From positions 1 to 44,393 of IMG/VR virus record IMGVR_UViG_3300043395_001662: DNA of 44,393 bases. One strand, written 5' to 3'. Shown here in pieces: positions 1 to 44,393 of this stretch (its first letter is position 1; every line of letters begins with the position of its first letter). This DNA is from a virus. The notes beneath the pieces were generated by a model. The model searched no databases, was not told the DNA's origin, and saw only the letters and a program-made list of their open reading frames with translations. Made by a program: the position numbers and the translations under genes.

Positions 1-135
1 CTCACTGACTGCTGTTTAGCAACAGGCAAGGGATCAGAGGATGGAGTTGTGTGTCGCTCCTGCTATGAGGAATATCCCTCAGACTGGGGCGCATACTTCT
101 CAGCAAGCGACTTCGCAGAGCATCAGAGCATCTGA
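1..135 (+). CDS. C-terminal part of a zinc-finger-like protein, open at the left edge
   Basis: The frame is open from base 1 to a TGA at 133-135 and encodes 44 residues with no start codon inside the window. It holds a DCC pair followed 14 residues later by CRSC, a spacing that could bind zinc. It is in phase with the open frame that runs off the right edge (44019..44393). If the molecule is circular the two make one protein of about 169 residues. Function is not recognised. The joining is an inference from frame agreement and composition. Confidence 0.6.
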   Translation, partial: LTDCCLATGKGSEDGVVCRSCYEEYPSDWGAYFSASDFAEHQSI

Positions 136-144
136 GAGGCACGC

Positions 145-438
145 ATGACATCACAACGCGCATACACGCCAGCAGACATCATCTGGCAACAGATTCCTCT
201 GGGAGTAAAGATGTCTCTGGGAGTCAGGAAACAGCACAGCGACAACAATGCTCGATCGCTCGTCATGAATGTAGGGCCATCAAACGCTCGCTATCAGGTG
301 TGGATCACTCTGAATGGGCATGATATGTATGACATAACGCTGTTCAGAGGAAAGACTGAGGTGTGGCAACGCCTAGACATCTTTGCTGAGATGCTGGGCG
401 AGGTTTTGCTCAGGATGGAATCTGAGAACTGGGGATAG
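145..438 (+). CDS. Hypothetical phage protein, 97 residues
   Basis: A 97-residue frame starting ten bases after the stop of the preceding gene, with GAGAGGCACGC just upstream as a ribosome site. It has no signal peptide, membrane segment or metal-binding cysteines. The C-terminal half is rich in hydrophobic and acidic residues and ends in Trp-Gly. Codon use matches the native style of this genome (GAG, CTC, GCT). It belongs to a tightly packed rightward run of small accessory genes. I do not recognise the family. Confidence 0.7.
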   Translation: MTSQRAYTPADIIWQQIPLGVKMSLGVRKQHSDNNARSLVMNVGPSNARYQVWITLNGHDMYDITLFRGKTEVWQRLDIFAEMLGEVLLRMESENWG

Positions 439-440
439 AA

Positions 441-623
441 ATGCCAGAAATGAACAGCGATGACTTCAGGCGAGTTCTGACAATCCTGATGGATGTCTGG
501 GACAAGGCAGGAGAGCGAGCAGTCGCTCAGGGTCTAACAGGATCAGATGTCACCAGAGCACAGGAGGGAACTCTGACTGCGTTCATGGCTCGCATTGACG
601 AGATTAGGAGAGCAGGACAGTGA
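441..623 (+). CDS. Hypothetical small helical protein, 60 residues
   Basis: Begins two bases after the preceding stop. A second ATG three codons in (450) is an alternative start. The 60-residue product is mostly alpha-helical in character, acidic at the N-terminus and basic at the end (EIRRAGQ). Its stop overlaps the GTG start of the next gene, a translational-coupling arrangement repeated throughout the cluster. No family recognised. Confidence 0.65.
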   Translation: MPEMNSDDFRRVLTILMDVWDKAGERAVAQGLTGSDVTRAQEGTLTAFMARIDEIRRAGQ

Positions 624-742
624 CCGAGAAACAGAAGCCAGCAGTCATCTACAGCGAGATGTGGGACTACATGGAGATAATCCTGAACTGCAACGAGTGC
701 GGCAGAACAACTGACAGATGCGAGTGCGAGGAGGATGAGTGA
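620..742 (+). CDS. Small zinc-ribbon-like protein, 40 residues
   Basis: Starts at a GTG overlapping the previous stop codon and ends in a TGA overlapping the next GTG start. The 40-residue product carries a CNEC pair (residues 24-27) and a CEC pair (34-36), followed by an acidic tail EEDE. This suggests one bound zinc ion. Its placement between two overlapping genes, with exact start/stop overlaps on both sides, is the main argument that it is translated. Function unknown. Confidence 0.55.
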   Translation: MTEKQKPAVIYSEMWDYMEIILNCNECGRTTDRCECEEDE

Positions 743-1332
743 TTACATCCATCCATGAACTATGCGATGGCCTCCTAGAGGAGGCGTGTTTGATGTGGGA
801 ACGCGATGAGGGTCTGATGACAACATCATTCGCCATAGGGCACTCCCGGTCGCTGTTTATCCAGCCAGTAACTGAGGAGGGACTCAGGACAGAGGCAGAT
901 GACAGAATCAAGATGCACGCTCTGATCTCGTCTGCAACCAGCGCAGTGTACATAGGGCGCATAGATGAGTCATACATTGCTGAGCGACCAGCAGAGTCGC
1001 CTCCTCTCAACAAGGGCGACCTAGAGAGGCTCGCTAGGTATGATCCATCAGTCAAAACAGCAGTGGTTGTTCAGGCAACAGATACTCGATCTGGGGACTC
1101 TGTTGTTAGCGTTGCAACTCCAGTCATCACAGATGACGGCGGTCTGGAGTGGGAAACATTCCACTTTGACCATGCTGAAGGGCGATTCATAGACGATGCC
1201 AAGGAGGTCATGGCTCTCCTAGAGGTCATGAGCATCCCAACTGCTGACAGCGATCTCAGGCAACGGCTGGATGAGATGGGATGGACGGTTGCTGACTCAG
1301 ATGATGCCAGCAGCGAGGCTCAGGAGGAATAA
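739..1332 (+). CDS. Hypothetical acidic phage protein, 197 residues
   Basis: GTG start within a GTGA overlap with the preceding stop. It is the largest of the accessory genes at this end. The product is acidic and ends in a Ser/Asp/Glu-rich tail (DSDDASSEAQEE). No membrane segment, signal peptide or clear catalytic motif is visible. Its TAA overlaps the ATG of the next gene by one base (TAATG), so the two are probably co-translated. The family is not recognised. Confidence 0.75.
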   Translation: MITSIHELCDGLLEEACLMWERDEGLMTTSFAIGHSRSLFIQPVTEEGLRTEADDRIKMHALISSATSAVYIGRIDESYIAERPAESPPLNKGDLERLARYDPSVKTAVVVQATDTRSGDSVVSVATPVITDDGGLEWETFHFDHAEGRFIDDAKEVMALLEVMSIPTADSDLRQRLDEMGWTVADSDDASSEAQEE

Positions 1333-1577
1333 TGGATGCTCTGTTCTGGATGGCGATGCTAGCCGGCTGCGCTCTGATCATTCGCATCCGCTACGCCCCG
1401 GAGCATGATCAGGTCTGCGAGTTCTGCCATAGATGGCTGGATAGCAGCGATAACCGCCATACCGAGATGGATTATGTCGCAGAAATGGGCGATATCCGGG
1501 CGTTCAGCACATGGTTCTTCTGCTCTGAAAACTGCGCTCTGATGTTCCTAGATGAAATCTCAGATGCTCATGAGTGA
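1332..1577 (+). CDS. Small membrane-anchored zinc-binding protein
   Basis: An 81-residue product. Residues about 4-18 (FWMAMLAGCALIIRI) form a short hydrophobic segment, probably a membrane anchor. Next comes a CEFC pair, and CSENC in the C-terminal part, a layout typical of a treble-clef or zinc-ribbon fold. It could sit at the inner membrane with a cytoplasmic zinc domain. The start overlaps the previous stop (TAATG). No specific function assigned. Confidence 0.65.
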   Translation: MDALFWMAMLAGCALIIRIRYAPEHDQVCEFCHRWLDSSDNRHTEMDYVAEMGDIRAFSTWFFCSENCALMFLDEISDAHE

Positions 1578-1854
1578 GTACGAGGCGATTAACCGCGACC
1601 TTCAGGCAAGCGTTGAGCGAGCCTACGAAACAATAGAGAGGCTGAGAGAGAGCCTGCGAGTATGCAACGAGGCTCTGTCTGTCCTGATAGGACTGCATGA
1701 AAACGCCGGGACGCACTGGCAGGAGGCGTGTGACTGGCTGGCAGAGCAGGCATCAGCCCAGCAGGGTCTATCTGATCAGCCAGTTCCTGCTGGGATGCCA
1801 GATGCTCTGAGGGCGACCAGCCCGTATCCAGATGCAAGCATGGGCTATGATTAG
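1570..1854 (+). CDS. Hypothetical coiled-coil protein, 94 residues
   Basis: The ATG at 1570 is chosen because ATGAGTGA overlaps the previous TGA (1575-1577), as in neighbouring genes. An in-frame ATG at 1552 would lengthen the overlap. Residues 1-50 form a likely coiled coil (heptad pattern through ASVERAYETIERLRESLR). The C-terminus is Pro/Ala-rich and less ordered. Function is unknown. Confidence 0.6.
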   Translation: MSEYEAINRDLQASVERAYETIERLRESLRVCNEALSVLIGLHENAGTHWQEACDWLAEQASAQQGLSDQPVPAGMPDALRATSPYPDASMGYD

Positions 1855-2005
1855 GACTGTTAGTTCCCCTACTGAATCGCCACTGGCGGTCATAGATAAT
1901 CTGCCGGCGATATGGCACCAGATGCCTCGCAGCAGCCAGACGGAAACCAAACACAACATGACTTTCTGTCACCTTTTGAATGGCTGTGGCAGTGAAAGGC
2001 ACCCA

Positions 2006-2488
2006 ATGAAACATCCAGCCCTCCGATCTGCTCTGCTCTCAGCAGTGCTCGTCTCATCCCTAGCAGTCACAGCAGCCCCGGGAGAGGCAGATGCGGCCAG
2101 CAAGTATCCATGCCCCAAGTATCACAAGATGCTCAGACAGCATGGCCTGCCGGTTCGCATTTTTGCGCCGATTATGTATCGAGAGAGCAAGTGCGTAGCC
2201 AAAGCGATCGGCTGGAATTATCACAAAGGAATGAGCCACAGAGACTGCAAACTCTCTCATGCTCGCACCTATCGCAAGTGCAAGGCAGTCAAGTCGTTCG
2301 ATGTGGGGCTACTCCAAATCAACAGTTCTTGGAAAACCCTCACAGCGCAGGTGTGCAAGACGAAACTTGGGAACATGTTTGCGCTCCAAAAACCAGAGTG
2401 CAATCTGAAGGTTGCCGCCCGGCTCTACAACAAAGGAAAAGGCCTGTCTAACTGGCAGGGAACGTCAGGGCGATCAGCCCAAAGGTAG
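2006..2488 (+). CDS. Secreted lysozyme-like / transglycosylase-fold protein
   Basis: 160 residues. Residues 1-30 are a classic signal peptide: basic MKHPALR, hydrophobic core LLSAVLVSSLAVTA, then small residues ending in ADA. The mature part carries a goose-lysozyme/transglycosylase pattern: a Glu in MYRESKC (E60, probable catalytic acid) and a later DVGLLQINSSW block (residues 99-109). Six cysteines after the signal could form disulfides, consistent with life outside the cytoplasm. It probably cleaves peptidoglycan glycan strands in the envelope. The 2006 start is preferred over in-frame starts from 1832 because it begins the signal peptide and follows an AAAGG ribosome site. It lies far from the endolysin/holin genes, so its role (lysis, entry or superinfection) is open. 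Confidence 0.75.
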   Translation: MKHPALRSALLSAVLVSSLAVTAAPGEADAASKYPCPKYHKMLRQHGLPVRIFAPIMYRESKCVAKAIGWNYHKGMSHRDCKLSHARTYRKCKAVKSFDVGLLQINSSWKTLTAQVCKTKLGNMFALQKPECNLKVAARLYNKGKGLSNWQGTSGRSAQR

Positions 2489-2496
2489 GAGAAAGC

Positions 2497-2673
2497 ATGG
2501 AAACACAACATCCATCCAAAAACAAAACCCACACCATTGCGTTTAGAGTCACAGCGGCTCAGTATCAGCATCTGCTCTCATTTGCAGAGGCTGAGGGCTA
2601 CCGCAACCTGAGCCAGTGGATGCATCAACTCATCAAAGACGAGATTGACGATCGGGTAAGCGATGGCATCTAG
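2497..2673 (+). CDS. Ribbon-helix-helix (CopG/Arc type) DNA-binding protein
   Basis: A 58-residue protein with an AGGAGA ribosome site. After a polar N-terminus comes a short strand (residues 12-18, HTIAFRV), then helix A (AAQYQHLLSFAEAEG) and helix B (LSQWMHQLIKDEI) with the loop between. This is the size and order of ribbon-helix-helix repressors, which bind as dimers to inverted repeats using the strand. It is a candidate for binding the repeated CCTAC-N4-GTAGG element in this genome, which is inference only. Its end overlaps the start of the next gene. Confidence 0.7.
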   Translation: METQHPSKNKTHTIAFRVTAAQYQHLLSFAEAEGYRNLSQWMHQLIKDEIDDRVSDGI

Positions 2674-2965
2674 GCATCTCATAACTCTCAAGGCGATGTG
2701 CCTCAACGCAGACATCCTCGGCAAGGCTGAGCAGAGAGAGGCTCTTGGATGGGCTCTAGCCCGGCTGAACGAACTCACTGGCTCTCGCATCGCTGCTGCT
2801 CTGGCAGGCAGGCCATCAGAGGCTGTCGCTCAGGAACTCCAGCAGGCTCACGATCGGTCAGAGGAACTAGATCGCCTCATCGACTACATTTGCCTGCAAA
2901 CACGCTCGGATCGAAAACGCCTAGAGGCAGCCTTTCACTGGAGGGAGTCCATAAGTGGGCGATAA
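2663..2965 (+). CDS. Hypothetical helical protein, 100 residues
   Basis: Starts inside the end of the ribbon-helix-helix gene and ends inside the start of the methyltransferase gene, so the three are probably translated together. The protein is almost entirely alpha-helical in composition, rich in Ala, Leu, Arg and Glu, with no membrane segment. Its position suggests a link to regulation or DNA modification, but no motif supports a definite role. Confidence 0.65.
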   Translation: MASRHLITLKAMCLNADILGKAEQREALGWALARLNELTGSRIAAALAGRPSEAVAQELQQAHDRSEELDRLIDYICLQTRSDRKRLEAAFHWRESISGR

Positions 2966-4283
2966 AAAACAACTAACCGTCGGCTCTCTGTTCTCAGGCA
3001 TCGGAGGGCTTGACCTAGGGCTGGAGCGCGCTGGGATGCGTGTGATCTGGCATTCAGAACTAGACCCGTATGCCTGCAAAATCCTTAAGAAACACTGGCC
3101 GGAGGTGCCAAATCATGGGAACATCAAAGAAATCAACTGGGAGGAAGTCGAAAGACCAGATGTCATCTGCGGAGGATATCCCTGCCAGCCCTTCAGCCAA
3201 GCAGGGCATCGCCGAGGAGAGGACGATGAGCGACATCTCTGGCCATGGGTCAGAGAGGCCATACGCATACTTAGACCCAAGTACGCAATCTTGGAGAATG
3301 TACGGGGCCATCTCTCTCTGGGAGGAGTCACCGTTATTGGAGAACTTGCCAGCATCGGGTATGACGCAGAATGGCGCATTGTTTCTGCAGCCAGCGTGGG
3401 AGCCGCTCACCGCCGAGACCGCATCATTATCGTGGCCTACCCCCAGAGCCAGCCCAGCGATGGCATCAACGATTACGCCAGAGAACTCTCACAATCCTCG
3501 CAGGAAGGAAAATCTGGAGACAATCGTTGGCAGGAGGCTCTGGCCAACTCCAACTGCTGTGATGGTGGAGCAACCCAATCTGGAACTGACAGAGACCGGG
3601 AGGCGAAAAGTGGCGAACGGGGACAGTTTTGCTGTGGGTCTGGCGGATGCCGTGAGGCTCTGGCCGACTCCAACATCTCGGGACTGGAAGGGAGCATCAG
3701 GATTCAAGGACGAGCAGCGAAATCTGACGGACTTGACAACGAGGGCGCAGATAGCGGATGGACACAGAATGTGGCCAACGCCTCGAGCCTCAGAGTTGAT
3801 GGATCAGGACATCGACAAGGTTCAGGAGAGGCTGGAGAACGGCAGACCATACAAGGCGAGGCTGGAGGAGGCAGTGGCTCTGTGGCCAACGCCGACAGCG
3901 AGCGACTGGAAGGGCAGAGGGCCGAACAGCCAGCAGCAGGGCCTGCCAGAGATGGTCAAGCGGCAGGAGGGCCTGTGGCCTCTCGAGGAAAGAGAGGAGG
4001 AGACTCTGCCTCTGTATCCAACCATGAGCGCATCAGGGATGGGCAACACAGGATCGCAGGAGATGCTCCAAAAGCGAGTAGAGGCCGGGTCTTTGACCGA
4101 GGACGAGAAACGGGGTATGACGGCTGGCAATGGTGGACGGCTGAACCCGACGTGGGTCGAGTGGCTCATGGGATTTCCTCTCGGGTGGACAGACTTAGAG
4201 GACTCGGAAACGCAGTAGTTCCACAGGTTGCCGAGGTCATAGGCCGCATGGTTGTTCTCCATGCAGAGAGCAGCGAAAACTAG
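2955..4283 (+). CDS. DNA (cytosine-5) methyltransferase
   Basis: 442 residues from a GTG start. It transfers a methyl group from S-adenosylmethionine to carbon 5 of cytosine in a DNA target. Conserved motifs appear in order: SLFSGIGG (residues 11-18, cofactor binding), GYPCQPFSQ (PC at 76-77, catalytic cysteine), ENV (114-116), HRRDR (152-156) and GLGNAVVP near the C-terminus. The target-recognition region between about 162 and 405 is low-complexity, with repeated VANA/LADS-type units. The same bases are open in the +1 frame for a 330-residue protein (3226..4218). It probably protects phage DNA from host restriction, and all catalytic residues are present. Confidence 0.93.
   Translation: MGDKKQLTVGSLFSGIGGLDLGLERAGMRVIWHSELDPYACKILKKHWPEVPNHGNIKEINWEEVERPDVICGGYPCQPFSQAGHRRGEDDERHLWPWVREAIRILRPKYAILENVRGHLSLGGVTVIGELASIGYDAEWRIVSAASVGAAHRRDRIIIVAYPQSQPSDGINDYARELSQSSQEGKSGDNRWQEALANSNCCDGGATQSGTDRDREAKSGERGQFCCGSGGCREALADSNISGLEGSIRIQGRAAKSDGLDNEGADSGWTQNVANASSLRVDGSGHRQGSGEAGERQTIQGEAGGGSGSVANADSERLEGQRAEQPAAGPARDGQAAGGPVASRGKRGGDSASVSNHERIRDGQHRIAGDAPKASRGRVFDRGRETGYDGWQWWTAEPDVGRVAHGISSRVDRLRGLGNAVVPQVAEVIGRMVVLHAESSEN
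3226..4218 (+). CDS. Overlapping +1-frame gene inside the C5 methyltransferase gene
   Basis: A 330-residue frame lies wholly within the methyltransferase gene, shifted +1. The ATG at 3226 has a strong ribosome site, GAGGAG at 3214-3219, six bases upstream. The frame has no stop for nearly 1 kb. The protein has five WPTP(T/R) repeats, two followed by a DWKG unit, and ends with the ordered-looking block NPTWVEWLMGFPLGWTDLED. I recall proteins with this WPTP.../VEWLMG layout accompanying phage C5 methyltransferases, function unknown. The repeat units are dual coding: at 3882-3914 the bases read VANADSERLEG in the methyltransferase frame and WPTPTASDWKG in this one. Expression is inferred. Confidence 0.7.
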   Translation: MSDISGHGSERPYAYLDPSTQSWRMYGAISLWEESPLLENLPASGMTQNGALFLQPAWEPLTAETASLSWPTPRASPAMASTITPENSHNPRRKENLETIVGRRLWPTPTAVMVEQPNLELTETGRRKVANGDSFAVGLADAVRLWPTPTSRDWKGASGFKDEQRNLTDLTTRAQIADGHRMWPTPRASELMDQDIDKVQERLENGRPYKARLEEAVALWPTPTASDWKGRGPNSQQQGLPEMVKRQEGLWPLEEREEETLPLYPTMSASGMGNTGSQEMLQKRVEAGSLTEDEKRGMTAGNGGRLNPTWVEWLMGFPLGWTDLEDSETQ

Positions 4284-4290
4284 GCAGATG

Positions 4291-4312
4291 CCTACCTCGG
4301 TATGATAGAGTC
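4291..4312 (+). promoter_or_regulatory. Inverted-repeat promoter element (site A)
   Basis: CCTACCTCGGTATGATAGAG, with TATGAT as probable -10 box, 34 bases before a ribosome site and ATG at 4346. It nearly matches the element at 11241. The CCTAC/GTA(T/G)G arms form an inverted repeat overlapping the -10, as a repressor operator would. Confidence 0.6.
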
Positions 4313-4345
4313 ATCATCTCAGCCAAAACAGAGAAAGGAGTGGTT

Positions 4346-4507
4346 ATGAGAAGAAAAACCCAACAGCCAGAGCAGGAGCAGGAGCAGACAATCACTATGC
4401 GGCTGTCTGACTTTCAGGAGATGGTTGCCCGGCTGATTGAACTTGAGGTCACAGTTGAACTCAGGAACGCAATCACTGAGCAACTGATGAAAACTCCTGA
4501 GCAATGA
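4346..4507 (+). CDS. Small DNA-binding-like protein, 53 residues
   Basis: First gene after promoter site A, with ribosome site AAAGGAG eight bases before ATG. The N-terminus is basic, then Glu/Gln-rich (PEQEQEQ). Next comes a short strand-like stretch TITMRLSDFQ and helices, resembling a minimal ribbon-helix-helix fold. The resemblance is weak and no function is certain. Its stop overlaps the next start (ATGA), indicating coupling. Confidence 0.55.
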   Translation: MRRKTQQPEQEQEQTITMRLSDFQEMVARLIELEVTVELRNAITEQLMKTPEQ

Positions 4508-4758
4508 GAAAGTGCGGATCGCTCGCCTCGTATGTTGCTGGATGCAGATGCGAGGACTGTTCATCAGCCAATCGTGAGTATCAACGCCAATACAGGCGCA
4601 GAAACCCAAAGGCTCGAATGGCAAATGTTCGCAATGCGAAACGCAGAAACCACGCAGCCATGCTCGCGTTGAGATGGCTCAAGGAAAACAACCGCGAGCA
4701 ATACTACGTTTGCATGGATGAGGCGCACTCATGGATAGAGAGTTCATCTAACAACTAG
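4504..4758 (+). CDS. Small Cys-rich basic protein of an actinophage family
   Basis: 84 residues opening with CGSLASYVAGCRCEDC, a pattern seen in many actinobacterial and actinophage small proteins (CGT..YxxGCRCxxC). The cysteines probably bind a metal. A strongly basic stretch follows (REYQRQYRRRNPKAR, then RNAKRRNHA), which suggests nucleic-acid binding. The start overlaps the previous stop. The family has no established role that I can name. Confidence 0.65.
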   Translation: MRKCGSLASYVAGCRCEDCSSANREYQRQYRRRNPKARMANVRNAKRRNHAAMLALRWLKENNREQYYVCMDEAHSWIESSSNN

Positions 4759-4767
4759 ACTCGTGGA

Positions 4768-5076
4768 GTGCTGGAAAAGCAGTTTGCAGAGCAGGTTGAG
4801 AGCATCCTGAACGTATTTGGATGGACGTGGAAGCATGATCTGCCCGCGCTGCGCCAGTCTGGCAAGTGGTCAACAGCCGTTAGAGGCACGATCGGATTCC
4901 CAGACTACATCGCTGTTCGCAAAGACCGAGTTGTTTGCGCTGAACTAAAGGCTGAGAAGGGCAGGCTGTCATCAGAGCAGAAACGATGGCTCTCCCTGCT
5001 GGAGCAGTCAGGCAAAGTTGAGGTTTATGTATGGAGGCCTAGCGATCTCCAGCAAATCGCAGAGATACTGCGATGA
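4768..5076 (+). CDS. VRR-NUC domain nuclease
   Basis: 102 residues from a GTG start, the usual size of stand-alone phage VRR-NUC proteins. The PD-(D/E)XK-type active site is visible as GFPDYIAV (D46) and CAELKAEKG (E59-L-K61), followed by a helix beginning SSEQKRWL, typical of the family. These enzymes cut branched or structured DNA with a metal ion, and in phages probably process recombination or packaging intermediates. It overlaps the next gene by four bases. Confidence 0.85.
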   Translation: MLEKQFAEQVESILNVFGWTWKHDLPALRQSGKWSTAVRGTIGFPDYIAVRKDRVVCAELKAEKGRLSSEQKRWLSLLEQSGKVEVYVWRPSDLQQIAEILR

Positions 5077-5264
5077 AGTACGATCCAGTCAAATTCCCCT
5101 TCCTCTGGTATGACATCTGCCCGGAGTGCGACACCGAGTTAGTCGCCATCGTTGCCCAAACCATCGGAACGCCAGAGTCAACAGGAGGTCTCGTGCGTAT
5201 GGGATTTGAGCCTCATGTGACATGGATGCAGGTGTGCGAGCACATAGACCTAGATGAAATGTAG
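5073..5264 (+). CDS. Hypothetical small protein, 63 residues
   Basis: Starts in an ATGA overlap with the nuclease gene and is therefore probably co-translated. It contains one CPEC pair (residues 17-20) but only one further cysteine (C55), so a full zinc site is uncertain. Aromatic residues are common at the N-terminus (FPFLWYD). No family recognised. Confidence 0.6.
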   Translation: MKYDPVKFPFLWYDICPECDTELVAIVAQTIGTPESTGGLVRMGFEPHVTWMQVCEHIDLDEM

Positions 5265-5312
5265 GTGCAGCGCGTTGTTAGAATTGCATCAGTCCCACTG
5301 AAAGGTGTCCCC

Positions 5313-6849
5313 ATGATCGCAGATGACCTGAAGGCTCTGGCTCGCCCCATCAGCAGCCTTGCCCCGATGCCCGGGAACCCACGCCTCGGAAATGTTGAGG
5401 CTGTCATGCGTGTCATATGACACATTCGGCCAGCGCAAGCCAATAGTTGCTAGACGAGATGGCACTGTTATTGCAGGAAACCACCAGTTAGAGGCAGCAA
5501 AGCGGCTCGGCTGGGAGGAAATCGCTGTTGTTTTCGTTGATGATGATGACCTGACAGCCAAGGCGTACTCGCTAGCAGACAACAAAACTGGCGACCTAGC
5601 CTCATATAACTACGCTGACCTAGATGCTCTGCTAGCAGAGGTCAGAGTGGATGAGGCCCTGATGGAGGCAACAGGATTCTCTGTCAACATCCCTATTTTC
5701 GCTGATCCATTTGCAGCCTTTCCAGCCCCCGGCTCTCCTAGCCCTGTCAGCCCATCCTCAGAGGGAGGAGAGCAGTATTCGTATGATGCGCCGGCTCCTC
5801 CGTCTATCGCTGAGCGATTCATAGTCCCTCCCTTCACTGTTCTTGATGCTCGCTCTGGCATCTGGCAGGAGCGCAAGCGGAGATGGCTATCTGCCGGAAT
5901 CCGATCAGAACTAGGCAGAGGAGAGAACCTGCTCCAGATGAGCGACACTGTTCTCAAACTGGGGCATACCCTGCCATCCCTCAGCGGCCGCATCCCGGAC
6001 TACTATGCCCAAAAGAACGCAGCAGAGAGGGCTGTTGGGCGATCCCTCTCCAACGAGGAGTTCGAGAGAGAGCATCTCGTCATTCCAGATGGCCCAGATA
6101 CTCTATCAAAGGGAGGAACATCCATCTTTGATCCTGTTCTCTGCGAGTTGGCCTACAGATGGTGGTGTCCTCCAGCCGGGCTCATCATTGACCCATTTGC
6201 AGGAGGATCAGTCCGAGGAGTTGTCGCTGGGATGCTCGGCAGGCGATATGTGGGAGTCGATCTCAGAGCAGAGCAGGTTGAGGCCAACAGAGAGCAGGCT
6301 CAGAGCATCTGCCCAGACGCTGACATCCAGTGGATCGCTGGGGACTCTCGCCGCGTCATCGCCTCAGATGAGGTTCCGGGCTCTGCTGACTTTCTGTTCT
6401 CATGCCCTCCATACGCCGACCTAGAGGTCTACTCAGATGATCCTGCTGACATCTCAGCCATGGGATTCCCAGAGTTTCTTGAGGCATACCGGGACATCAT
6501 CGCTGCAGGAGTAGACAAACTGGCCAATAATCGCTTTGCCTGCATCGTCATTGGAGATGCGAGAGACAAGCGAGGGATGTACTACAACCTGATCGGCGAA
6601 ACAGTGCGAGCGTTTGCAGATGCTGGCTGTGGTTTCTATAACGAGGCAATACTCGTCACATCAGTAGGTTCTCTGCCCATCAGGATTGGCAGGATATTCC
6701 CATCAGGGCGCAAACTAGGGAAAACGCATCAAAACGTGCTTGTTTTCGTCAAGGGCGACCCCAAAAAGGCCGCAGAGGCGTGTGGCGAGATAGAGGTTGA
6801 GTTGCCTGAGATGATTACGCAGGCAGAGGATGGCGACCTTGCTCAGTGA
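5313..6849 (+). CDS. ParB-like / DNA amino-methyltransferase fusion, frameshifted
   Basis: Starts at ATG 5313 with AAAGGTG upstream and reads into a ParB/sulfiredoxin-like domain (NPRLGNVEAVMR). It then meets TGA at 5418-5420, while the +1 frame continues SYDTFGQRKPIV and VIAGNHQLEAAKRLGW, the expected continuation. Dropping one base between 5409 and 5418 restores a 511-residue protein. The second half is an S-adenosylmethionine enzyme: DPFAGGSVRG (motif I) then SCPPYADLEVYS (motif IV), an N4-cytosine or N6-adenine DNA methyltransferase. ParB-like domains fused to methyltransferases are common in phages. The break may be a programmed +1 shift, a true mutation or an assembly error. Without it, translation could begin at TTG 5359 in the downstream frame, missing the domain start. 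Confidence 0.8.
5409..5421 (+). other. Apparent +1 frameshift site (CGT GTC ATA TGA C)
   Basis: Zero-frame codons run CGT GTC ATA TGA. Reading TCA TAT GAC from 5413 restores the conserved ParB-like sequence. The stop is followed by C, the same UGAC context used by the release-factor-2 programmed +1 shift. Spacing of conserved residues fits exactly one skipped base. Whether the ribosome does this or the base is an error cannot be told here. Confidence 0.5.
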
Positions 6850-7015
6850 TTTCCATGATGCGCCAGTCAGTGTCTCTCTCTCCCTTAGGCGCAGAGGCGA
6901 GAGCCTCCTCAACAGATGCGAAGGCTCGCTGGATGTCCTTCCACGCAAACGAGCGCGCTTCCCATCGCTGTACTTTGTAGTAGTTCTCAAACCGAACGGA
7001 GGATTGTGTTCTCAT
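6815..7015 (-). CDS. Short leftward protein, 66 residues
   Basis: Leftward frame whose ATG (7015-7013) shares the palindrome CATG with the rightward ATG at 7014. It is the only leftward gene in this half. The product has a strand-like YYKVQRWEARSFAW, a helix QRAFASVEEALASA and a final strand DWRIMEITEQGRHPL, a pattern I associate with small phage proteins of the RVVRVTPEGR type. A copy of the CCTAC-N4-GTAGG element lies 14 bases upstream of its start, which supports it being real. Its 3' end overlaps the methyltransferase gene by 35 bases. Confidence 0.6.
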   Translation of the reverse strand: MRTQSSVRFENYYKVQRWEARSFAWKDIQRAFASVEEALASAPKGERDTDWRIMEITEQGRHPLPA

Positions 7016-8171
7016 GGACTCAACAATATCTAACCCTACTGAGGTATGCAAGCCATGGCAGAAGGGCATCAGCCTCGCAACGCTCAAGCCCATCGCAGCC
7101 CTATTCCAGAGGCACGATGGCTCTCGGCCCCTCGGAGCGTTCTCCAAAGTCAAGGAAAACACTGTCGCCATCTGGCTAGATGAGGGCAGGCTAGCCCATA
7201 CTCCAACAGCCGCTGTCGCCTATAAGTGGCTGCGCTCCTCCCAGCAGGTCGCAGACTTTACAGGAGAGCCAGCCCTGAGCGTCCCAGCAGGCTCCCTCTC
7301 TATCGAGCGAGCAGCAGGATCAGCCTCAGAGATAGCCTCTCTCGTAGCCCAAATCGCGCCAGCCGGCTCCTCTATCGTTTGGAGGCACTGGGCTGATCAT
7401 CCAGAAGAGGCCAGAGCAGCAGAGATGCTCCATCTGCGCCGATCAGGAACCATCATCAGGGCATCCTCAGAAATCCTCGCTATCTCCAGCAGAGGCTGCC
7501 AGCCCATCAAGGAGGGCATTGCCTCTCCAGACACTGTAGGAATCGCGCCTCTATCGCTCGAGCCTCCTCAGGGATTTACCAAGGCCATCGCCCAGTGGAA
7601 GCCCATCGTTGAGCAACTCTGGGTCGATCACTACTCGTCATATAACAAGAAGAAATCATGGTCTGCTGTTGCTCTGCGCTCATTTGGAGGCCAGATGGAC
7701 TTCATCGAGAAGCCAGCAGAGATGAGCCGCAAGTATCAGCAGGAGCACCCAGAGAGGCTCTCATGGCCCATCATGGATACGCCGCTGCTGGATGAACTGC
7801 CGGGAGCCAGAGACATCCTCGGCTCTCTCGGATGCTCTCTCGAGCGAGCCCGGCTGATGAGGCTAGGCGCAACTGGAGGAGAACTCACTCGCCATGCTGA
7901 CATCACAGACCGCAACGCCGGGACACGGCTCGGAGCCATCGCCCGGCTGCATCTGCCTCTCATCACCCATGAGTCAGTTCGGTTCACCACATGGGACATC
8001 AACAATCAGCCCCGGACTCTCCATATGGAGTTCGGCCGCTGGTGGTATCTGGATGTCAGGAAGCCCCATCAGGCCATCAACGAGAGCGCATTTGACCGAG
8101 TTCATCTAGTCGCTGACTGCATCGTTAACGAGCATCTCCAGAGCCTGATCGCGGAGGCTGCCAGCAGATGA
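7014..8171 (+). CDS. Aspartyl/asparaginyl beta-hydroxylase-like 2OG-Fe(II) oxygenase
   Basis: 385 residues with GGAGG 11 bases before ATG. The C-terminal third is a double-stranded beta-helix oxygenase: RHADITDRN gives the iron ligands H294 and D296, ARLHLPLIT follows, then KPHQAIN gives H352 and FDRVHLV gives R362, which would hold 2-oxoglutarate. This order matches the Asp/Asn beta-hydroxylase family, which hydroxylates amino-acid side chains. The first 170 residues are a separate domain; WRHWADHPEEARAAEMLHL...GTIIRASSEI faintly recalls GNAT-like acyltransferases, which I cannot confirm. It overlaps the PLP enzyme by four bases, so the two probably work in one pathway. Confidence 0.75.
   Translation: MDSTISNPTEVCKPWQKGISLATLKPIAALFQRHDGSRPLGAFSKVKENTVAIWLDEGRLAHTPTAAVAYKWLRSSQQVADFTGEPALSVPAGSLSIERAAGSASEIASLVAQIAPAGSSIVWRHWADHPEEARAAEMLHLRRSGTIIRASSEILAISSRGCQPIKEGIASPDTVGIAPLSLEPPQGFTKAIAQWKPIVEQLWVDHYSSYNKKKSWSAVALRSFGGQMDFIEKPAEMSRKYQQEHPERLSWPIMDTPLLDELPGARDILGSLGCSLERARLMRLGATGGELTRHADITDRNAGTRLGAIARLHLPLITHESVRFTTWDINNQPRTLHMEFGRWWYLDVRKPHQAINESAFDRVHLVADCIVNEHLQSLIAEAASR
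7029..7048 (-). promoter_or_regulatory. Inverted-repeat promoter element (site G, leftward)
   Basis: Read leftward: CATACCTCAGTAGGGTTAGA, closely matching sites A and H. It sits just upstream of the leftward ATG at 7015 but inside the first codons of the rightward gene, so it would drive the short leftward gene. Confidence 0.5.
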
Positions 8172-8872
8172 GATACCCAGTCCATATCGAGCAGATCGGC
8201 TCTCTCTCTGTAGTCAGGGATGACCTGATCCCGGGAGGCTCTAAGCAACGCATCCTCGCTCCTCTGATGCAGCATCTCGCTCAGCAGGGATACCGCAGGT
8301 TTGTCTTTGGAGGCCCAGCAGAGGGATACGCCCAGTTAGCCCTCGCCTACTCAGCCCGGGAAACAGGCCTTCAGGCGACCTACTTTGTCGCCAAACGCAA
8401 GCAACTTCATCCCAACACAGTCAAGGCGATGGAAGCAGGCTGCGACATCCAGCAGGTCGATCATGGCAGGCTCAACGTAGTTCAGAGCCGAGCCCGGCGA
8501 TTTTGCGAGCAAACAGGCTCATACTTCTTCCCTCTCGGATTCTCCACCCCAGAGTTTGAGCAGATGCTGACAGCAGAGATAACAGAGGCTCTCGCAGATG
8601 CCAGCCCATCTGAAATCTGGTGCGTAGCAGGCTCAGGCCTCCTCTCCCGATGCCTTCAGGCAGCGAAGCCCGGAGTGCCAGTCCATGCAGTCAGGATCGG
8701 ATTCGAGCCATCAGTCGGCGCAGCCAATCTGTATCACGCCCCAGAAACATTCTCAGAGATAGCCCAGCAGCCGCCTCCGTTCCCTTCCAGCGCAAACTAT
8801 GACGCGAAGGCATGGAGGTTCATCCTCCAGCACGCCAAGCCCGGGGCTCTGTTCTGGAATGTTGGCGCATAG
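8168..8872 (+). CDS. PLP-dependent fold-type-II enzyme, ACC-deaminase-like
   Basis: 234 residues, shorter than typical members (about 300-340). RDDLIPGGSKQRIL carries the probable Schiff-base lysine K26, as in the DDL..GGNKxRK motif of the ACC deaminase/D-cysteine desulfhydrase group. FGGPAEGYAQLALAYSARET and VKAMEAGCDIQQV match the following core, and CVAGSGLLSRCL resembles the phosphate-binding loop. It would act on an amino acid or an amino-acid-like group on a larger substrate. Its ATGA coupling to the oxygenase gene, and its place between DNA methyltransferase and terminase genes, raise the possibility of a role in base hypermodification. This is not proven. Confidence 0.75.
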   Translation: MRYPVHIEQIGSLSVVRDDLIPGGSKQRILAPLMQHLAQQGYRRFVFGGPAEGYAQLALAYSARETGLQATYFVAKRKQLHPNTVKAMEAGCDIQQVDHGRLNVVQSRARRFCEQTGSYFFPLGFSTPEFEQMLTAEITEALADASPSEIWCVAGSGLLSRCLQAAKPGVPVHAVRIGFEPSVGAANLYHAPETFSEIAQQPPPFPSSANYDAKAWRFILQHAKPGALFWNVGA

Positions 8873-8893
8873 CAGAGACTACGCTTGCAGAGC

Positions 8894-9430
8894 ATGAGCG
8901 ATCAGAAGCCAGCCAAGATGGGCAGACAGAGCCTCCTAACAGAGGAAACTGAGGAGCGCATTGTCTCGGCTGTCCGGGGAGGCGCATATCTGGACGATGC
9001 GTCAGCCTACGCTGGCATCAGCCGGCACACGCTGTTTCTCTGGCTCAGGCAGGGCAGAGCAGCCGCTGAGAGGCTGGAGCGGGGAGAGTCTCTCTCAGAG
9101 AGGGAGGAGAGACTGCTCAACTTTCTCAACTCAGTGGAAAAGGCTCGAGCAGATGCCGCAATCAGAAACCTCATGGTTATCCAGCAGGCAGGGCAGGAGG
9201 GCAACTGGCAGGCCTCAGCATGGTATCTGGAGCGAACTAACCCCAAGAAGTGGGGCAGGCATGAGACAGTGGAGATCACTGGAGCCGAGGGAGGCCCCAT
9301 TCAGGTTGAGGTTTCAGCAAAGGAGACGCTACGAGCCAAGTTTGAGGCTGCAGAAAGAGCCGCGCTCGAGGTCATAGACACTCGAGAGGCTGAGCCAGCG
9401 CAGCAGGCAAGGAAAGCATCTGATGGCTGA
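8894..9430 (+). CDS. terS: Terminase small subunit
   Basis: 178 residues. ATG 8894 is preferred over TTG 8885. The N-terminal part has a helix-turn-helix that would recognise packaging-site DNA (TEERIVSAVRGGAYLDDA, then ASAYAGISRHTLFLWLRQG). A helical middle (AERLERGE, LNFLNSVEKARADA) suits oligomerisation. NLMVIQQAG...NWQASAWYLERTNPKKWG is a hallmark of phage small terminases. It sits one small gene upstream of the large subunit and would present phage DNA to it. Confidence 0.88.
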   Translation: MSDQKPAKMGRQSLLTEETEERIVSAVRGGAYLDDASAYAGISRHTLFLWLRQGRAAAERLERGESLSEREERLLNFLNSVEKARADAAIRNLMVIQQAGQEGNWQASAWYLERTNPKKWGRHETVEITGAEGGPIQVEVSAKETLRAKFEAAERAALEVIDTREAEPAQQARKASDG

Positions 9431-9551
9431 CATCCTCTGGCAGAACTCCGAACTACGGAAGGATTGCATCTGGAACTACTCCATTCCGGCATGGTATGCC
9501 GTCCTCCTGTCAGCGCAGCGGTTCTTAGAGTTGTGCCCTAATCGACAATGA
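9423..9551 (+). CDS. Small protein between terminase genes, 42 residues
   Basis: ATG at 9423 overlaps the end of the small terminase gene, and the TGA overlaps the ATG of the large subunit (ATGA). The product is 42 residues, with a hydrophobic, aromatic middle (IWNYSIPAWYAVLLSAQRFL) that might touch a membrane or another protein. The exact overlaps on both sides argue for translation. No function recognised. Confidence 0.55.
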   Translation: MADILWQNSELRKDCIWNYSIPAWYAVLLSAQRFLELCPNRQ

Positions 9552-10936
9552 ACCCTCTCGTTATGTCCCGGCAGCAAATCCTCGCAGCAGGAGGCCAGTG
9601 GGAGGAGTTTCTCGAGAGCCTCAACGAGGAGGAGGCGCGGCAACTGCTGTTTGACTGGGACTACTGGAGCAGGCCCAATCAGCGCATCCCAGAGGGCATG
9701 GGAACTAAGCATCGAGTCTGGTTCTTTAGAGCCGGGCGAGGAGCAGGCAAGACCAGATCAGGAGCCGAGGCTGTCAGGGCTCTCATAGAGAGCGTGGAGA
9801 GGATCGCCCTAGTGGCCCCAACAGCAGCAGATGTCCGGGATGTTCTCATTGAGGGCGACTCTGGGATTATGTCTGTATTTCCTGATGATCAACGCCCAGA
9901 GTATGAGCCCTCTAAGCGCAGAGTGACGTTTTACAACGGGGCTCGAGCATTTGCCTACTCTGCTGAGGAGCCTGAACGGCTGCGAGGCCCCCAGCATGGA
10001 TTCGGCTGGATGGACGAGCCTGCATCTATGCCAGCCGGCGAGGAGGCTATGAGCAACCTGCTCCTCGGGCTGCGCCTCGGAGAGGCTCCATGGCTGATGG
10101 TTACTGGCACCCCGAAGCCTCTGCCATGGCTCCGGGCTCTCGCTGCTCGCCCAGATACCATCTCCACTACAGGCTCAACCTATGAAAACGCCTCGAACCT
10201 CGCCCCGGGATTCATAGATGACATACTGGCTCGATATGAGGGAACGCGGCTGGGGCGGCAGGAACTCTACGCCGAATGGCTGGAGGACGTTGAGGGCGCG
10301 CTGTGGACTGAGCGCATGATTGACAGAGGCAGGCTGGCAGGATTTGAGCCAGCAAACCCTCTCAGAGCCATCAACGCTCTCCTCGCTGATCAGGGCAAGC
10401 CAGCCATTATTGACCGGCGAGCGTGGCGCATCGTTGTCGGAGTCGATCCCCCGGGCGAAACAGCCGAGTGCGGCATCGTGGTCGCCATGGCTCCAGTGCA
10501 GGCCAGAGCCGGGGTCGATAGAGCAGTCATCCTCGAGGATGCCTCAACTGCTGGCAGGCCTGAGGAGTGGGGAGCCCGGGTCGCTGCAGCAGCCAGAAAG
10601 TGGCAGGCTGAGCGAGTAGTGGTTGAGTCCAATCAGGGCGGCGACATGGTTCGAGCGACCATCCACGCTGTTGATCCCAATCTCAGAGTTGAGAAAATAA
10701 CAGCCAAACTCTCCAAGGGAGCCCGGGCAGAGCCCATCTCAGCCATGTATGAGAGAGGCCTCATCCATCACGCCGGCTTCTTTCCTCTGCTGGAGGCTCA
10801 GATGACATCCTTTGTCCCGGGAGAGGGCCGATCTCCAGACCGCATGGATGCTCTGGTTCACTGCGTTGCTACTCTATTGCCACCGCAGCCCATGCAGAGA
10901 GCCGCGGTCATGTCCCCAGTGAACAGGAGAATATGA
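9548..10936 (+). CDS. terL: Terminase large subunit (ATPase and nuclease)
   Basis: 462 residues. It pumps DNA into the prohead and cuts it. The ATPase half has Walker A RAGRGAGKT (61-69), Walker B GWMDEP (D156, E157) and coupling motif TGTPKP (186-191). The RNase-H-like nuclease half shows GVDPPG (D300), VVVESNQGG (E360) and PDRMDALVH (D434), the three metal-binding acids. Motif spacing fits the Terminase_6 group. It follows the small subunit with overlapping genes. Apart from the putative portal and protease, it is the most securely identified packaging gene. Confidence 0.95.
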   Translation: MNPLVMSRQQILAAGGQWEEFLESLNEEEARQLLFDWDYWSRPNQRIPEGMGTKHRVWFFRAGRGAGKTRSGAEAVRALIESVERIALVAPTAADVRDVLIEGDSGIMSVFPDDQRPEYEPSKRRVTFYNGARAFAYSAEEPERLRGPQHGFGWMDEPASMPAGEEAMSNLLLGLRLGEAPWLMVTGTPKPLPWLRALAARPDTISTTGSTYENASNLAPGFIDDILARYEGTRLGRQELYAEWLEDVEGALWTERMIDRGRLAGFEPANPLRAINALLADQGKPAIIDRRAWRIVVGVDPPGETAECGIVVAMAPVQARAGVDRAVILEDASTAGRPEEWGARVAAAARKWQAERVVVESNQGGDMVRATIHAVDPNLRVEKITAKLSKGARAEPISAMYERGLIHHAGFFPLLEAQMTSFVPGEGRSPDRMDALVHCVATLLPPQPMQRAAVMSPVNRRI

Positions 10937-11226
10937 TGGAACCCCTATGGCTAGCCCTCGCTGCCCTCGCCACCTATCGGATGACTCGCCTATTTACAGC
11001 AGATGAAATCACCAAGGGCCTCCGAGGATGGATTGCTGACCAATCCAGTTGGGCTGGATATCTGATCACCTGCGACTGGTGCCTCTCCATCTGGATTGCT
11101 CCTCTCCCGGCTGTCGCCCTGCTGCGCTGGAGCGACCGGCTCCCAGTCCAGATCGCCCTGCTGGCTCTCGCCCTCTCAGCCATCACAGGTCTGCTGGCCA
11201 CCATAGAGCGCAGACTCGACCCCTGA
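10933..11226 (+). CDS. Membrane protein, DUF1360-like
   Basis: 97 residues starting in an ATGA overlap with the large terminase gene. YRMTRLFTADEITKGLRGW followed by YLITCDWCLSIWIAPL matches the DUF1360-type layout (RxxRL..D.I, then CxWCxSxW). Two hydrophobic segments follow (about residues 50-63 and 70-92). It would sit in the cytoplasmic membrane with the CxWC segment at the interface. The role in phages is unknown, and a second holin-like function is only a possibility. Confidence 0.75.
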   Translation: MMEPLWLALAALATYRMTRLFTADEITKGLRGWIADQSSWAGYLITCDWCLSIWIAPLPAVALLRWSDRLPVQIALLALALSAITGLLATIERRLDP

Positions 11227-11240
11227 GCCTCGTTGCGCTG

Positions 11241-11262
11241 CCTACTCTAGTAGGATAGAGTC
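11241..11262 (+). promoter_or_regulatory. Inverted-repeat promoter element (site B)
   Basis: CCTACTCTAGTAGGATAGAG is a nearly perfect inverted repeat (CCTACT-CT-AGTAGG) overlapping a TAGGAT -10 box. It is the best-formed copy of the family and precedes the small-gene operon starting at 11307. Confidence 0.65.
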
Positions 11263-11267
11263 TGAGG

Positions 11268-11289
11268 AGGAGATGGCAGCCCATCTCCT
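11268..11289 (+). other. Leader hairpin before the 11307 operon
   Basis: AGGAGATGG (11268-11276) pairs perfectly with CCATCTCCT (11281-11289) across a four-base loop, just downstream of promoter site B and 17 bases before the ATG. It begins close to the expected transcript start, so it could stabilise the mRNA 5' end. Confidence 0.5.
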
Positions 11290-11306
11290 GAGAGAAAGGA
11301 ACAGAG

Positions 11307-11540
11307 ATGCGAAGCATCCGATACACAACAGGAGTTATGCCTGCTGACTGCCCGGAAGATGGCGGCAAGTGGGCGATCTACTGCGAGCACACTGACTCAT
11401 CAGGCGAGATCATCGGCACTGGCGTAGTTCAGGACACCAACAAACGCAGACTAGCAACATGGCAAAAGCACAGCCTTGACTGGTGTTGTTACTGCCAAGA
11501 GGAGTTTGTTGCACTCACTACATCTGGGAGAAACATCTGA
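11307..11540 (+). CDS. Hypothetical protein, 77 residues
   Basis: First gene of a rightward small-gene operon under promoter site B, with ribosome site AAAGGAAC eight bases before ATG. It has five cysteines, three of them clustered late (DWCCYCQEE), suggesting a metal site or a redox role. The first half looks like a beta-rich domain. Its stop overlaps the start of the next gene. Unknown function. Confidence 0.65.
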   Translation: MRSIRYTTGVMPADCPEDGGKWAIYCEHTDSSGEIIGTGVVQDTNKRRLATWQKHSLDWCCYCQEEFVALTTSGRNI

Positions 11541-11944
11541 TGACTCACTACATGATAATTCCTCCATCATCTCCAGACGAGTTATGGGCTGTAGTTCCAA
11601 CAGGAGATCGAAAGTACGAGGGAACTCACCTCTTTGAAACACTCGCAGAGGCGCAGGAGTTCGCTAGTAAAAACGAGGAACGCGTTGATGCTCTGCCTGC
11701 TCCTAGGCGAAGCGTTGTATGGTCTGACTACTGGGGAGAGTGGATTGTCATCGTTGATGACGTTGGATATCGCTACTTCTTTGACTGCAAAGCAGAGGCA
11801 CAGCACTATCTAGACATCACAGAACCTAGGGATGGCAACGCCTATGTTTGGCGCAGTATGGAAAAGTGGGCGAGAGAGCACACGCACAACGAGTTCTGCA
11901 AACCGCAGTGGAAGCGAGGAGCACTTCATGAAAACACAAACTAA
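11540..11944 (+). CDS. Hypothetical protein, 134 residues
   Basis: ATG at 11540 forms TGATG with the previous stop, so I prefer it to the in-frame start at 11483. The product is acidic and rich in Trp and Tyr (VVWSDYWGEWIVIVDDVGYRYFF), giving a beta-sheet-like core. It has no membrane segment or known catalytic motif. It runs into the next gene by 17 bases. Confidence 0.65.
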   Translation: MTHYMIIPPSSPDELWAVVPTGDRKYEGTHLFETLAEAQEFASKNEERVDALPAPRRSVVWSDYWGEWIVIVDDVGYRYFFDCKAEAQHYLDITEPRDGNAYVWRSMEKWAREHTHNEFCKPQWKRGALHENTN

Positions 11945-12197
11945 GAAACGCAGGATGGGGCCTAAGCCTCTGCCTCGTTTGTTTGATGCTCGCATTCTCC
12001 TAGACCTATTCGATGAGGAAACAGACGACACTCTGATAGGCGAGGCGTTAGGAGTAGGCAGAGTCTCTGTAGGCAGATGGAGGAAGGACAAGCAGTATCT
12101 GCTGACTGCGTATCATGCTGATCGCATCGCTATCCGCATTGGCACTCACCCAGCAATGCTGTGGGGCAGACAGTGGTGGGAGACAGCAGATGAGTGA
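11928..12197 (+). CDS. Helix-turn-helix DNA-binding protein
   Basis: 89 residues starting seven bases after GAGGAG. After a basic N-terminus (KTQTKKRRMGPKPLP) comes a helix-turn-helix: TLIGEALGVGRVSVGRWRKD. YHADRIAIRIGTHPAMLWG follows. The latter is typical of small actinophage HTH proteins, where ADRIA..LG.HP..IWG recurs. It is probably a regulator of this or a neighbouring transcription unit. The target is not known. Confidence 0.72.
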   Translation: MKTQTKKRRMGPKPLPRLFDARILLDLFDEETDDTLIGEALGVGRVSVGRWRKDKQYLLTAYHADRIAIRIGTHPAMLWGRQWWETADE

Positions 12198-12447
12198 GAT
12201 CATGAGAGTTGCGATGGGGCAGGAGATCGCTGATCTCAGAGAACAGTTAGAGATAACGCATGATGCCCTGAGAGTTCAGAAAGAGCAGATACATCGCCTC
12301 CAGCAGTCGCTCTCTGATGCTCTGTGCGATGCAGTTGTCGCTCAGCAGGAGAGCATCATGTGGCAGCGTATCGCTGGCAAACTTTACAACCCATGGACGC
12401 ACATGGATGGCGTTGAAGATTACAGCGAGGCGATAGGAAATGACTGA
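12190..12447 (+). CDS. Coiled-coil hypothetical protein, 85 residues
   Basis: ATG at 12190 sits in an ATGAGTGA overlap with the previous stop, as in several other gene pairs here. The first 60 residues form a clear coiled coil (EIADLREQLEITHDALRVQ, then EQIHRLQQSL). The C-terminal quarter carries a WQRIAGKLYNPW segment. Probably oligomeric. Role unknown. Confidence 0.6.
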   Translation: MSEIMRVAMGQEIADLREQLEITHDALRVQKEQIHRLQQSLSDALCDAVVAQQESIMWQRIAGKLYNPWTHMDGVEDYSEAIGND

Positions 12448-12523
12448 CTTTGTAGCAATGCTCATCTCGTACACAGCGGTTTTCTCGCTGGGAGTCATGA
12501 TTGGATGGCACAACCGTGGCTAG
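12440..12523 (+). CDS. Tiny single-span membrane protein, 27 residues
   Basis: Starts in a four-base-plus overlap with the previous gene. Almost the whole product is one hydrophobic segment (VAMLISYTAVFSLGVMIGW) followed by a short polar tail HNRG. This fits a single-span membrane peptide. The evidence is the overlap and the clean hydrophobic profile; it is too short for certainty. Confidence 0.45.
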   Translation: MTDFVAMLISYTAVFSLGVMIGWHNRG

Positions 12524-12671
12524 GTTTCATCACTACAAGCAACGCAGAACGGTGCACGATGCTCGTATGCCATTCTTTGAGTTCTATTGGCTGAACGGTG
12601 CCGAATGGCGTGGCATCCTGATTGTCATCAAGCGACATGAGTTCGGGCTGAGGCTTAGCAAGAATGGATGA
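12516..12671 (+). CDS. Hypothetical small basic protein, 51 residues
   Basis: GTG at 12516 overlaps the end of the tiny membrane gene, and its TGA overlaps the start of the next gene. The product is basic at the N-terminus (ARFHHYKQRR), then has an aromatic, strand-like core (FFEFYWL, then WRGILIVIKRHEFGL). The overlaps and the folded-looking core support it. No family known to me. Confidence 0.5.
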   Translation: MARFHHYKQRRTVHDARMPFFEFYWLNGAEWRGILIVIKRHEFGLRLSKNG

Positions 12672-12972
12672 TCCTCTCAAGGGAGCAGAGGCTCTGCTAG
12701 AGGCATATGCGCTCGTGACCGGGGATCGGCAGGAGGCATACAGCCACCCATCTGAGGACTATGCGAAAGTCTGCGCAATCTTTGAGGCGATATCTGGCGT
12801 ATCTCTCACTCCAGAGCAGGCTCTGATGTTCATGATTGCAGTCAAGTTTGCCCGGCTGAGAACAAACCTAGACAAAGGCATCCTCCACAGAGACTCGCTG
12901 GTGGATGCTGCTGGCTATCTGGCCTGCCTCTCCATGCACTTTGAGGAACAACAAAAGAACCGCACTTTATAG
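12664..12972 (+). CDS. DUF6378-like phage protein
   Basis: 102 residues. The sequence follows a layout common in phages: a tyrosine-containing YSHPSEDYAKVCAIFEAI, then LTPEQALMFMIAVKFARL, then HRDSLVDAAGYLACL. In the related family the motif reads YGDP.EDF...KIAR...DS..D.AGY. The conserved acidic and histidine residues suggest a metal-dependent nucleotide-related enzyme, but no activity is established. Last gene before the portal. Confidence 0.7.
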   Translation: MDDPLKGAEALLEAYALVTGDRQEAYSHPSEDYAKVCAIFEAISGVSLTPEQALMFMIAVKFARLRTNLDKGILHRDSLVDAAGYLACLSMHFEEQQKNRTL

Positions 12973-12986
12973 GCGCACAAATGACG

Positions 12987-12992
12987 TAGACT
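12987..12992 (+). promoter_or_regulatory. -10 box TAGACT before the portal gene
   Basis: TAGACT is seven bases from the GTG start of the portal gene and there is no ribosome site between. A transcript starting the usual distance downstream would begin at or next to the GTG, so it would be leaderless. Confidence 0.45.
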
Positions 12993-12999
12993 ATCGCTC

Positions 13000-14853
13000 G
13001 TGCCAGATAGTCGCCGCAGGAAACCAAAAACCGCTACGCCCAACTCGCTCGTTGCATCAGCGCAGGTCATCGCCTCTCCAAATGGAAATGTGAGCAAGGC
13101 CAGCGTTACTCATCACAAGGGATGGCAGAGCGACGCATGGGACTACTACGACACCATCGGAGAACTCAGATTTGGCGTTTCATGGATCAGCAACGCCATG
13201 AGCCGAGTCAATCTAGTCGCTGCTCGCCCTCCAGAGGCAGCAGGAGATGAGCCCAGCCCCATCGACCTCAACGATCCTGACATCACGCCGGCAGAACGCC
13301 GCGCTGCAGAGATTGTTTCCATGATCGCAGATGGCGCAGCCGGGCAGGGACAGATGCTCGGAGCGTTTGGGCTCCATCTCTCAGTTGTTGGCATCTGCTA
13401 TCTCGTAGTCGAGCCTCCGCTAGATGATGAGTTCTCAGATGTGTTCGATGCATGGGAGGTTCTCTCGGCTGAGCAACTCAGAGAGGGCCAGTATGGGATT
13501 GAGATCAGAACTGGCGAGCGAGACTGGCGGCCAGTTCATCGAAACGCTGTTGTGGTTAAGGTTTGGCGCAGGCATCCTCGCCGATCATGGGAGGCAGATG
13601 CTCCTACCCATGGAGTTCTCTCAGTTCTGAACGAGATTGACTTGCTCTCCAAGCACATTCAGGCCTCGGCCCAGTCCCGGCTCGCCGGCGCCGGGCTCCT
13701 CGCCATCCCAGCCGAGGCTGTGTTCCCAGATAATCAGGGCCCTCAGTCATCTCGGCAGGTTGACCCAGATGATGAGGACATCACGCCTCCTCAGGACAAC
13801 TTTGTGGACTCGCTCGTAGATGCGATGACTGTGCCTCTCACAGACCGAGGATCAGCAGCCTCAGTAGTTCCTCTGGTCATCAAAGTCCCGGGCGAACTGG
13901 TTGACAAAATCAAGCACATCTCGTTCTCTACCCCATTTGACTCTCAGGCTCGAGAACTGCTGGATAACGCAGTGCGCCGGCTCGCCCTTGGGATGGACAT
14001 CCCTCCTGAAATCCTGACCGGGACTAGCGCGATGAACCACTGGGGAGCATGGCAGGTCGCAGAGGAGGCCATCACTCTCCATATCGAGCCGCTGACAGAA
14101 ACAGTAGTGAATGCTCTGACCATCGGATTTCTTAGGGCTGCCCTCATCGCTGAGGGATTTGAGCCCGATGCTGCTGTGGTCTGGTATGACACCAGCGATC
14201 TCAGAACACGCCCGGACAAGTCAAAGAGCGCAGTTGAGGCCTATGACCGCAACGAACTCTCCTCAGTGGCCCTCCTTAGAGAACTCGGGCTATCAGTTGA
14301 GGACGCTCCAGATGATGCTGAACGCCGCGAGCGCATCATTCTCTCCGTAGTTCGGTCAGCCCCAGCCCTAGCCCCGGCTCTCCTCGCTGACCTTGGCTAT
14401 CTCTCAGCAGAGCAGGCAGCAGAGGCTGAGCAGGCAGTGGCTGAGCAGCAGGCGCAGGAGGCCCTCCCAGAGGCAGGAGAGGCTCGAGCCATCCCAGAGC
14501 GAACCACAGTTGATGAGCCGCTGACCGCAGCCTGCGACATCATCGTGCGCCGGGCTCTCGAGCGAGCCGGCTCTCGGCTTCGATCAGCAGCAGGAAAGGG
14601 TCAGCCGGGAGGAGCAGCCTCCATCCCATGCGAGGATCTCTGCACCCTGCACACTCAGGTAGACGCATCCATCCACTCCAACTTTGACGCTCTGCTAGAG
14701 GGCGCATGGAGCCTCGTGCCAGAGGTTGCTGAGCGATACGGAGTTGATCCAGCATCCCTCTCCAGCATCCTAGATACCTATACCCGGGCTCTGCTGGCCG
14801 CAAAACAGGAGCACCGCTATGGCAGACTTGCAGTCGCCCTCAGTTATTCCTAG
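13000..14853 (+). CDS. Portal protein
   Basis: 617 residues, a normal length for actinophage portals. The N-terminal region (residues 40-75) has the usual WDYYDTIGELRFGVSWISNAMSRV opening. The middle has LNEIDLLSKHIQASAQSRLAGAGLL, which corresponds to the portal stem/wing helix region. PPEILTGTSAMNHWGAWQVAEEAITLHIEP is typical of the clip/wing part of these proteins. It would form the ring through which DNA enters and leaves the head and bind the terminase and MuF proteins. It begins at GTG just after a -10 box and overlaps the MuF gene by 35 bases. Confidence 0.85.
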   Translation: MPDSRRRKPKTATPNSLVASAQVIASPNGNVSKASVTHHKGWQSDAWDYYDTIGELRFGVSWISNAMSRVNLVAARPPEAAGDEPSPIDLNDPDITPAERRAAEIVSMIADGAAGQGQMLGAFGLHLSVVGICYLVVEPPLDDEFSDVFDAWEVLSAEQLREGQYGIEIRTGERDWRPVHRNAVVVKVWRRHPRRSWEADAPTHGVLSVLNEIDLLSKHIQASAQSRLAGAGLLAIPAEAVFPDNQGPQSSRQVDPDDEDITPPQDNFVDSLVDAMTVPLTDRGSAASVVPLVIKVPGELVDKIKHISFSTPFDSQARELLDNAVRRLALGMDIPPEILTGTSAMNHWGAWQVAEEAITLHIEPLTETVVNALTIGFLRAALIAEGFEPDAAVVWYDTSDLRTRPDKSKSAVEAYDRNELSSVALLRELGLSVEDAPDDAERRERIILSVVRSAPALAPALLADLGYLSAEQAAEAEQAVAEQQAQEALPEAGEARAIPERTTVDEPLTAACDIIVRRALERAGSRLRSAAGKGQPGGAASIPCEDLCTLHTQVDASIHSNFDALLEGAWSLVPEVAERYGVDPASLSSILDTYTRALLAAKQEHRYGRLAVALSYS

Positions 14854-16459
14854 AAACAGGAGCCGCGCTGCGATAGAGGAGTGGATAGAGGAGCAGGGAG
14901 CCATTCTCTCAGAAACGCTCGCTCGAGAAATCCTTAAAATCTCCACCGAGGCCTATGAGGCGTTCATAGAAACAGTTGATGCCACAGCAGTCACAGCGGC
15001 TGGCGATCCCAGCGCAGTCGATCAGATCATCCCCAGATGGAACATCATCTCGCAGCGAGTAGTCCAGCCAGCCATCCAGCAGACATTCCTCGCCGGCTCT
15101 CTGTTTGCATATACCAACGCTGACTCAGCCAATCCCATCCCGGCATCTGTTGCTCAGGGCTGGGCTGCTGTCGTCAACACTCAGGCAGCAGAATACTCGG
15201 CTCAGGCTGCCAATCGCCTCAGAGGCGTAGGAGAAACGCTCTGGAAGGACATCCGGCGCAAAGTCACTCAGTCAATAGAGACTGGCGCATCCGGGGAGCA
15301 GTTGAAGGAGCAGATAGAGGCTCTCGGCCAGTTCAGCGAGTATCGAGCCGACACCATTGGCAGAACAGAAACCTCAACAGCGTTCTCAAACGGAAACTGG
15401 GCCTCAGATCAGGCTCTGGGCGAGTTTGGGCCTGCTGAGAAAATATGGGTCGCTGTGGGAGATGCCCGGACTCGAGCAGCCCATCTGGAGGCTATGAGCG
15501 CATCGACAGCCAGCCCAGTCCCCTTCAATCAGCCCTTCTCTGTTGGAGGCGTTGAGATGATGTTCCCCCATAGCCCGGGAGCCCCAGCCGGCGAGGTTGT
15601 CAACTGCCGCTGTTACTACGATGCGCTCTACCCCGGGGATCGCAGGCCAGATGGCTCAGTAGTTTCCCAGCCACAGAGCATCGCAGCCCCGGCTGCGCCA
15701 GAGGCCGCCATTCCTGATCTCATCCAGAGCCCTCTTGGATCAGAGGAGTTCATGGCTGACTCATGGACTCCTATAGACGAAACGATGTATTCGGCTGTCA
15801 TTGACAGATTTGTTCCTCAAACAACAGGCAAAGTTGCGCTAACTCAGAGAGCAGAGATGCTTAAAACTCTCCAAACAAGCCCGAGAAAACTCATCAACGG
15901 AGATATTTTGATCCTCGACTCGTCTACCATCTCTCAGGCAGACTTTGATGCGTCCCTGCAAACCCTGCAGCAACTCAGGCTGGCCAACAGGCAGGCCGGG
16001 CGAGGCGTGGTTGTTAGATTCTACGACCAGATTCCTAATCAGTTGGCAGATGTTCTTGCAGATGCAATGATTGCAGCAACCACGAACTCTATGCAGCAAC
16101 TCAGGATTTCAGCCAGAGCATCCACCTTGAGCCAGCCCATTACTACGCCATTCAATCGCGGTTTCTATCAAACAGCAGATCGAACAGTCAGCACTCGGGA
16201 CTACACCATCGCTCATGAATGGGGTCATCTAGTTGATCGAGTCAACATTGCTACAGGATCTAGCAAATCTGTCAGCCCATACAAGAAAAAGCATGTTTTC
16301 GTGTGGACTGACAACAAGGCAGCGATGAGCCAGTACGGGCAAACTGACGCTCTTGAGGGCTATGCAGAGGCGTTCGCTGATTTCTGGACTAGCGCAGGCA
16401 GATCCAAAAACTCTGCTACTCAGGCCTACGCTAAACTTTTCGGCTGGGAGATTCCATGA
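14819..16459 (+). CDS. MuF head protein with C-terminal zinc metallopeptidase domain
   Basis: 546 residues. Residues about 125-275 are a MuF (SPP1 gp7-like) domain: RADTIGRTETSTAFSNGN, then VAVGDARTRAAHLEAM, then GEVVNCRCYYDAL. MuF proteins sit inside the head near the portal and can be ejected with DNA. Most members stop there, but this one continues through an Ala/Pro linker into a distinct 220-residue domain with IAHEWGHLVD (HEWGH at 466-470, zinc ligands and catalytic Glu) and EGYAEAFADFW (E513/E517, probable third ligand). This is the zincin layout found in effector-type toxins. MuF-toxin fusions are known in phages. The domain may be delivered into cells. A small gene follows in ATGA overlap. 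Confidence 0.85.
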   Translation: MADLQSPSVIPRNRSRAAIEEWIEEQGAILSETLAREILKISTEAYEAFIETVDATAVTAAGDPSAVDQIIPRWNIISQRVVQPAIQQTFLAGSLFAYTNADSANPIPASVAQGWAAVVNTQAAEYSAQAANRLRGVGETLWKDIRRKVTQSIETGASGEQLKEQIEALGQFSEYRADTIGRTETSTAFSNGNWASDQALGEFGPAEKIWVAVGDARTRAAHLEAMSASTASPVPFNQPFSVGGVEMMFPHSPGAPAGEVVNCRCYYDALYPGDRRPDGSVVSQPQSIAAPAAPEAAIPDLIQSPLGSEEFMADSWTPIDETMYSAVIDRFVPQTTGKVALTQRAEMLKTLQTSPRKLINGDILILDSSTISQADFDASLQTLQQLRLANRQAGRGVVVRFYDQIPNQLADVLADAMIAATTNSMQQLRISARASTLSQPITTPFNRGFYQTADRTVSTRDYTIAHEWGHLVDRVNIATGSSKSVSPYKKKHVFVWTDNKAAMSQYGQTDALEGYAEAFADFWTSAGRSKNSATQAYAKLFGWEIP

Positions 16460-16626
16460 GCGAATACATTTTGATGAGAGACACGCCATCTGGAGGAGAG
16501 GCTGTTGTTCTCAACTTTGCCTCCATGCCTACCTCTGAACTAGCCGACTACGTTGTTCTGGGCATTGAGGAGGCTGTTGAGGAGTATCTCAGCAGACCGG
16601 GAGTCGCTGCCCCAGATCAGGAGTAG
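16456..16626 (+). CDS. Small acidic protein coupled to the MuF-peptidase gene
   Basis: 56 residues starting in an ATGA overlap with the MuF-peptidase gene. It has a short beta-strand-like stretch (EAVVLNFASM) and an acidic helix (LADYVVLGIEEAVEEYL). Being tiny, acidic and translationally coupled to a putative toxin domain, it might be its cognate immunity protein, or a head-assembly factor. This is inference from position only. Confidence 0.5.
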   Translation: MSEYILMRDTPSGGEAVVLNFASMPTSELADYVVLGIEEAVEEYLSRPGVAAPDQE

Positions 16627-16690
16627 GCCTGCTCCCAGCCGAGCCCGGGCTCGCAGAGTACGCTGAGCAGATGGGGAAGGGACACCCCTA

Positions 16691-16727
16691 GCCCTCAGCC
16701 TCTGCTCACTCCCCAGAGGCTGAGGGC
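16691..16727 (+). terminator. Strong hairpin, probable terminator
   Basis: GCCCTCAGCCTCTG (16691-16704) pairs perfectly with CAGAGGCTGAGGGC (16714-16727), a 14-bp stem with a nine-base loop. There is no T-run after it, so it may end transcription only partly or protect the 3' end. It separates the head genes from the small-gene block that follows. Confidence 0.65.
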
Positions 16728-16758
16728 GATCCCCATGCTGGCTCCAAGCCTTGCTATC

Positions 16759-16780
16759 CCTACTAGAGTATGGCATAGTG
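16759..16780 (+). promoter_or_regulatory. Inverted-repeat promoter element (site C)
   Basis: CCTACTAGAGTATGGCATAG, matching site B in the CCTACT...AGTA core. It lies 27 bases upstream of ATG 16786, with GAAGG as ribosome site, and would start the 16786..18040 small-gene block after the terminator. Confidence 0.55.
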
Positions 16781-16785
16781 AAGGC

Positions 16786-16932
16786 ATGAACAAAACAACA
16801 GTCACCAACCGCCACCTCAATATCGCTGCGAAACTGCCAACAGTTCAAGCATTCATCGCATACTGCGAGGCACGCGAGGCAGGCAAGAGCCACATCTATG
16901 CAATGCACAAAGCCCACAAGGCAGGCAAGTGA
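16786..16932 (+). CDS. Small basic protein, 48 residues
   Basis: First gene after promoter site C. Start preferred at 16786 (MNKTTVTNRHLNI) over the in-frame 16735 because the promoter and the GAAGG ribosome site lie between. The product has an N-terminal helix (RHLNIAAKLPTVQAFIAYCE) and a Lys/His-rich C-terminus (MHKAHKAGK). It might bind nucleic acid. Unknown family. Confidence 0.55.
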   Translation: MNKTTVTNRHLNIAAKLPTVQAFIAYCEAREAGKSHIYAMHKAHKAGK

Positions 16933-17495
16933 TGGGCATCAACAAATACAAAGGCGACTGCTTCTACTGCGGAATTTTCGTGCCAGCAGGGCGAGGTTTC
17001 TATGACGGACGCGTGACCTGCACAGAGCCAATCGCAGTAGATGATGGGCTTGGCTCAAAGTGGATGTGCCTGCCTGAGTACAACCTGAGGCATCGCACTA
17101 ACCATGCAACGAGCGATGAAGCATACGCAGAGGTTGTCGCCATGCGAGAGGCAAAACAAGCAGAGGGACATGAGCGAGTGCGCCTTGGTCTGGTCAACGG
17201 TTTGTTGGATGATTATGCAAAGCAGGCAAATGTTCGCTCGCTCGCTCAGGTCATCGCCAAGGTGACTGGGCAGGAGATCGCCATCGAGGACATGGATTTC
17301 ACGCAAATCACAGATGTTCGTAACGAGTTGCTGAGGCGCATTGAGCGCAAAGAGAGCAAGAAAGTTCTGGAGGAGTACAAGGCGAACAACATCTGCAAGC
17401 GTTGTGCTGGCGCAGGAGGAGCGGAGCGATGGAGATACTCAGGATGGACGTGCTACGACTGCGGTGGCACAGGCAAGTTTTTCAACATCTCATAA
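16932..17495 (+). CDS. Protein with DnaJ-type zinc fingers, 187 residues
   Basis: TGATG overlap with the previous stop; a GTG three bases earlier is an alternative. The N-terminus has a CFYCG pair and further cysteines. The middle is helical (RLGLVNGLLDDYAKQ, then a charged stretch). The C-terminus has CKRCAGAGG and CYDCGGTGK, two CxxCxGxG units as in DnaJ central domains, which bind one zinc. Such fingers bind protein or RNA. Function in phage unknown. Confidence 0.65.
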   Translation: MGINKYKGDCFYCGIFVPAGRGFYDGRVTCTEPIAVDDGLGSKWMCLPEYNLRHRTNHATSDEAYAEVVAMREAKQAEGHERVRLGLVNGLLDDYAKQANVRSLAQVIAKVTGQEIAIEDMDFTQITDVRNELLRRIERKESKKVLEEYKANNICKRCAGAGGAERWRYSGWTCYDCGGTGKFFNIS

Positions 17496-17512
17496 ACCAA
17501 AGGAGAAACACA

Positions 17513-17683
17513 ATGAGCATCAAAACCGTGTTCTATCTGCAATGCGACTCATGTGGCGAGGAGAGCACTCATCAGTTTTATCTGATGGCAAACGCCACTG
17601 AGTGCTGTCTTGCTAATGGATGGACGCAATCTGGACAGTGGCATCGTTGCCCATCATGCTCTGAGGAGGCAGACGATGAATGA
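17513..17683 (+). CDS. Small zinc-ribbon protein, 56 residues
   Basis: Starts seven bases after AAAGGAGAAACAC, a strong ribosome site. LQCDSCGEES and HRCPSCSEEA give two CxxC pairs about 37 residues apart, the common zinc-ribbon layout, and a CC pair lies between them. The strands FYLQC and HQFYLMA fit a ribbon fold. Possibly a regulator or nucleic-acid-binding protein. No specific role visible. Confidence 0.6.
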   Translation: MSIKTVFYLQCDSCGEESTHQFYLMANATECCLANGWTQSGQWHRCPSCSEEADDE

Positions 17684-17849
17684 GCAGGTCATCATGTCCA
17701 GAGAGGCACTAGATACATATGTCCTGCTCCTCGCCATCTCATCTATGGCTGTGGGATATCTCCTAGGGAGAGCCCGTGGCACAATCTCATCTGAGCAGAA
17801 ACCGCGCAGGAGAACTCCTGCTGAACGCCATACAAGGAGACACTCATGA
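17676..17849 (+). CDS. Small single-span membrane protein, 57 residues
   Basis: ATG at 17676, with GAGGAGG upstream. A hydrophobic segment (YVLLLAISSMAVGYLLG, residues about 15-31) is followed by a strongly basic tail (KPRRRTPAERHTRRHS). The charge pattern predicts the C-terminus inside the cell. It overlaps both neighbours. A holin-like or membrane-regulatory role is possible but unsupported. Confidence 0.55.
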   Translation: MNEQVIMSREALDTYVLLLAISSMAVGYLLGRARGTISSEQKPRRRTPAERHTRRHS

Positions 17850-18040
17850 TTGATCCATCATCTCTCATAGAGGGACAGGAGTTCAGAGTTAGCAACGAGC
17901 GAGGCACGTTTGTTTTCAAGGGCGTGGACTCTGATGGCTCGGTGCGTTGCTATGGAGGCACTCAGGGATACGGTCTCTGGCGAAACTTTCGCCCAGATCG
18001 CATAACAAAAGTCCTAAAGAAAAAACCAGAGCGGCCCTAG
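17846..18040 (+). CDS. Hypothetical beta-rich protein, 64 residues
   Basis: ATGA overlap with the previous gene. The sequence suggests a small beta-barrel: EFRVSNERGTFVFKGVDSDG, then SVRCYGG and WRNFRPDRITKVLKK. This SH3-like pattern is common in phage hypothetical proteins. Last gene of the small-gene block. Function unknown. Confidence 0.6.
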   Translation: MIDPSSLIEGQEFRVSNERGTFVFKGVDSDGSVRCYGGTQGYGLWRNFRPDRITKVLKKKPERP

Positions 18041-18047
18041 AAACAAC

Positions 18048-18053
18048 TACAAT
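18048..18053 (+). promoter_or_regulatory. -10 box TACAAT before the protease gene
   Basis: TACAAT lies seven bases before ATG 18061 and there is no ribosome site between. A transcript would start at or next to the ATG, another possible leaderless promoter, and it supports 18061 as the true start. Confidence 0.45.
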
Positions 18054-18060
18054 CTCTCGT

Positions 18061-20349
18061 ATGCCGTTCGCTGGATACGATGACTTTGACGACTGTGTTC
18101 GCCAAAACCAAGACAAGGAAAACCCAGAGGGATACTGCTCTGCCATAGAGGCGCAGACGAAAGCAGACGCTGGTGCTACTATGCCCCGTGTGCGTTTTCA
18201 AATAGTTCCTGTAGTTGACGAGCCGTTTGTAGCAGGAGGCGAGCCAGCAGTCATCGTTGATGTTGACGGCACCCTGCTCTCAGCAGAGAACGAACCGTTT
18301 GCTGATCGCATTCAGGCAATCAACGCCATGGCCGCCAAAGTGTTCGTCATCACTGGCAGGCTTGAGGATGAGCGAGATGCTACTGAGTCTGCGCTCGCAG
18401 ATGGAGGCCTAGAGGCGTTCAATCTCATCATGCGTCCTAACGCTGAGGTTGATGTCTCAGACTTTAAGCAGGTTGAGGCCGCAAAACTTCTCGAAAACTA
18501 CGATGTCATCGCTGCCTACGATAACGATGAGGATGCTCTTGAGGAGTACGCAGAACTGGGAATTGACGCTATGCGCCCGGGCGTTCTCTCTGGCGAGGAG
18601 TCAGAGATGGGCTACAAGGGCAAAAAGAAAGACCCCAGCAAGGCCTCTACATTTGCTCCAGAGGATGATCTCCCGGCAGACGATGAGGGCGATGACGCAG
18701 ACCTGACCAATGACCCAGAGATGGAGTCAGAGGAGGCAGACGAGGATGTTGAGATGGGCGAGGACTTCCATGCGCTCCTCGTGGTTGAGGGCGTATGGAC
18801 TGGCGATGGCCGCTACATCGAGGAGGGCGCACTAGAGTATCGCGAACTCCCTCTGCCTCTCATGGCGATTGACCGCACCACAGAGGCCCATATGGAGGCT
18901 GTCCTGATTGGCAACATCACTCGCATTGAGCGAGAGGGCCGAGAAATTCATGGATACGGCTCGTTTATTGAGTCAGAGAGCCCGGATGTCAAACGCCTTC
19001 AGACGCTGATCAAGCGAAGCGAGTTGCGAGGCATCTCAGTTGATCTAGACGCTGTTGAGTATGAGGTTCTCGTGCCGGCAGAGGAGCAGGAGCCAGAAAT
19101 CACCGAGGATGGCGAGATGGCCTACGGGATGGCTGATCTCAAGATGAGAGTCACATCTGCTCGGATCATGGGCGCAACAGTTGTGCCATTTCCAGCATTT
19201 CAGGAGGCTTTCATTGAGTCTCTCGCTGCGCTGACTGCATCTCTGATGAGCCTGACGCAGGTCACAGGATGGATCGGAGCGTTCCAGTCATTCGAGGACA
19301 TCGACTTTGTTGCTCCAGATGGCGCAGTTGAGGAGGCTGAGAGAGGCCTCGCATGGCGCGAGGAGTATGGGCGCGGAGGCACAGAGGTCGGCGTTGCCCG
19401 GGCTCGAGATATCGCAAACCGCAAAAACCTCTCCCCAGACACAGTAAATCGCATGGTTTCCTACTTTGCTCGCCATGAGGTGGACAAGGAAGGGCAGGGC
19501 TGGAGCCCAGATCAGGACGGATTCCCATCAGCCGGGCGTATCGCATGGGCTCTCTGGGGTGGCGATCCCGGGCGAGTCTGGGCTGAGAAAGTCCAGCGAC
19601 AGATGAGGGCTCGAGAGGAGGCTGGCTCTATCGTTGCCAGCGGTCATCCCATCGAGGCTCCTGTGGTTCCTCCCTCAGAGTGGTTCGCAAATCCCAGCCT
19701 TCAGGGCCCAACGCCTCTGACAGTGACTGATGAGGGCCGCATCTTTGGGCATCTTGCAGTCTGGGGCCAGTGCCACATCGGGCATACTAACCGCTGCGTA
19801 GAGCCTCCAGCCAGCATGACCAACTACGCCCACTTCCTCACCGGCGAGATTCTCTGCGATGATGGCAGCCGATTCCCAGTCGGGCAGATCACCATGAACG
19901 GCAACCATGCTCCTCACTCGCTTGGAGCGCAGGCAACCTCGGCGCACTATGACAACACAGCCCTCGCAGCGGCTGACGTAACAGCCGGCGAGGATCAGTT
20001 CGGCATCTGGGTCGCTGGCTCTATCAGGCCTGACCTGCATTCCAACCAGATCAGAGGGCTCATGGCATCTGATGTCTCTGGAGACTGGCGCAGAATTGGA
20101 GGCAACCTTGAACTCGTGGCTGTCCTTGCAGTCAATGTCCCGGGATTTCCCAAAATCAGAGTCCGAGAGATGGAGGGCCTAGTTGCCTCGCTATCGCTGC
20201 CAGCCTATGAGCAGGCAGAGGCTCAGGAGTATCTCGAGGCTCTCGCAGCCAGCATTGGCAGAGGCAGAGATCATCGCAAGGCAGAGTTGTTCAGCAGAGT
20301 TCATGGCGAGCGAGTCGCTGACCTAGCGAAACGAATCAAGGGAGAGTAA
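18061..20349 (+). CDS. Capsid maturation protease fused to HAD phosphatase domain
   Basis: 762 residues; the start is chosen from the adjacent -10 box. The domains in order are: (1) residues 3-31, a short motif FAGYDDFDDCVRQNQ...YCSAIE; (2) 61-190, a HAD phosphatase: VDVDGT (67-71, nucleophile D67), VITGR and YDND (153-156); (3) an acidic linker; (4) about 238-350, the prohead protease: LPLMAIDRTTEAHMEA and SELRGISVDLDAV; (5) a WxxEYGRGGTEVG...GWSPDQDGFPSAG region; (6) a C-terminal part typical of actinophage maturation proteins (GPTPLTVTDEGRIFGHLAVWG). It would process the capsid protein during head assembly. Joining a HAD domain to a prohead protease is unusual. Confidence 0.85.
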   Translation: MPFAGYDDFDDCVRQNQDKENPEGYCSAIEAQTKADAGATMPRVRFQIVPVVDEPFVAGGEPAVIVDVDGTLLSAENEPFADRIQAINAMAAKVFVITGRLEDERDATESALADGGLEAFNLIMRPNAEVDVSDFKQVEAAKLLENYDVIAAYDNDEDALEEYAELGIDAMRPGVLSGEESEMGYKGKKKDPSKASTFAPEDDLPADDEGDDADLTNDPEMESEEADEDVEMGEDFHALLVVEGVWTGDGRYIEEGALEYRELPLPLMAIDRTTEAHMEAVLIGNITRIEREGREIHGYGSFIESESPDVKRLQTLIKRSELRGISVDLDAVEYEVLVPAEEQEPEITEDGEMAYGMADLKMRVTSARIMGATVVPFPAFQEAFIESLAALTASLMSLTQVTGWIGAFQSFEDIDFVAPDGAVEEAERGLAWREEYGRGGTEVGVARARDIANRKNLSPDTVNRMVSYFARHEVDKEGQGWSPDQDGFPSAGRIAWALWGGDPGRVWAEKVQRQMRAREEAGSIVASGHPIEAPVVPPSEWFANPSLQGPTPLTVTDEGRIFGHLAVWGQCHIGHTNRCVEPPASMTNYAHFLTGEILCDDGSRFPVGQITMNGNHAPHSLGAQATSAHYDNTALAAADVTAGEDQFGIWVAGSIRPDLHSNQIRGLMASDVSGDWRRIGGNLELVAVLAVNVPGFPKIRVREMEGLVASLSLPAYEQAEAQEYLEALAASIGRGRDHRKAELFSRVHGERVADLAKRIKGE

Positions 20350-20351
20350 CC

Positions 20352-20525
20352 ATGGGATGCGGCTGCCGCAAAAACAAGAGCACATCAACGCCAACTCCGT
20401 TCTTTACTGGAGGCTACGAGGTTTGGAGAAACGGCTCGTTCACAGGCCGATCATTCTCCTCTCTCGGGCAGGCTCAAACATACGCTGATCGAATTGGCGG
20501 AGAAGTGCGCACAAACCAAAAATAG
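20352..20525 (+). CDS. Small protein between protease and capsid genes, 57 residues
   Basis: Starts two bases after the protease stop. The N-terminus MGCGCRKNK is Cys/Lys-rich, and the rest, YEVWRNGSFTGRSFSS and AQTYADRIGG, resembles the small beta-alpha proteins found at this place in actinophage genomes. The two N-terminal cysteines could bind metal or lipid. Possibly a head-assembly factor. Confidence 0.6.
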   Translation: MGCGCRKNKSTSTPTPFFTGGYEVWRNGSFTGRSFSSLGQAQTYADRIGGEVRTNQK

Positions 20526-20635
20526 TTGTGTTACAATTCCATCAGCCGTCATGTGCCTAGCAGTGGCGGTGCGAAGCCCGGGTCGCACTCGGTCGCATCC
20601 TTTAGACAATCCCGTTCCTACCATGGAGTATTGAG
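20526..20635 (+). promoter_or_regulatory. Leader region of the capsid gene
   Basis: This 110-base gap contains TACAAT (20532-20537), a possible -10 box. It also holds a hairpin GTGCGA (20569-20574)/TCGCAC (20583-20588) with an eight-base loop. Further -10-like boxes TAGACA and TACCAT lie closer to the ATG, and GGAG serves as ribosome site. Together these suggest a dedicated, strongly expressed capsid transcript. Confidence 0.5.
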
Positions 20636-22264
20636 ATGCAGACCGTTATCCCAGAAAACATTGCAGAAGTGTCCAACGAGGACATCGCAAAAATTGAAGC
20701 AGAACTCGTAGCAGAATTCGACAAACTGATGGACGCAGGCTCCACAGATGTTGCTGCTATGACTGAAATCGCTGAAGCGATCGAAGCAATCCGCGCTGAG
20801 CAAACTGCTCGCGTTGTTGCTGAACAAGAAGCCGCTGAGGCTGTGGCTGCGCTCGCTGAGCGTGTCCACACAGCAGAAGAAGTCGCAGCAGAGTCTGATC
20901 CTGAGGGAGATGACGATGATGACGAAGCCGAGGCAGTTGTTGTAACTGCTGACGAAACATCCACCAACACCGAGGCTGACGAAGCCGAGGCATCAGCAGA
21001 GGAGAATGAACTCGTGACCGCGAGCGCAGACAAGACACCCAAGGCTCCATCCGCTTCTGCGGTGGCTCGCCGTTCAACCAAGCCTGAAGTGGCTGAGGCT
21101 CAGCCAGAAGTAGTTATCACTGCTGCTGCTGACATCCCCGGCTTCTCTGGAGGCGCAACCATCAACACAATCGAGATGGCGAAGGCGATGCACGCTAAGG
21201 CTCGCACCCTCTCGAACGGCTCAGGATTTGTTCCTGTTGCCACTGTGAACCTGCCCATCCAGCACAAGGTTGGCGCAGACTTGGCTCAGAACCTCGACGT
21301 GATCGCTGAGGCAACTGCTCCCGAGGCTCTCACCGCCGCTGGCTGGTGCGCCCCATCGCAGAACCTCTACACGCTGTTTGGAATTGACGCCGGCGATGGC
21401 CTGCTTGATCTCCCAACAGTTCAGGTGACCCGCGGTGGCTTGAATGTACCTAACTTCATCGGCATCGGTGACGCATCAGACGCACTGTGGACATGGACAG
21501 AGGACAGCAAAGAGGACGAGGAAACAAAGGCTTGCCTTTTCATCCCATGCCCGGACTTCACTGACTATCGCCTCAAGGCTGAGGGCCTGTGCTTGACCAA
21601 CGGCAACCTGACCGATCGTGCGTTCCCAGAACTCACCTCACGCTTTATCGCTCTTGCAATCAACGCTCACCTACATCGCCTCTCGGCTGCCATGGTGAAC
21701 GACATCAGCACCAGCGCAACAGGCGTGACGATGAGTGCTCTGGCATCATCTGCTGCTGGCTCAATCCTTCATGCGATTGACCTGCAAGTTGCCGACTACC
21801 GTTCGCAGTACCGCATGAGCGTCAACAGCGTTCTTGAAGCAGTGTTCCCACTGTGGGCAAAGGAACTCATCCGTGCAGACTTTGCTCTCCGCTCGGGCGT
21901 TCTTTTGACCAACGTGACAGACGCGATGATCGACGATCATTTCGCTGCTCGCAAGGTTCGCGCACAGTTCGTTCATGACTATCAGCCACTGTTCAGCGTT
22001 GCTGAGGCAGTTGCCTTCCCAACAACCCTCGACTTCCTGCTCTACCCAGCAGGTGGATACATCAAGGGCGATGGCGGAACAATCGATCTCGGCGTGGTTC
22101 GCGACAGCGTTCTCAACGCAACGAACGACTACACCGCTGCATGGACAGAGCAGTTGTACCTCGTGGCTCAGGTTGGCCCTAAGGCTCGCGAAGTCACAGT
22201 GAACTACGCAGTTGACGGTGTGACCGGCTGCTGCCCAGTCGCTGAAGCACCTGCTCAGGGCTAA
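20636..22264 (+). CDS. Major capsid protein (HK97 fold) with N-terminal delta domain
   Basis: 542 residues. The first 170 are helical, very acidic and Ala-rich (a run of Asp/Glu at 88-97), the composition of a scaffolding delta domain removed by the protease encoded upstream. After this, ADIPGFSGGATINTIEM begins the mature HK97-type shell domain, ending near residue 540. Codon use differs from neighbours: CGT/CGC and GAA are favoured, as in highly expressed genes. It follows its own leader and is followed by a gene with a strong ribosome site. Confidence 0.82.
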   Translation: MQTVIPENIAEVSNEDIAKIEAELVAEFDKLMDAGSTDVAAMTEIAEAIEAIRAEQTARVVAEQEAAEAVAALAERVHTAEEVAAESDPEGDDDDDEAEAVVVTADETSTNTEADEAEASAEENELVTASADKTPKAPSASAVARRSTKPEVAEAQPEVVITAAADIPGFSGGATINTIEMAKAMHAKARTLSNGSGFVPVATVNLPIQHKVGADLAQNLDVIAEATAPEALTAAGWCAPSQNLYTLFGIDAGDGLLDLPTVQVTRGGLNVPNFIGIGDASDALWTWTEDSKEDEETKACLFIPCPDFTDYRLKAEGLCLTNGNLTDRAFPELTSRFIALAINAHLHRLSAAMVNDISTSATGVTMSALASSAAGSILHAIDLQVADYRSQYRMSVNSVLEAVFPLWAKELIRADFALRSGVLLTNVTDAMIDDHFAARKVRAQFVHDYQPLFSVAEAVAFPTTLDFLLYPAGGYIKGDGGTIDLGVVRDSVLNATNDYTAAWTEQLYLVAQVGPKAREVTVNYAVDGVTGCCPVAEAPAQG

Positions 22265-22306
22265 CAGTTCATAATCAGTAAGTAATCACAAGAAGGAGTC
22301 GTAGGC

Positions 22307-23086
22307 ATGGGTACACAGTTGGACACTTGGCAATTAGTCGAAGCACCGCCTGTTGTACCTCTGCCCTACGGCATCTTCTCTGTTGCTGAGCCTCGCCTTA
22401 CCACAGATGAGCACTGGAAACTCGGTGTTCAGTGGCAGTCGCAGGCCTGCAGCGAAACAAACGTCACTACTGGCCCATGTATCGTTCCTCAGCGCGATCC
22501 GCTTGTAGAGGATGACTACTGCTCAGTTAGCAAGTATGAGCCATTCACGGTTTATGCCTACAACAACGATGACATCATCGGGCATACGCTCGAGGAGCAT
22601 CTTGCCAACACTGTTCAGCGGCTCGTTGCTACAGAGCAGCGATCAGTTGAGGAGCAGTTGTGGGCATCGCTTGTTGCTGGAGCATCATCGCTCACAGACC
22701 TCACTGCATACAGCCCGGGTGTTGTTCTGGGCTATCTCGAGCAGCAACTCGCAGAGAACTACGGAGGGCAGGGAGTCATTCACATGAGCCGACTCGCTGC
22801 TACCTATCTCTGGGAGTATCTCGCAGTTCAGGGAGGTCGCCTAGTCACAAAACTGGGAACACCAGTTGTCGCCGGCGCAGGATATGACCCGCTTGTATCC
22901 CCAGTCGACGAGTTTGAGATGTATGCCAGCGGCCCAGTAGTGCTCTACAGAGGCGATGTTGATACACGCCAGAACGCAGTCAACAAATCAGTAAATGAAG
23001 TCAGCATCATCGCCCAGCGTGACTATGTCCTTGGATGGGACTGTGTTGCGTATGGAGTTGAGGGCAAGTTCCCAGTCAGTATCTAA
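22307..23086 (+). CDS. Capsid-fold-like or head structural protein, 259 residues
   Basis: AAGGAG ribosome site nine bases before ATG. The layout EEHLANTVQRLVATEQRSVEEQLWASL (helix), GGQGVIHMSRLAATYLWEYL and GRLVTKLGTPVVAGAGYD (strand/loop) recalls the core of HK97-type capsid or related head proteins. It lies directly after the capsid gene and uses a similar codon style. It may be a second shell component or a decoration/connector protein. The assignment is by position and pattern only. Confidence 0.6.
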   Translation: MGTQLDTWQLVEAPPVVPLPYGIFSVAEPRLTTDEHWKLGVQWQSQACSETNVTTGPCIVPQRDPLVEDDYCSVSKYEPFTVYAYNNDDIIGHTLEEHLANTVQRLVATEQRSVEEQLWASLVAGASSLTDLTAYSPGVVLGYLEQQLAENYGGQGVIHMSRLAATYLWEYLAVQGGRLVTKLGTPVVAGAGYDPLVSPVDEFEMYASGPVVLYRGDVDTRQNAVNKSVNEVSIIAQRDYVLGWDCVAYGVEGKFPVSI

Positions 23087-23097
23087 GGAGATCAGTC

Positions 23098-23769
23098 ATG
23101 GCTACAAAAATTCTTAAGTCAATCAAAGGCAAAACAGTTCGGCTGACTCGCCTTGATGCCTGCGGCGCAGTCATTGAGGGCTCATGCACCACGCTCGTAT
23201 CTGACTGCTTTGTTTCAGTCACGATGACTGGCGAGTATGAGGCTGGCGAGGAGTTCATTCAGAAGAACGCATGGGGCGATCTCTGCATCAACGATAAAGA
23301 CCCGGACATCCTCAAGCGTGTCTCTGTCGCAATCCAGTTTGCAGAAATCAACCCAGACGCGCTGGACATCATCGCAGAGGCAAATCCAGTCTCGTCAGGC
23401 GGCGATGTCATCGGCGCAACATTTGGAACTGATGTCAACTCCTCAGCATTTGCGCTCGAGGTTTGGACGAAGCGCACTGGCGTGGACTGCACCGACCCAG
23501 CCACTCAGGAGTGGGGCTACTTCCTCGTTCCATTTATCCGCAATGGAAAAATTGACGGAGACATCACGATCGAAAACGGCGCGCTGACGCTTAGTCTCAT
23601 GGGCGACGCATTTGCAGCCTCTGCCGCATGGGGATCAGGCCCATACACGCCTAACCCATTCTCTCAGGTGTTCCCTGCTGGCGACATCTTTGGCATGGTT
23701 GTTACCACAGCCCAGCCTCCATCAGATACCGGCGGTTGCGTTCCCTACGTTGCACCAACGCCTCCCTGA
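23098..23769 (+). CDS. Major tail (tube) protein
   Basis: 223 residues starting after AAGGAGATCAGTC. FVSVTMTGEYEAGEEFIQKNAWGD, then DPDILKRVSVAIQFAEINPDALDIIA and EVWTKRTGVDC, match the beta-rich tail tube family of actinophages, which pack as hexamers to form the tail. The C-terminus is Pro/Thr-rich. Its place between the head proteins and the head-tail adaptor is earlier than in most siphoviruses, where connectors come first. Confidence 0.72.
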   Translation: MATKILKSIKGKTVRLTRLDACGAVIEGSCTTLVSDCFVSVTMTGEYEAGEEFIQKNAWGDLCINDKDPDILKRVSVAIQFAEINPDALDIIAEANPVSSGGDVIGATFGTDVNSSAFALEVWTKRTGVDCTDPATQEWGYFLVPFIRNGKIDGDITIENGALTLSLMGDAFAASAAWGSGPYTPNPFSQVFPAGDIFGMVVTTAQPPSDTGGCVPYVAPTPP

Positions 23770-23800
23770 TCGGCTCTGATGCCCATCAGCAGTGGTGAGG

Positions 23801-23806
23801 TAGGAT
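23801..23806 (+). promoter_or_regulatory. TAGGAT box six bases before ATG 23813
   Basis: TAGGAT-TCCTAT-ATG. There is no ribosome site in the spacer, so the transcript would begin at the start codon (leaderless). The same spacing occurs at 25683, 27094 and 34053. Confidence 0.6.
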
Positions 23807-23812
23807 TCCTAT

Positions 23813-24511
23813 ATGAGTTGTGAAGTTTGGCCTGTTCGCTTTCCCTGCGATGTCTCAGAGTATGATCCTGCGCTAGTTTCTGCTGCAGTAGACGCTGCCC
23901 AGTCGATTCTCTGGGCGATGACTGGGCGCAGATTTGGAGTTTGCGAGCAAACAGAGTCATATCGCTCTCCCTGCAACTCTCCCTGCTATGTGCCGTGGCA
24001 GAACGACTTTGGCCCCGGCGTTGAGTACAAACTGGGCTATGCAGACCGCAGAAACTGCTGCTCCATCACTCTCCAATCCAAGCCTGTTCGAGCAATCAAA
24101 GAGGTTAAGGCTCTCGGAGAGGTTCTCAGCCCTGATGAGTATTACCTAGGCAGAGGCATCCTCTATCGCCTCGGCGAGTGCTGGCCCTGCGAGACAGACT
24201 GCGAGTATCCTCCAGTTGAGGTGACCTACGAGTATGGCGTTGATGTTCCCATCCTTGGCGAGTTAGCCATGGGCGAGTTGGCCTGCGAACTGCTCGCCGG
24301 CTGGGATGGCATGGACTGCCGGCTCCCCAGCAACGCAATCAGCGTCACTCGGCAGGGAGTCACTGTTGATCTCGCCAGCCCAGAGGTTCTGTTTGCTCAA
24401 AACAGGATCGGGCTTCCGATCTGCGACCAGTTCATCTATACAACAAACCCTGATCGCCTCAGAGGCCACTCCACTGTTCACTCGCCAGACATAGCGAGGC
24501 GCGTCAGGTGA
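23813..24511 (+). CDS. Head-to-tail adaptor
   Basis: 232 residues. WPVRFPCDVSEYDPALVSAAVDAAQSILWAMTGRRFGVCEQTESYR is the opening typical of actinophage head-tail adaptors, which plug the portal. SITLQSKPVRAIKEVK and YEYGVDVPILGELAMGELACELL follow the same family. It overlaps the next gene (GTGA). Cysteine-rich (at least 12 Cys), which is notable. A leaderless promoter lies directly in front. Confidence 0.78.
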   Translation: MSCEVWPVRFPCDVSEYDPALVSAAVDAAQSILWAMTGRRFGVCEQTESYRSPCNSPCYVPWQNDFGPGVEYKLGYADRRNCCSITLQSKPVRAIKEVKALGEVLSPDEYYLGRGILYRLGECWPCETDCEYPPVEVTYEYGVDVPILGELAMGELACELLAGWDGMDCRLPSNAISVTRQGVTVDLASPEVLFAQNRIGLPICDQFIYTTNPDRLRGHSTVHSPDIARRVR

Positions 24512-25674
24512 GCCTTTCCCCATCTGCCTACGATGTAGCGGCATGGCTCCAGCAAACTAGCCTCACAGCCCTCTCAGACTGCGGCAGAGAGCCAATCTCG
24601 ATGTCCTATGTGGGGTCAGGCCAGATTGCGTGGGATGACTGCTGTGGAACGCTCGTGGTCGTTCCTGAGCGAGTGTTCCGATCTGTTGAGTTCCCGGCTG
24701 AGGACACATCAGAGGTCATCTGCTTTGACGGGCTCATCGCCATTGAGTTCTCCATCATGCTCCTCAGATGCCTCCCAGTCCTTGATGAGCGAGGCCGGGC
24801 TCCATCTCAGGCAGCCCTAGACGCAGCCTATGCCAGCCTGCTTGGGGATGCTGCTGTCATCTATAACGCAGTCACAGGCCAGTTCCCGGACTACTGGGAG
24901 CGCACAAACCCATCCCAGACATTCCTAGGAGCGCAGGGAGGCTGCATTGGAGTAGAGACTCGCCTGATCGTTGGGCTCGAGCAGTCTCAGTTTGGCATCT
25001 GCTGCGCTGAGCCAGAGCCTCATGAGCCGGGCGGCCCAGTCTGCAAGTTTGCTGCAAGCAACGTCCAATTTGAGCCATGCGAGGGACTCGAGAGCACAAA
25101 TGTTCAGGATGCCATCTGCGAGTTAGCAGCCTCTGGAGTTCCCGGCCCTCCGGGACCGCCGGGACCGCAAGGGGAGCAGGGCGAACAAGGCGAACAAGGC
25201 CCTCCGGGGCCTCAAGGCGAGCAGGGAGAGCAGGGCCCTCCCGGTCCTCCAGCAACTGCTCCAGAGGTGACCCCGTTTGCAGTGAATGGTGGAACCATTG
25301 GAGGAACCCAGCCAACATTCAGTGGGCCTCCTCTGTTTTTCGGCAACTACATCCGCTTCGGTGATCAGGTGACGTTTGATATTCAAGTGGACTTCGACAA
25401 CATTACAAACTTTGGAACAGGTCAATATTTTGTAGACCTCCCGTTCCCGGCACGATTCCCGACGATGATGCGCGGTGCTTGCGTCCATGATGTCAGCGTT
25501 AATCGCGAGTATGGCATTGGTGGTCATGTTGCCGCCGGGAGTGTGCAGTTAGTGCTTACCTATGTCGCGAGCAACGGGCGCGACGAGCCGTTCACCCATA
25601 CATCACCCTTCCAACTTGACCCTGCTGACAACTGGCATATTCAGGCCACCTATATCGCAGAGCCTCTGCCGTGA
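24508..25674 (+). CDS. Head-tail connector fused to collagen-like stalk and C-terminal domain
   Basis: 388 residues. Residues 1-190 look like a tail-terminator/connector protein (YDVAAWLQQTSLTALSDCG, then SLLGDAAVIYNAVTG), fitting the gene order. Residues about 212-248 are a collagen-like run of Gly-X-Y triplets (GPPGPPGPQGEQGEQ...). The remaining 140 residues are a beta-rich domain with aromatic residues, like phage decoration or receptor-binding heads. Base composition changes at the third part (from about 25262). A connector carrying an external stalk at the neck would be a whisker-like or head fibre. GTGA overlap with the adaptor gene. Confidence 0.72.
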   Translation: MSLSPSAYDVAAWLQQTSLTALSDCGREPISMSYVGSGQIAWDDCCGTLVVVPERVFRSVEFPAEDTSEVICFDGLIAIEFSIMLLRCLPVLDERGRAPSQAALDAAYASLLGDAAVIYNAVTGQFPDYWERTNPSQTFLGAQGGCIGVETRLIVGLEQSQFGICCAEPEPHEPGGPVCKFAASNVQFEPCEGLESTNVQDAICELAASGVPGPPGPPGPQGEQGEQGEQGPPGPQGEQGEQGPPGPPATAPEVTPFAVNGGTIGGTQPTFSGPPLFFGNYIRFGDQVTFDIQVDFDNITNFGTGQYFVDLPFPARFPTMMRGACVHDVSVNREYGIGGHVAAGSVQLVLTYVASNGRDEPFTHTSPFQLDPADNWHIQATYIAEPLP

Positions 25675-25682
25675 TTTGAAAC

Positions 25683-25688
25683 TAGGAT
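25683..25688 (+). promoter_or_regulatory. TAGGAT box six bases before ATG 25695
   Basis: TAGGAT-TATTGT-ATG with no ribosome site, a second leaderless-type promoter directly in front of the coiled-coil/membrane gene. Confidence 0.6.
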
Positions 25689-25694
25689 TATTGT

Positions 25695-25970
25695 ATGCCA
25701 ACCACTCAACCTCATGATCCCCAGATTGCAGTCGCAATTCTCTTTGAACGCTTGGGTCATGTCATAGAGAAAGTAGATGCTCTGTCAGCAAAACTAGACG
25801 CTCAGGACGCAAAACGAACAGAGGCTCTCGCTGATCTGGAGCAGAGAGTCGAGCATATAGAGCGCAGAATGACGAGCGTGGGATGGTTCCTTGCCGGGAT
25901 TGCCTGCGCTGGAGGAGCAGTTGGAGGCTCAGCAGCAGCCATGGTTACCAAGATGTTCGGTGCTGGCTAG
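25695..25970 (+). CDS. Coiled coil plus C-terminal membrane segment, 91 residues
   Basis: Residues 15-58 form a coiled coil (VIEKVDALSAKLDAQDAKR, then ALADLEQRVEHIERRM). A hydrophobic segment then follows (VGWFLAGIACAGGAVGGSAA) to the end. This is the architecture of XhlA-type hemolysin/holin-associated proteins. It sits among tail connector genes with its own leaderless promoter, separate from the lysis genes at 37.8-38.8 kb. It may be a membrane protein of infection or lysis. Its stop overlaps the next GTG. Confidence 0.6.
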   Translation: MPTTQPHDPQIAVAILFERLGHVIEKVDALSAKLDAQDAKRTEALADLEQRVEHIERRMTSVGWFLAGIACAGGAVGGSAAAMVTKMFGAG

Positions 25971-26407
25971 TGGCGAAGTACGTCGTCCTAGACCCACAGG
26001 CTATCTACAATTTATTATCTGCCCCAGATGGGGCGGTTTATAACCATATGCGTAGGGTAGGTAACCAAGTAATGCGTGAAGCGAAACGACGCGCCCCGAA
26101 GGACACGGGCAAACTTGCTCAGAGTATCTCAATGGAGATGGGCAAAGTCGGCAAGGATATCGTGGTGCGTGTAGGCACAAATAATGAATACGCAATCTTC
26201 GTTCACCAAGGAACAGCCGATAACGGACAAGGGTATATCTACCCAAAGAACGCCAAAGTCCTCAGATGGCCCATTATTAACAACAGTGGGCAAGGTAGAC
26301 GACGGTATAAAGCAGGTGCGACAGCCAAGTATGCTTATGCCAAGCGCGTTAGAGGAGTCAAAGCCCGACCCTTCTTGCGTGATGCTTTAGATGCAGTAAT
26401 TCAATAA
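25970..26407 (+). CDS. Tail component, HK97 gp10-like
   Basis: 145 residues starting at GTG in a TAGTG overlap. The family signature is clear: VMREAKRRAPKDTGKLAQSI, then NEYAIFVHQGTADNGQ and a C-terminal GVKARPFLRDALDAV. These proteins join the tail to the head or end the tail tube. Codon use (CGT, GGT, TTA) is unlike the neighbouring genes on both sides, a sign of recent module exchange. Confidence 0.8.
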   Translation: MAKYVVLDPQAIYNLLSAPDGAVYNHMRRVGNQVMREAKRRAPKDTGKLAQSISMEMGKVGKDIVVRVGTNNEYAIFVHQGTADNGQGYIYPKNAKVLRWPIINNSGQGRRRYKAGATAKYAYAKRVRGVKARPFLRDALDAVIQ

Positions 26408-26421
26408 CTCAAGGGAGAAAC

Positions 26422-26835
26422 ATGACTAGACAGAGGTCGTTCCAAACAGCGGCTGCTCGCCGCCGGGCAAACCCCATTGAGTGGATTATTGACGAGCAAA
26501 CAGTGCGTCTGAGGAGCAATGTTGATCTCTCAGAGATCGCTGATGCCATCGCAGCACTTCAGGCTCCAGCCCCAGAGGGAGTTAGCGAACTCCATGCAGC
26601 AGAGGAAAAACGCCAAACTTTGTGCGATGTGGTTAGAACATTTCTCGAGCCCGGCGCACATAAGGCGTTTGACTCCATCAGAGATGACCTAGATTTCTCC
26701 ATCCTGACTGAGATGCTGACTGATCTCATCTCTGAATACACAGGTCAGGAAAACCCTACACAGCAGCCGTCATCGTCGGATGGATTACCCACAACTGGGA
26801 GCAGTTTGACGGCTGGTGCGGAGCCAGAGGCGTAG
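26422..26835 (+). CDS. Tail assembly chaperone (gpG-type)
   Basis: 137 residues with AAGGGAGAAAC as ribosome site. It precedes the tape measure gene, as tail chaperones do, and its C-terminal part is disordered and Ser/Pro/Gln-rich (TQQPSSSDG). A second frame, open without any start codon, follows in -1 phase to 27026, so a fraction of ribosomes probably shift to make the longer G-T product. Helical body residues 60-105. It would coat or fold the tape measure protein during tail assembly. Confidence 0.72.
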   Translation: MTRQRSFQTAAARRRANPIEWIIDEQTVRLRSNVDLSEIADAIAALQAPAPEGVSELHAAEEKRQTLCDVVRTFLEPGAHKAFDSIRDDLDFSILTEMLTDLISEYTGQENPTQQPSSSDGLPTTGSSLTAGAEPEA

Positions 26836-27026
26836 ATCCCATCCTGCTCCCAGCAGACCGCGCTCTCAATCTGTATCTCTATGCGATCAGAGAGAACGCA
26901 GATGACAAGACTCTCGCTGAGATAGACGCTGCTCTCGAGCCTCCTCTGACGCTCAGAACTAACGGAGTCCCGACGTGGTACGGATCAGATGATGATGCGT
27001 GGCAAGCATTCGCGGGCCAAGTATGA
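26748..27026 (+). CDS. -1 frame extension of the tail chaperone (G-T product)
   Basis: From about 26735 to TGA at 27024-27026 the -1 frame is open, reading VGWITHNWEQFDGWCGARG and LNLYLYAIRENADDK. No ATG, GTG or TTG is visible in it. The likely slip point is G GAA AAC (26748-26754): GAA AAC re-read as GGA AAA. The A-site part fits a slippery sequence, but the P-site part does not fit the classical X XXY YYZ rule. The fusion would be about 200 residues, the T part recruiting tube protein. Confidence 0.65.
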   Translation, partial: GKPYTAAVIVGWITHNWEQFDGWCGARGVDPILLPADRALNLYLYAIRENADDKTLAEIDAALEPPLTLRTNGVPTWYGSDDDAWQAFAGQV

Positions 27027-27093
27027 TGGCTGAGCCGGGTACGGATTTTAGTTGTGTTTGCCGTACTCGGCACTTGTCTGCCTTTGCATCGTT

Positions 27094-27099
27094 TAGGAT
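27094..27099 (+). promoter_or_regulatory. TAGGAT box six bases before the tape measure ATG
   Basis: TAGGAT-AGTTGT-ATG without a ribosome site. A third leaderless-type promoter, lying in the 79-base gap between the tail chaperone and tape measure genes. Confidence 0.6.
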
Positions 27100-27105
27100 A
27101 GTTGT

Positions 27106-29376
27106 ATGAGTAATGTCGGAAAAGCCTATATTGAGGTTGCACCAAAGACGGATAAGTTTGAGAAGGAACTGTCCGATTCGGTTGACAAGGCTTTAGACAA
27201 TGTTCAAAAGCAAACAGACAAAGCCGCGAAAGACGTTGGCGATAGCGTCACAAGTTTCGGCACACAATTCCGTAGCGGTATTCAAAAGGCGGCTGTTCCT
27301 GCTGGTATAGCGATTGGTGCTATCGGTCTTGCCGCGAAGAAAGCGGTTGGGCAAGCGAGCGACCTCGGTGAGTCAATTAACGCAGTCAATGTGACGTTCG
27401 GACAAGCGTCAGAGGGAATCCTTGCATTATCGAAAGACGCGGCTACTGCTGTCGGTTTAAGTCAGACAGAGTTCAACGGTTTAGCAGTTCAATTCTCGTC
27501 ATTCGCTTCAAAGATTGCCGGTCCGGGCGGTGATGTTATCGGCACTATTGACTCAATCACGACGCGTGCCGCAGACTTCGCATCTGTTATGAACCTAGAG
27601 GTCGCTGATGCGGCGCGTATCTTTCAGTCTGGTCTCGCTGGCGAAACAGAACCACTTAAGCGTTTCGGCATCGACTTATCAGAGGCGGCGGTCAAAGCGT
27701 ACGCAATGGCGAACGGTATCGGTGACGGCTCTGGTCAACTTACTGAACAAGAGAAAATTCTTGCGCGTCACGGTGCGCTTATGGAACAGACTCAAAAGAC
27801 ACAAGGAGACTTCGCTAACACGTCTGACAGTCTTGCAAACAGAACACGCATCGCATCGTCACAGTTCAAAGATATGCAAGCCGAGATTGGCAATGTTTTA
27901 ATTCCAGTCTTTGAAGCACTCGTCTCTGTCGGTCAAAAAGTAATTTCTTGGGCGACAGAGAACAAAACAATCGTCTACATTCTACTTGGCGGCGTCACCT
28001 TGTTGGCTGGTGCAATTATTGCAGTTAATGCGGCAATGAAAATTCAAGCGGCGTTCACTGCTATCGCAACTGCGGCTCAGTGGGCGTGGAACGCGGCGAT
28101 GGCGGCTAATCCCGTCGGCTTAATCGTTCTTGGTGTTTTAGCGTTGATTACTGCTTTAGTCGCGGCGTATAAAAGGTTCGATGGCTTCCGCATCGTGGTC
28201 AACACAGTCATTAACTTCGTAATTGGCGCGTTTGAGATGCTGGTGAATAGTTGGATTAAGGCGATCAACTTCATCACTGGAGGCATCAACAAACTAACAG
28301 GGCTGTTCAGCAAAATCGGTATTGACATTCCCAAAATTGCTGAAATCGGAGAGGTTTCATTTGGGCGGCTCTCCACCACGATTGACAAAACCACCAAATC
28401 AACAGAGGAAACAACTGGAGCCCTGAACGCAGAGGAGCAGGCTGCTCTGGATGCTGCTGGAGCAACAGATGAGATGGCGACATCCACTGCTAAGGCTGGC
28501 AGCGCAGCAGACAAAACAGCCGAGAAAGTCAAGAAACTCCGGGACTCCTTTGGCGATCGGTTCAAAACTACGCTCGAGAAAGCAAAGGATGCGCTCGCTA
28601 AGGCGCAGGATGCGTTTCAGTCTCTCTCAACATCTGTCTCTGAGGCTGTTACATCCTCGTTCTCCTTTCAGGATGCCTACGAGGCTGGGCAGGACAGCGG
28701 ATCAGGCTTCTTTGCAGCCCTGACAGATCAGGCCAACAAAACCAAGGACTTCTCTGTCCTGATCAACCGCCTTATGGCAGCCGGGCTCTCTCAGGAGGCT
28801 CTGCAACAGGTTCTAGATGCAGGCGTTGATGCAGGCTCTGCTATCGCTACAGAAATCCTCAGCACTGCTGATGGAGTCCTCAGGGCGAACAATCTGGTGA
28901 CAGAGGTTCAGGCTATCGGAGACAGCATTGGGCTCAACGCAGCGACCAACTTCAAGCAGGCAGGCGTGACAGCAGCCCAGAACCTCGTAGATGGCATTGA
29001 GTCCATCATTTCCAAGTATCAGGTCAGGCTCAAGTCGAAAAAACTAACAGCCCGGCAGTTGAAGCGGCTCCGAGAGCAGTTCTCAGTGGACATCTCGTTT
29101 GCGTTCTCCAGCAGTGGAGTCCCGGAGTTAGCAAATGGTGCCATTATCGGCTCGAGAACGCCGGCGATTATTGGCGAGGCTGGGCCAGAGGCTGTCATTC
29201 CTATCTCTCGCCCGGCTCGAGCCCTGCAACTGATGGAGCAAAGCGGCCTCGCAGAGTTGGCTCGAAGAGGATCAGGAGCAGCCCTCAACATTGAAAACGC
29301 CACGTTCATCGCTCCTGTGGATGCTGATCTGGTGGCGCAAAAAGTCCTAGTTGCAGAGAAGGCGAGGTCGCTGTAG
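27106..29376 (+). CDS. Tape measure protein
   Basis: 756 residues, the longest protein after the protease. The N-terminal 250 residues carry SVDKALDNVQKQTDKAAKD and a region (SLGQASEGIL-like, KIAGPGGDVIGTIDSITTRAADFA) seen in phage tape measures. Residues 289-355 are hydrophobic and could cross a membrane at infection. The C-terminal half is Ala/Lys/Glu-rich and ends in a GAIIGSRTPAIIGEAGPEAVIP motif typical of tape measures. By the usual 0.15 nm per residue, the tail would be roughly 110 nm. Codon style changes abruptly near 28230-28300, so the gene is a recombinant of two sources. Confidence 0.88.
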   Translation: MSNVGKAYIEVAPKTDKFEKELSDSVDKALDNVQKQTDKAAKDVGDSVTSFGTQFRSGIQKAAVPAGIAIGAIGLAAKKAVGQASDLGESINAVNVTFGQASEGILALSKDAATAVGLSQTEFNGLAVQFSSFASKIAGPGGDVIGTIDSITTRAADFASVMNLEVADAARIFQSGLAGETEPLKRFGIDLSEAAVKAYAMANGIGDGSGQLTEQEKILARHGALMEQTQKTQGDFANTSDSLANRTRIASSQFKDMQAEIGNVLIPVFEALVSVGQKVISWATENKTIVYILLGGVTLLAGAIIAVNAAMKIQAAFTAIATAAQWAWNAAMAANPVGLIVLGVLALITALVAAYKRFDGFRIVVNTVINFVIGAFEMLVNSWIKAINFITGGINKLTGLFSKIGIDIPKIAEIGEVSFGRLSTTIDKTTKSTEETTGALNAEEQAALDAAGATDEMATSTAKAGSAADKTAEKVKKLRDSFGDRFKTTLEKAKDALAKAQDAFQSLSTSVSEAVTSSFSFQDAYEAGQDSGSGFFAALTDQANKTKDFSVLINRLMAAGLSQEALQQVLDAGVDAGSAIATEILSTADGVLRANNLVTEVQAIGDSIGLNAATNFKQAGVTAAQNLVDGIESIISKYQVRLKSKKLTARQLKRLREQFSVDISFAFSSSGVPELANGAIIGSRTPAIIGEAGPEAVIPISRPARALQLMEQSGLAELARRGSGAALNIENATFIAPVDADLVAQKVLVAEKARSL

Positions 29377-30242
29377 TGCTGTATTTGGAGCATCCATCCC
29401 TAGGCAGGCTTGATTTGGACTGCGCTGATGGGTTTGTCGTTACTGAGTTCACCATTGGCTATCCATCAGTCCGGGATGTTGTTATCAACAAGGCCCTCGC
29501 AGATGGGACTATAGACACAACCACCTATGTTGGGGCTCGAGCAGTCACGATTGCTCTGAGGCTCAATAACACTGGCTGTCCCGGGTTTAGCACTCAGGAC
29601 TTGATTGACATGGTTTCTCCATATGTTTCTCCTCGCATCCGCCCAACTCTCGTCTATACAGTTGAAAAGAACAGCACCAATCCAAACCATGTGCGCTCTC
29701 TGGTGCTCAGAGGCGTGGATGCTCCTCTAACAGTTAATGCTCCAAAGGCTCTAACGCTGGTTTGCCAGTGGGTTTCAGCAGAGTCATTCACCTCTGCGCT
29801 GGATGACTCCTGCGTGGTTGCTCCGCTGACTGAGGCGACAGAGTTTGGCCGCTTCTATGACCTAGACTTTGACCGCGAGTATCCTCCATCGCCTCCAGTG
29901 GGCATCTATCTATTTACGCCGCAGGGCAACGCCCCGATGGACTGGACTGGCACTGTGACTGATACTGTGACTGATCCAATCATCACAATCAACAACATCG
30001 ACATTATTTTCACTGGGATTACTCTCATCGCAGGTCAGACCATCAACATTGACACAGCCAACAGAACAATCCTGAGAAACAACGACCCCAATGACTCCAT
30101 CTATGGGAACAGCAACTTTCAGGACTGGACATGGGATGACATCCGAGTGCGCCCGGGGCTCAACTTCATCAGGCTTGAGGCAACCTCTTACACTGGCTCA
30201 CCTGCCTTCACTCTTTGCTACTTCGATCGTTGGCACATTTAA
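29376..30242 (+). CDS. Distal tail (Dit-like) protein
   Basis: 288 residues starting at GTG in a TAGTG overlap with the tape measure gene. Its position directly after the tape measure, the mostly beta composition and a C-terminal LDFDREYPPSPP...DNSIYGNSNF-like region with DWTWDDIRVRPGLNFIRLEA fit the distal tail protein that caps the tube and starts the baseplate. Codon use is native. The next gene changes style at once. Confidence 0.75.
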   Translation: MLYLEHPSLGRLDLDCADGFVVTEFTIGYPSVRDVVINKALADGTIDTTTYVGARAVTIALRLNNTGCPGFSTQDLIDMVSPYVSPRIRPTLVYTVEKNSTNPNHVRSLVLRGVDAPLTVNAPKALTLVCQWVSAESFTSALDDSCVVAPLTEATEFGRFYDLDFDREYPPSPPVGIYLFTPQGNAPMDWTGTVTDTVTDPIITINNIDIIFTGITLIAGQTINIDTANRTILRNNDPNDSIYGNSNFQDWTWDDIRVRPGLNFIRLEATSYTGSPAFTLCYFDRWHI

Positions 30243-30245
30243 GAC

Positions 30246-31988
30246 ATGAGCAATATCCCATATCAACTTGCGATAGGTCCTGCACAGCAACCACCAACAC
30301 TGACCACGAGGACAAACTTTTGTCGTAATCCATCTATGGAGACTGACTTAACCTTTTGGTCACTTTTAGGATTGGCTAATATATCTCGCATTACAACTGA
30401 CTCATGGGTTGGGTCGGCGTGTATGGAAGTTGAGTCGATCACTGCTGGAACGTACCCAGTAGAAACGACAAACACCACGGCGGCTGTTGCTGGTCAGTCT
30501 TGGACGTTTTCGTATTACGGCAAGATCCTTTCGGGCAGTTCTGAGACTTTTGCTTCGGCTCTTATATTTTCCAATTCAAGTGGTGTGACGACTGGTACTT
30601 TCGCTACTTCGTTTGTTCTTGGTTCGACGTCGTGGCAACGATTTAACATCACAGCAGTTGCACCTGCCGGCACTGCCTTTGTAAAGGCACGAATGATTTT
30701 CAATACGTCTGCCTCTGGTAGGCAAGTTGGGTTTGACGGTGTTCTCCTTGAACAGTCAGCGATATTAGATACCTATTTTGATGGAGACACTGTCGGTGGT
30801 ACTGCGTTATATCAGTGGAGTGGAACTCCCAATTTGTCTACATCAACAAAGACAACAAGCACCGCCAACATAAATACAAACCCAACACAACCACTATCAA
30901 CATTTGACTCATGGAGTTTGTCTCGCAACCTTGACGATGGTTGCTCAATGTCTATACAAATGGCGGCAAACTCAATCTCTGGTGTACAGATCAAAGAGTT
31001 AGAGACCGATATTTGGATCTACCGAAACGGAGTAAAAGTCGATCGGTTTCGTGTGATCTCGGTAGATCAAGAGTGGGGTGAGGACGGAGAAAACAGACTC
31101 GCAGTACAAGCGGTCTGCTACCGTCGCATACTCGCTAGTAGGCACGTCGTGTCGGCTCTGACGTATTCATCTGTCTCACAGGGCGACATCGTTTGGGGTC
31201 TAATCGATCATACTCAGTCACAACTCAATGGCGATCTAGGGATCACGATCGGATCACTTGGTCCACCGATCATTCGATCACGGTCATACTTGGTTGGACA
31301 AAACATCTTGGAAGCCATTACAGACTTGACGCAGGCTGACGGCAATATGACTTGGGATATTGACCCAGATCTCCAGTTGTTCGTGACTACAGCAGGGTCT
31401 TACCCACTACGAGCGATGCCTGCCCAGTTGGGTACAAACCTTCGCAACATCGCCAAACCCTCTGGGGCGTCTCTCTTTGGCAACGTCGCTCTCGTCTCTG
31501 GTGACACTCAATTCACGATCGTTGAGATCCAAAACGCACAAAGCATCTTGAGTGACCAAAGGGGTCGATGGGAGAAGTACAGAGCCTTCACCCAAGAGAC
31601 CGATCAAGCCAACCTGACCGAGCAGGCAGAGGGTCTGCTTGAGAGCACTCAATCACCGTCGATCGTCTGGTCGTTTGAGTTGATCCCCGATCGTTTTTAT
31701 ACCGACTCAGACTATGCAGTTGGCGACTTTGTTGTTCTGGCTCAACCACCTACGGTCGTACCAAGTCAGCCAGATCCAACGATCCCGTATCTGACCGTCG
31801 CTGGTCAGACCATCTTGGTGCAGATCCTGACCGTCTCACTGACTGTGGACGCTAATGGGGCGTCATCTGTCAAGATGACAGCAGTGCAAGCACCTCAACC
31901 TTGGGATGCTTTGCCGACTACACTCACTTGGAATAGCGTCGATCCATCGATCACATGGAATGACATGGTCTCTACATACTTGACTTAG
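30246..31988 (+). CDS. Minor tail protein with inserted carbohydrate-binding-like domain
   Basis: 580 residues, non-native codon style. Residues about 20-190 resemble a CBM4/9-like beta-sandwich (NFCRNPSMETDLTFWSL, then GQSWTFSYYGKILSGSSETF and GFDGVLLEQSAILDTYFDG). After a short linker comes the tail-associated part: IWIYRNGVKVDRFRVISVD, then VWGLIDHTQSQLNGDLGI. The domain order suggests a baseplate hub-type protein that binds cell-surface glycan. It is probably part of the host-adhesion device. Confidence 0.7.
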   Translation: MSNIPYQLAIGPAQQPPTLTTRTNFCRNPSMETDLTFWSLLGLANISRITTDSWVGSACMEVESITAGTYPVETTNTTAAVAGQSWTFSYYGKILSGSSETFASALIFSNSSGVTTGTFATSFVLGSTSWQRFNITAVAPAGTAFVKARMIFNTSASGRQVGFDGVLLEQSAILDTYFDGDTVGGTALYQWSGTPNLSTSTKTTSTANINTNPTQPLSTFDSWSLSRNLDDGCSMSIQMAANSISGVQIKELETDIWIYRNGVKVDRFRVISVDQEWGEDGENRLAVQAVCYRRILASRHVVSALTYSSVSQGDIVWGLIDHTQSQLNGDLGITIGSLGPPIIRSRSYLVGQNILEAITDLTQADGNMTWDIDPDLQLFVTTAGSYPLRAMPAQLGTNLRNIAKPSGASLFGNVALVSGDTQFTIVEIQNAQSILSDQRGRWEKYRAFTQETDQANLTEQAEGLLESTQSPSIVWSFELIPDRFYTDSDYAVGDFVVLAQPPTVVPSQPDPTIPYLTVAGQTILVQILTVSLTVDANGASSVKMTAVQAPQPWDALPTTLTWNSVDPSITWNDMVSTYLT

Positions 31989-31996
31989 GAGTAACA

Positions 31997-32644
31997 ATGC
32001 CTGCTAATACACCGATATTCGGCTTCCCGTATCCACTTGGTACTGACCCTGTTGCTCAGGGCGACAACGTCATTCAAGAACTCGCAGAGGATGTTGAGGC
32101 AGTAATAAGTACGCAAGTGGGGTTGCGCAGGGTTACTACTTGTACCGTTGGAACTTTCAGCGGTGGAACATCACCAACAGCATCAAATGGAGTGGTCACT
32201 ATTGGAACATCAAATACGTCTGTCGAAGTTGCAAACGCATTTAGTACAACCTTCGACAATTATTTGATAACGGTGACAGGGTGTACCCCTAGTGCGAACG
32301 TGGACTTACGTCTGCGTCTTGGAGCCAAAACTACTAATTATCAATGGGGTTTGACTTATAACGCTTATAACTCAACACCATCTGCATTAGGTAGTGCTAC
32401 TGATACTCATTTTCGATATATGCAAGGTCTTAGTGTAGGTGCAAAGTTTGACACTCAAATCACTGTTCTGTCTCCGTGGCTGACACAACCAACAAGAGTT
32501 GCCGCATTTTATTGCGACGGGGGTGCCGCTGGTCACACAAGTGGATTTGACGCTACCTCAACGTCCTACACGTCATTTCAACTAGCAGTAACTTCTGGCA
32601 ACCTAACTGGTGGCGTTATTCGTGTATATGGGTACACAAACTAA
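31997..32644 (+). CDS. Minor tail / receptor-binding-like protein, 215 residues
   Basis: TAGGAGTAAC is the ribosome site. The N-terminus FGFPYPLGTDPVAQGDNVIQELAEDVEA is a short attachment motif seen at the start of phage tail fibres, and the rest is Ser/Thr/Gly-rich and beta-strand-like. It may be a small fibre or adhesin tip. Non-native codon style shared with the genes to 35405. Confidence 0.65.
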   Translation: MPANTPIFGFPYPLGTDPVAQGDNVIQELAEDVEAVISTQVGLRRVTTCTVGTFSGGTSPTASNGVVTIGTSNTSVEVANAFSTTFDNYLITVTGCTPSANVDLRLRLGAKTTNYQWGLTYNAYNSTPSALGSATDTHFRYMQGLSVGAKFDTQITVLSPWLTQPTRVAAFYCDGGAAGHTSGFDATSTSYTSFQLAVTSGNLTGGVIRVYGYTN

Positions 32645-32647
32645 GCC

Positions 32648-33913
32648 ATGACTCGTCCTCGCTCTACTACTTCTCAAGCCGATGAACTTGGCGCAATCCT
32701 TGCGTCTCTCAAGTCTCGTGTCCAAGCAGTAGAACTACTCGCTCACACACCTTGTGGAGGTGGCAGTGGCGGTTGCCCGTGTCCAGAGAATGTCCTCAAG
32801 GCTGGCGACACGATGACTGGTCCCTTGATTTTGAGTGCAGATCCGACAGTTGCTTTAGAAGCGGCGACCAAGCAGTACGTCGATACCACGACTGGTAACT
32901 ATGTCCTCAAATCAGGCGACACCATGACTGGTCAATTAACGATGCAGTCCAATATCGCTTTGACAGCAAACTCAACTCGTATATCGCAGACTTCAACAAG
33001 CACATGGTCTGGCGATGCTGGCACTGGCTTCGGTAAGTTGGAGTACCACAGTAATCGTTGGTATATCAACGCTGGTAGTAACTCTGCTCTCGTGGCGCAG
33101 TTTCGGCGTGGTGGCTCAGATGTCGGTCATGTCGCTAACGATGGGCGACTGAACTTCCCATTCTGGACAACTACGGGACGTAACTACTCGAACGAGTGGA
33201 TTGAGTTTCCAAACCACTCTGGTCTTTACTCACCTCTGAACGGTGCTCACTTCTACCCTAATAATGCCTCGTATGGCTCATGGCGTATTGCAGGCAGTCG
33301 TAGTGGTTGGCAAGGATTGGAGTTTGACACCTCAGATGGTCAGAAGTCCTTAATGATGGGTGCTGGTGCTACGCCGACTTATACAGGAGTTCACCACAAC
33401 ACAAAAGGATGGCGATGGTATTTCATTGAGCGAGGCGCACACTTTGCTACCGGGGTTCCCATGGACGGTAATAACACTGGATACTGGGGTGGTGCTCCCG
33501 GCTACGGTGTACCTGCTTGGAACCTGATGGGGTCATATCAGTTTTTCAACCCTTCTGATACACGCTTCAAACTTAATCAACGTCGCCTGCCTCTTGGTCT
33601 GTCTTTCTTAAAAAGATTGGAACCGATTGAGTACACCAATCTGTATCCTCGTTGGCTGAAAGTCGGACCACTTGGTGAGGAGGAGGACGTACTTGAATGG
33701 GAGTACGGCAAGCGATTGAGATCTGGGTTGCGAGCACAAGAGGTCAAGGCGGCTCTAGAGGCTGAGGGTGCTGGAGATTACTCCATGTGGTCATTGGCTG
33801 ACAAAGATGACCCAGACTCTTTTCAGGTACTTGACTATCGTGAGTTCATCGCACCGCTAATCAACGCCGTTCAAGAATTGGACGCTCGTCTAGAAATACT
33901 GGAGAACACATAA
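32648..33913 (+). CDS. Tail fibre with S74-type intramolecular chaperone
   Basis: 421 residues. The N-terminal 90 residues carry a coiled-coil start (ADELGAILASLKSRVQAVEL) and two repeats of VLK(A/S)GDTMTG. The centre is beta-rich and Ser/Asn/Gly-rich. The C-terminus is an endosialidase-type chaperone: PSDTRFKLNQRRLPLGLSFL with the Ser-Asp cut site, later GLRAQEV and FIAPLINAVQELDARLEIL. Such chaperones trimerise the fibre and then cut themselves off. The end shares a base with the next start codon. Confidence 0.78.
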   Translation: MTRPRSTTSQADELGAILASLKSRVQAVELLAHTPCGGGSGGCPCPENVLKAGDTMTGPLILSADPTVALEAATKQYVDTTTGNYVLKSGDTMTGQLTMQSNIALTANSTRISQTSTSTWSGDAGTGFGKLEYHSNRWYINAGSNSALVAQFRRGGSDVGHVANDGRLNFPFWTTTGRNYSNEWIEFPNHSGLYSPLNGAHFYPNNASYGSWRIAGSRSGWQGLEFDTSDGQKSLMMGAGATPTYTGVHHNTKGWRWYFIERGAHFATGVPMDGNNTGYWGGAPGYGVPAWNLMGSYQFFNPSDTRFKLNQRRLPLGLSFLKRLEPIEYTNLYPRWLKVGPLGEEEDVLEWEYGKRLRSGLRAQEVKAALEAEGAGDYSMWSLADKDDPDSFQVLDYREFIAPLINAVQELDARLEILENT

Positions 33914-34050
33914 TGGATATCAATGCTGAGGCAGTAATCAATGGTCTACTGGATGAGATTAAAAGATTGACACTGGACAACGTGGCTCTCAAAGCCATGA
34001 TCATCGATCAAAACCACAGCCAGACAGCAGACTCTGACGATCAAGACTAG
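33913..34050 (+). CDS. Small coiled-coil protein, 45 residues
   Basis: The ATG overlaps the TAA of the fibre gene by one base (TAATG). Residues 5-30 form a likely coiled coil (AEAVINGLLDEIKRLTLDNV), and the C-terminus is acidic. It may be a fibre assembly helper, since small chaperones often follow fibre genes; this is inference. Confidence 0.5.
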   Translation: MDINAEAVINGLLDEIKRLTLDNVALKAMIIDQNHSQTADSDDQD

Positions 34051-34052
34051 GC

Positions 34053-34058
34053 TAGGAT
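34053..34058 (+). promoter_or_regulatory. TAGGAT box six bases before ATG 34065
   Basis: TAGGAT-ACCGCT-ATG with no ribosome site. The fourth exact copy of this leaderless spacing. Confidence 0.6.
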
Positions 34059-34064
34059 ACCGCT

Positions 34065-35405
34065 ATGGCTGTTAATGCTCTTTGGTTACAGAATGTCGAT
34101 TACCCTGCCCGTATTGATCGTGCTGTCTTTGACAATATCTGGACAGAGGGCATCTTAGGATCAGGATCATTCCTCGTCGCACCATCGTCACCAGTTGGTA
34201 TGAGTGTTCAGGTTGCCGCTGGTGTTGCAGTCGTGACTGGTGACAATCAGGTATTCCAAGGCAAGTATCTCTGTCGTGAGCAAGCCGCCACACTTGGTGT
34301 GTCGATCTCTGCGGCGCCGGGATCTGGTACTCGTCATGACTTGGTGGTATTGCAGGTGCGTGACCCTAACGCCACTGGTCCTGCTGGTGATGACGCAATC
34401 ATTGGCGTCGTTACTGGTGTAGCGAGTGGATCACCTGTAGACCCTGCTGTACCTGCATCGGCGTTGGTGTTGGCTCGTGTCCGTGTCCCATCTGGTACTG
34501 GATCGATCACTGCTGGTCTCATCGACGATCTGAGAGTTGAGTCTAAAGCGGCTTACAACACCATCGCAGATAACTCGGTATCTCTACAGATGCTGACCAC
34601 AGCAGTGCAAGAGGCTCTCGTCCCGACAGGGACAATCACAGCGTTCGGTGGCACTGTCGCACCTGCTGGCTGGTTGCTCTGTGACGGCACCGCTTACGCC
34701 TCTGTCACCTATCCTGCGCTCTCGTCGTTGCTCGGTGCTCAGTACAACACTTCTGGCGGTCAGGCTTCTCCGCCTGCTGGACAGTTTCGTGTACCTATCT
34801 TGACTGGTCGTGTACCAGTGGGTCGATCGACTGGTGAAACAGAGTTCGACACTATGGGCGAGACTGGTGGTGCAAAGACAGTGACATTGACTGAGGCACA
34901 ATCTGGACTCGTGGCACACAGTCACACCGTGTCTGCGTCAGGTACGACAAGCACTGTCAGTTCCGACCACACTCACTCTTGGGGTGGCACATTTGCAACT
35001 AGCGGTCAAGATGTTGATCACTACCATAGTGGCACCACAGCCGCCGCAGGAACACATGACCACTCCATTGACATTCAGGGAATGGCAACCCAAAGTCACG
35101 CTCACAACGCATCAGCAACCGACTCAGTAGCGGCAAAGCCTAACCCCTCCACTGGCTCATCTGTTGCAACAGCCGCGCCAATCAACAACGCTGGTAGCCA
35201 TACTCACGTTTTCAACACGAACGGTACATCGAATAGTCACGCTCATACCGTGACTGTTGGCGGCAACACTGGCGGTATCTCAGCAAACCACACTCATACC
35301 GTGAGCGTTAGTGGTACAGCCGCAACCGTGACAGGTGCAAACGCCTCACAGGCGCACAACAATATCCAGCCCTACATCGTGGTCAATTACATCATCAAGA
35401 CCTGA
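34065..35405 (+). CDS. Tail collar-domain fibre, metal-binding repeats
   Basis: 446 residues, non-native codon style. Residues 1-180 form an N-terminal attachment domain. PTGTITAFGGTVAPAGWLLCDG (about 185-207) and FRVPILTGRVPVGR mark the tail collar domain. The last 160 residues contain about eight His-x-His motifs (HSH, HTH, HYH, HDH, HAH, HTH, HAH, HTH) separated by Gly/Ser/Thr-rich turns, as in T4 gp12-like receptor-binding needles where histidine pairs bind iron. It ends in YIVVNYIIKT, the usual collar ending. Probable receptor-binding fibre tip. Confidence 0.82.
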   Translation: MAVNALWLQNVDYPARIDRAVFDNIWTEGILGSGSFLVAPSSPVGMSVQVAAGVAVVTGDNQVFQGKYLCREQAATLGVSISAAPGSGTRHDLVVLQVRDPNATGPAGDDAIIGVVTGVASGSPVDPAVPASALVLARVRVPSGTGSITAGLIDDLRVESKAAYNTIADNSVSLQMLTTAVQEALVPTGTITAFGGTVAPAGWLLCDGTAYASVTYPALSSLLGAQYNTSGGQASPPAGQFRVPILTGRVPVGRSTGETEFDTMGETGGAKTVTLTEAQSGLVAHSHTVSASGTTSTVSSDHTHSWGGTFATSGQDVDHYHSGTTAAAGTHDHSIDIQGMATQSHAHNASATDSVAAKPNPSTGSSVATAAPINNAGSHTHVFNTNGTSNSHAHTVTVGGNTGGISANHTHTVSVSGTAATVTGANASQAHNNIQPYIVVNYIIKT

Positions 35406-35406
35406 G

Positions 35407-35450
35407 AGTTTCTCTCTACTTATTTGCTGACTTATCCACAGAGAGAAACT
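35407..35450 (+). terminator. Hairpin after the tail operon, probable terminator
   Basis: AGTTTCTCTCT (35407-35417) and AGAGAGAAACT (35440-35450) are perfect inverted repeats with a 22-base loop just after the collar gene stop. No T-run follows on the top strand. It probably marks the 3' end of the late tail transcript. Confidence 0.5.
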
Positions 35451-35484
35451 AGACTAGAACGGGACAACTCCCGGGAGGTTATTT

Positions 35485-35721
35485 GTGGGTATGTATGACG
35501 AGATAAAGGCTGAGGCGATCATCAAAGGCCCGCCCTGCTCAGTAGGAATGGCTGTAGAGCAAATGTCAGTAGATGAGAGGAAGGACTTCCTCGCTGCAGC
35601 CTCTGATCCCTACATTGCGTCCACCATCATCACTAAAGTGCTAATCCGCCGAGGCTACAACGTCAAGGCTGAGGCTGTGCGCCGGCATCGAAAAGGAGAG
35701 TGCCGCTGTGAGCGAGTATGA
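35485..35721 (+). CDS. Helix-turn-helix small DNA-binding protein
   Basis: 78 residues from GTG with GGGAGG as ribosome site and TAGACT (35450-35455) as likely -10 box. SVDERKDFLAAASDPYIASTIITKVLIRRGYNVKAEAVRRHRKGECRC matches a small phage family whose last helix and RRHRRGECxC end are highly conserved; it is usually next to the metallophosphoesterase, as here. It presumably binds DNA. It overlaps the next gene. Confidence 0.75.
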   Translation: MGMYDEIKAEAIIKGPPCSVGMAVEQMSVDERKDFLAAASDPYIASTIITKVLIRRGYNVKAEAVRRHRKGECRCERV

Positions 35722-36718
35722 GGAGGCGCAGGCTCTCGAGGAGTTGCGGTCAGCCCTCAGAGCAACGCAGAGACAGTTAGCCAAGGCAAAGAGCCGCACA
35801 GATGAACTGGTGGTTGTGACGCATGAGGCAGCAAAGCAGGCCATGCTCTCCATGGGAGGAGTTCCAAAGGTTGTAGGCCCTGCGCCATCTCGCAAGAAAA
35901 AGGGCGCAGAGGTTGCTCTGTGGCATCTCTCAGACTGGCAGGGATCAAAACTAACCACCTCATATAACTCAGATGTTATGAGGGATAGAGTCATGCTGTT
36001 TTGCGACAAGGCTGCTCAGATCACAGAAATCCAGAGAGCAGACCATCCTGTAGATGAGTGCGTCATCATGCTCGGAGGCGACATGGTGGAGGGCCTGTTC
36101 AACTTCCCGACCCAGCCTCACGAGATAGATGGCACCATCTTTCATCAGTACGTCACTGTCTCCCGGCTGCTTGTTGATGTTGTGCGTTTTGCGCTCTCCA
36201 TCTACTCCAAGGTCAAAGTCATCGGGGAGTGGGGAAACCATGGCAGGATTGGCTCCAAGCGAGATGCTGTGCCTCGCTCAGACAACATCGACCGTATGGT
36301 CTACGAACTAGCGCGCCAACTGCTCGAGCATGAGGAGAGACTCTCATGGGAGGACTCCCCGGAGGACATCCAGCGAGTAGAGATCGGGAACTATCGCGCC
36401 CTGCTCATCCATGGGGACGAGGTAGGGCGAGGAGGGTTTGCGAGCCCTATGACCATTGTGCGCCATGTTGAGCGATGGCAGTCAGGCTCCTATCCATGGG
36501 AGTTCCGGGACTGTTTTGTTGGCCACTACCACACTCATGCTGAGTGGCCTCTAGCAAACGGGCTCGGCTCTGTGTATCAGACTGGCTCTACAGAGTCTGA
36601 CAACCGCTACGCCGGCGTGATGCTTGCAGCCTCAGCAACCCCATCTCAACGCTTGCATTTTGTCGATCCTGTGAAAGGCAGGACAACAGCGGCCTACAAG
36701 GTCTGGCTGGCTGACTAG
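35708..36718 (+). CDS. Calcineurin-like metallophosphoesterase
   Basis: 336 residues from a GTG overlapping the previous gene. After a coiled-coil opening (EALEELRSALRATQRQLAKA-like) comes a two-metal phosphatase: HLSDWQG, GGDMVEG, GNHGR, HGD and GHYHTHAE, all five metal-binding motifs in order. Such phage enzymes cut phosphodiesters or nucleotides, but the substrate is not known. It is paired with the helix-turn-helix protein upstream. Confidence 0.85.
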   Translation: MSEYEEAQALEELRSALRATQRQLAKAKSRTDELVVVTHEAAKQAMLSMGGVPKVVGPAPSRKKKGAEVALWHLSDWQGSKLTTSYNSDVMRDRVMLFCDKAAQITEIQRADHPVDECVIMLGGDMVEGLFNFPTQPHEIDGTIFHQYVTVSRLLVDVVRFALSIYSKVKVIGEWGNHGRIGSKRDAVPRSDNIDRMVYELARQLLEHEERLSWEDSPEDIQRVEIGNYRALLIHGDEVGRGGFASPMTIVRHVERWQSGSYPWEFRDCFVGHYHTHAEWPLANGLGSVYQTGSTESDNRYAGVMLAASATPSQRLHFVDPVKGRTTAAYKVWLAD

Positions 36719-36721
36719 AAT
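36716..36721 (+). promoter_or_regulatory. TAGAAT box six bases before ATG 36728
   Basis: TAGAAT-CAGGCT-ATG, the same six-base leaderless spacing as the TAGGAT sites, beginning in the stop codon of the preceding gene. Confidence 0.5.
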
Positions 36722-36727
36722 CAGGCT

Positions 36728-36988
36728 ATGAGCCGCAGAATAGTTCTCGTGACATGGGCAGACGCACACGCTGATCAGGAGGGATCATGGGTTCATCTGC
36801 CAGACGTTGAGGATAAGGGCGAGTACATAGTGACGAGCGTAGGCATAGTGCTTGAGCCCGGCGATGGAGGCCAGACCGGGCACCTATCCATCGCTCAAAC
36901 TGTCGCCCCAGATGAGTATGCGGATCACATCATCAACATCCCTGAGGGCATGGTGCGCAGCCTGACAACGCTTGGAGCCACCAAATAA
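36728..36988 (+). CDS. Hypothetical phage protein, 86 residues
   Basis: Opens with VLVTWADAHADQEGSWVHLPD, a conserved-looking start found in many actinophage hypotheticals, and ends with LSIAQTVAPDEYADHIINIPEGMV. It looks like a small alpha-beta fold with a conserved acidic/histidine face. No activity known. A leaderless-type promoter lies directly in front. Confidence 0.65.
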   Translation: MSRRIVLVTWADAHADQEGSWVHLPDVEDKGEYIVTSVGIVLEPGDGGQTGHLSIAQTVAPDEYADHIINIPEGMVRSLTTLGATK

Positions 36989-37007
36989 CTAGACATATAT
37001 GCAGTAC

Positions 37008-37027
37008 CTGACTAGGGTATGTATATG
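37008..37027 (+). promoter_or_regulatory. Inverted-repeat promoter element (site F), leaderless type
   Basis: CTGACTAGGGTATGTATATG: TAGGGT (37013-37018) is six bases from ATG 37025 and the CTGACTAG..GTA core matches site E at 41842. It links the two promoter types found in this genome. Confidence 0.5.
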
Positions 37028-37339
37028 CAAGCAGACTTGTTCATCACTGGCAGCGGCTCTCCAGTTTGCGAGGCCCATCTCGAGAGATACATTGACGATC
37101 CCTCGTTCCGAGCGACAAGCGCAGAGTATGATGCGTGGTTCCATAGGCACAGCGAGGAGATGCAGTGCCAGCGATGCAAAGGAGCCGGCGATGACAGAGC
37201 AGGAAATACGATGGATGATGCACTTCCTGACTCGAACAGTTCCGCGTGGGGACGAGGAACTGGAGGTGGTGGAACACTTGATGAGGAGATTGTCCGCCAT
37301 TTTGAGGAGTACATCAGCCACGCAAGTTACTCAGAGTAA
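37025..37339 (+). CDS. Hypothetical protein, 104 residues
   Basis: ATG 37025 chosen because TAGGGT lies exactly six bases away; ATG 37019 would lie right against the box. MQADLFITGSGSPVCEAHLE begins a plausible small globular protein with one CQRC pair and a low-complexity Gly/Asn/Asp-rich later part (GTGGGGTLDEE). The bases are also open in another frame from 37190, so one of the two may be artefact. Unknown function. Confidence 0.5.
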   Translation: MQADLFITGSGSPVCEAHLERYIDDPSFRATSAEYDAWFHRHSEEMQCQRCKGAGDDRAGNTMDDALPDSNSSAWGRGTGGGGTLDEEIVRHFEEYISHASYSE

Positions 37340-37343
37340 CTAG
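37190..37343 (+). CDS. Possible overlapping small protein, 50 residues
   Basis: An alternative frame inside the preceding gene: MTEQEIRWMMHFLTRTVPRG, then EELEVVEHLMRRLSAIL, a credible helical protein. Its composition is more natural than the Gly-rich stretch of the other frame here. Either this is the real gene and the upstream frame ends early, or both are translated. Weak evidence only. Confidence 0.3.
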
Positions 37344-37346
37344 ACT
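37341..37346 (+). promoter_or_regulatory. TAGACT box six bases before ATG 37353
   Basis: TAGACT-GAGGAG-ATG. The six-base spacing again. The spacer also reads as a ribosome site, but it is too close to the ATG for normal use. Confidence 0.45.
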
Positions 37347-37352
37347 GAGGAG

Positions 37353-37784
37353 ATGAGCATTGCGCGAAATCTCCAGAATGCCGGGCTGTTTGTTATAGAG
37401 GACTCTCGAGCGAAAAACAGAATTACTGACGCTCCAGAGAAGGTTTCTCTGTCCTATATCCCTAGCGATGACATTCTGGAGGCCATCCACGATGCAGCCG
37501 GCACCTATCCATGCCCTACTGCTCTCATCCTGACCACTGGGCAGGTCATAGTTCTCGCAGAGTTTGGCAAGGGAGGCATCGCAGTTCAGGGAGCAAAGGG
37601 ACAGGAAACGCCGGCGCAGAAGGAGGCTCTGCCTATAGTCGCATCTGTTGTTTCTGATGCTGTTGGGGCTCCGCTAGATGCTGATCTCAAAAAGGCTGTA
37701 AAGGCATCTGCCTCTGAGCCGAGCCCGGCTGAGGAGCCTTCAGTAGAGGATGCTCCAGCAGAGCCGGCTGAGGAGCAGCAGTGA
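37353..37784 (+). CDS. Hypothetical protein with acidic tail, 143 residues
   Basis: The N-terminal two-thirds form an alpha-beta domain (ARNLQNAGLFVIEDSRAKNR, then PTALILTTGQVIVLAEFGKGG). The last 40 residues are Ala/Glu/Pro-rich and disordered. It is immediately upstream of the endolysin gene and overlaps it. Position could link it to lysis, but no motif supports that. Confidence 0.65.
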   Translation: MSIARNLQNAGLFVIEDSRAKNRITDAPEKVSLSYIPSDDILEAIHDAAGTYPCPTALILTTGQVIVLAEFGKGGIAVQGAKGQETPAQKEALPIVASVVSDAVGAPLDADLKKAVKASASEPSPAEEPSVEDAPAEPAEEQQ

Positions 37785-38545
37785 CTGTCGCAACTGACTT
37801 CTTTGACTGGCAGCGGTCCGGGCTCAATCCAAAGCGAGCCCCATGGACAAAATGCTCCCCGGCTCTAGTCGCTATCGAGGAGTATCTAGTTGAAAAGTGG
37901 GGAGGGAAACGCCTCGGATGCCACGATGATCGCTCGATCAGAGACGGAGACTCCATCTCATCTCACGCCTTTGGCGCAGCCCTTGACTGGCGATACTCAG
38001 ACCCCGGTCCGGGGCGTAAAGTCCTGCTCTCAGACATCATCCCGTTTCTGATTGAAAACTCAAAGGAACTAGGAGTTCAGGCCATCCACGATTATGTTGG
38101 CTGCCGAATCTGGAGATGCAACCGAGCAAATGACTCCAACGGAGGCTGGAAAGAGCAGCCGAAGGCTGGGCAGATGGGGCAGGCATGGGCTCAGTGGATA
38201 CACATCGAGGTAAACAGGGCGCAGTGGAAGGATGGTCGATCAGTTGATGAAAAGATCGGAGGAGCCAAGCCTGAGCCGTGGCCGCCGTTCAATCCTGAAA
38301 AGGGCGAGTTTGGGTTATATCCCCTTAATCCAAACAAGGCGTGGATTCGGCTCAACTCAAGAGGCGATCTCGTCAAGTATCTACAGGGCGTTCTCAGGAA
38401 GAACCGCTACCAGATAGCAGTAGACGGAAATTTTGGCCCTCAGACGAGAGATCGAGTGATCCGCTTCCAGCGAGCAAACGGTCTGCTGGCTGATGGGATT
38501 GTAGGATCTAAGACTTGGGCGAAAATTGACCAAGCATCCAGATAG
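37781..38545 (+). CDS. Endolysin: M15-type peptidase with peptidoglycan-binding domain
   Basis: 254 residues from a GTG overlapping the previous stop. SISSHAFGAALDWRYSDPG (H62, D69) and WIHIEV (H141) give the zinc ligands of an M15/VanY-type peptidase that cleaves the peptide part of peptidoglycan. Residues about 186-252 are a PG-binding domain (RGDLVKYLQGVLRKN, then VDGNFGPQTRDRVIRFQ). No signal peptide, so release through a holin is expected, and the holin-like gene follows nine bases later. Confidence 0.9.
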   Translation: MTVATDFFDWQRSGLNPKRAPWTKCSPALVAIEEYLVEKWGGKRLGCHDDRSIRDGDSISSHAFGAALDWRYSDPGPGRKVLLSDIIPFLIENSKELGVQAIHDYVGCRIWRCNRANDSNGGWKEQPKAGQMGQAWAQWIHIEVNRAQWKDGRSVDEKIGGAKPEPWPPFNPEKGEFGLYPLNPNKAWIRLNSRGDLVKYLQGVLRKNRYQIAVDGNFGPQTRDRVIRFQRANGLLADGIVGSKTWAKIDQASR

Positions 38546-38553
38546 GAGCAACT

Positions 38554-38802
38554 ATGACAAGCGACCTCAAAACATGGGCAAAAGACACAGCAGAGCGCAC
38601 AGCGTTCACATTTGTTCAGTCATTCCTCGGGCTGATAGTTGTCAGCGCAACTAACTCAGTAGATAGCCTCTCAGTCAGCACTCTCGAGGCTGCTCTCGTT
38701 TCTGCTGTTATCTCTGCGCTGGCTGTTCTGAAGGGCGCACTGGCTAGCCGCCAGCAGGGCATCTCCCCAGCATCGTTCCTGCGTTCATCATCTGAGGACT
38801 GA
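38554..38802 (+). CDS. Holin-like membrane protein
   Basis: 82 residues with AGGAGCAAC as ribosome site, directly after the endolysin. Two hydrophobic segments are visible, residues about 17-31 (AFTFVQSFLGLIVVS) and 44-61 (TLEAALVSAVISALAVLKG), with a polar C-terminus. This fits a small two-span holin that makes membrane holes to release the endolysin. It is the last rightward late gene before the terminator. Confidence 0.75.
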   Translation: MTSDLKTWAKDTAERTAFTFVQSFLGLIVVSATNSVDSLSVSTLEAALVSAVISALAVLKGALASRQQGISPASFLRSSSED

Positions 38803-38853
38803 TGCTCACGCCTCTGATACACTGATCAGGTCATCCCACCTCTTGACAAGAGA

Positions 38854-38887
38854 CAAGCCCAGCGGTTCCTTTCTCCCGCTGGGCTTG
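38854..38887. terminator. Bidirectional transcription terminator
   Basis: CAAGCCCAGCGG (38854-38865) pairs perfectly with CCGCTGGGCTTG (38876-38887), a 12-bp stem with a ten-base loop, followed by CTCTTTTG for rightward transcription. It lies between the convergent holin gene and the leftward ERF operon and would serve both. Confidence 0.85.
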
Positions 38888-38909
38888 CTCTTTTGTGGGG
38901 GTTGGGGGT

Positions 38910-39191
38910 CTAGTAAAACCAGTCGCTGAGCCGTTCCTCATCCCGGCGTTCGCCAACTGATGTAATCGCATCATCTAGGACAGCATTGACTCTGTTCACT
39001 GCGAAAAACTCAAACGCCTTCTGAATGCAGGAGTCGGTAATTCTGTGAGCGAGATCGTTGATGCCGGGCACTGGAGTTTGGCTCTCTCCATAGAGACCAA
39101 GGATGCCCTCCTGCTCTGCCAGTTTGTCTGCGTCCTCAGCATCAACGTCAATCATGAGCGTGATTGTGATTGGGATTACCTGCTTAGTCAT
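38910..39191 (-). CDS. Hypothetical protein of the leftward operon, 93 residues
   Basis: Last gene of the leftward operon, overlapping the ERF gene upstream. It begins with a strand-rich segment (TKQVIPITITLMIDVDAED) and continues as a helical protein (ADKLAEQEGIL, then ITDSCIQKAFEFF). The strand-plus-helices layout is common in phage early proteins. Not recognised. Possibly a partner of the annealing protein. Confidence 0.65.
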   Translation of the reverse strand: MTKQVIPITITLMIDVDAEDADKLAEQEGILGLYGESQTPVPGINDLAHRITDSCIQKAFEFFAVNRVNAVLDDAITSVGERRDEERLSDWFY

Positions 39192-39816
39192 CGCTGCGCA
39201 CCTTGTCCTCTAGCCATGCGAGAGCATCTGGGTGCTGATCTCTAGGGAGATCGCGCAGAGGCCCGTACTTCTGAACAAATAGTTCCTTGAGAGCCTGAGC
39301 CTCTGATGCAGGCAGGCTCGCCAGTATTTCTCTGATTGCCTTCTCATCTGGCGTTGGTTCCTTCTGCTTTGGAGCCTGCTGAGCAGGCTTGAACGGCTGT
39401 CGCCTTCCTGCTGATGCTCCGTCATCATCCTCAGCGGCGAGGCCTAGCGATGCGAGGAGATGGTATCTGCGCCCATATGAGATTGCTGATCCTGTTTCCT
39501 GCGCTGTTCTGCCTGCTGGCAGGGCGAGAGGATCGAAGGTGATCCACTGTCCTGATGTGTGCAGGATGGTTGTTGAGATGAGAACTAGGTCTGGATTGCC
39601 AGTGCTGACATTTTGCATCACTGCGAGCCCATACAAAGCGAGCGTTGGGCGAACGCTCTGGATGGTATCTGCTAGGTCTGCGTACTTGTACGAGTATGAG
39701 GAGCCAGCCTTTGTAGGGACTTTTGCCTCTCTGCCTTTGCGCACATCTGTCATCTCTCCGAGAGCCTTGACGAGCGCACTGCTCAACTCTCCTATTTGCT
39801 CGCTACTCTGCCACAT
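39184..39816 (-). CDS. erf: ERF-family single-strand annealing protein
   Basis: 210 residues. The N-terminal part has SSALVKALGEMTDVRKGREAKV, and SSYSYKYADLADTIQSVRPTLALYGLAVMQNV is the signature of ERF-type recombinases. TAQETGSAISYGRRYHLLASLGL follows, the second conserved block. A Lys/Pro/Gln-rich linker then leads to a helical C-terminal tail. It binds and anneals single strands during recombination and repair and helps circularise or concatenate phage DNA. Central gene of the leftward operon, overlapping both neighbours. Confidence 0.88.
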   Translation of the reverse strand: MWQSSEQIGELSSALVKALGEMTDVRKGREAKVPTKAGSSYSYKYADLADTIQSVRPTLALYGLAVMQNVSTGNPDLVLISTTILHTSGQWITFDPLALPAGRTAQETGSAISYGRRYHLLASLGLAAEDDDGASAGRRQPFKPAQQAPKQKEPTPDEKAIREILASLPASEAQALKELFVQKYGPLRDLPRDQHPDALAWLEDKVRSDD

Positions 39817-40327
39817 TGTTTTCTCCCTCTGTAATGGTGACTGTGTATCCAGTTACTCGCTTGGATCGGTACTCATCAGGAGCGAGTTTGAGAACTTTCC
39901 TGAACGCTGCCTTGGGGTCTGCGCTAAACGAAAACGAGTCCTGAGCGAGTCTCCAGACCTCTCTGGCGCAGTTCGCCAGAGGAGGATGCATCTCTCCTGT
40001 TGCTGGATCAACAGCAACGCGCCTGATGATTGCGCTGATTGCGTCATCCATCATGCGTTCTCGAGATGACTCATCTATCCATGTAGACGATGTTTTTGCT
40101 CGCCTCTGAACTGTTCCCAGCCCTGCGATGTTTGCGACATCCTGCTCCATGCGAGATGCGATTGCATCAGAGAGCGCGTCTATCATCGCCCTCGTTTCTG
40201 TTTGTAGTTTCTGAGCGGCCTCTAGGCGACTCGCTAGTTCCTCCAGCGAGCCATCTAGGAGCGTTCGCTCGCTTATGCCTGCGATAATGCTGAGCGTGTC
40301 AGCAAGCAGGGCAGATGTATCTGTCAT
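39803..40327 (-). CDS. Hypothetical early protein, 174 residues
   Basis: The ATG at 40327 is preferred over the longer frame from 40381 because AAAGGAAAC lies just upstream. Residues 25-70 form a coiled coil (LEELASRLEAAQKLQTETRA). The rest contains TSSTWIDESSRERMMDDAI and a C-terminal DPKAAFRKVLKLAPDEYRS-like helix. Genes of this type, about 170-200 residues and upstream of an ERF gene, are often nuclease partners or annealing helpers, but no catalytic motif is visible. Confidence 0.65.
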   Translation of the reverse strand: MTDTSALLADTLSIIAGISERTLLDGSLEELASRLEAAQKLQTETRAMIDALSDAIASRMEQDVANIAGLGTVQRRAKTSSTWIDESSRERMMDDAISAIIRRVAVDPATGEMHPPLANCAREVWRLAQDSFSFSADPKAAFRKVLKLAPDEYRSKRVTGYTVTITEGENNVAE

Positions 40328-40390
40328 GATGTGTTTCCTTTCTCTCATGGTGGTTGAGACTTTAATGATGGGGTGCGCCATAGATGCGCG

Positions 40391-40624
40391 CTAGATGTTT
40401 TCTCCTGCATACAGCAGTGGAGCCATGGAGTATGTGCCTAGGGGATAGCAGAACTCTCTGCCATCCCTCTCTCTGATAGCAACTCTCAGATGATCGCCAA
40501 AGTAGAGCAGAGTCACAAACTTTGCTGTTCGCTTGATGACTGTGAACCTAAAGATGCAGTCCCAGTCGCCTAGCGAGCGACACGCAACCTGCTCTCCTAC
40601 CTTAAATCGTGTGATGTTGCTCAT
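40391..40624 (-). CDS. Hypothetical protein, 77 residues
   Basis: Begins two bases after the upstream gene. It looks beta-rich (FKVGEQVACRSLGDWDCIFRFTVIKR, then FVTLLYFGDHLRVAIRERDGREF), like a small SH3- or OB-fold protein. Two cysteines. Leftward operon, unknown role. Confidence 0.6.
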   Translation of the reverse strand: MSNITRFKVGEQVACRSLGDWDCIFRFTVIKRTAKFVTLLYFGDHLRVAIRERDGREFCYPLGTYSMAPLLYAGENI

Positions 40625-40626
40625 CT

Positions 40627-40950
40627 CTAGCGAGGCTTTCGCTCAGCGAAAAAACGAACCAAATCCTCAAATGTTGATACATCTGGGATCATGATGAAAC
40701 CATCGCCCTCCAGCGCATCTGAGTAGTACCCAAGAGCGATGTCCTTCCACTCATCCTCTGATGTTGGGGCGCAGGCATCATCGCCAATCGTTACAAACCA
40801 GTATGAGTCTGGCTCATTTGCTGATGGGACATACATGAAGCCATCGAAGCCTCCGCCTGTTGTCTCATGCTGCCAGTTGAGCCCGGTCTCTTTGCGAAGG
40901 CCTGCGAGGCTCTCCCTCACGAGTTCGCTGTATGTTTTTGCTGTGTCCAC
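40627..40950 (-). CDS. Hypothetical protein, 107 residues
   Basis: The GTG at 40950 is preferred because AGAAAGGAAG lies upstream; the TTG at 40992 would lie inside the promoter element at 40990-41009. The first third is helical (TYSELVRESLAGLRKETGL); next comes an aromatic beta region (FDGFMYVPSANEPDSYWFVTI), then a helix near the C-terminus (FEDLVRFFAER). First gene of the leftward early operon. Function unknown. Confidence 0.65.
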   Translation of the reverse strand: MDTAKTYSELVRESLAGLRKETGLNWQHETTGGGFDGFMYVPSANEPDSYWFVTIGDDACAPTSEDEWKDIALGYYSDALEGDGFIMIPDVSTFEDLVRFFAERKPR

Positions 40951-40968
40951 TGGACTTCCTTTCTCTCT

Positions 40969-40980
40969 GGGGATATCCCC
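40969..40980. other. Perfect 12-bp palindrome in the leftward leader
   Basis: GGGGATATCCCC lies between promoter site H and the ribosome site of the first leftward gene. As RNA it is self-complementary but has no loop, so it is more likely a protein-binding site such as an operator. Confidence 0.35.
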
Positions 40981-40989
40981 ATGAAGAAA

Positions 40990-41009
40990 CAATAGCCTAC
41001 TGAGGTAGG
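40990..41009 (-). promoter_or_regulatory. Inverted-repeat promoter element (site H, leftward)
   Basis: Read leftward: CCTACCTCAGTAGGCTATTG, nearly identical to site D (CCTACTGGAGTAGGCTATTG) 3 kb to the right. TAGGCT is the probable -10. It drives the leftward ERF operon. Confidence 0.65.
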
Positions 41010-41056
41010 GAGTTCAAGGCTTGGATCGCCATCCCTCCTCAGATATGGATGCAGCC

Positions 41057-41386
41057 AGCAGATAATGTCCTGCTCTCATAAATCACGCTACAGGAGGGAC
41101 GCATCTGCTATTAGCCCCGGGCACTGCCTGATGACATCAAAACTGGACAGACGAGTAGGTGGGTCATCCGATATCGACTCATGGGAGCACAACTGCCCGG
41201 CCTATTGCGCGACTCGCTTAGTCGCTGGCAAGGACTAGCCATCCTGACATGAGCCAGTCACTCGATGAACGAGAGCATAGGTTCCGATTTGTTGGCGGCA
41301 GGGCATAAGGCTCTGATCGCTGTATCAGATCGGCTGACGCTGACACGACAGTAATCGTGGGAGGATGCGCGAGAGCCGAGAGGCTC
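41057..41386 (+). ncRNA. Candidate structured non-coding RNA region
   Basis: About 450 bases (40993-41440) hold no credible gene on either strand, in an otherwise densely packed genome. Visible pairings: AGCAGAT/ATCTGCT (41057-41063 with 41103-41109), GTCC/GGAC inside it, CCGGGCA/TGCCCGG (41117-41123 with 41194-41200, long range), GCGACT/AGTCGC (41209-41225), CTCG/CGAG (41261-41273), TCTGAT/ATCAGA (41312-41329), CACGA/TCGTG (41344-41359) and GAGCC-GAGA-GGCTC (41373-41386), whose GAGA is a GNRA loop only on the + strand. The strand is inferred from that loop. I do not recognise a known RNA family, and no tRNA-like cloverleaf is seen. Confidence 0.55.
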
Positions 41387-41501
41387 CGTGTGGCACTCTG
41401 TTCTTATCCAGCCCTAGATATATTTCCCTGAACCGTTCGTCCCCAGTGTGGCTACCCCTGACGAATGGGGAGGGGCCTATTGCCCAAAAACAGGAGAAAC
41501 C

Positions 41502-41831
41502 ATGAAGCGGTCACCGCTGAAACGAAAGACAGAACTCAAACGAGGGCAGCCTCTGAAGCAGAGAAAACCTTTGAAGTCCAAAGCAAAGGCTGTCCCCAAG
41601 GACATCTATGCTCAGGTGCTCGCTCGAGATGCTGGCTGCGTAGCCCAACGCCTCGTTCCAGAGATTTCCTGCGCTGGGAGGATTGACCCTCATCACGCTC
41701 TGATGCGCTCTCAGGGAGGCAAGGACACGCTGGATGATCTCATCGCTGTTTGCCGATCCCATCATGACTGGATTCATGCTCATCCGGCTCGCTCATATGA
41801 AATAGGCCTGCTGAGGCATCGCTCTCTCTAA
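41502..41831 (+). CDS. HNH endonuclease
   Basis: 109 residues from ATG 41502 with AGGAGAAACC upstream (a longer GTG start at 41448 is rejected). After a very basic N-terminus (KRSPLKRKTELKRGQPLKQR) comes the HNH fold: CVAQR...CAGRIDPHHALMRSQGG (H64, H65), LDDLIAVCRSHHDWIH (H87, H88) with C84. It would nick or cut DNA using one metal ion. Such genes often lie near packaging or recombination genes. It stands downstream of the non-coding hairpin region. Confidence 0.85.
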   Translation: MKRSPLKRKTELKRGQPLKQRKPLKSKAKAVPKDIYAQVLARDAGCVAQRLVPEISCAGRIDPHHALMRSQGGKDTLDDLIAVCRSHHDWIHAHPARSYEIGLLRHRSL

Positions 41832-41841
41832 TACTCATCTA

Positions 41842-41861
41842 CTGACTAGAGTAGGGACATC
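41842..41861 (+). promoter_or_regulatory. Promoter element (site E)
   Basis: CTGACTAGAGTAGGGACATC matches site C in ACTAGAGTA-GG-CAT. It lies between the HNH gene and ATG 41881, with GAGGAAGG as ribosome site. Confidence 0.5.
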
Positions 41862-41880
41862 CACTGAGGAAGGAAAAACC

Positions 41881-42390
41881 ATGGAGTCAACTAGCAACCC
41901 ATCTGCTCCAGCGCAGATAACACTGTTTGATGTTTCAGAGCCTCCTCTGGCTGTTTTGCCCTATGGAGGCACTAGCGGCTGGTCAGGCTCAGAGGCGAGC
42001 AGGGAGAGAGCAGAGAAAGCAGACGCATCTGGCGCAACTGGGCGCAATCAGCGGCGCACTATCGCTCTAGTGAGATCAGCAGGCGCAGCCGGGCTGACAT
42101 GGAAGGAACTAGGAGACATCACAGGCTGGCATCATGGCACAGCCTCTGGAGCCCTCTCAGTTCTCCATAAGGCAGGAGTTCTCGCTCGGCTGGCTGAGCG
42201 CAGAGGCAAGTGCTCTGTCTATGTTCTCCCAGAGCGTGTTCAGGGCAGGGAAACTCGGGAGCATCGCCCCAACATCTCTGCTCAACTGCTGGCATCTATC
42301 CTCGAGGAACTTCAGGATGACCTAGAGCAGGGAAACATCAGCGTTGCTCTGGCTCGAGTGCGAGCAACCAGAGAGGCTCTAGGCAAGTGA
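41881..42390 (+). CDS. Winged-helix DNA-binding protein of an actinophage family
   Basis: 169 residues under promoter site E. PYGGTSGWSGSEASRERAE is a conserved-looking opening (G-TSG-SGS), and the wing-helix core is QRRTIALVRSAGAAGLTWKEL, then DITGWHHGTASGALSVLHKAGV, then ARLAERRGKCSVYVL. The C-terminal helix is probably for dimerisation. It would bind DNA as an early regulator. It overlaps the methyltransferase gene by four bases. Confidence 0.78.
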   Translation: MESTSNPSAPAQITLFDVSEPPLAVLPYGGTSGWSGSEASRERAEKADASGATGRNQRRTIALVRSAGAAGLTWKELGDITGWHHGTASGALSVLHKAGVLARLAERRGKCSVYVLPERVQGRETREHRPNISAQLLASILEELQDDLEQGNISVALARVRATREALGK

Positions 42391-43055
42391 GGCCTCTCCT
42401 AGTATTCGACCTATTTGCAGGAACAGGATCATCAACACAGGCGTTCGCTGATGCAGGGCATTCAGTCATTTCATTTGAACTAGACCCATCGTTTCCAGCA
42501 ACAGAAACCGCAGATGTCACAGCCCTTGCAGCCGCTGATCTCCTCGCTAGATATGGCAGGCCTGACTTTATCTGGGCCTCTCCTCCCTGCACCTCATTCT
42601 CAGTTGCCTCTATAGGAAGAAACTGGACGATGATAGATGGAGTGCCTGCAGCCAAAACAGAGGCAGCAGAGCATGGCCAGCGAGTTGTTGCCTCAACAGT
42701 CGCTCTCATCGCTGCTCTCTCGCCCCGGTACGGATGGCTGATGGAAAACCCTCGAGGGATGCTGAGAAAACTGCCAGTTGTCGCTGGTCTGCCTAGGAGA
42801 ACAGTGACCTACTGCCAGTATGGAGATGATCGCATGAAGCCAACTGATCTCTGGGGATCAGTGCATGGCTGGGAACCGCGCCCTCCATGCGTCAACGGGT
42901 CGCCATGCCATACGCCAGCCCCACGCGGATCAAGCACTGGGACGCAGGGCATCAGGCTCGCCCGGGACCGATCTCGTGTCCCCTATCAGTTAGGAGAGGA
43001 AATCATGAGAGCAATCTCTGCGTCAGCAGCCATGGAGTTAGGAGAAACAGTATGA
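42387..43055 (+). CDS. Short C5-cytosine DNA methyltransferase-like protein
   Basis: 222 residues from a GTG overlap. FDLFAGTGSSTQAF (motif I), ASPPCTSFSVAS (catalytic PPC at 66-68) and WLMENPRGMLRKL (ENP at 120-122) are all present, followed by CQYGDDRMKPTDLWG. The usual large target-recognition domain is missing, so the enzyme is shorter than a normal C5 methyltransferase (about 330-450). Similar short forms occur in actinophages. Either it recognises a simple sequence or it acts with another subunit. Confidence 0.78.
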   Translation: MRPLLVFDLFAGTGSSTQAFADAGHSVISFELDPSFPATETADVTALAAADLLARYGRPDFIWASPPCTSFSVASIGRNWTMIDGVPAAKTEAAEHGQRVVASTVALIAALSPRYGWLMENPRGMLRKLPVVAGLPRRTVTYCQYGDDRMKPTDLWGSVHGWEPRPPCVNGSPCHTPAPRGSSTGTQGIRLARDRSRVPYQLGEEIMRAISASAAMELGETV

Positions 43056-43396
43056 GAGTGCTCACGCAGGCTCAGATTGAGCATGGGATAGTCGCCCTTG
43101 CCGATCAACTAGAGGAGCAAACGCTGATGTATGCCCAACTCTCAGATAATGCTGCGGAGGCTGAGGCTGACTACAAACTGGAGGCCAGCCAGCATCTCGT
43201 CAGGCTCGTTGCTAGCGGAGCCAAAATGACTGCTCAGGAGCGAGAGGCTCGATGCCATCTCGCCTCATCAGATACGTTCAGAGCATGGAAACTGGCTGAG
43301 GCTCGCCGGCAGTCATGCAAGGAAGCCCTCCTCTCCATTAGAGCCTGCATAGATGCTCAGCGATCCCTAGCAGCGAATGTGAGGCATCAAACATGA
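43052..43396 (+). CDS. Coiled-coil hypothetical protein, 114 residues
   Basis: The ATG overlaps the methyltransferase stop. The sequence is a nearly continuous helical hairpin: residues 5-50 (QAQIEHGIVALADQLEEQTL) and 55-105 (ASSDTFRAWKLAEARRQSCK, then ALLSIRACIDAQRSL). Small helical phage proteins of this kind are common but uncharacterised, and it might be a partner protein. No motif. Confidence 0.6.
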   Translation: MRVLTQAQIEHGIVALADQLEEQTLMYAQLSDNAAEAEADYKLEASQHLVRLVASGAKMTAQEREARCHLASSDTFRAWKLAEARRQSCKEALLSIRACIDAQRSLAANVRHQT

Positions 43397-43689
43397 GCAA
43401 CAGCCCAGTAGTTCCTCGCCCAAAACGAGTCCCGGTCTCCTTTTTCACAGATGGCGAGATGATCGCCCTCGCTGCCAGCCGGGCTCAGGTTGAACTCCTA
43501 GATGGGAGAGCAGTAACCCTCATCAGATGGGTAACTCCTCGCAGAACCAGTCAGGCTCGGGTTCAGTTCTTCTCAGGATCGCTCCTAACTGTCAAAAAGA
43601 GAGACGTAGTTGCTGTTTATTTGCAGGACGCATCCTCAGTCGTTCCCACTCATTCTCAAACCCCACCAACTAGAAAGATAATCACATGA
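43393..43689 (+). CDS. Hypothetical protein, 98 residues
   Basis: ATGA overlap with the previous gene. After a Pro-rich basic opening (VVPRPKRVPVSFFTD) the protein is a beta-alpha mixture (ALAASRAQVELLDGRAVTLIR, then QVQFFSGSLLTVKKRDVVAVYL-like strands), with a polar Thr/Ser/Pro tail. No family known. Confidence 0.55.
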   Translation: MSNSPVVPRPKRVPVSFFTDGEMIALAASRAQVELLDGRAVTLIRWVTPRRTSQARVQFFSGSLLTVKKRDVVAVYLQDASSVVPTHSQTPPTRKIIT

Positions 43690-43925
43690 AATCAGAGAAA
43701 CTCGCCAAACTCAGTCGCCTCGAGGCTGTTATCTCCAAGGGGCTAGTTGCCTATGAGGAGCGCAACAGACTCATCGCTGATCTCGTTGAGGAGGGCATGG
43801 GGCAGGCAGACCTGACTCGCCGCCTCAATGCGATCAGAGCAAAGGAGGGCGCAGAGGCTCTGGGGCCATGCGCAGTCGCCGCGACCATTAGAAGGGTCAC
43901 TCGCCAGCAGGCAGAACTGGCGTAG
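43686..43925 (+). CDS. Helical hypothetical protein with HTH-like region, 79 residues
   Basis: Overlaps the previous stop by four bases. The first half is helical (SEKLAKLSRLEAVISKGLVA). EEGMGQADLTRRLNAIRAKEG and PCAVAATIRRVTRQQ could form a helix-turn-helix, with the last helix contacting DNA. A small early regulator is possible, but the assignment is weak. Confidence 0.55.
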   Translation: MKSEKLAKLSRLEAVISKGLVAYEERNRLIADLVEEGMGQADLTRRLNAIRAKEGAEALGPCAVAATIRRVTRQQAELA

Positions 43926-43962
43926 GGCTGGGCGATCCCTGCTGATCATGATGCTTGCAATC

Positions 43963-43982
43963 CCTACTGGAGTAGGCTATTG
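43963..43982 (+). promoter_or_regulatory. Inverted-repeat promoter element (site D)
   Basis: CCTACTGGAGTAGGCTATTG, a perfect inverted repeat (CCTACT-GG-AGTAGG) with TAGGCT as -10 box, identical to site H at 17 of 20 positions. It precedes the gene that runs across the right edge. Confidence 0.65.
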
Positions 43983-44018
43983 TTCAATTATCAACACAAC
44001 GCCCTGAGGAGGGAAACA

Positions 44019-44393
44019 ATGCCAAGAGGAACACGCAAGAAGCCAACACCAGAGATGGTAGAGGCAATCATCAACGCCTGCCCATATGAGGGATGCGACC
44101 ATGACTTCTGCGCCCCAGACAATCTGGATGCAGTCAAGGAGTACAGCATCAAAATCACAAAGTCCTTTGGAACTCATGATGGCGACTACTGGGAGGGCAT
44201 CATCTATCTAGGAGAGAAGCCCATCATCCATGCTCTCAACGAGGGATATGGCGGCCCAAACAACTACTACCAACTCGACGGATATGACTACAGCATCGTT
44301 CAGCAGTACAAGGATGATGCCAAGAGTGCGTTTCCACGCCTGCAGTTTGAGCCAGAGGAAGCACTCACAAACTTTCTCGATATGTGCTTTCAA
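44019..44393 (+). CDS. N-terminal part of a zinc-finger-like protein, open at the right edge
   Basis: GAGGAGGGAAACA precedes the ATG by a short spacer. The 125 codons up to the window edge have no stop. The N-terminus has CPYEGCDHDFC, and the end is acidic. If joined to 1..135, with which it is exactly in phase, the product has about 169 residues, with further cysteines at the join (MCFQ followed by LTDCC) and CRSC later. Function not recognised. Confidence 0.65.
   Translation, partial: MPRGTRKKPTPEMVEAIINACPYEGCDHDFCAPDNLDAVKEYSIKITKSFGTHDGDYWEGIIYLGEKPIIHALNEGYGGPNNYYQLDGYDYSIVQQYKDDAKSAFPRLQFEPEEALTNFLDMCFQ

Follow-up and report, generated by a model that had tools for sequence, protein, structure and literature searches.

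One phage gene region most probably encodes both chains of a single C5-cytosine DNA methyltransferase, the second chain being read in the +1 frame from within the gene of the first, and we put the probability of this reading, including a role of the enzyme in protecting phage DNA, at about 0.86. The region lies in a 44,393-base virus record of a tailed phage (the window, by which we mean this whole stretch), where genes for terminase, portal, major head and tape-measure proteins can be recognised. The alpha chain (2955-4283) would provide the catalytic core and cofactor site with motifs I-VIII and X, and the hidden protein is most likely a beta subunit (3115-4218) which, translated from its own ribosome site, supplies motif IX together with the target-recognition region, the latter in the form of WPTP cassettes arranged in a row. 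Once assembled, the two chains would methylate one or several short target sequences in the phage DNA, shielding that DNA against restriction enzymes of the host. Along the cassette array, alpha would act as a loosely constrained linker, kept open so that motif X is reached.

Results

The locus comprises these features (window positions):

2955-4283, + strand: alpha, C5-cytosine methyltransferase frame, 442 aa, with motifs I-VIII and X and without motif IX; GTG start assumed
2985-3008, + strand: alpha motif I (SLFSGIGG)
3101-3106, + strand: GGAGGT, Shine-Dalgarno of beta, 8 bases before ATG 3115
3115-4218, + strand: beta, nested +1 gene, 367 aa, with overlap region, six WPTP cassettes and motif IX
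3171-3188, + strand: alpha motif IV (GGYPCQ, catalytic Cys)
3226-3228, + strand: ATG with GAGGAG six bases upstream, a possible secondary start, less conserved
3291-3308, + strand: alpha motif VI (LENVRG)
3408-3422, + strand: alpha motif VIII (HRRDR)
3433-3540, + strand: beta cassette 1, type 2
3541-3660, + strand: beta cassette 2, type 0
3661-3771, + strand: beta cassette 3, type 5
3772-3882, + strand: beta cassette 4, type 3
3883-4014, + strand: beta cassette 5, type 6
4015-4137, + strand: beta cassette 6, type 1
4138-4191, + strand: beta motif IX (RLNPTWVEWLMGFPLGWT); in the alpha frame almost the same bases (4143-4196) give EPDVGRVAHGISSRVDRL
4191-4226, + strand: alpha motif X (RLRGLGNAVVPQ), constrained in the alpha frame

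The first-pass annotation had described a long +1 frame within a C5 methyltransferase gene, an ATG at 3226 behind GAGGAG, and a C-terminal block reading NPTWVEWLMG and FPLGWTDL, all of which are present. It had also called the methyltransferase complete, and this did not hold. Alpha matches PF00145 (E=1e-45) over residues 8-182 only and M.HhaI (phmmer) over residues 10-162, and by these alignments it has motifs I, IV (PCQ), VI (ENV) and VIII; no motif IX was found in the alpha frame, and alpha is without a recognisable recognition domain. Nor is the overlap confined to the recognition region, as had been supposed, since beta spans motifs IV-VIII as well. The +1 frame is open for 384 codons (3064-4218), a length unmatched in 20,000 codon-order shuffles (maximum 378) and in 20,000 synonymous permutations of the methyltransferase (maximum 370). 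With none of 20,000 shuffles reaching 384 codons we rejected chance as the source of this openness, and because synonymous permutations come within 14 codons of it, we do not make openness alone our main argument.

Motif IX is found in beta. In a MAFFT alignment RLNPTWVEWLMGFPLGWT matches the canonical C5 motif IX (RRLTPRECARLQGYPDSY and similar) column by column, and hhalign comparison of fused relatives and Rickettsiales enzymes with ordinary enzymes likewise placed the equivalent blocks at motif IX. Seven ordinary plasmid C5 enzymes, which served as controls, carry motif IX in their own frame, in a divergent version in one of them (L264); no WPTP or motif IX frame was found alongside, and the longest +1 run without a stop is between 39 and 207 codons in each. 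Two plasmid enzymes from E. coli that were inspected are ordinary single-chain enzymes. Structure prediction for beta alone was of low confidence (pLDDT 54), and neither the comparison of this model with solved folds nor a profile search against solved structures gave a match, and the model was left out of the argument; the +1 protein found nothing in NCBIfam and a sub-threshold match only in Pfam. In the fused relative L103, PF00145 covers residues 1-347 in one stretch, and residues 1-362 of its AlphaFold model, in which confidence is fair for the motif IX-X part and low for the cassette part, match M.HhaI along the full length, with Z 21.1 and rmsd 3.7 over 236 aligned residues. A beta frame on the Paenibacillus polymyxa plasmid pAP1 (L086, 1721-3211) has two successive motif IX blocks, LNPTWVECLMGFP and LNPAWVECLMGFP, with a stop between them.

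The nested arrangement recurs widely. With few exceptions, the 80 viral loci found through the +1 protein have a related frame displaced one base ahead relative to that of the methyltransferase, and beta is mostly wholly inside the methyltransferase frame. Because selection by the +1 protein biases this set in its favour, we assembled another from alpha residues 1-163 only. In this second set motif IX stands in the +1 frame at 42 of 64 loci and in the alpha frame at none; the others are 13 loci without motif IX by pattern, most of which still show WPTP units in a +1 frame that is open over a long stretch, 3 that end inside the gene and 6 without an anchor. Methyltransferase homologues lacking the +1 frame, which had been named as evidence against a second gene, were thus not borne out. 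The phage database search that had been proposed for the +1 protein was productive: its reading matches 88 records of named phages, chiefly Paenibacillus and Mycobacterium phages, and the longer ORF from 3070 matches phrog_1008 with E=7.7e-39. In bacterial genomes, 357 stretches encode a relative, and 45 of the 80 loci kept from these scored as nested under a strict pattern. The chromosome of a Roseovarius MAG (OX638333.1) holds at least five near-identical copies of the locus (L152, L153, L155, L157, L158), perhaps several related prophages or an assembly effect. Locus L029 (133-1936) has two related methyltransferase frames in tandem, the first nearly without a cassette region.

We observed four arrangements of the same parts. 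In the nested form, that of the window, motifs I-VIII and X belong to alpha, and the cassettes and motif IX to beta. In the split form (L020, L049, L060) alpha carries motifs I-VIII, and beta carries cassettes, IX and X in one frame; L116 has a beta chain of this type. In the fused form, seen in most of 27 mycobacteriophage-type loci, a single chain has all parts, and many fused loci retain leftover LPTP units in the +1 frame; with the phages DLane and Ovechkin, fused and split states occur among near relatives. In the Rickettsiales form (L169, L172, L265) alpha includes IX and X, and the +1 frame is the WPTP array alone. The parts list is constant and only its distribution between frames varies, which is our main argument that the two chains are one enzyme. 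The Rickettsiales loci count against it in one respect: as motif IX is in alpha, a beta chain there would carry the array only. We also considered whether the segment before motif X in split types is duplicated motif IX DNA, and rejected this when other-frame readings of L020 gave no support.

In order to see which frame is constrained where, ungapped pairs were compared segment by segment. Upstream of beta, 67% of differences fall at alpha position 3, and in the overlap with motifs IV-VIII the figure is 56-58%, still mainly the alpha pattern. Within the cassettes (341 pairs) beta position 3 accounts for 58% of differences and beta position 2 for 16%, and mean identity is 76% in beta versus 40% in alpha, with beta higher in 341 of 341 pairs; grouping these pairs by beta similarity somewhat favours beta, and the C-terminal block, chosen without such grouping, gives the same reversal. 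In the motif IX block 57% of differences are at alpha position 1, which is beta position 3, and both frames are conserved (identities 92% in beta, 83% in alpha). At motif X, beyond the end of beta, the alpha pattern is regained, with 71% of differences at alpha position 3. Judged by these codon-position patterns, the +1 frame is a real coding sequence under selection, and it is the hidden frame that is constrained over the WPTP repeats and the C-terminal block and the methyltransferase frame before and after. The first-pass annotation thus foresaw correctly that two proteins are encoded, both under selection; constraint in one frame only, which it had named as a refuting pattern, applies in part, over the repeats, where the +1 frame is constrained in sequence and alpha only stays open. 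Across the cassette array of 65 loci the alpha frame has 0 stops in 7,802 codons versus 386 in the third frame, these loci having been taken as nested, a class that already requires an open alpha frame. Alpha is kept open there, and its freedom from stops suggests that it is apparently translated across the array as a linker.

Beta has a conserved start of its own. When ATG positions were tabulated relative to the PCQ motif in 76 loci, the dominant start lay 56 bases upstream of the GGYPCQ codons (ATG 3115 in the window), with ATG in 37 of 76 loci and, in 30 of these 37, a Shine-Dalgarno match of at least 4 bases at nearly always identical spacing. The ATG and GAGGAG at 3226 that had been proposed as the start do exist; that position has ATG in 19 of the loci, 9 of them with a Shine-Dalgarno match of at least 4 bases, and, being less conserved than ATG 3115, it was rejected as the main start. 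The conserved ATG 3115 and its GGAGGT therefore indicate that beta probably runs from 3115 to 4218. The Shine-Dalgarno of beta overlies a Glu-Val pair of alpha, in which the Glu codon is GAG in 21/21 loci versus 140/455 (31%) of Glu codons in the same genes, and the ATG of beta sits on an alpha His codon, which is CAT in 24/25 loci versus a background of 62.5%; the loci are related, so formal p-values would overstate this bias, though its direction is clear. No mRNA structure beyond chance was found near the start of beta. A simple consensus scan found no promoter-like site in 2500-4500, and alpha and beta may thus share one mRNA.

Discussion

The cassettes are where a specificity function would reside. 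The array, in which WPTP-like signatures mark off units of about 40 residues, occupies in order the recognition-domain position of C5 enzymes between motifs VIII and IX. In the viral set, 228 units fall into 26 shared types and 41 singletons, in shuffled orders; every protein except one has between one and six units, and the window has six, in the order 2-0-5-3-6-1. Between enzymes whose cores are less than 50% identical, 57 cassette pairs are at least 65% identical, and one unit of L043, for example, shares 81% identity with the window's cassette 5 where the cores share 39%. Such sharing of cassette types among distant cores is the pattern expected from module exchange. No unit matched known recognition domains. 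Bacillus phage C5 methyltransferases (SPR, H2 and others) have tandem recognition domains with several targets (PMC8936443), and by this precedent we take the WPTP units to be putative exchangeable target-recognition modules; as beta has a low-confidence model and no fold or sequence match, a recognition role would rest on position, modularity and precedent. We lean somewhat towards the fuller reading that beta is an exchangeable specificity subunit of shuffled mosaic cassettes, one target each, overprinted on the linker of the catalytic subunit, in a compact gene that protects against several host restriction enzymes. If so, every cassette swap would have to keep the second frame open.

The repeats might instead be a scaffold or linker within the second subunit of an enzyme with one specificity. 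The lack of a match between any unit and a known recognition domain, the poor predicted structure and the single unit of some betas would suit this, but the placement of the units between motifs VIII and IX, their mosaic order with types common to enzymes of cores below 50% identity, and the tandem recognition domains of Bacillus phage enzymes make it rather unlikely. The first-pass annotation had pictured a linked role for two separate proteins, either in target selection or in anti-restriction, and part of this survives, as the putative recognition region would select targets. That beta is a separate protein, anti-restriction or of other function, overlapping a self-sufficient methyltransferase seems quite improbable: its annotation in phage Shelly as a hypothetical internal gene and its want of a fold match would agree with this, but alpha has neither motif IX nor a recognisable recognition domain, beta supplies motif IX, and fused relatives carry this region within the methyltransferase chain itself.

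Those fused single chains, which occur in mycobacteriophages, could also suggest that here too ribosomes leave the alpha frame for the +1 frame and produce a single chain. We rejected such a frameshift product for the nested form, and hold it to be highly improbable, since the +1 frame stops at 4218 and the chain would lose motif X, where alpha is still constrained, and since beta has conserved start signals of its own. Finally, synonymous permutation alone rarely opens runs of up to 370 codons, which is what a functionless by-product of codon composition could draw on; this has a negligible probability in our judgement, as the codon-position pattern reverses within beta, conservation is higher in beta than in alpha for all cassette pairs, and the main frame of fused relatives codes for residues of the same kind. 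The reading of alpha and beta as two chains of one methyltransferase thus remains the one we prefer.

Within the large-subunit gene of M.EcoHK31I, a different frame encodes the small subunit. As described in PMC3404938, which cites Lee, Kam and Shaw (1995) for this two-polypeptide C5 methyltransferase of specificity YGGCCR, the larger chain has motifs I-VIII and X and the smaller has IX, a motif layout like that of the window; according to the same paper its recognition domain is predicted in the larger subunit, whereas the window has its array in beta, and it belongs to a restriction-modification system, whereas the window gene is a phage gene and no restriction gene was recognised beside the methyltransferase locus. 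By its motif content the window fits the M.EcoHK31I architecture; its points of difference are where the recognition part is proposed to lie, the cassette array and phage origin. M.AquI (PMC3404938) also has core and motif IX on separate chains and resembles the split type L020, but its smaller chain bears both IX and X, whereas the window keeps X in alpha. The multispecific Bacillus phage enzymes share with the window a phage origin and several tandem units at the recognition position; they are single chains, whereas the window units are on a second chain in another frame and their several specificities are putative. The closest relatives of beta are phrog_1008 and Paenibacillus phage Shelly gp56, which belong to the same protein family. 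Shelly gp56 is already annotated as an internal gene of gp55, and the labels, 'DNA methyltransferase' for phrog_1008 and 'hypothetical protein' for gp56, assign a subunit role to neither; the open-licence papers searched contained no description of a beta-type subunit role in phages.

In phages and bacteria a widespread class of methyltransferases is probably annotated as a complete enzyme, with the second gene either a stray entry or missing. Should both chains be needed, an enzyme cloned or recoded from the annotated frame alone would be inactive, and specificity predictions from the annotated protein would use the wrong frame. The locus would also be a clear case of overlapping genes with cooperating products, with constraint passing from one frame to the other and back along the gene. 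As the cassette types are shared and countable, specificity becomes testable, and methylomes from phages whose cassette sets are known could assign a target to each type. Elsewhere in the window, 5359-6849 encodes a ParB-like domain fused to a second DNA methyltransferase domain (phrog_723, phrog_498), and a small ORF at 4768-5076 resembles, by eye, a putative VRR-NUC nuclease.
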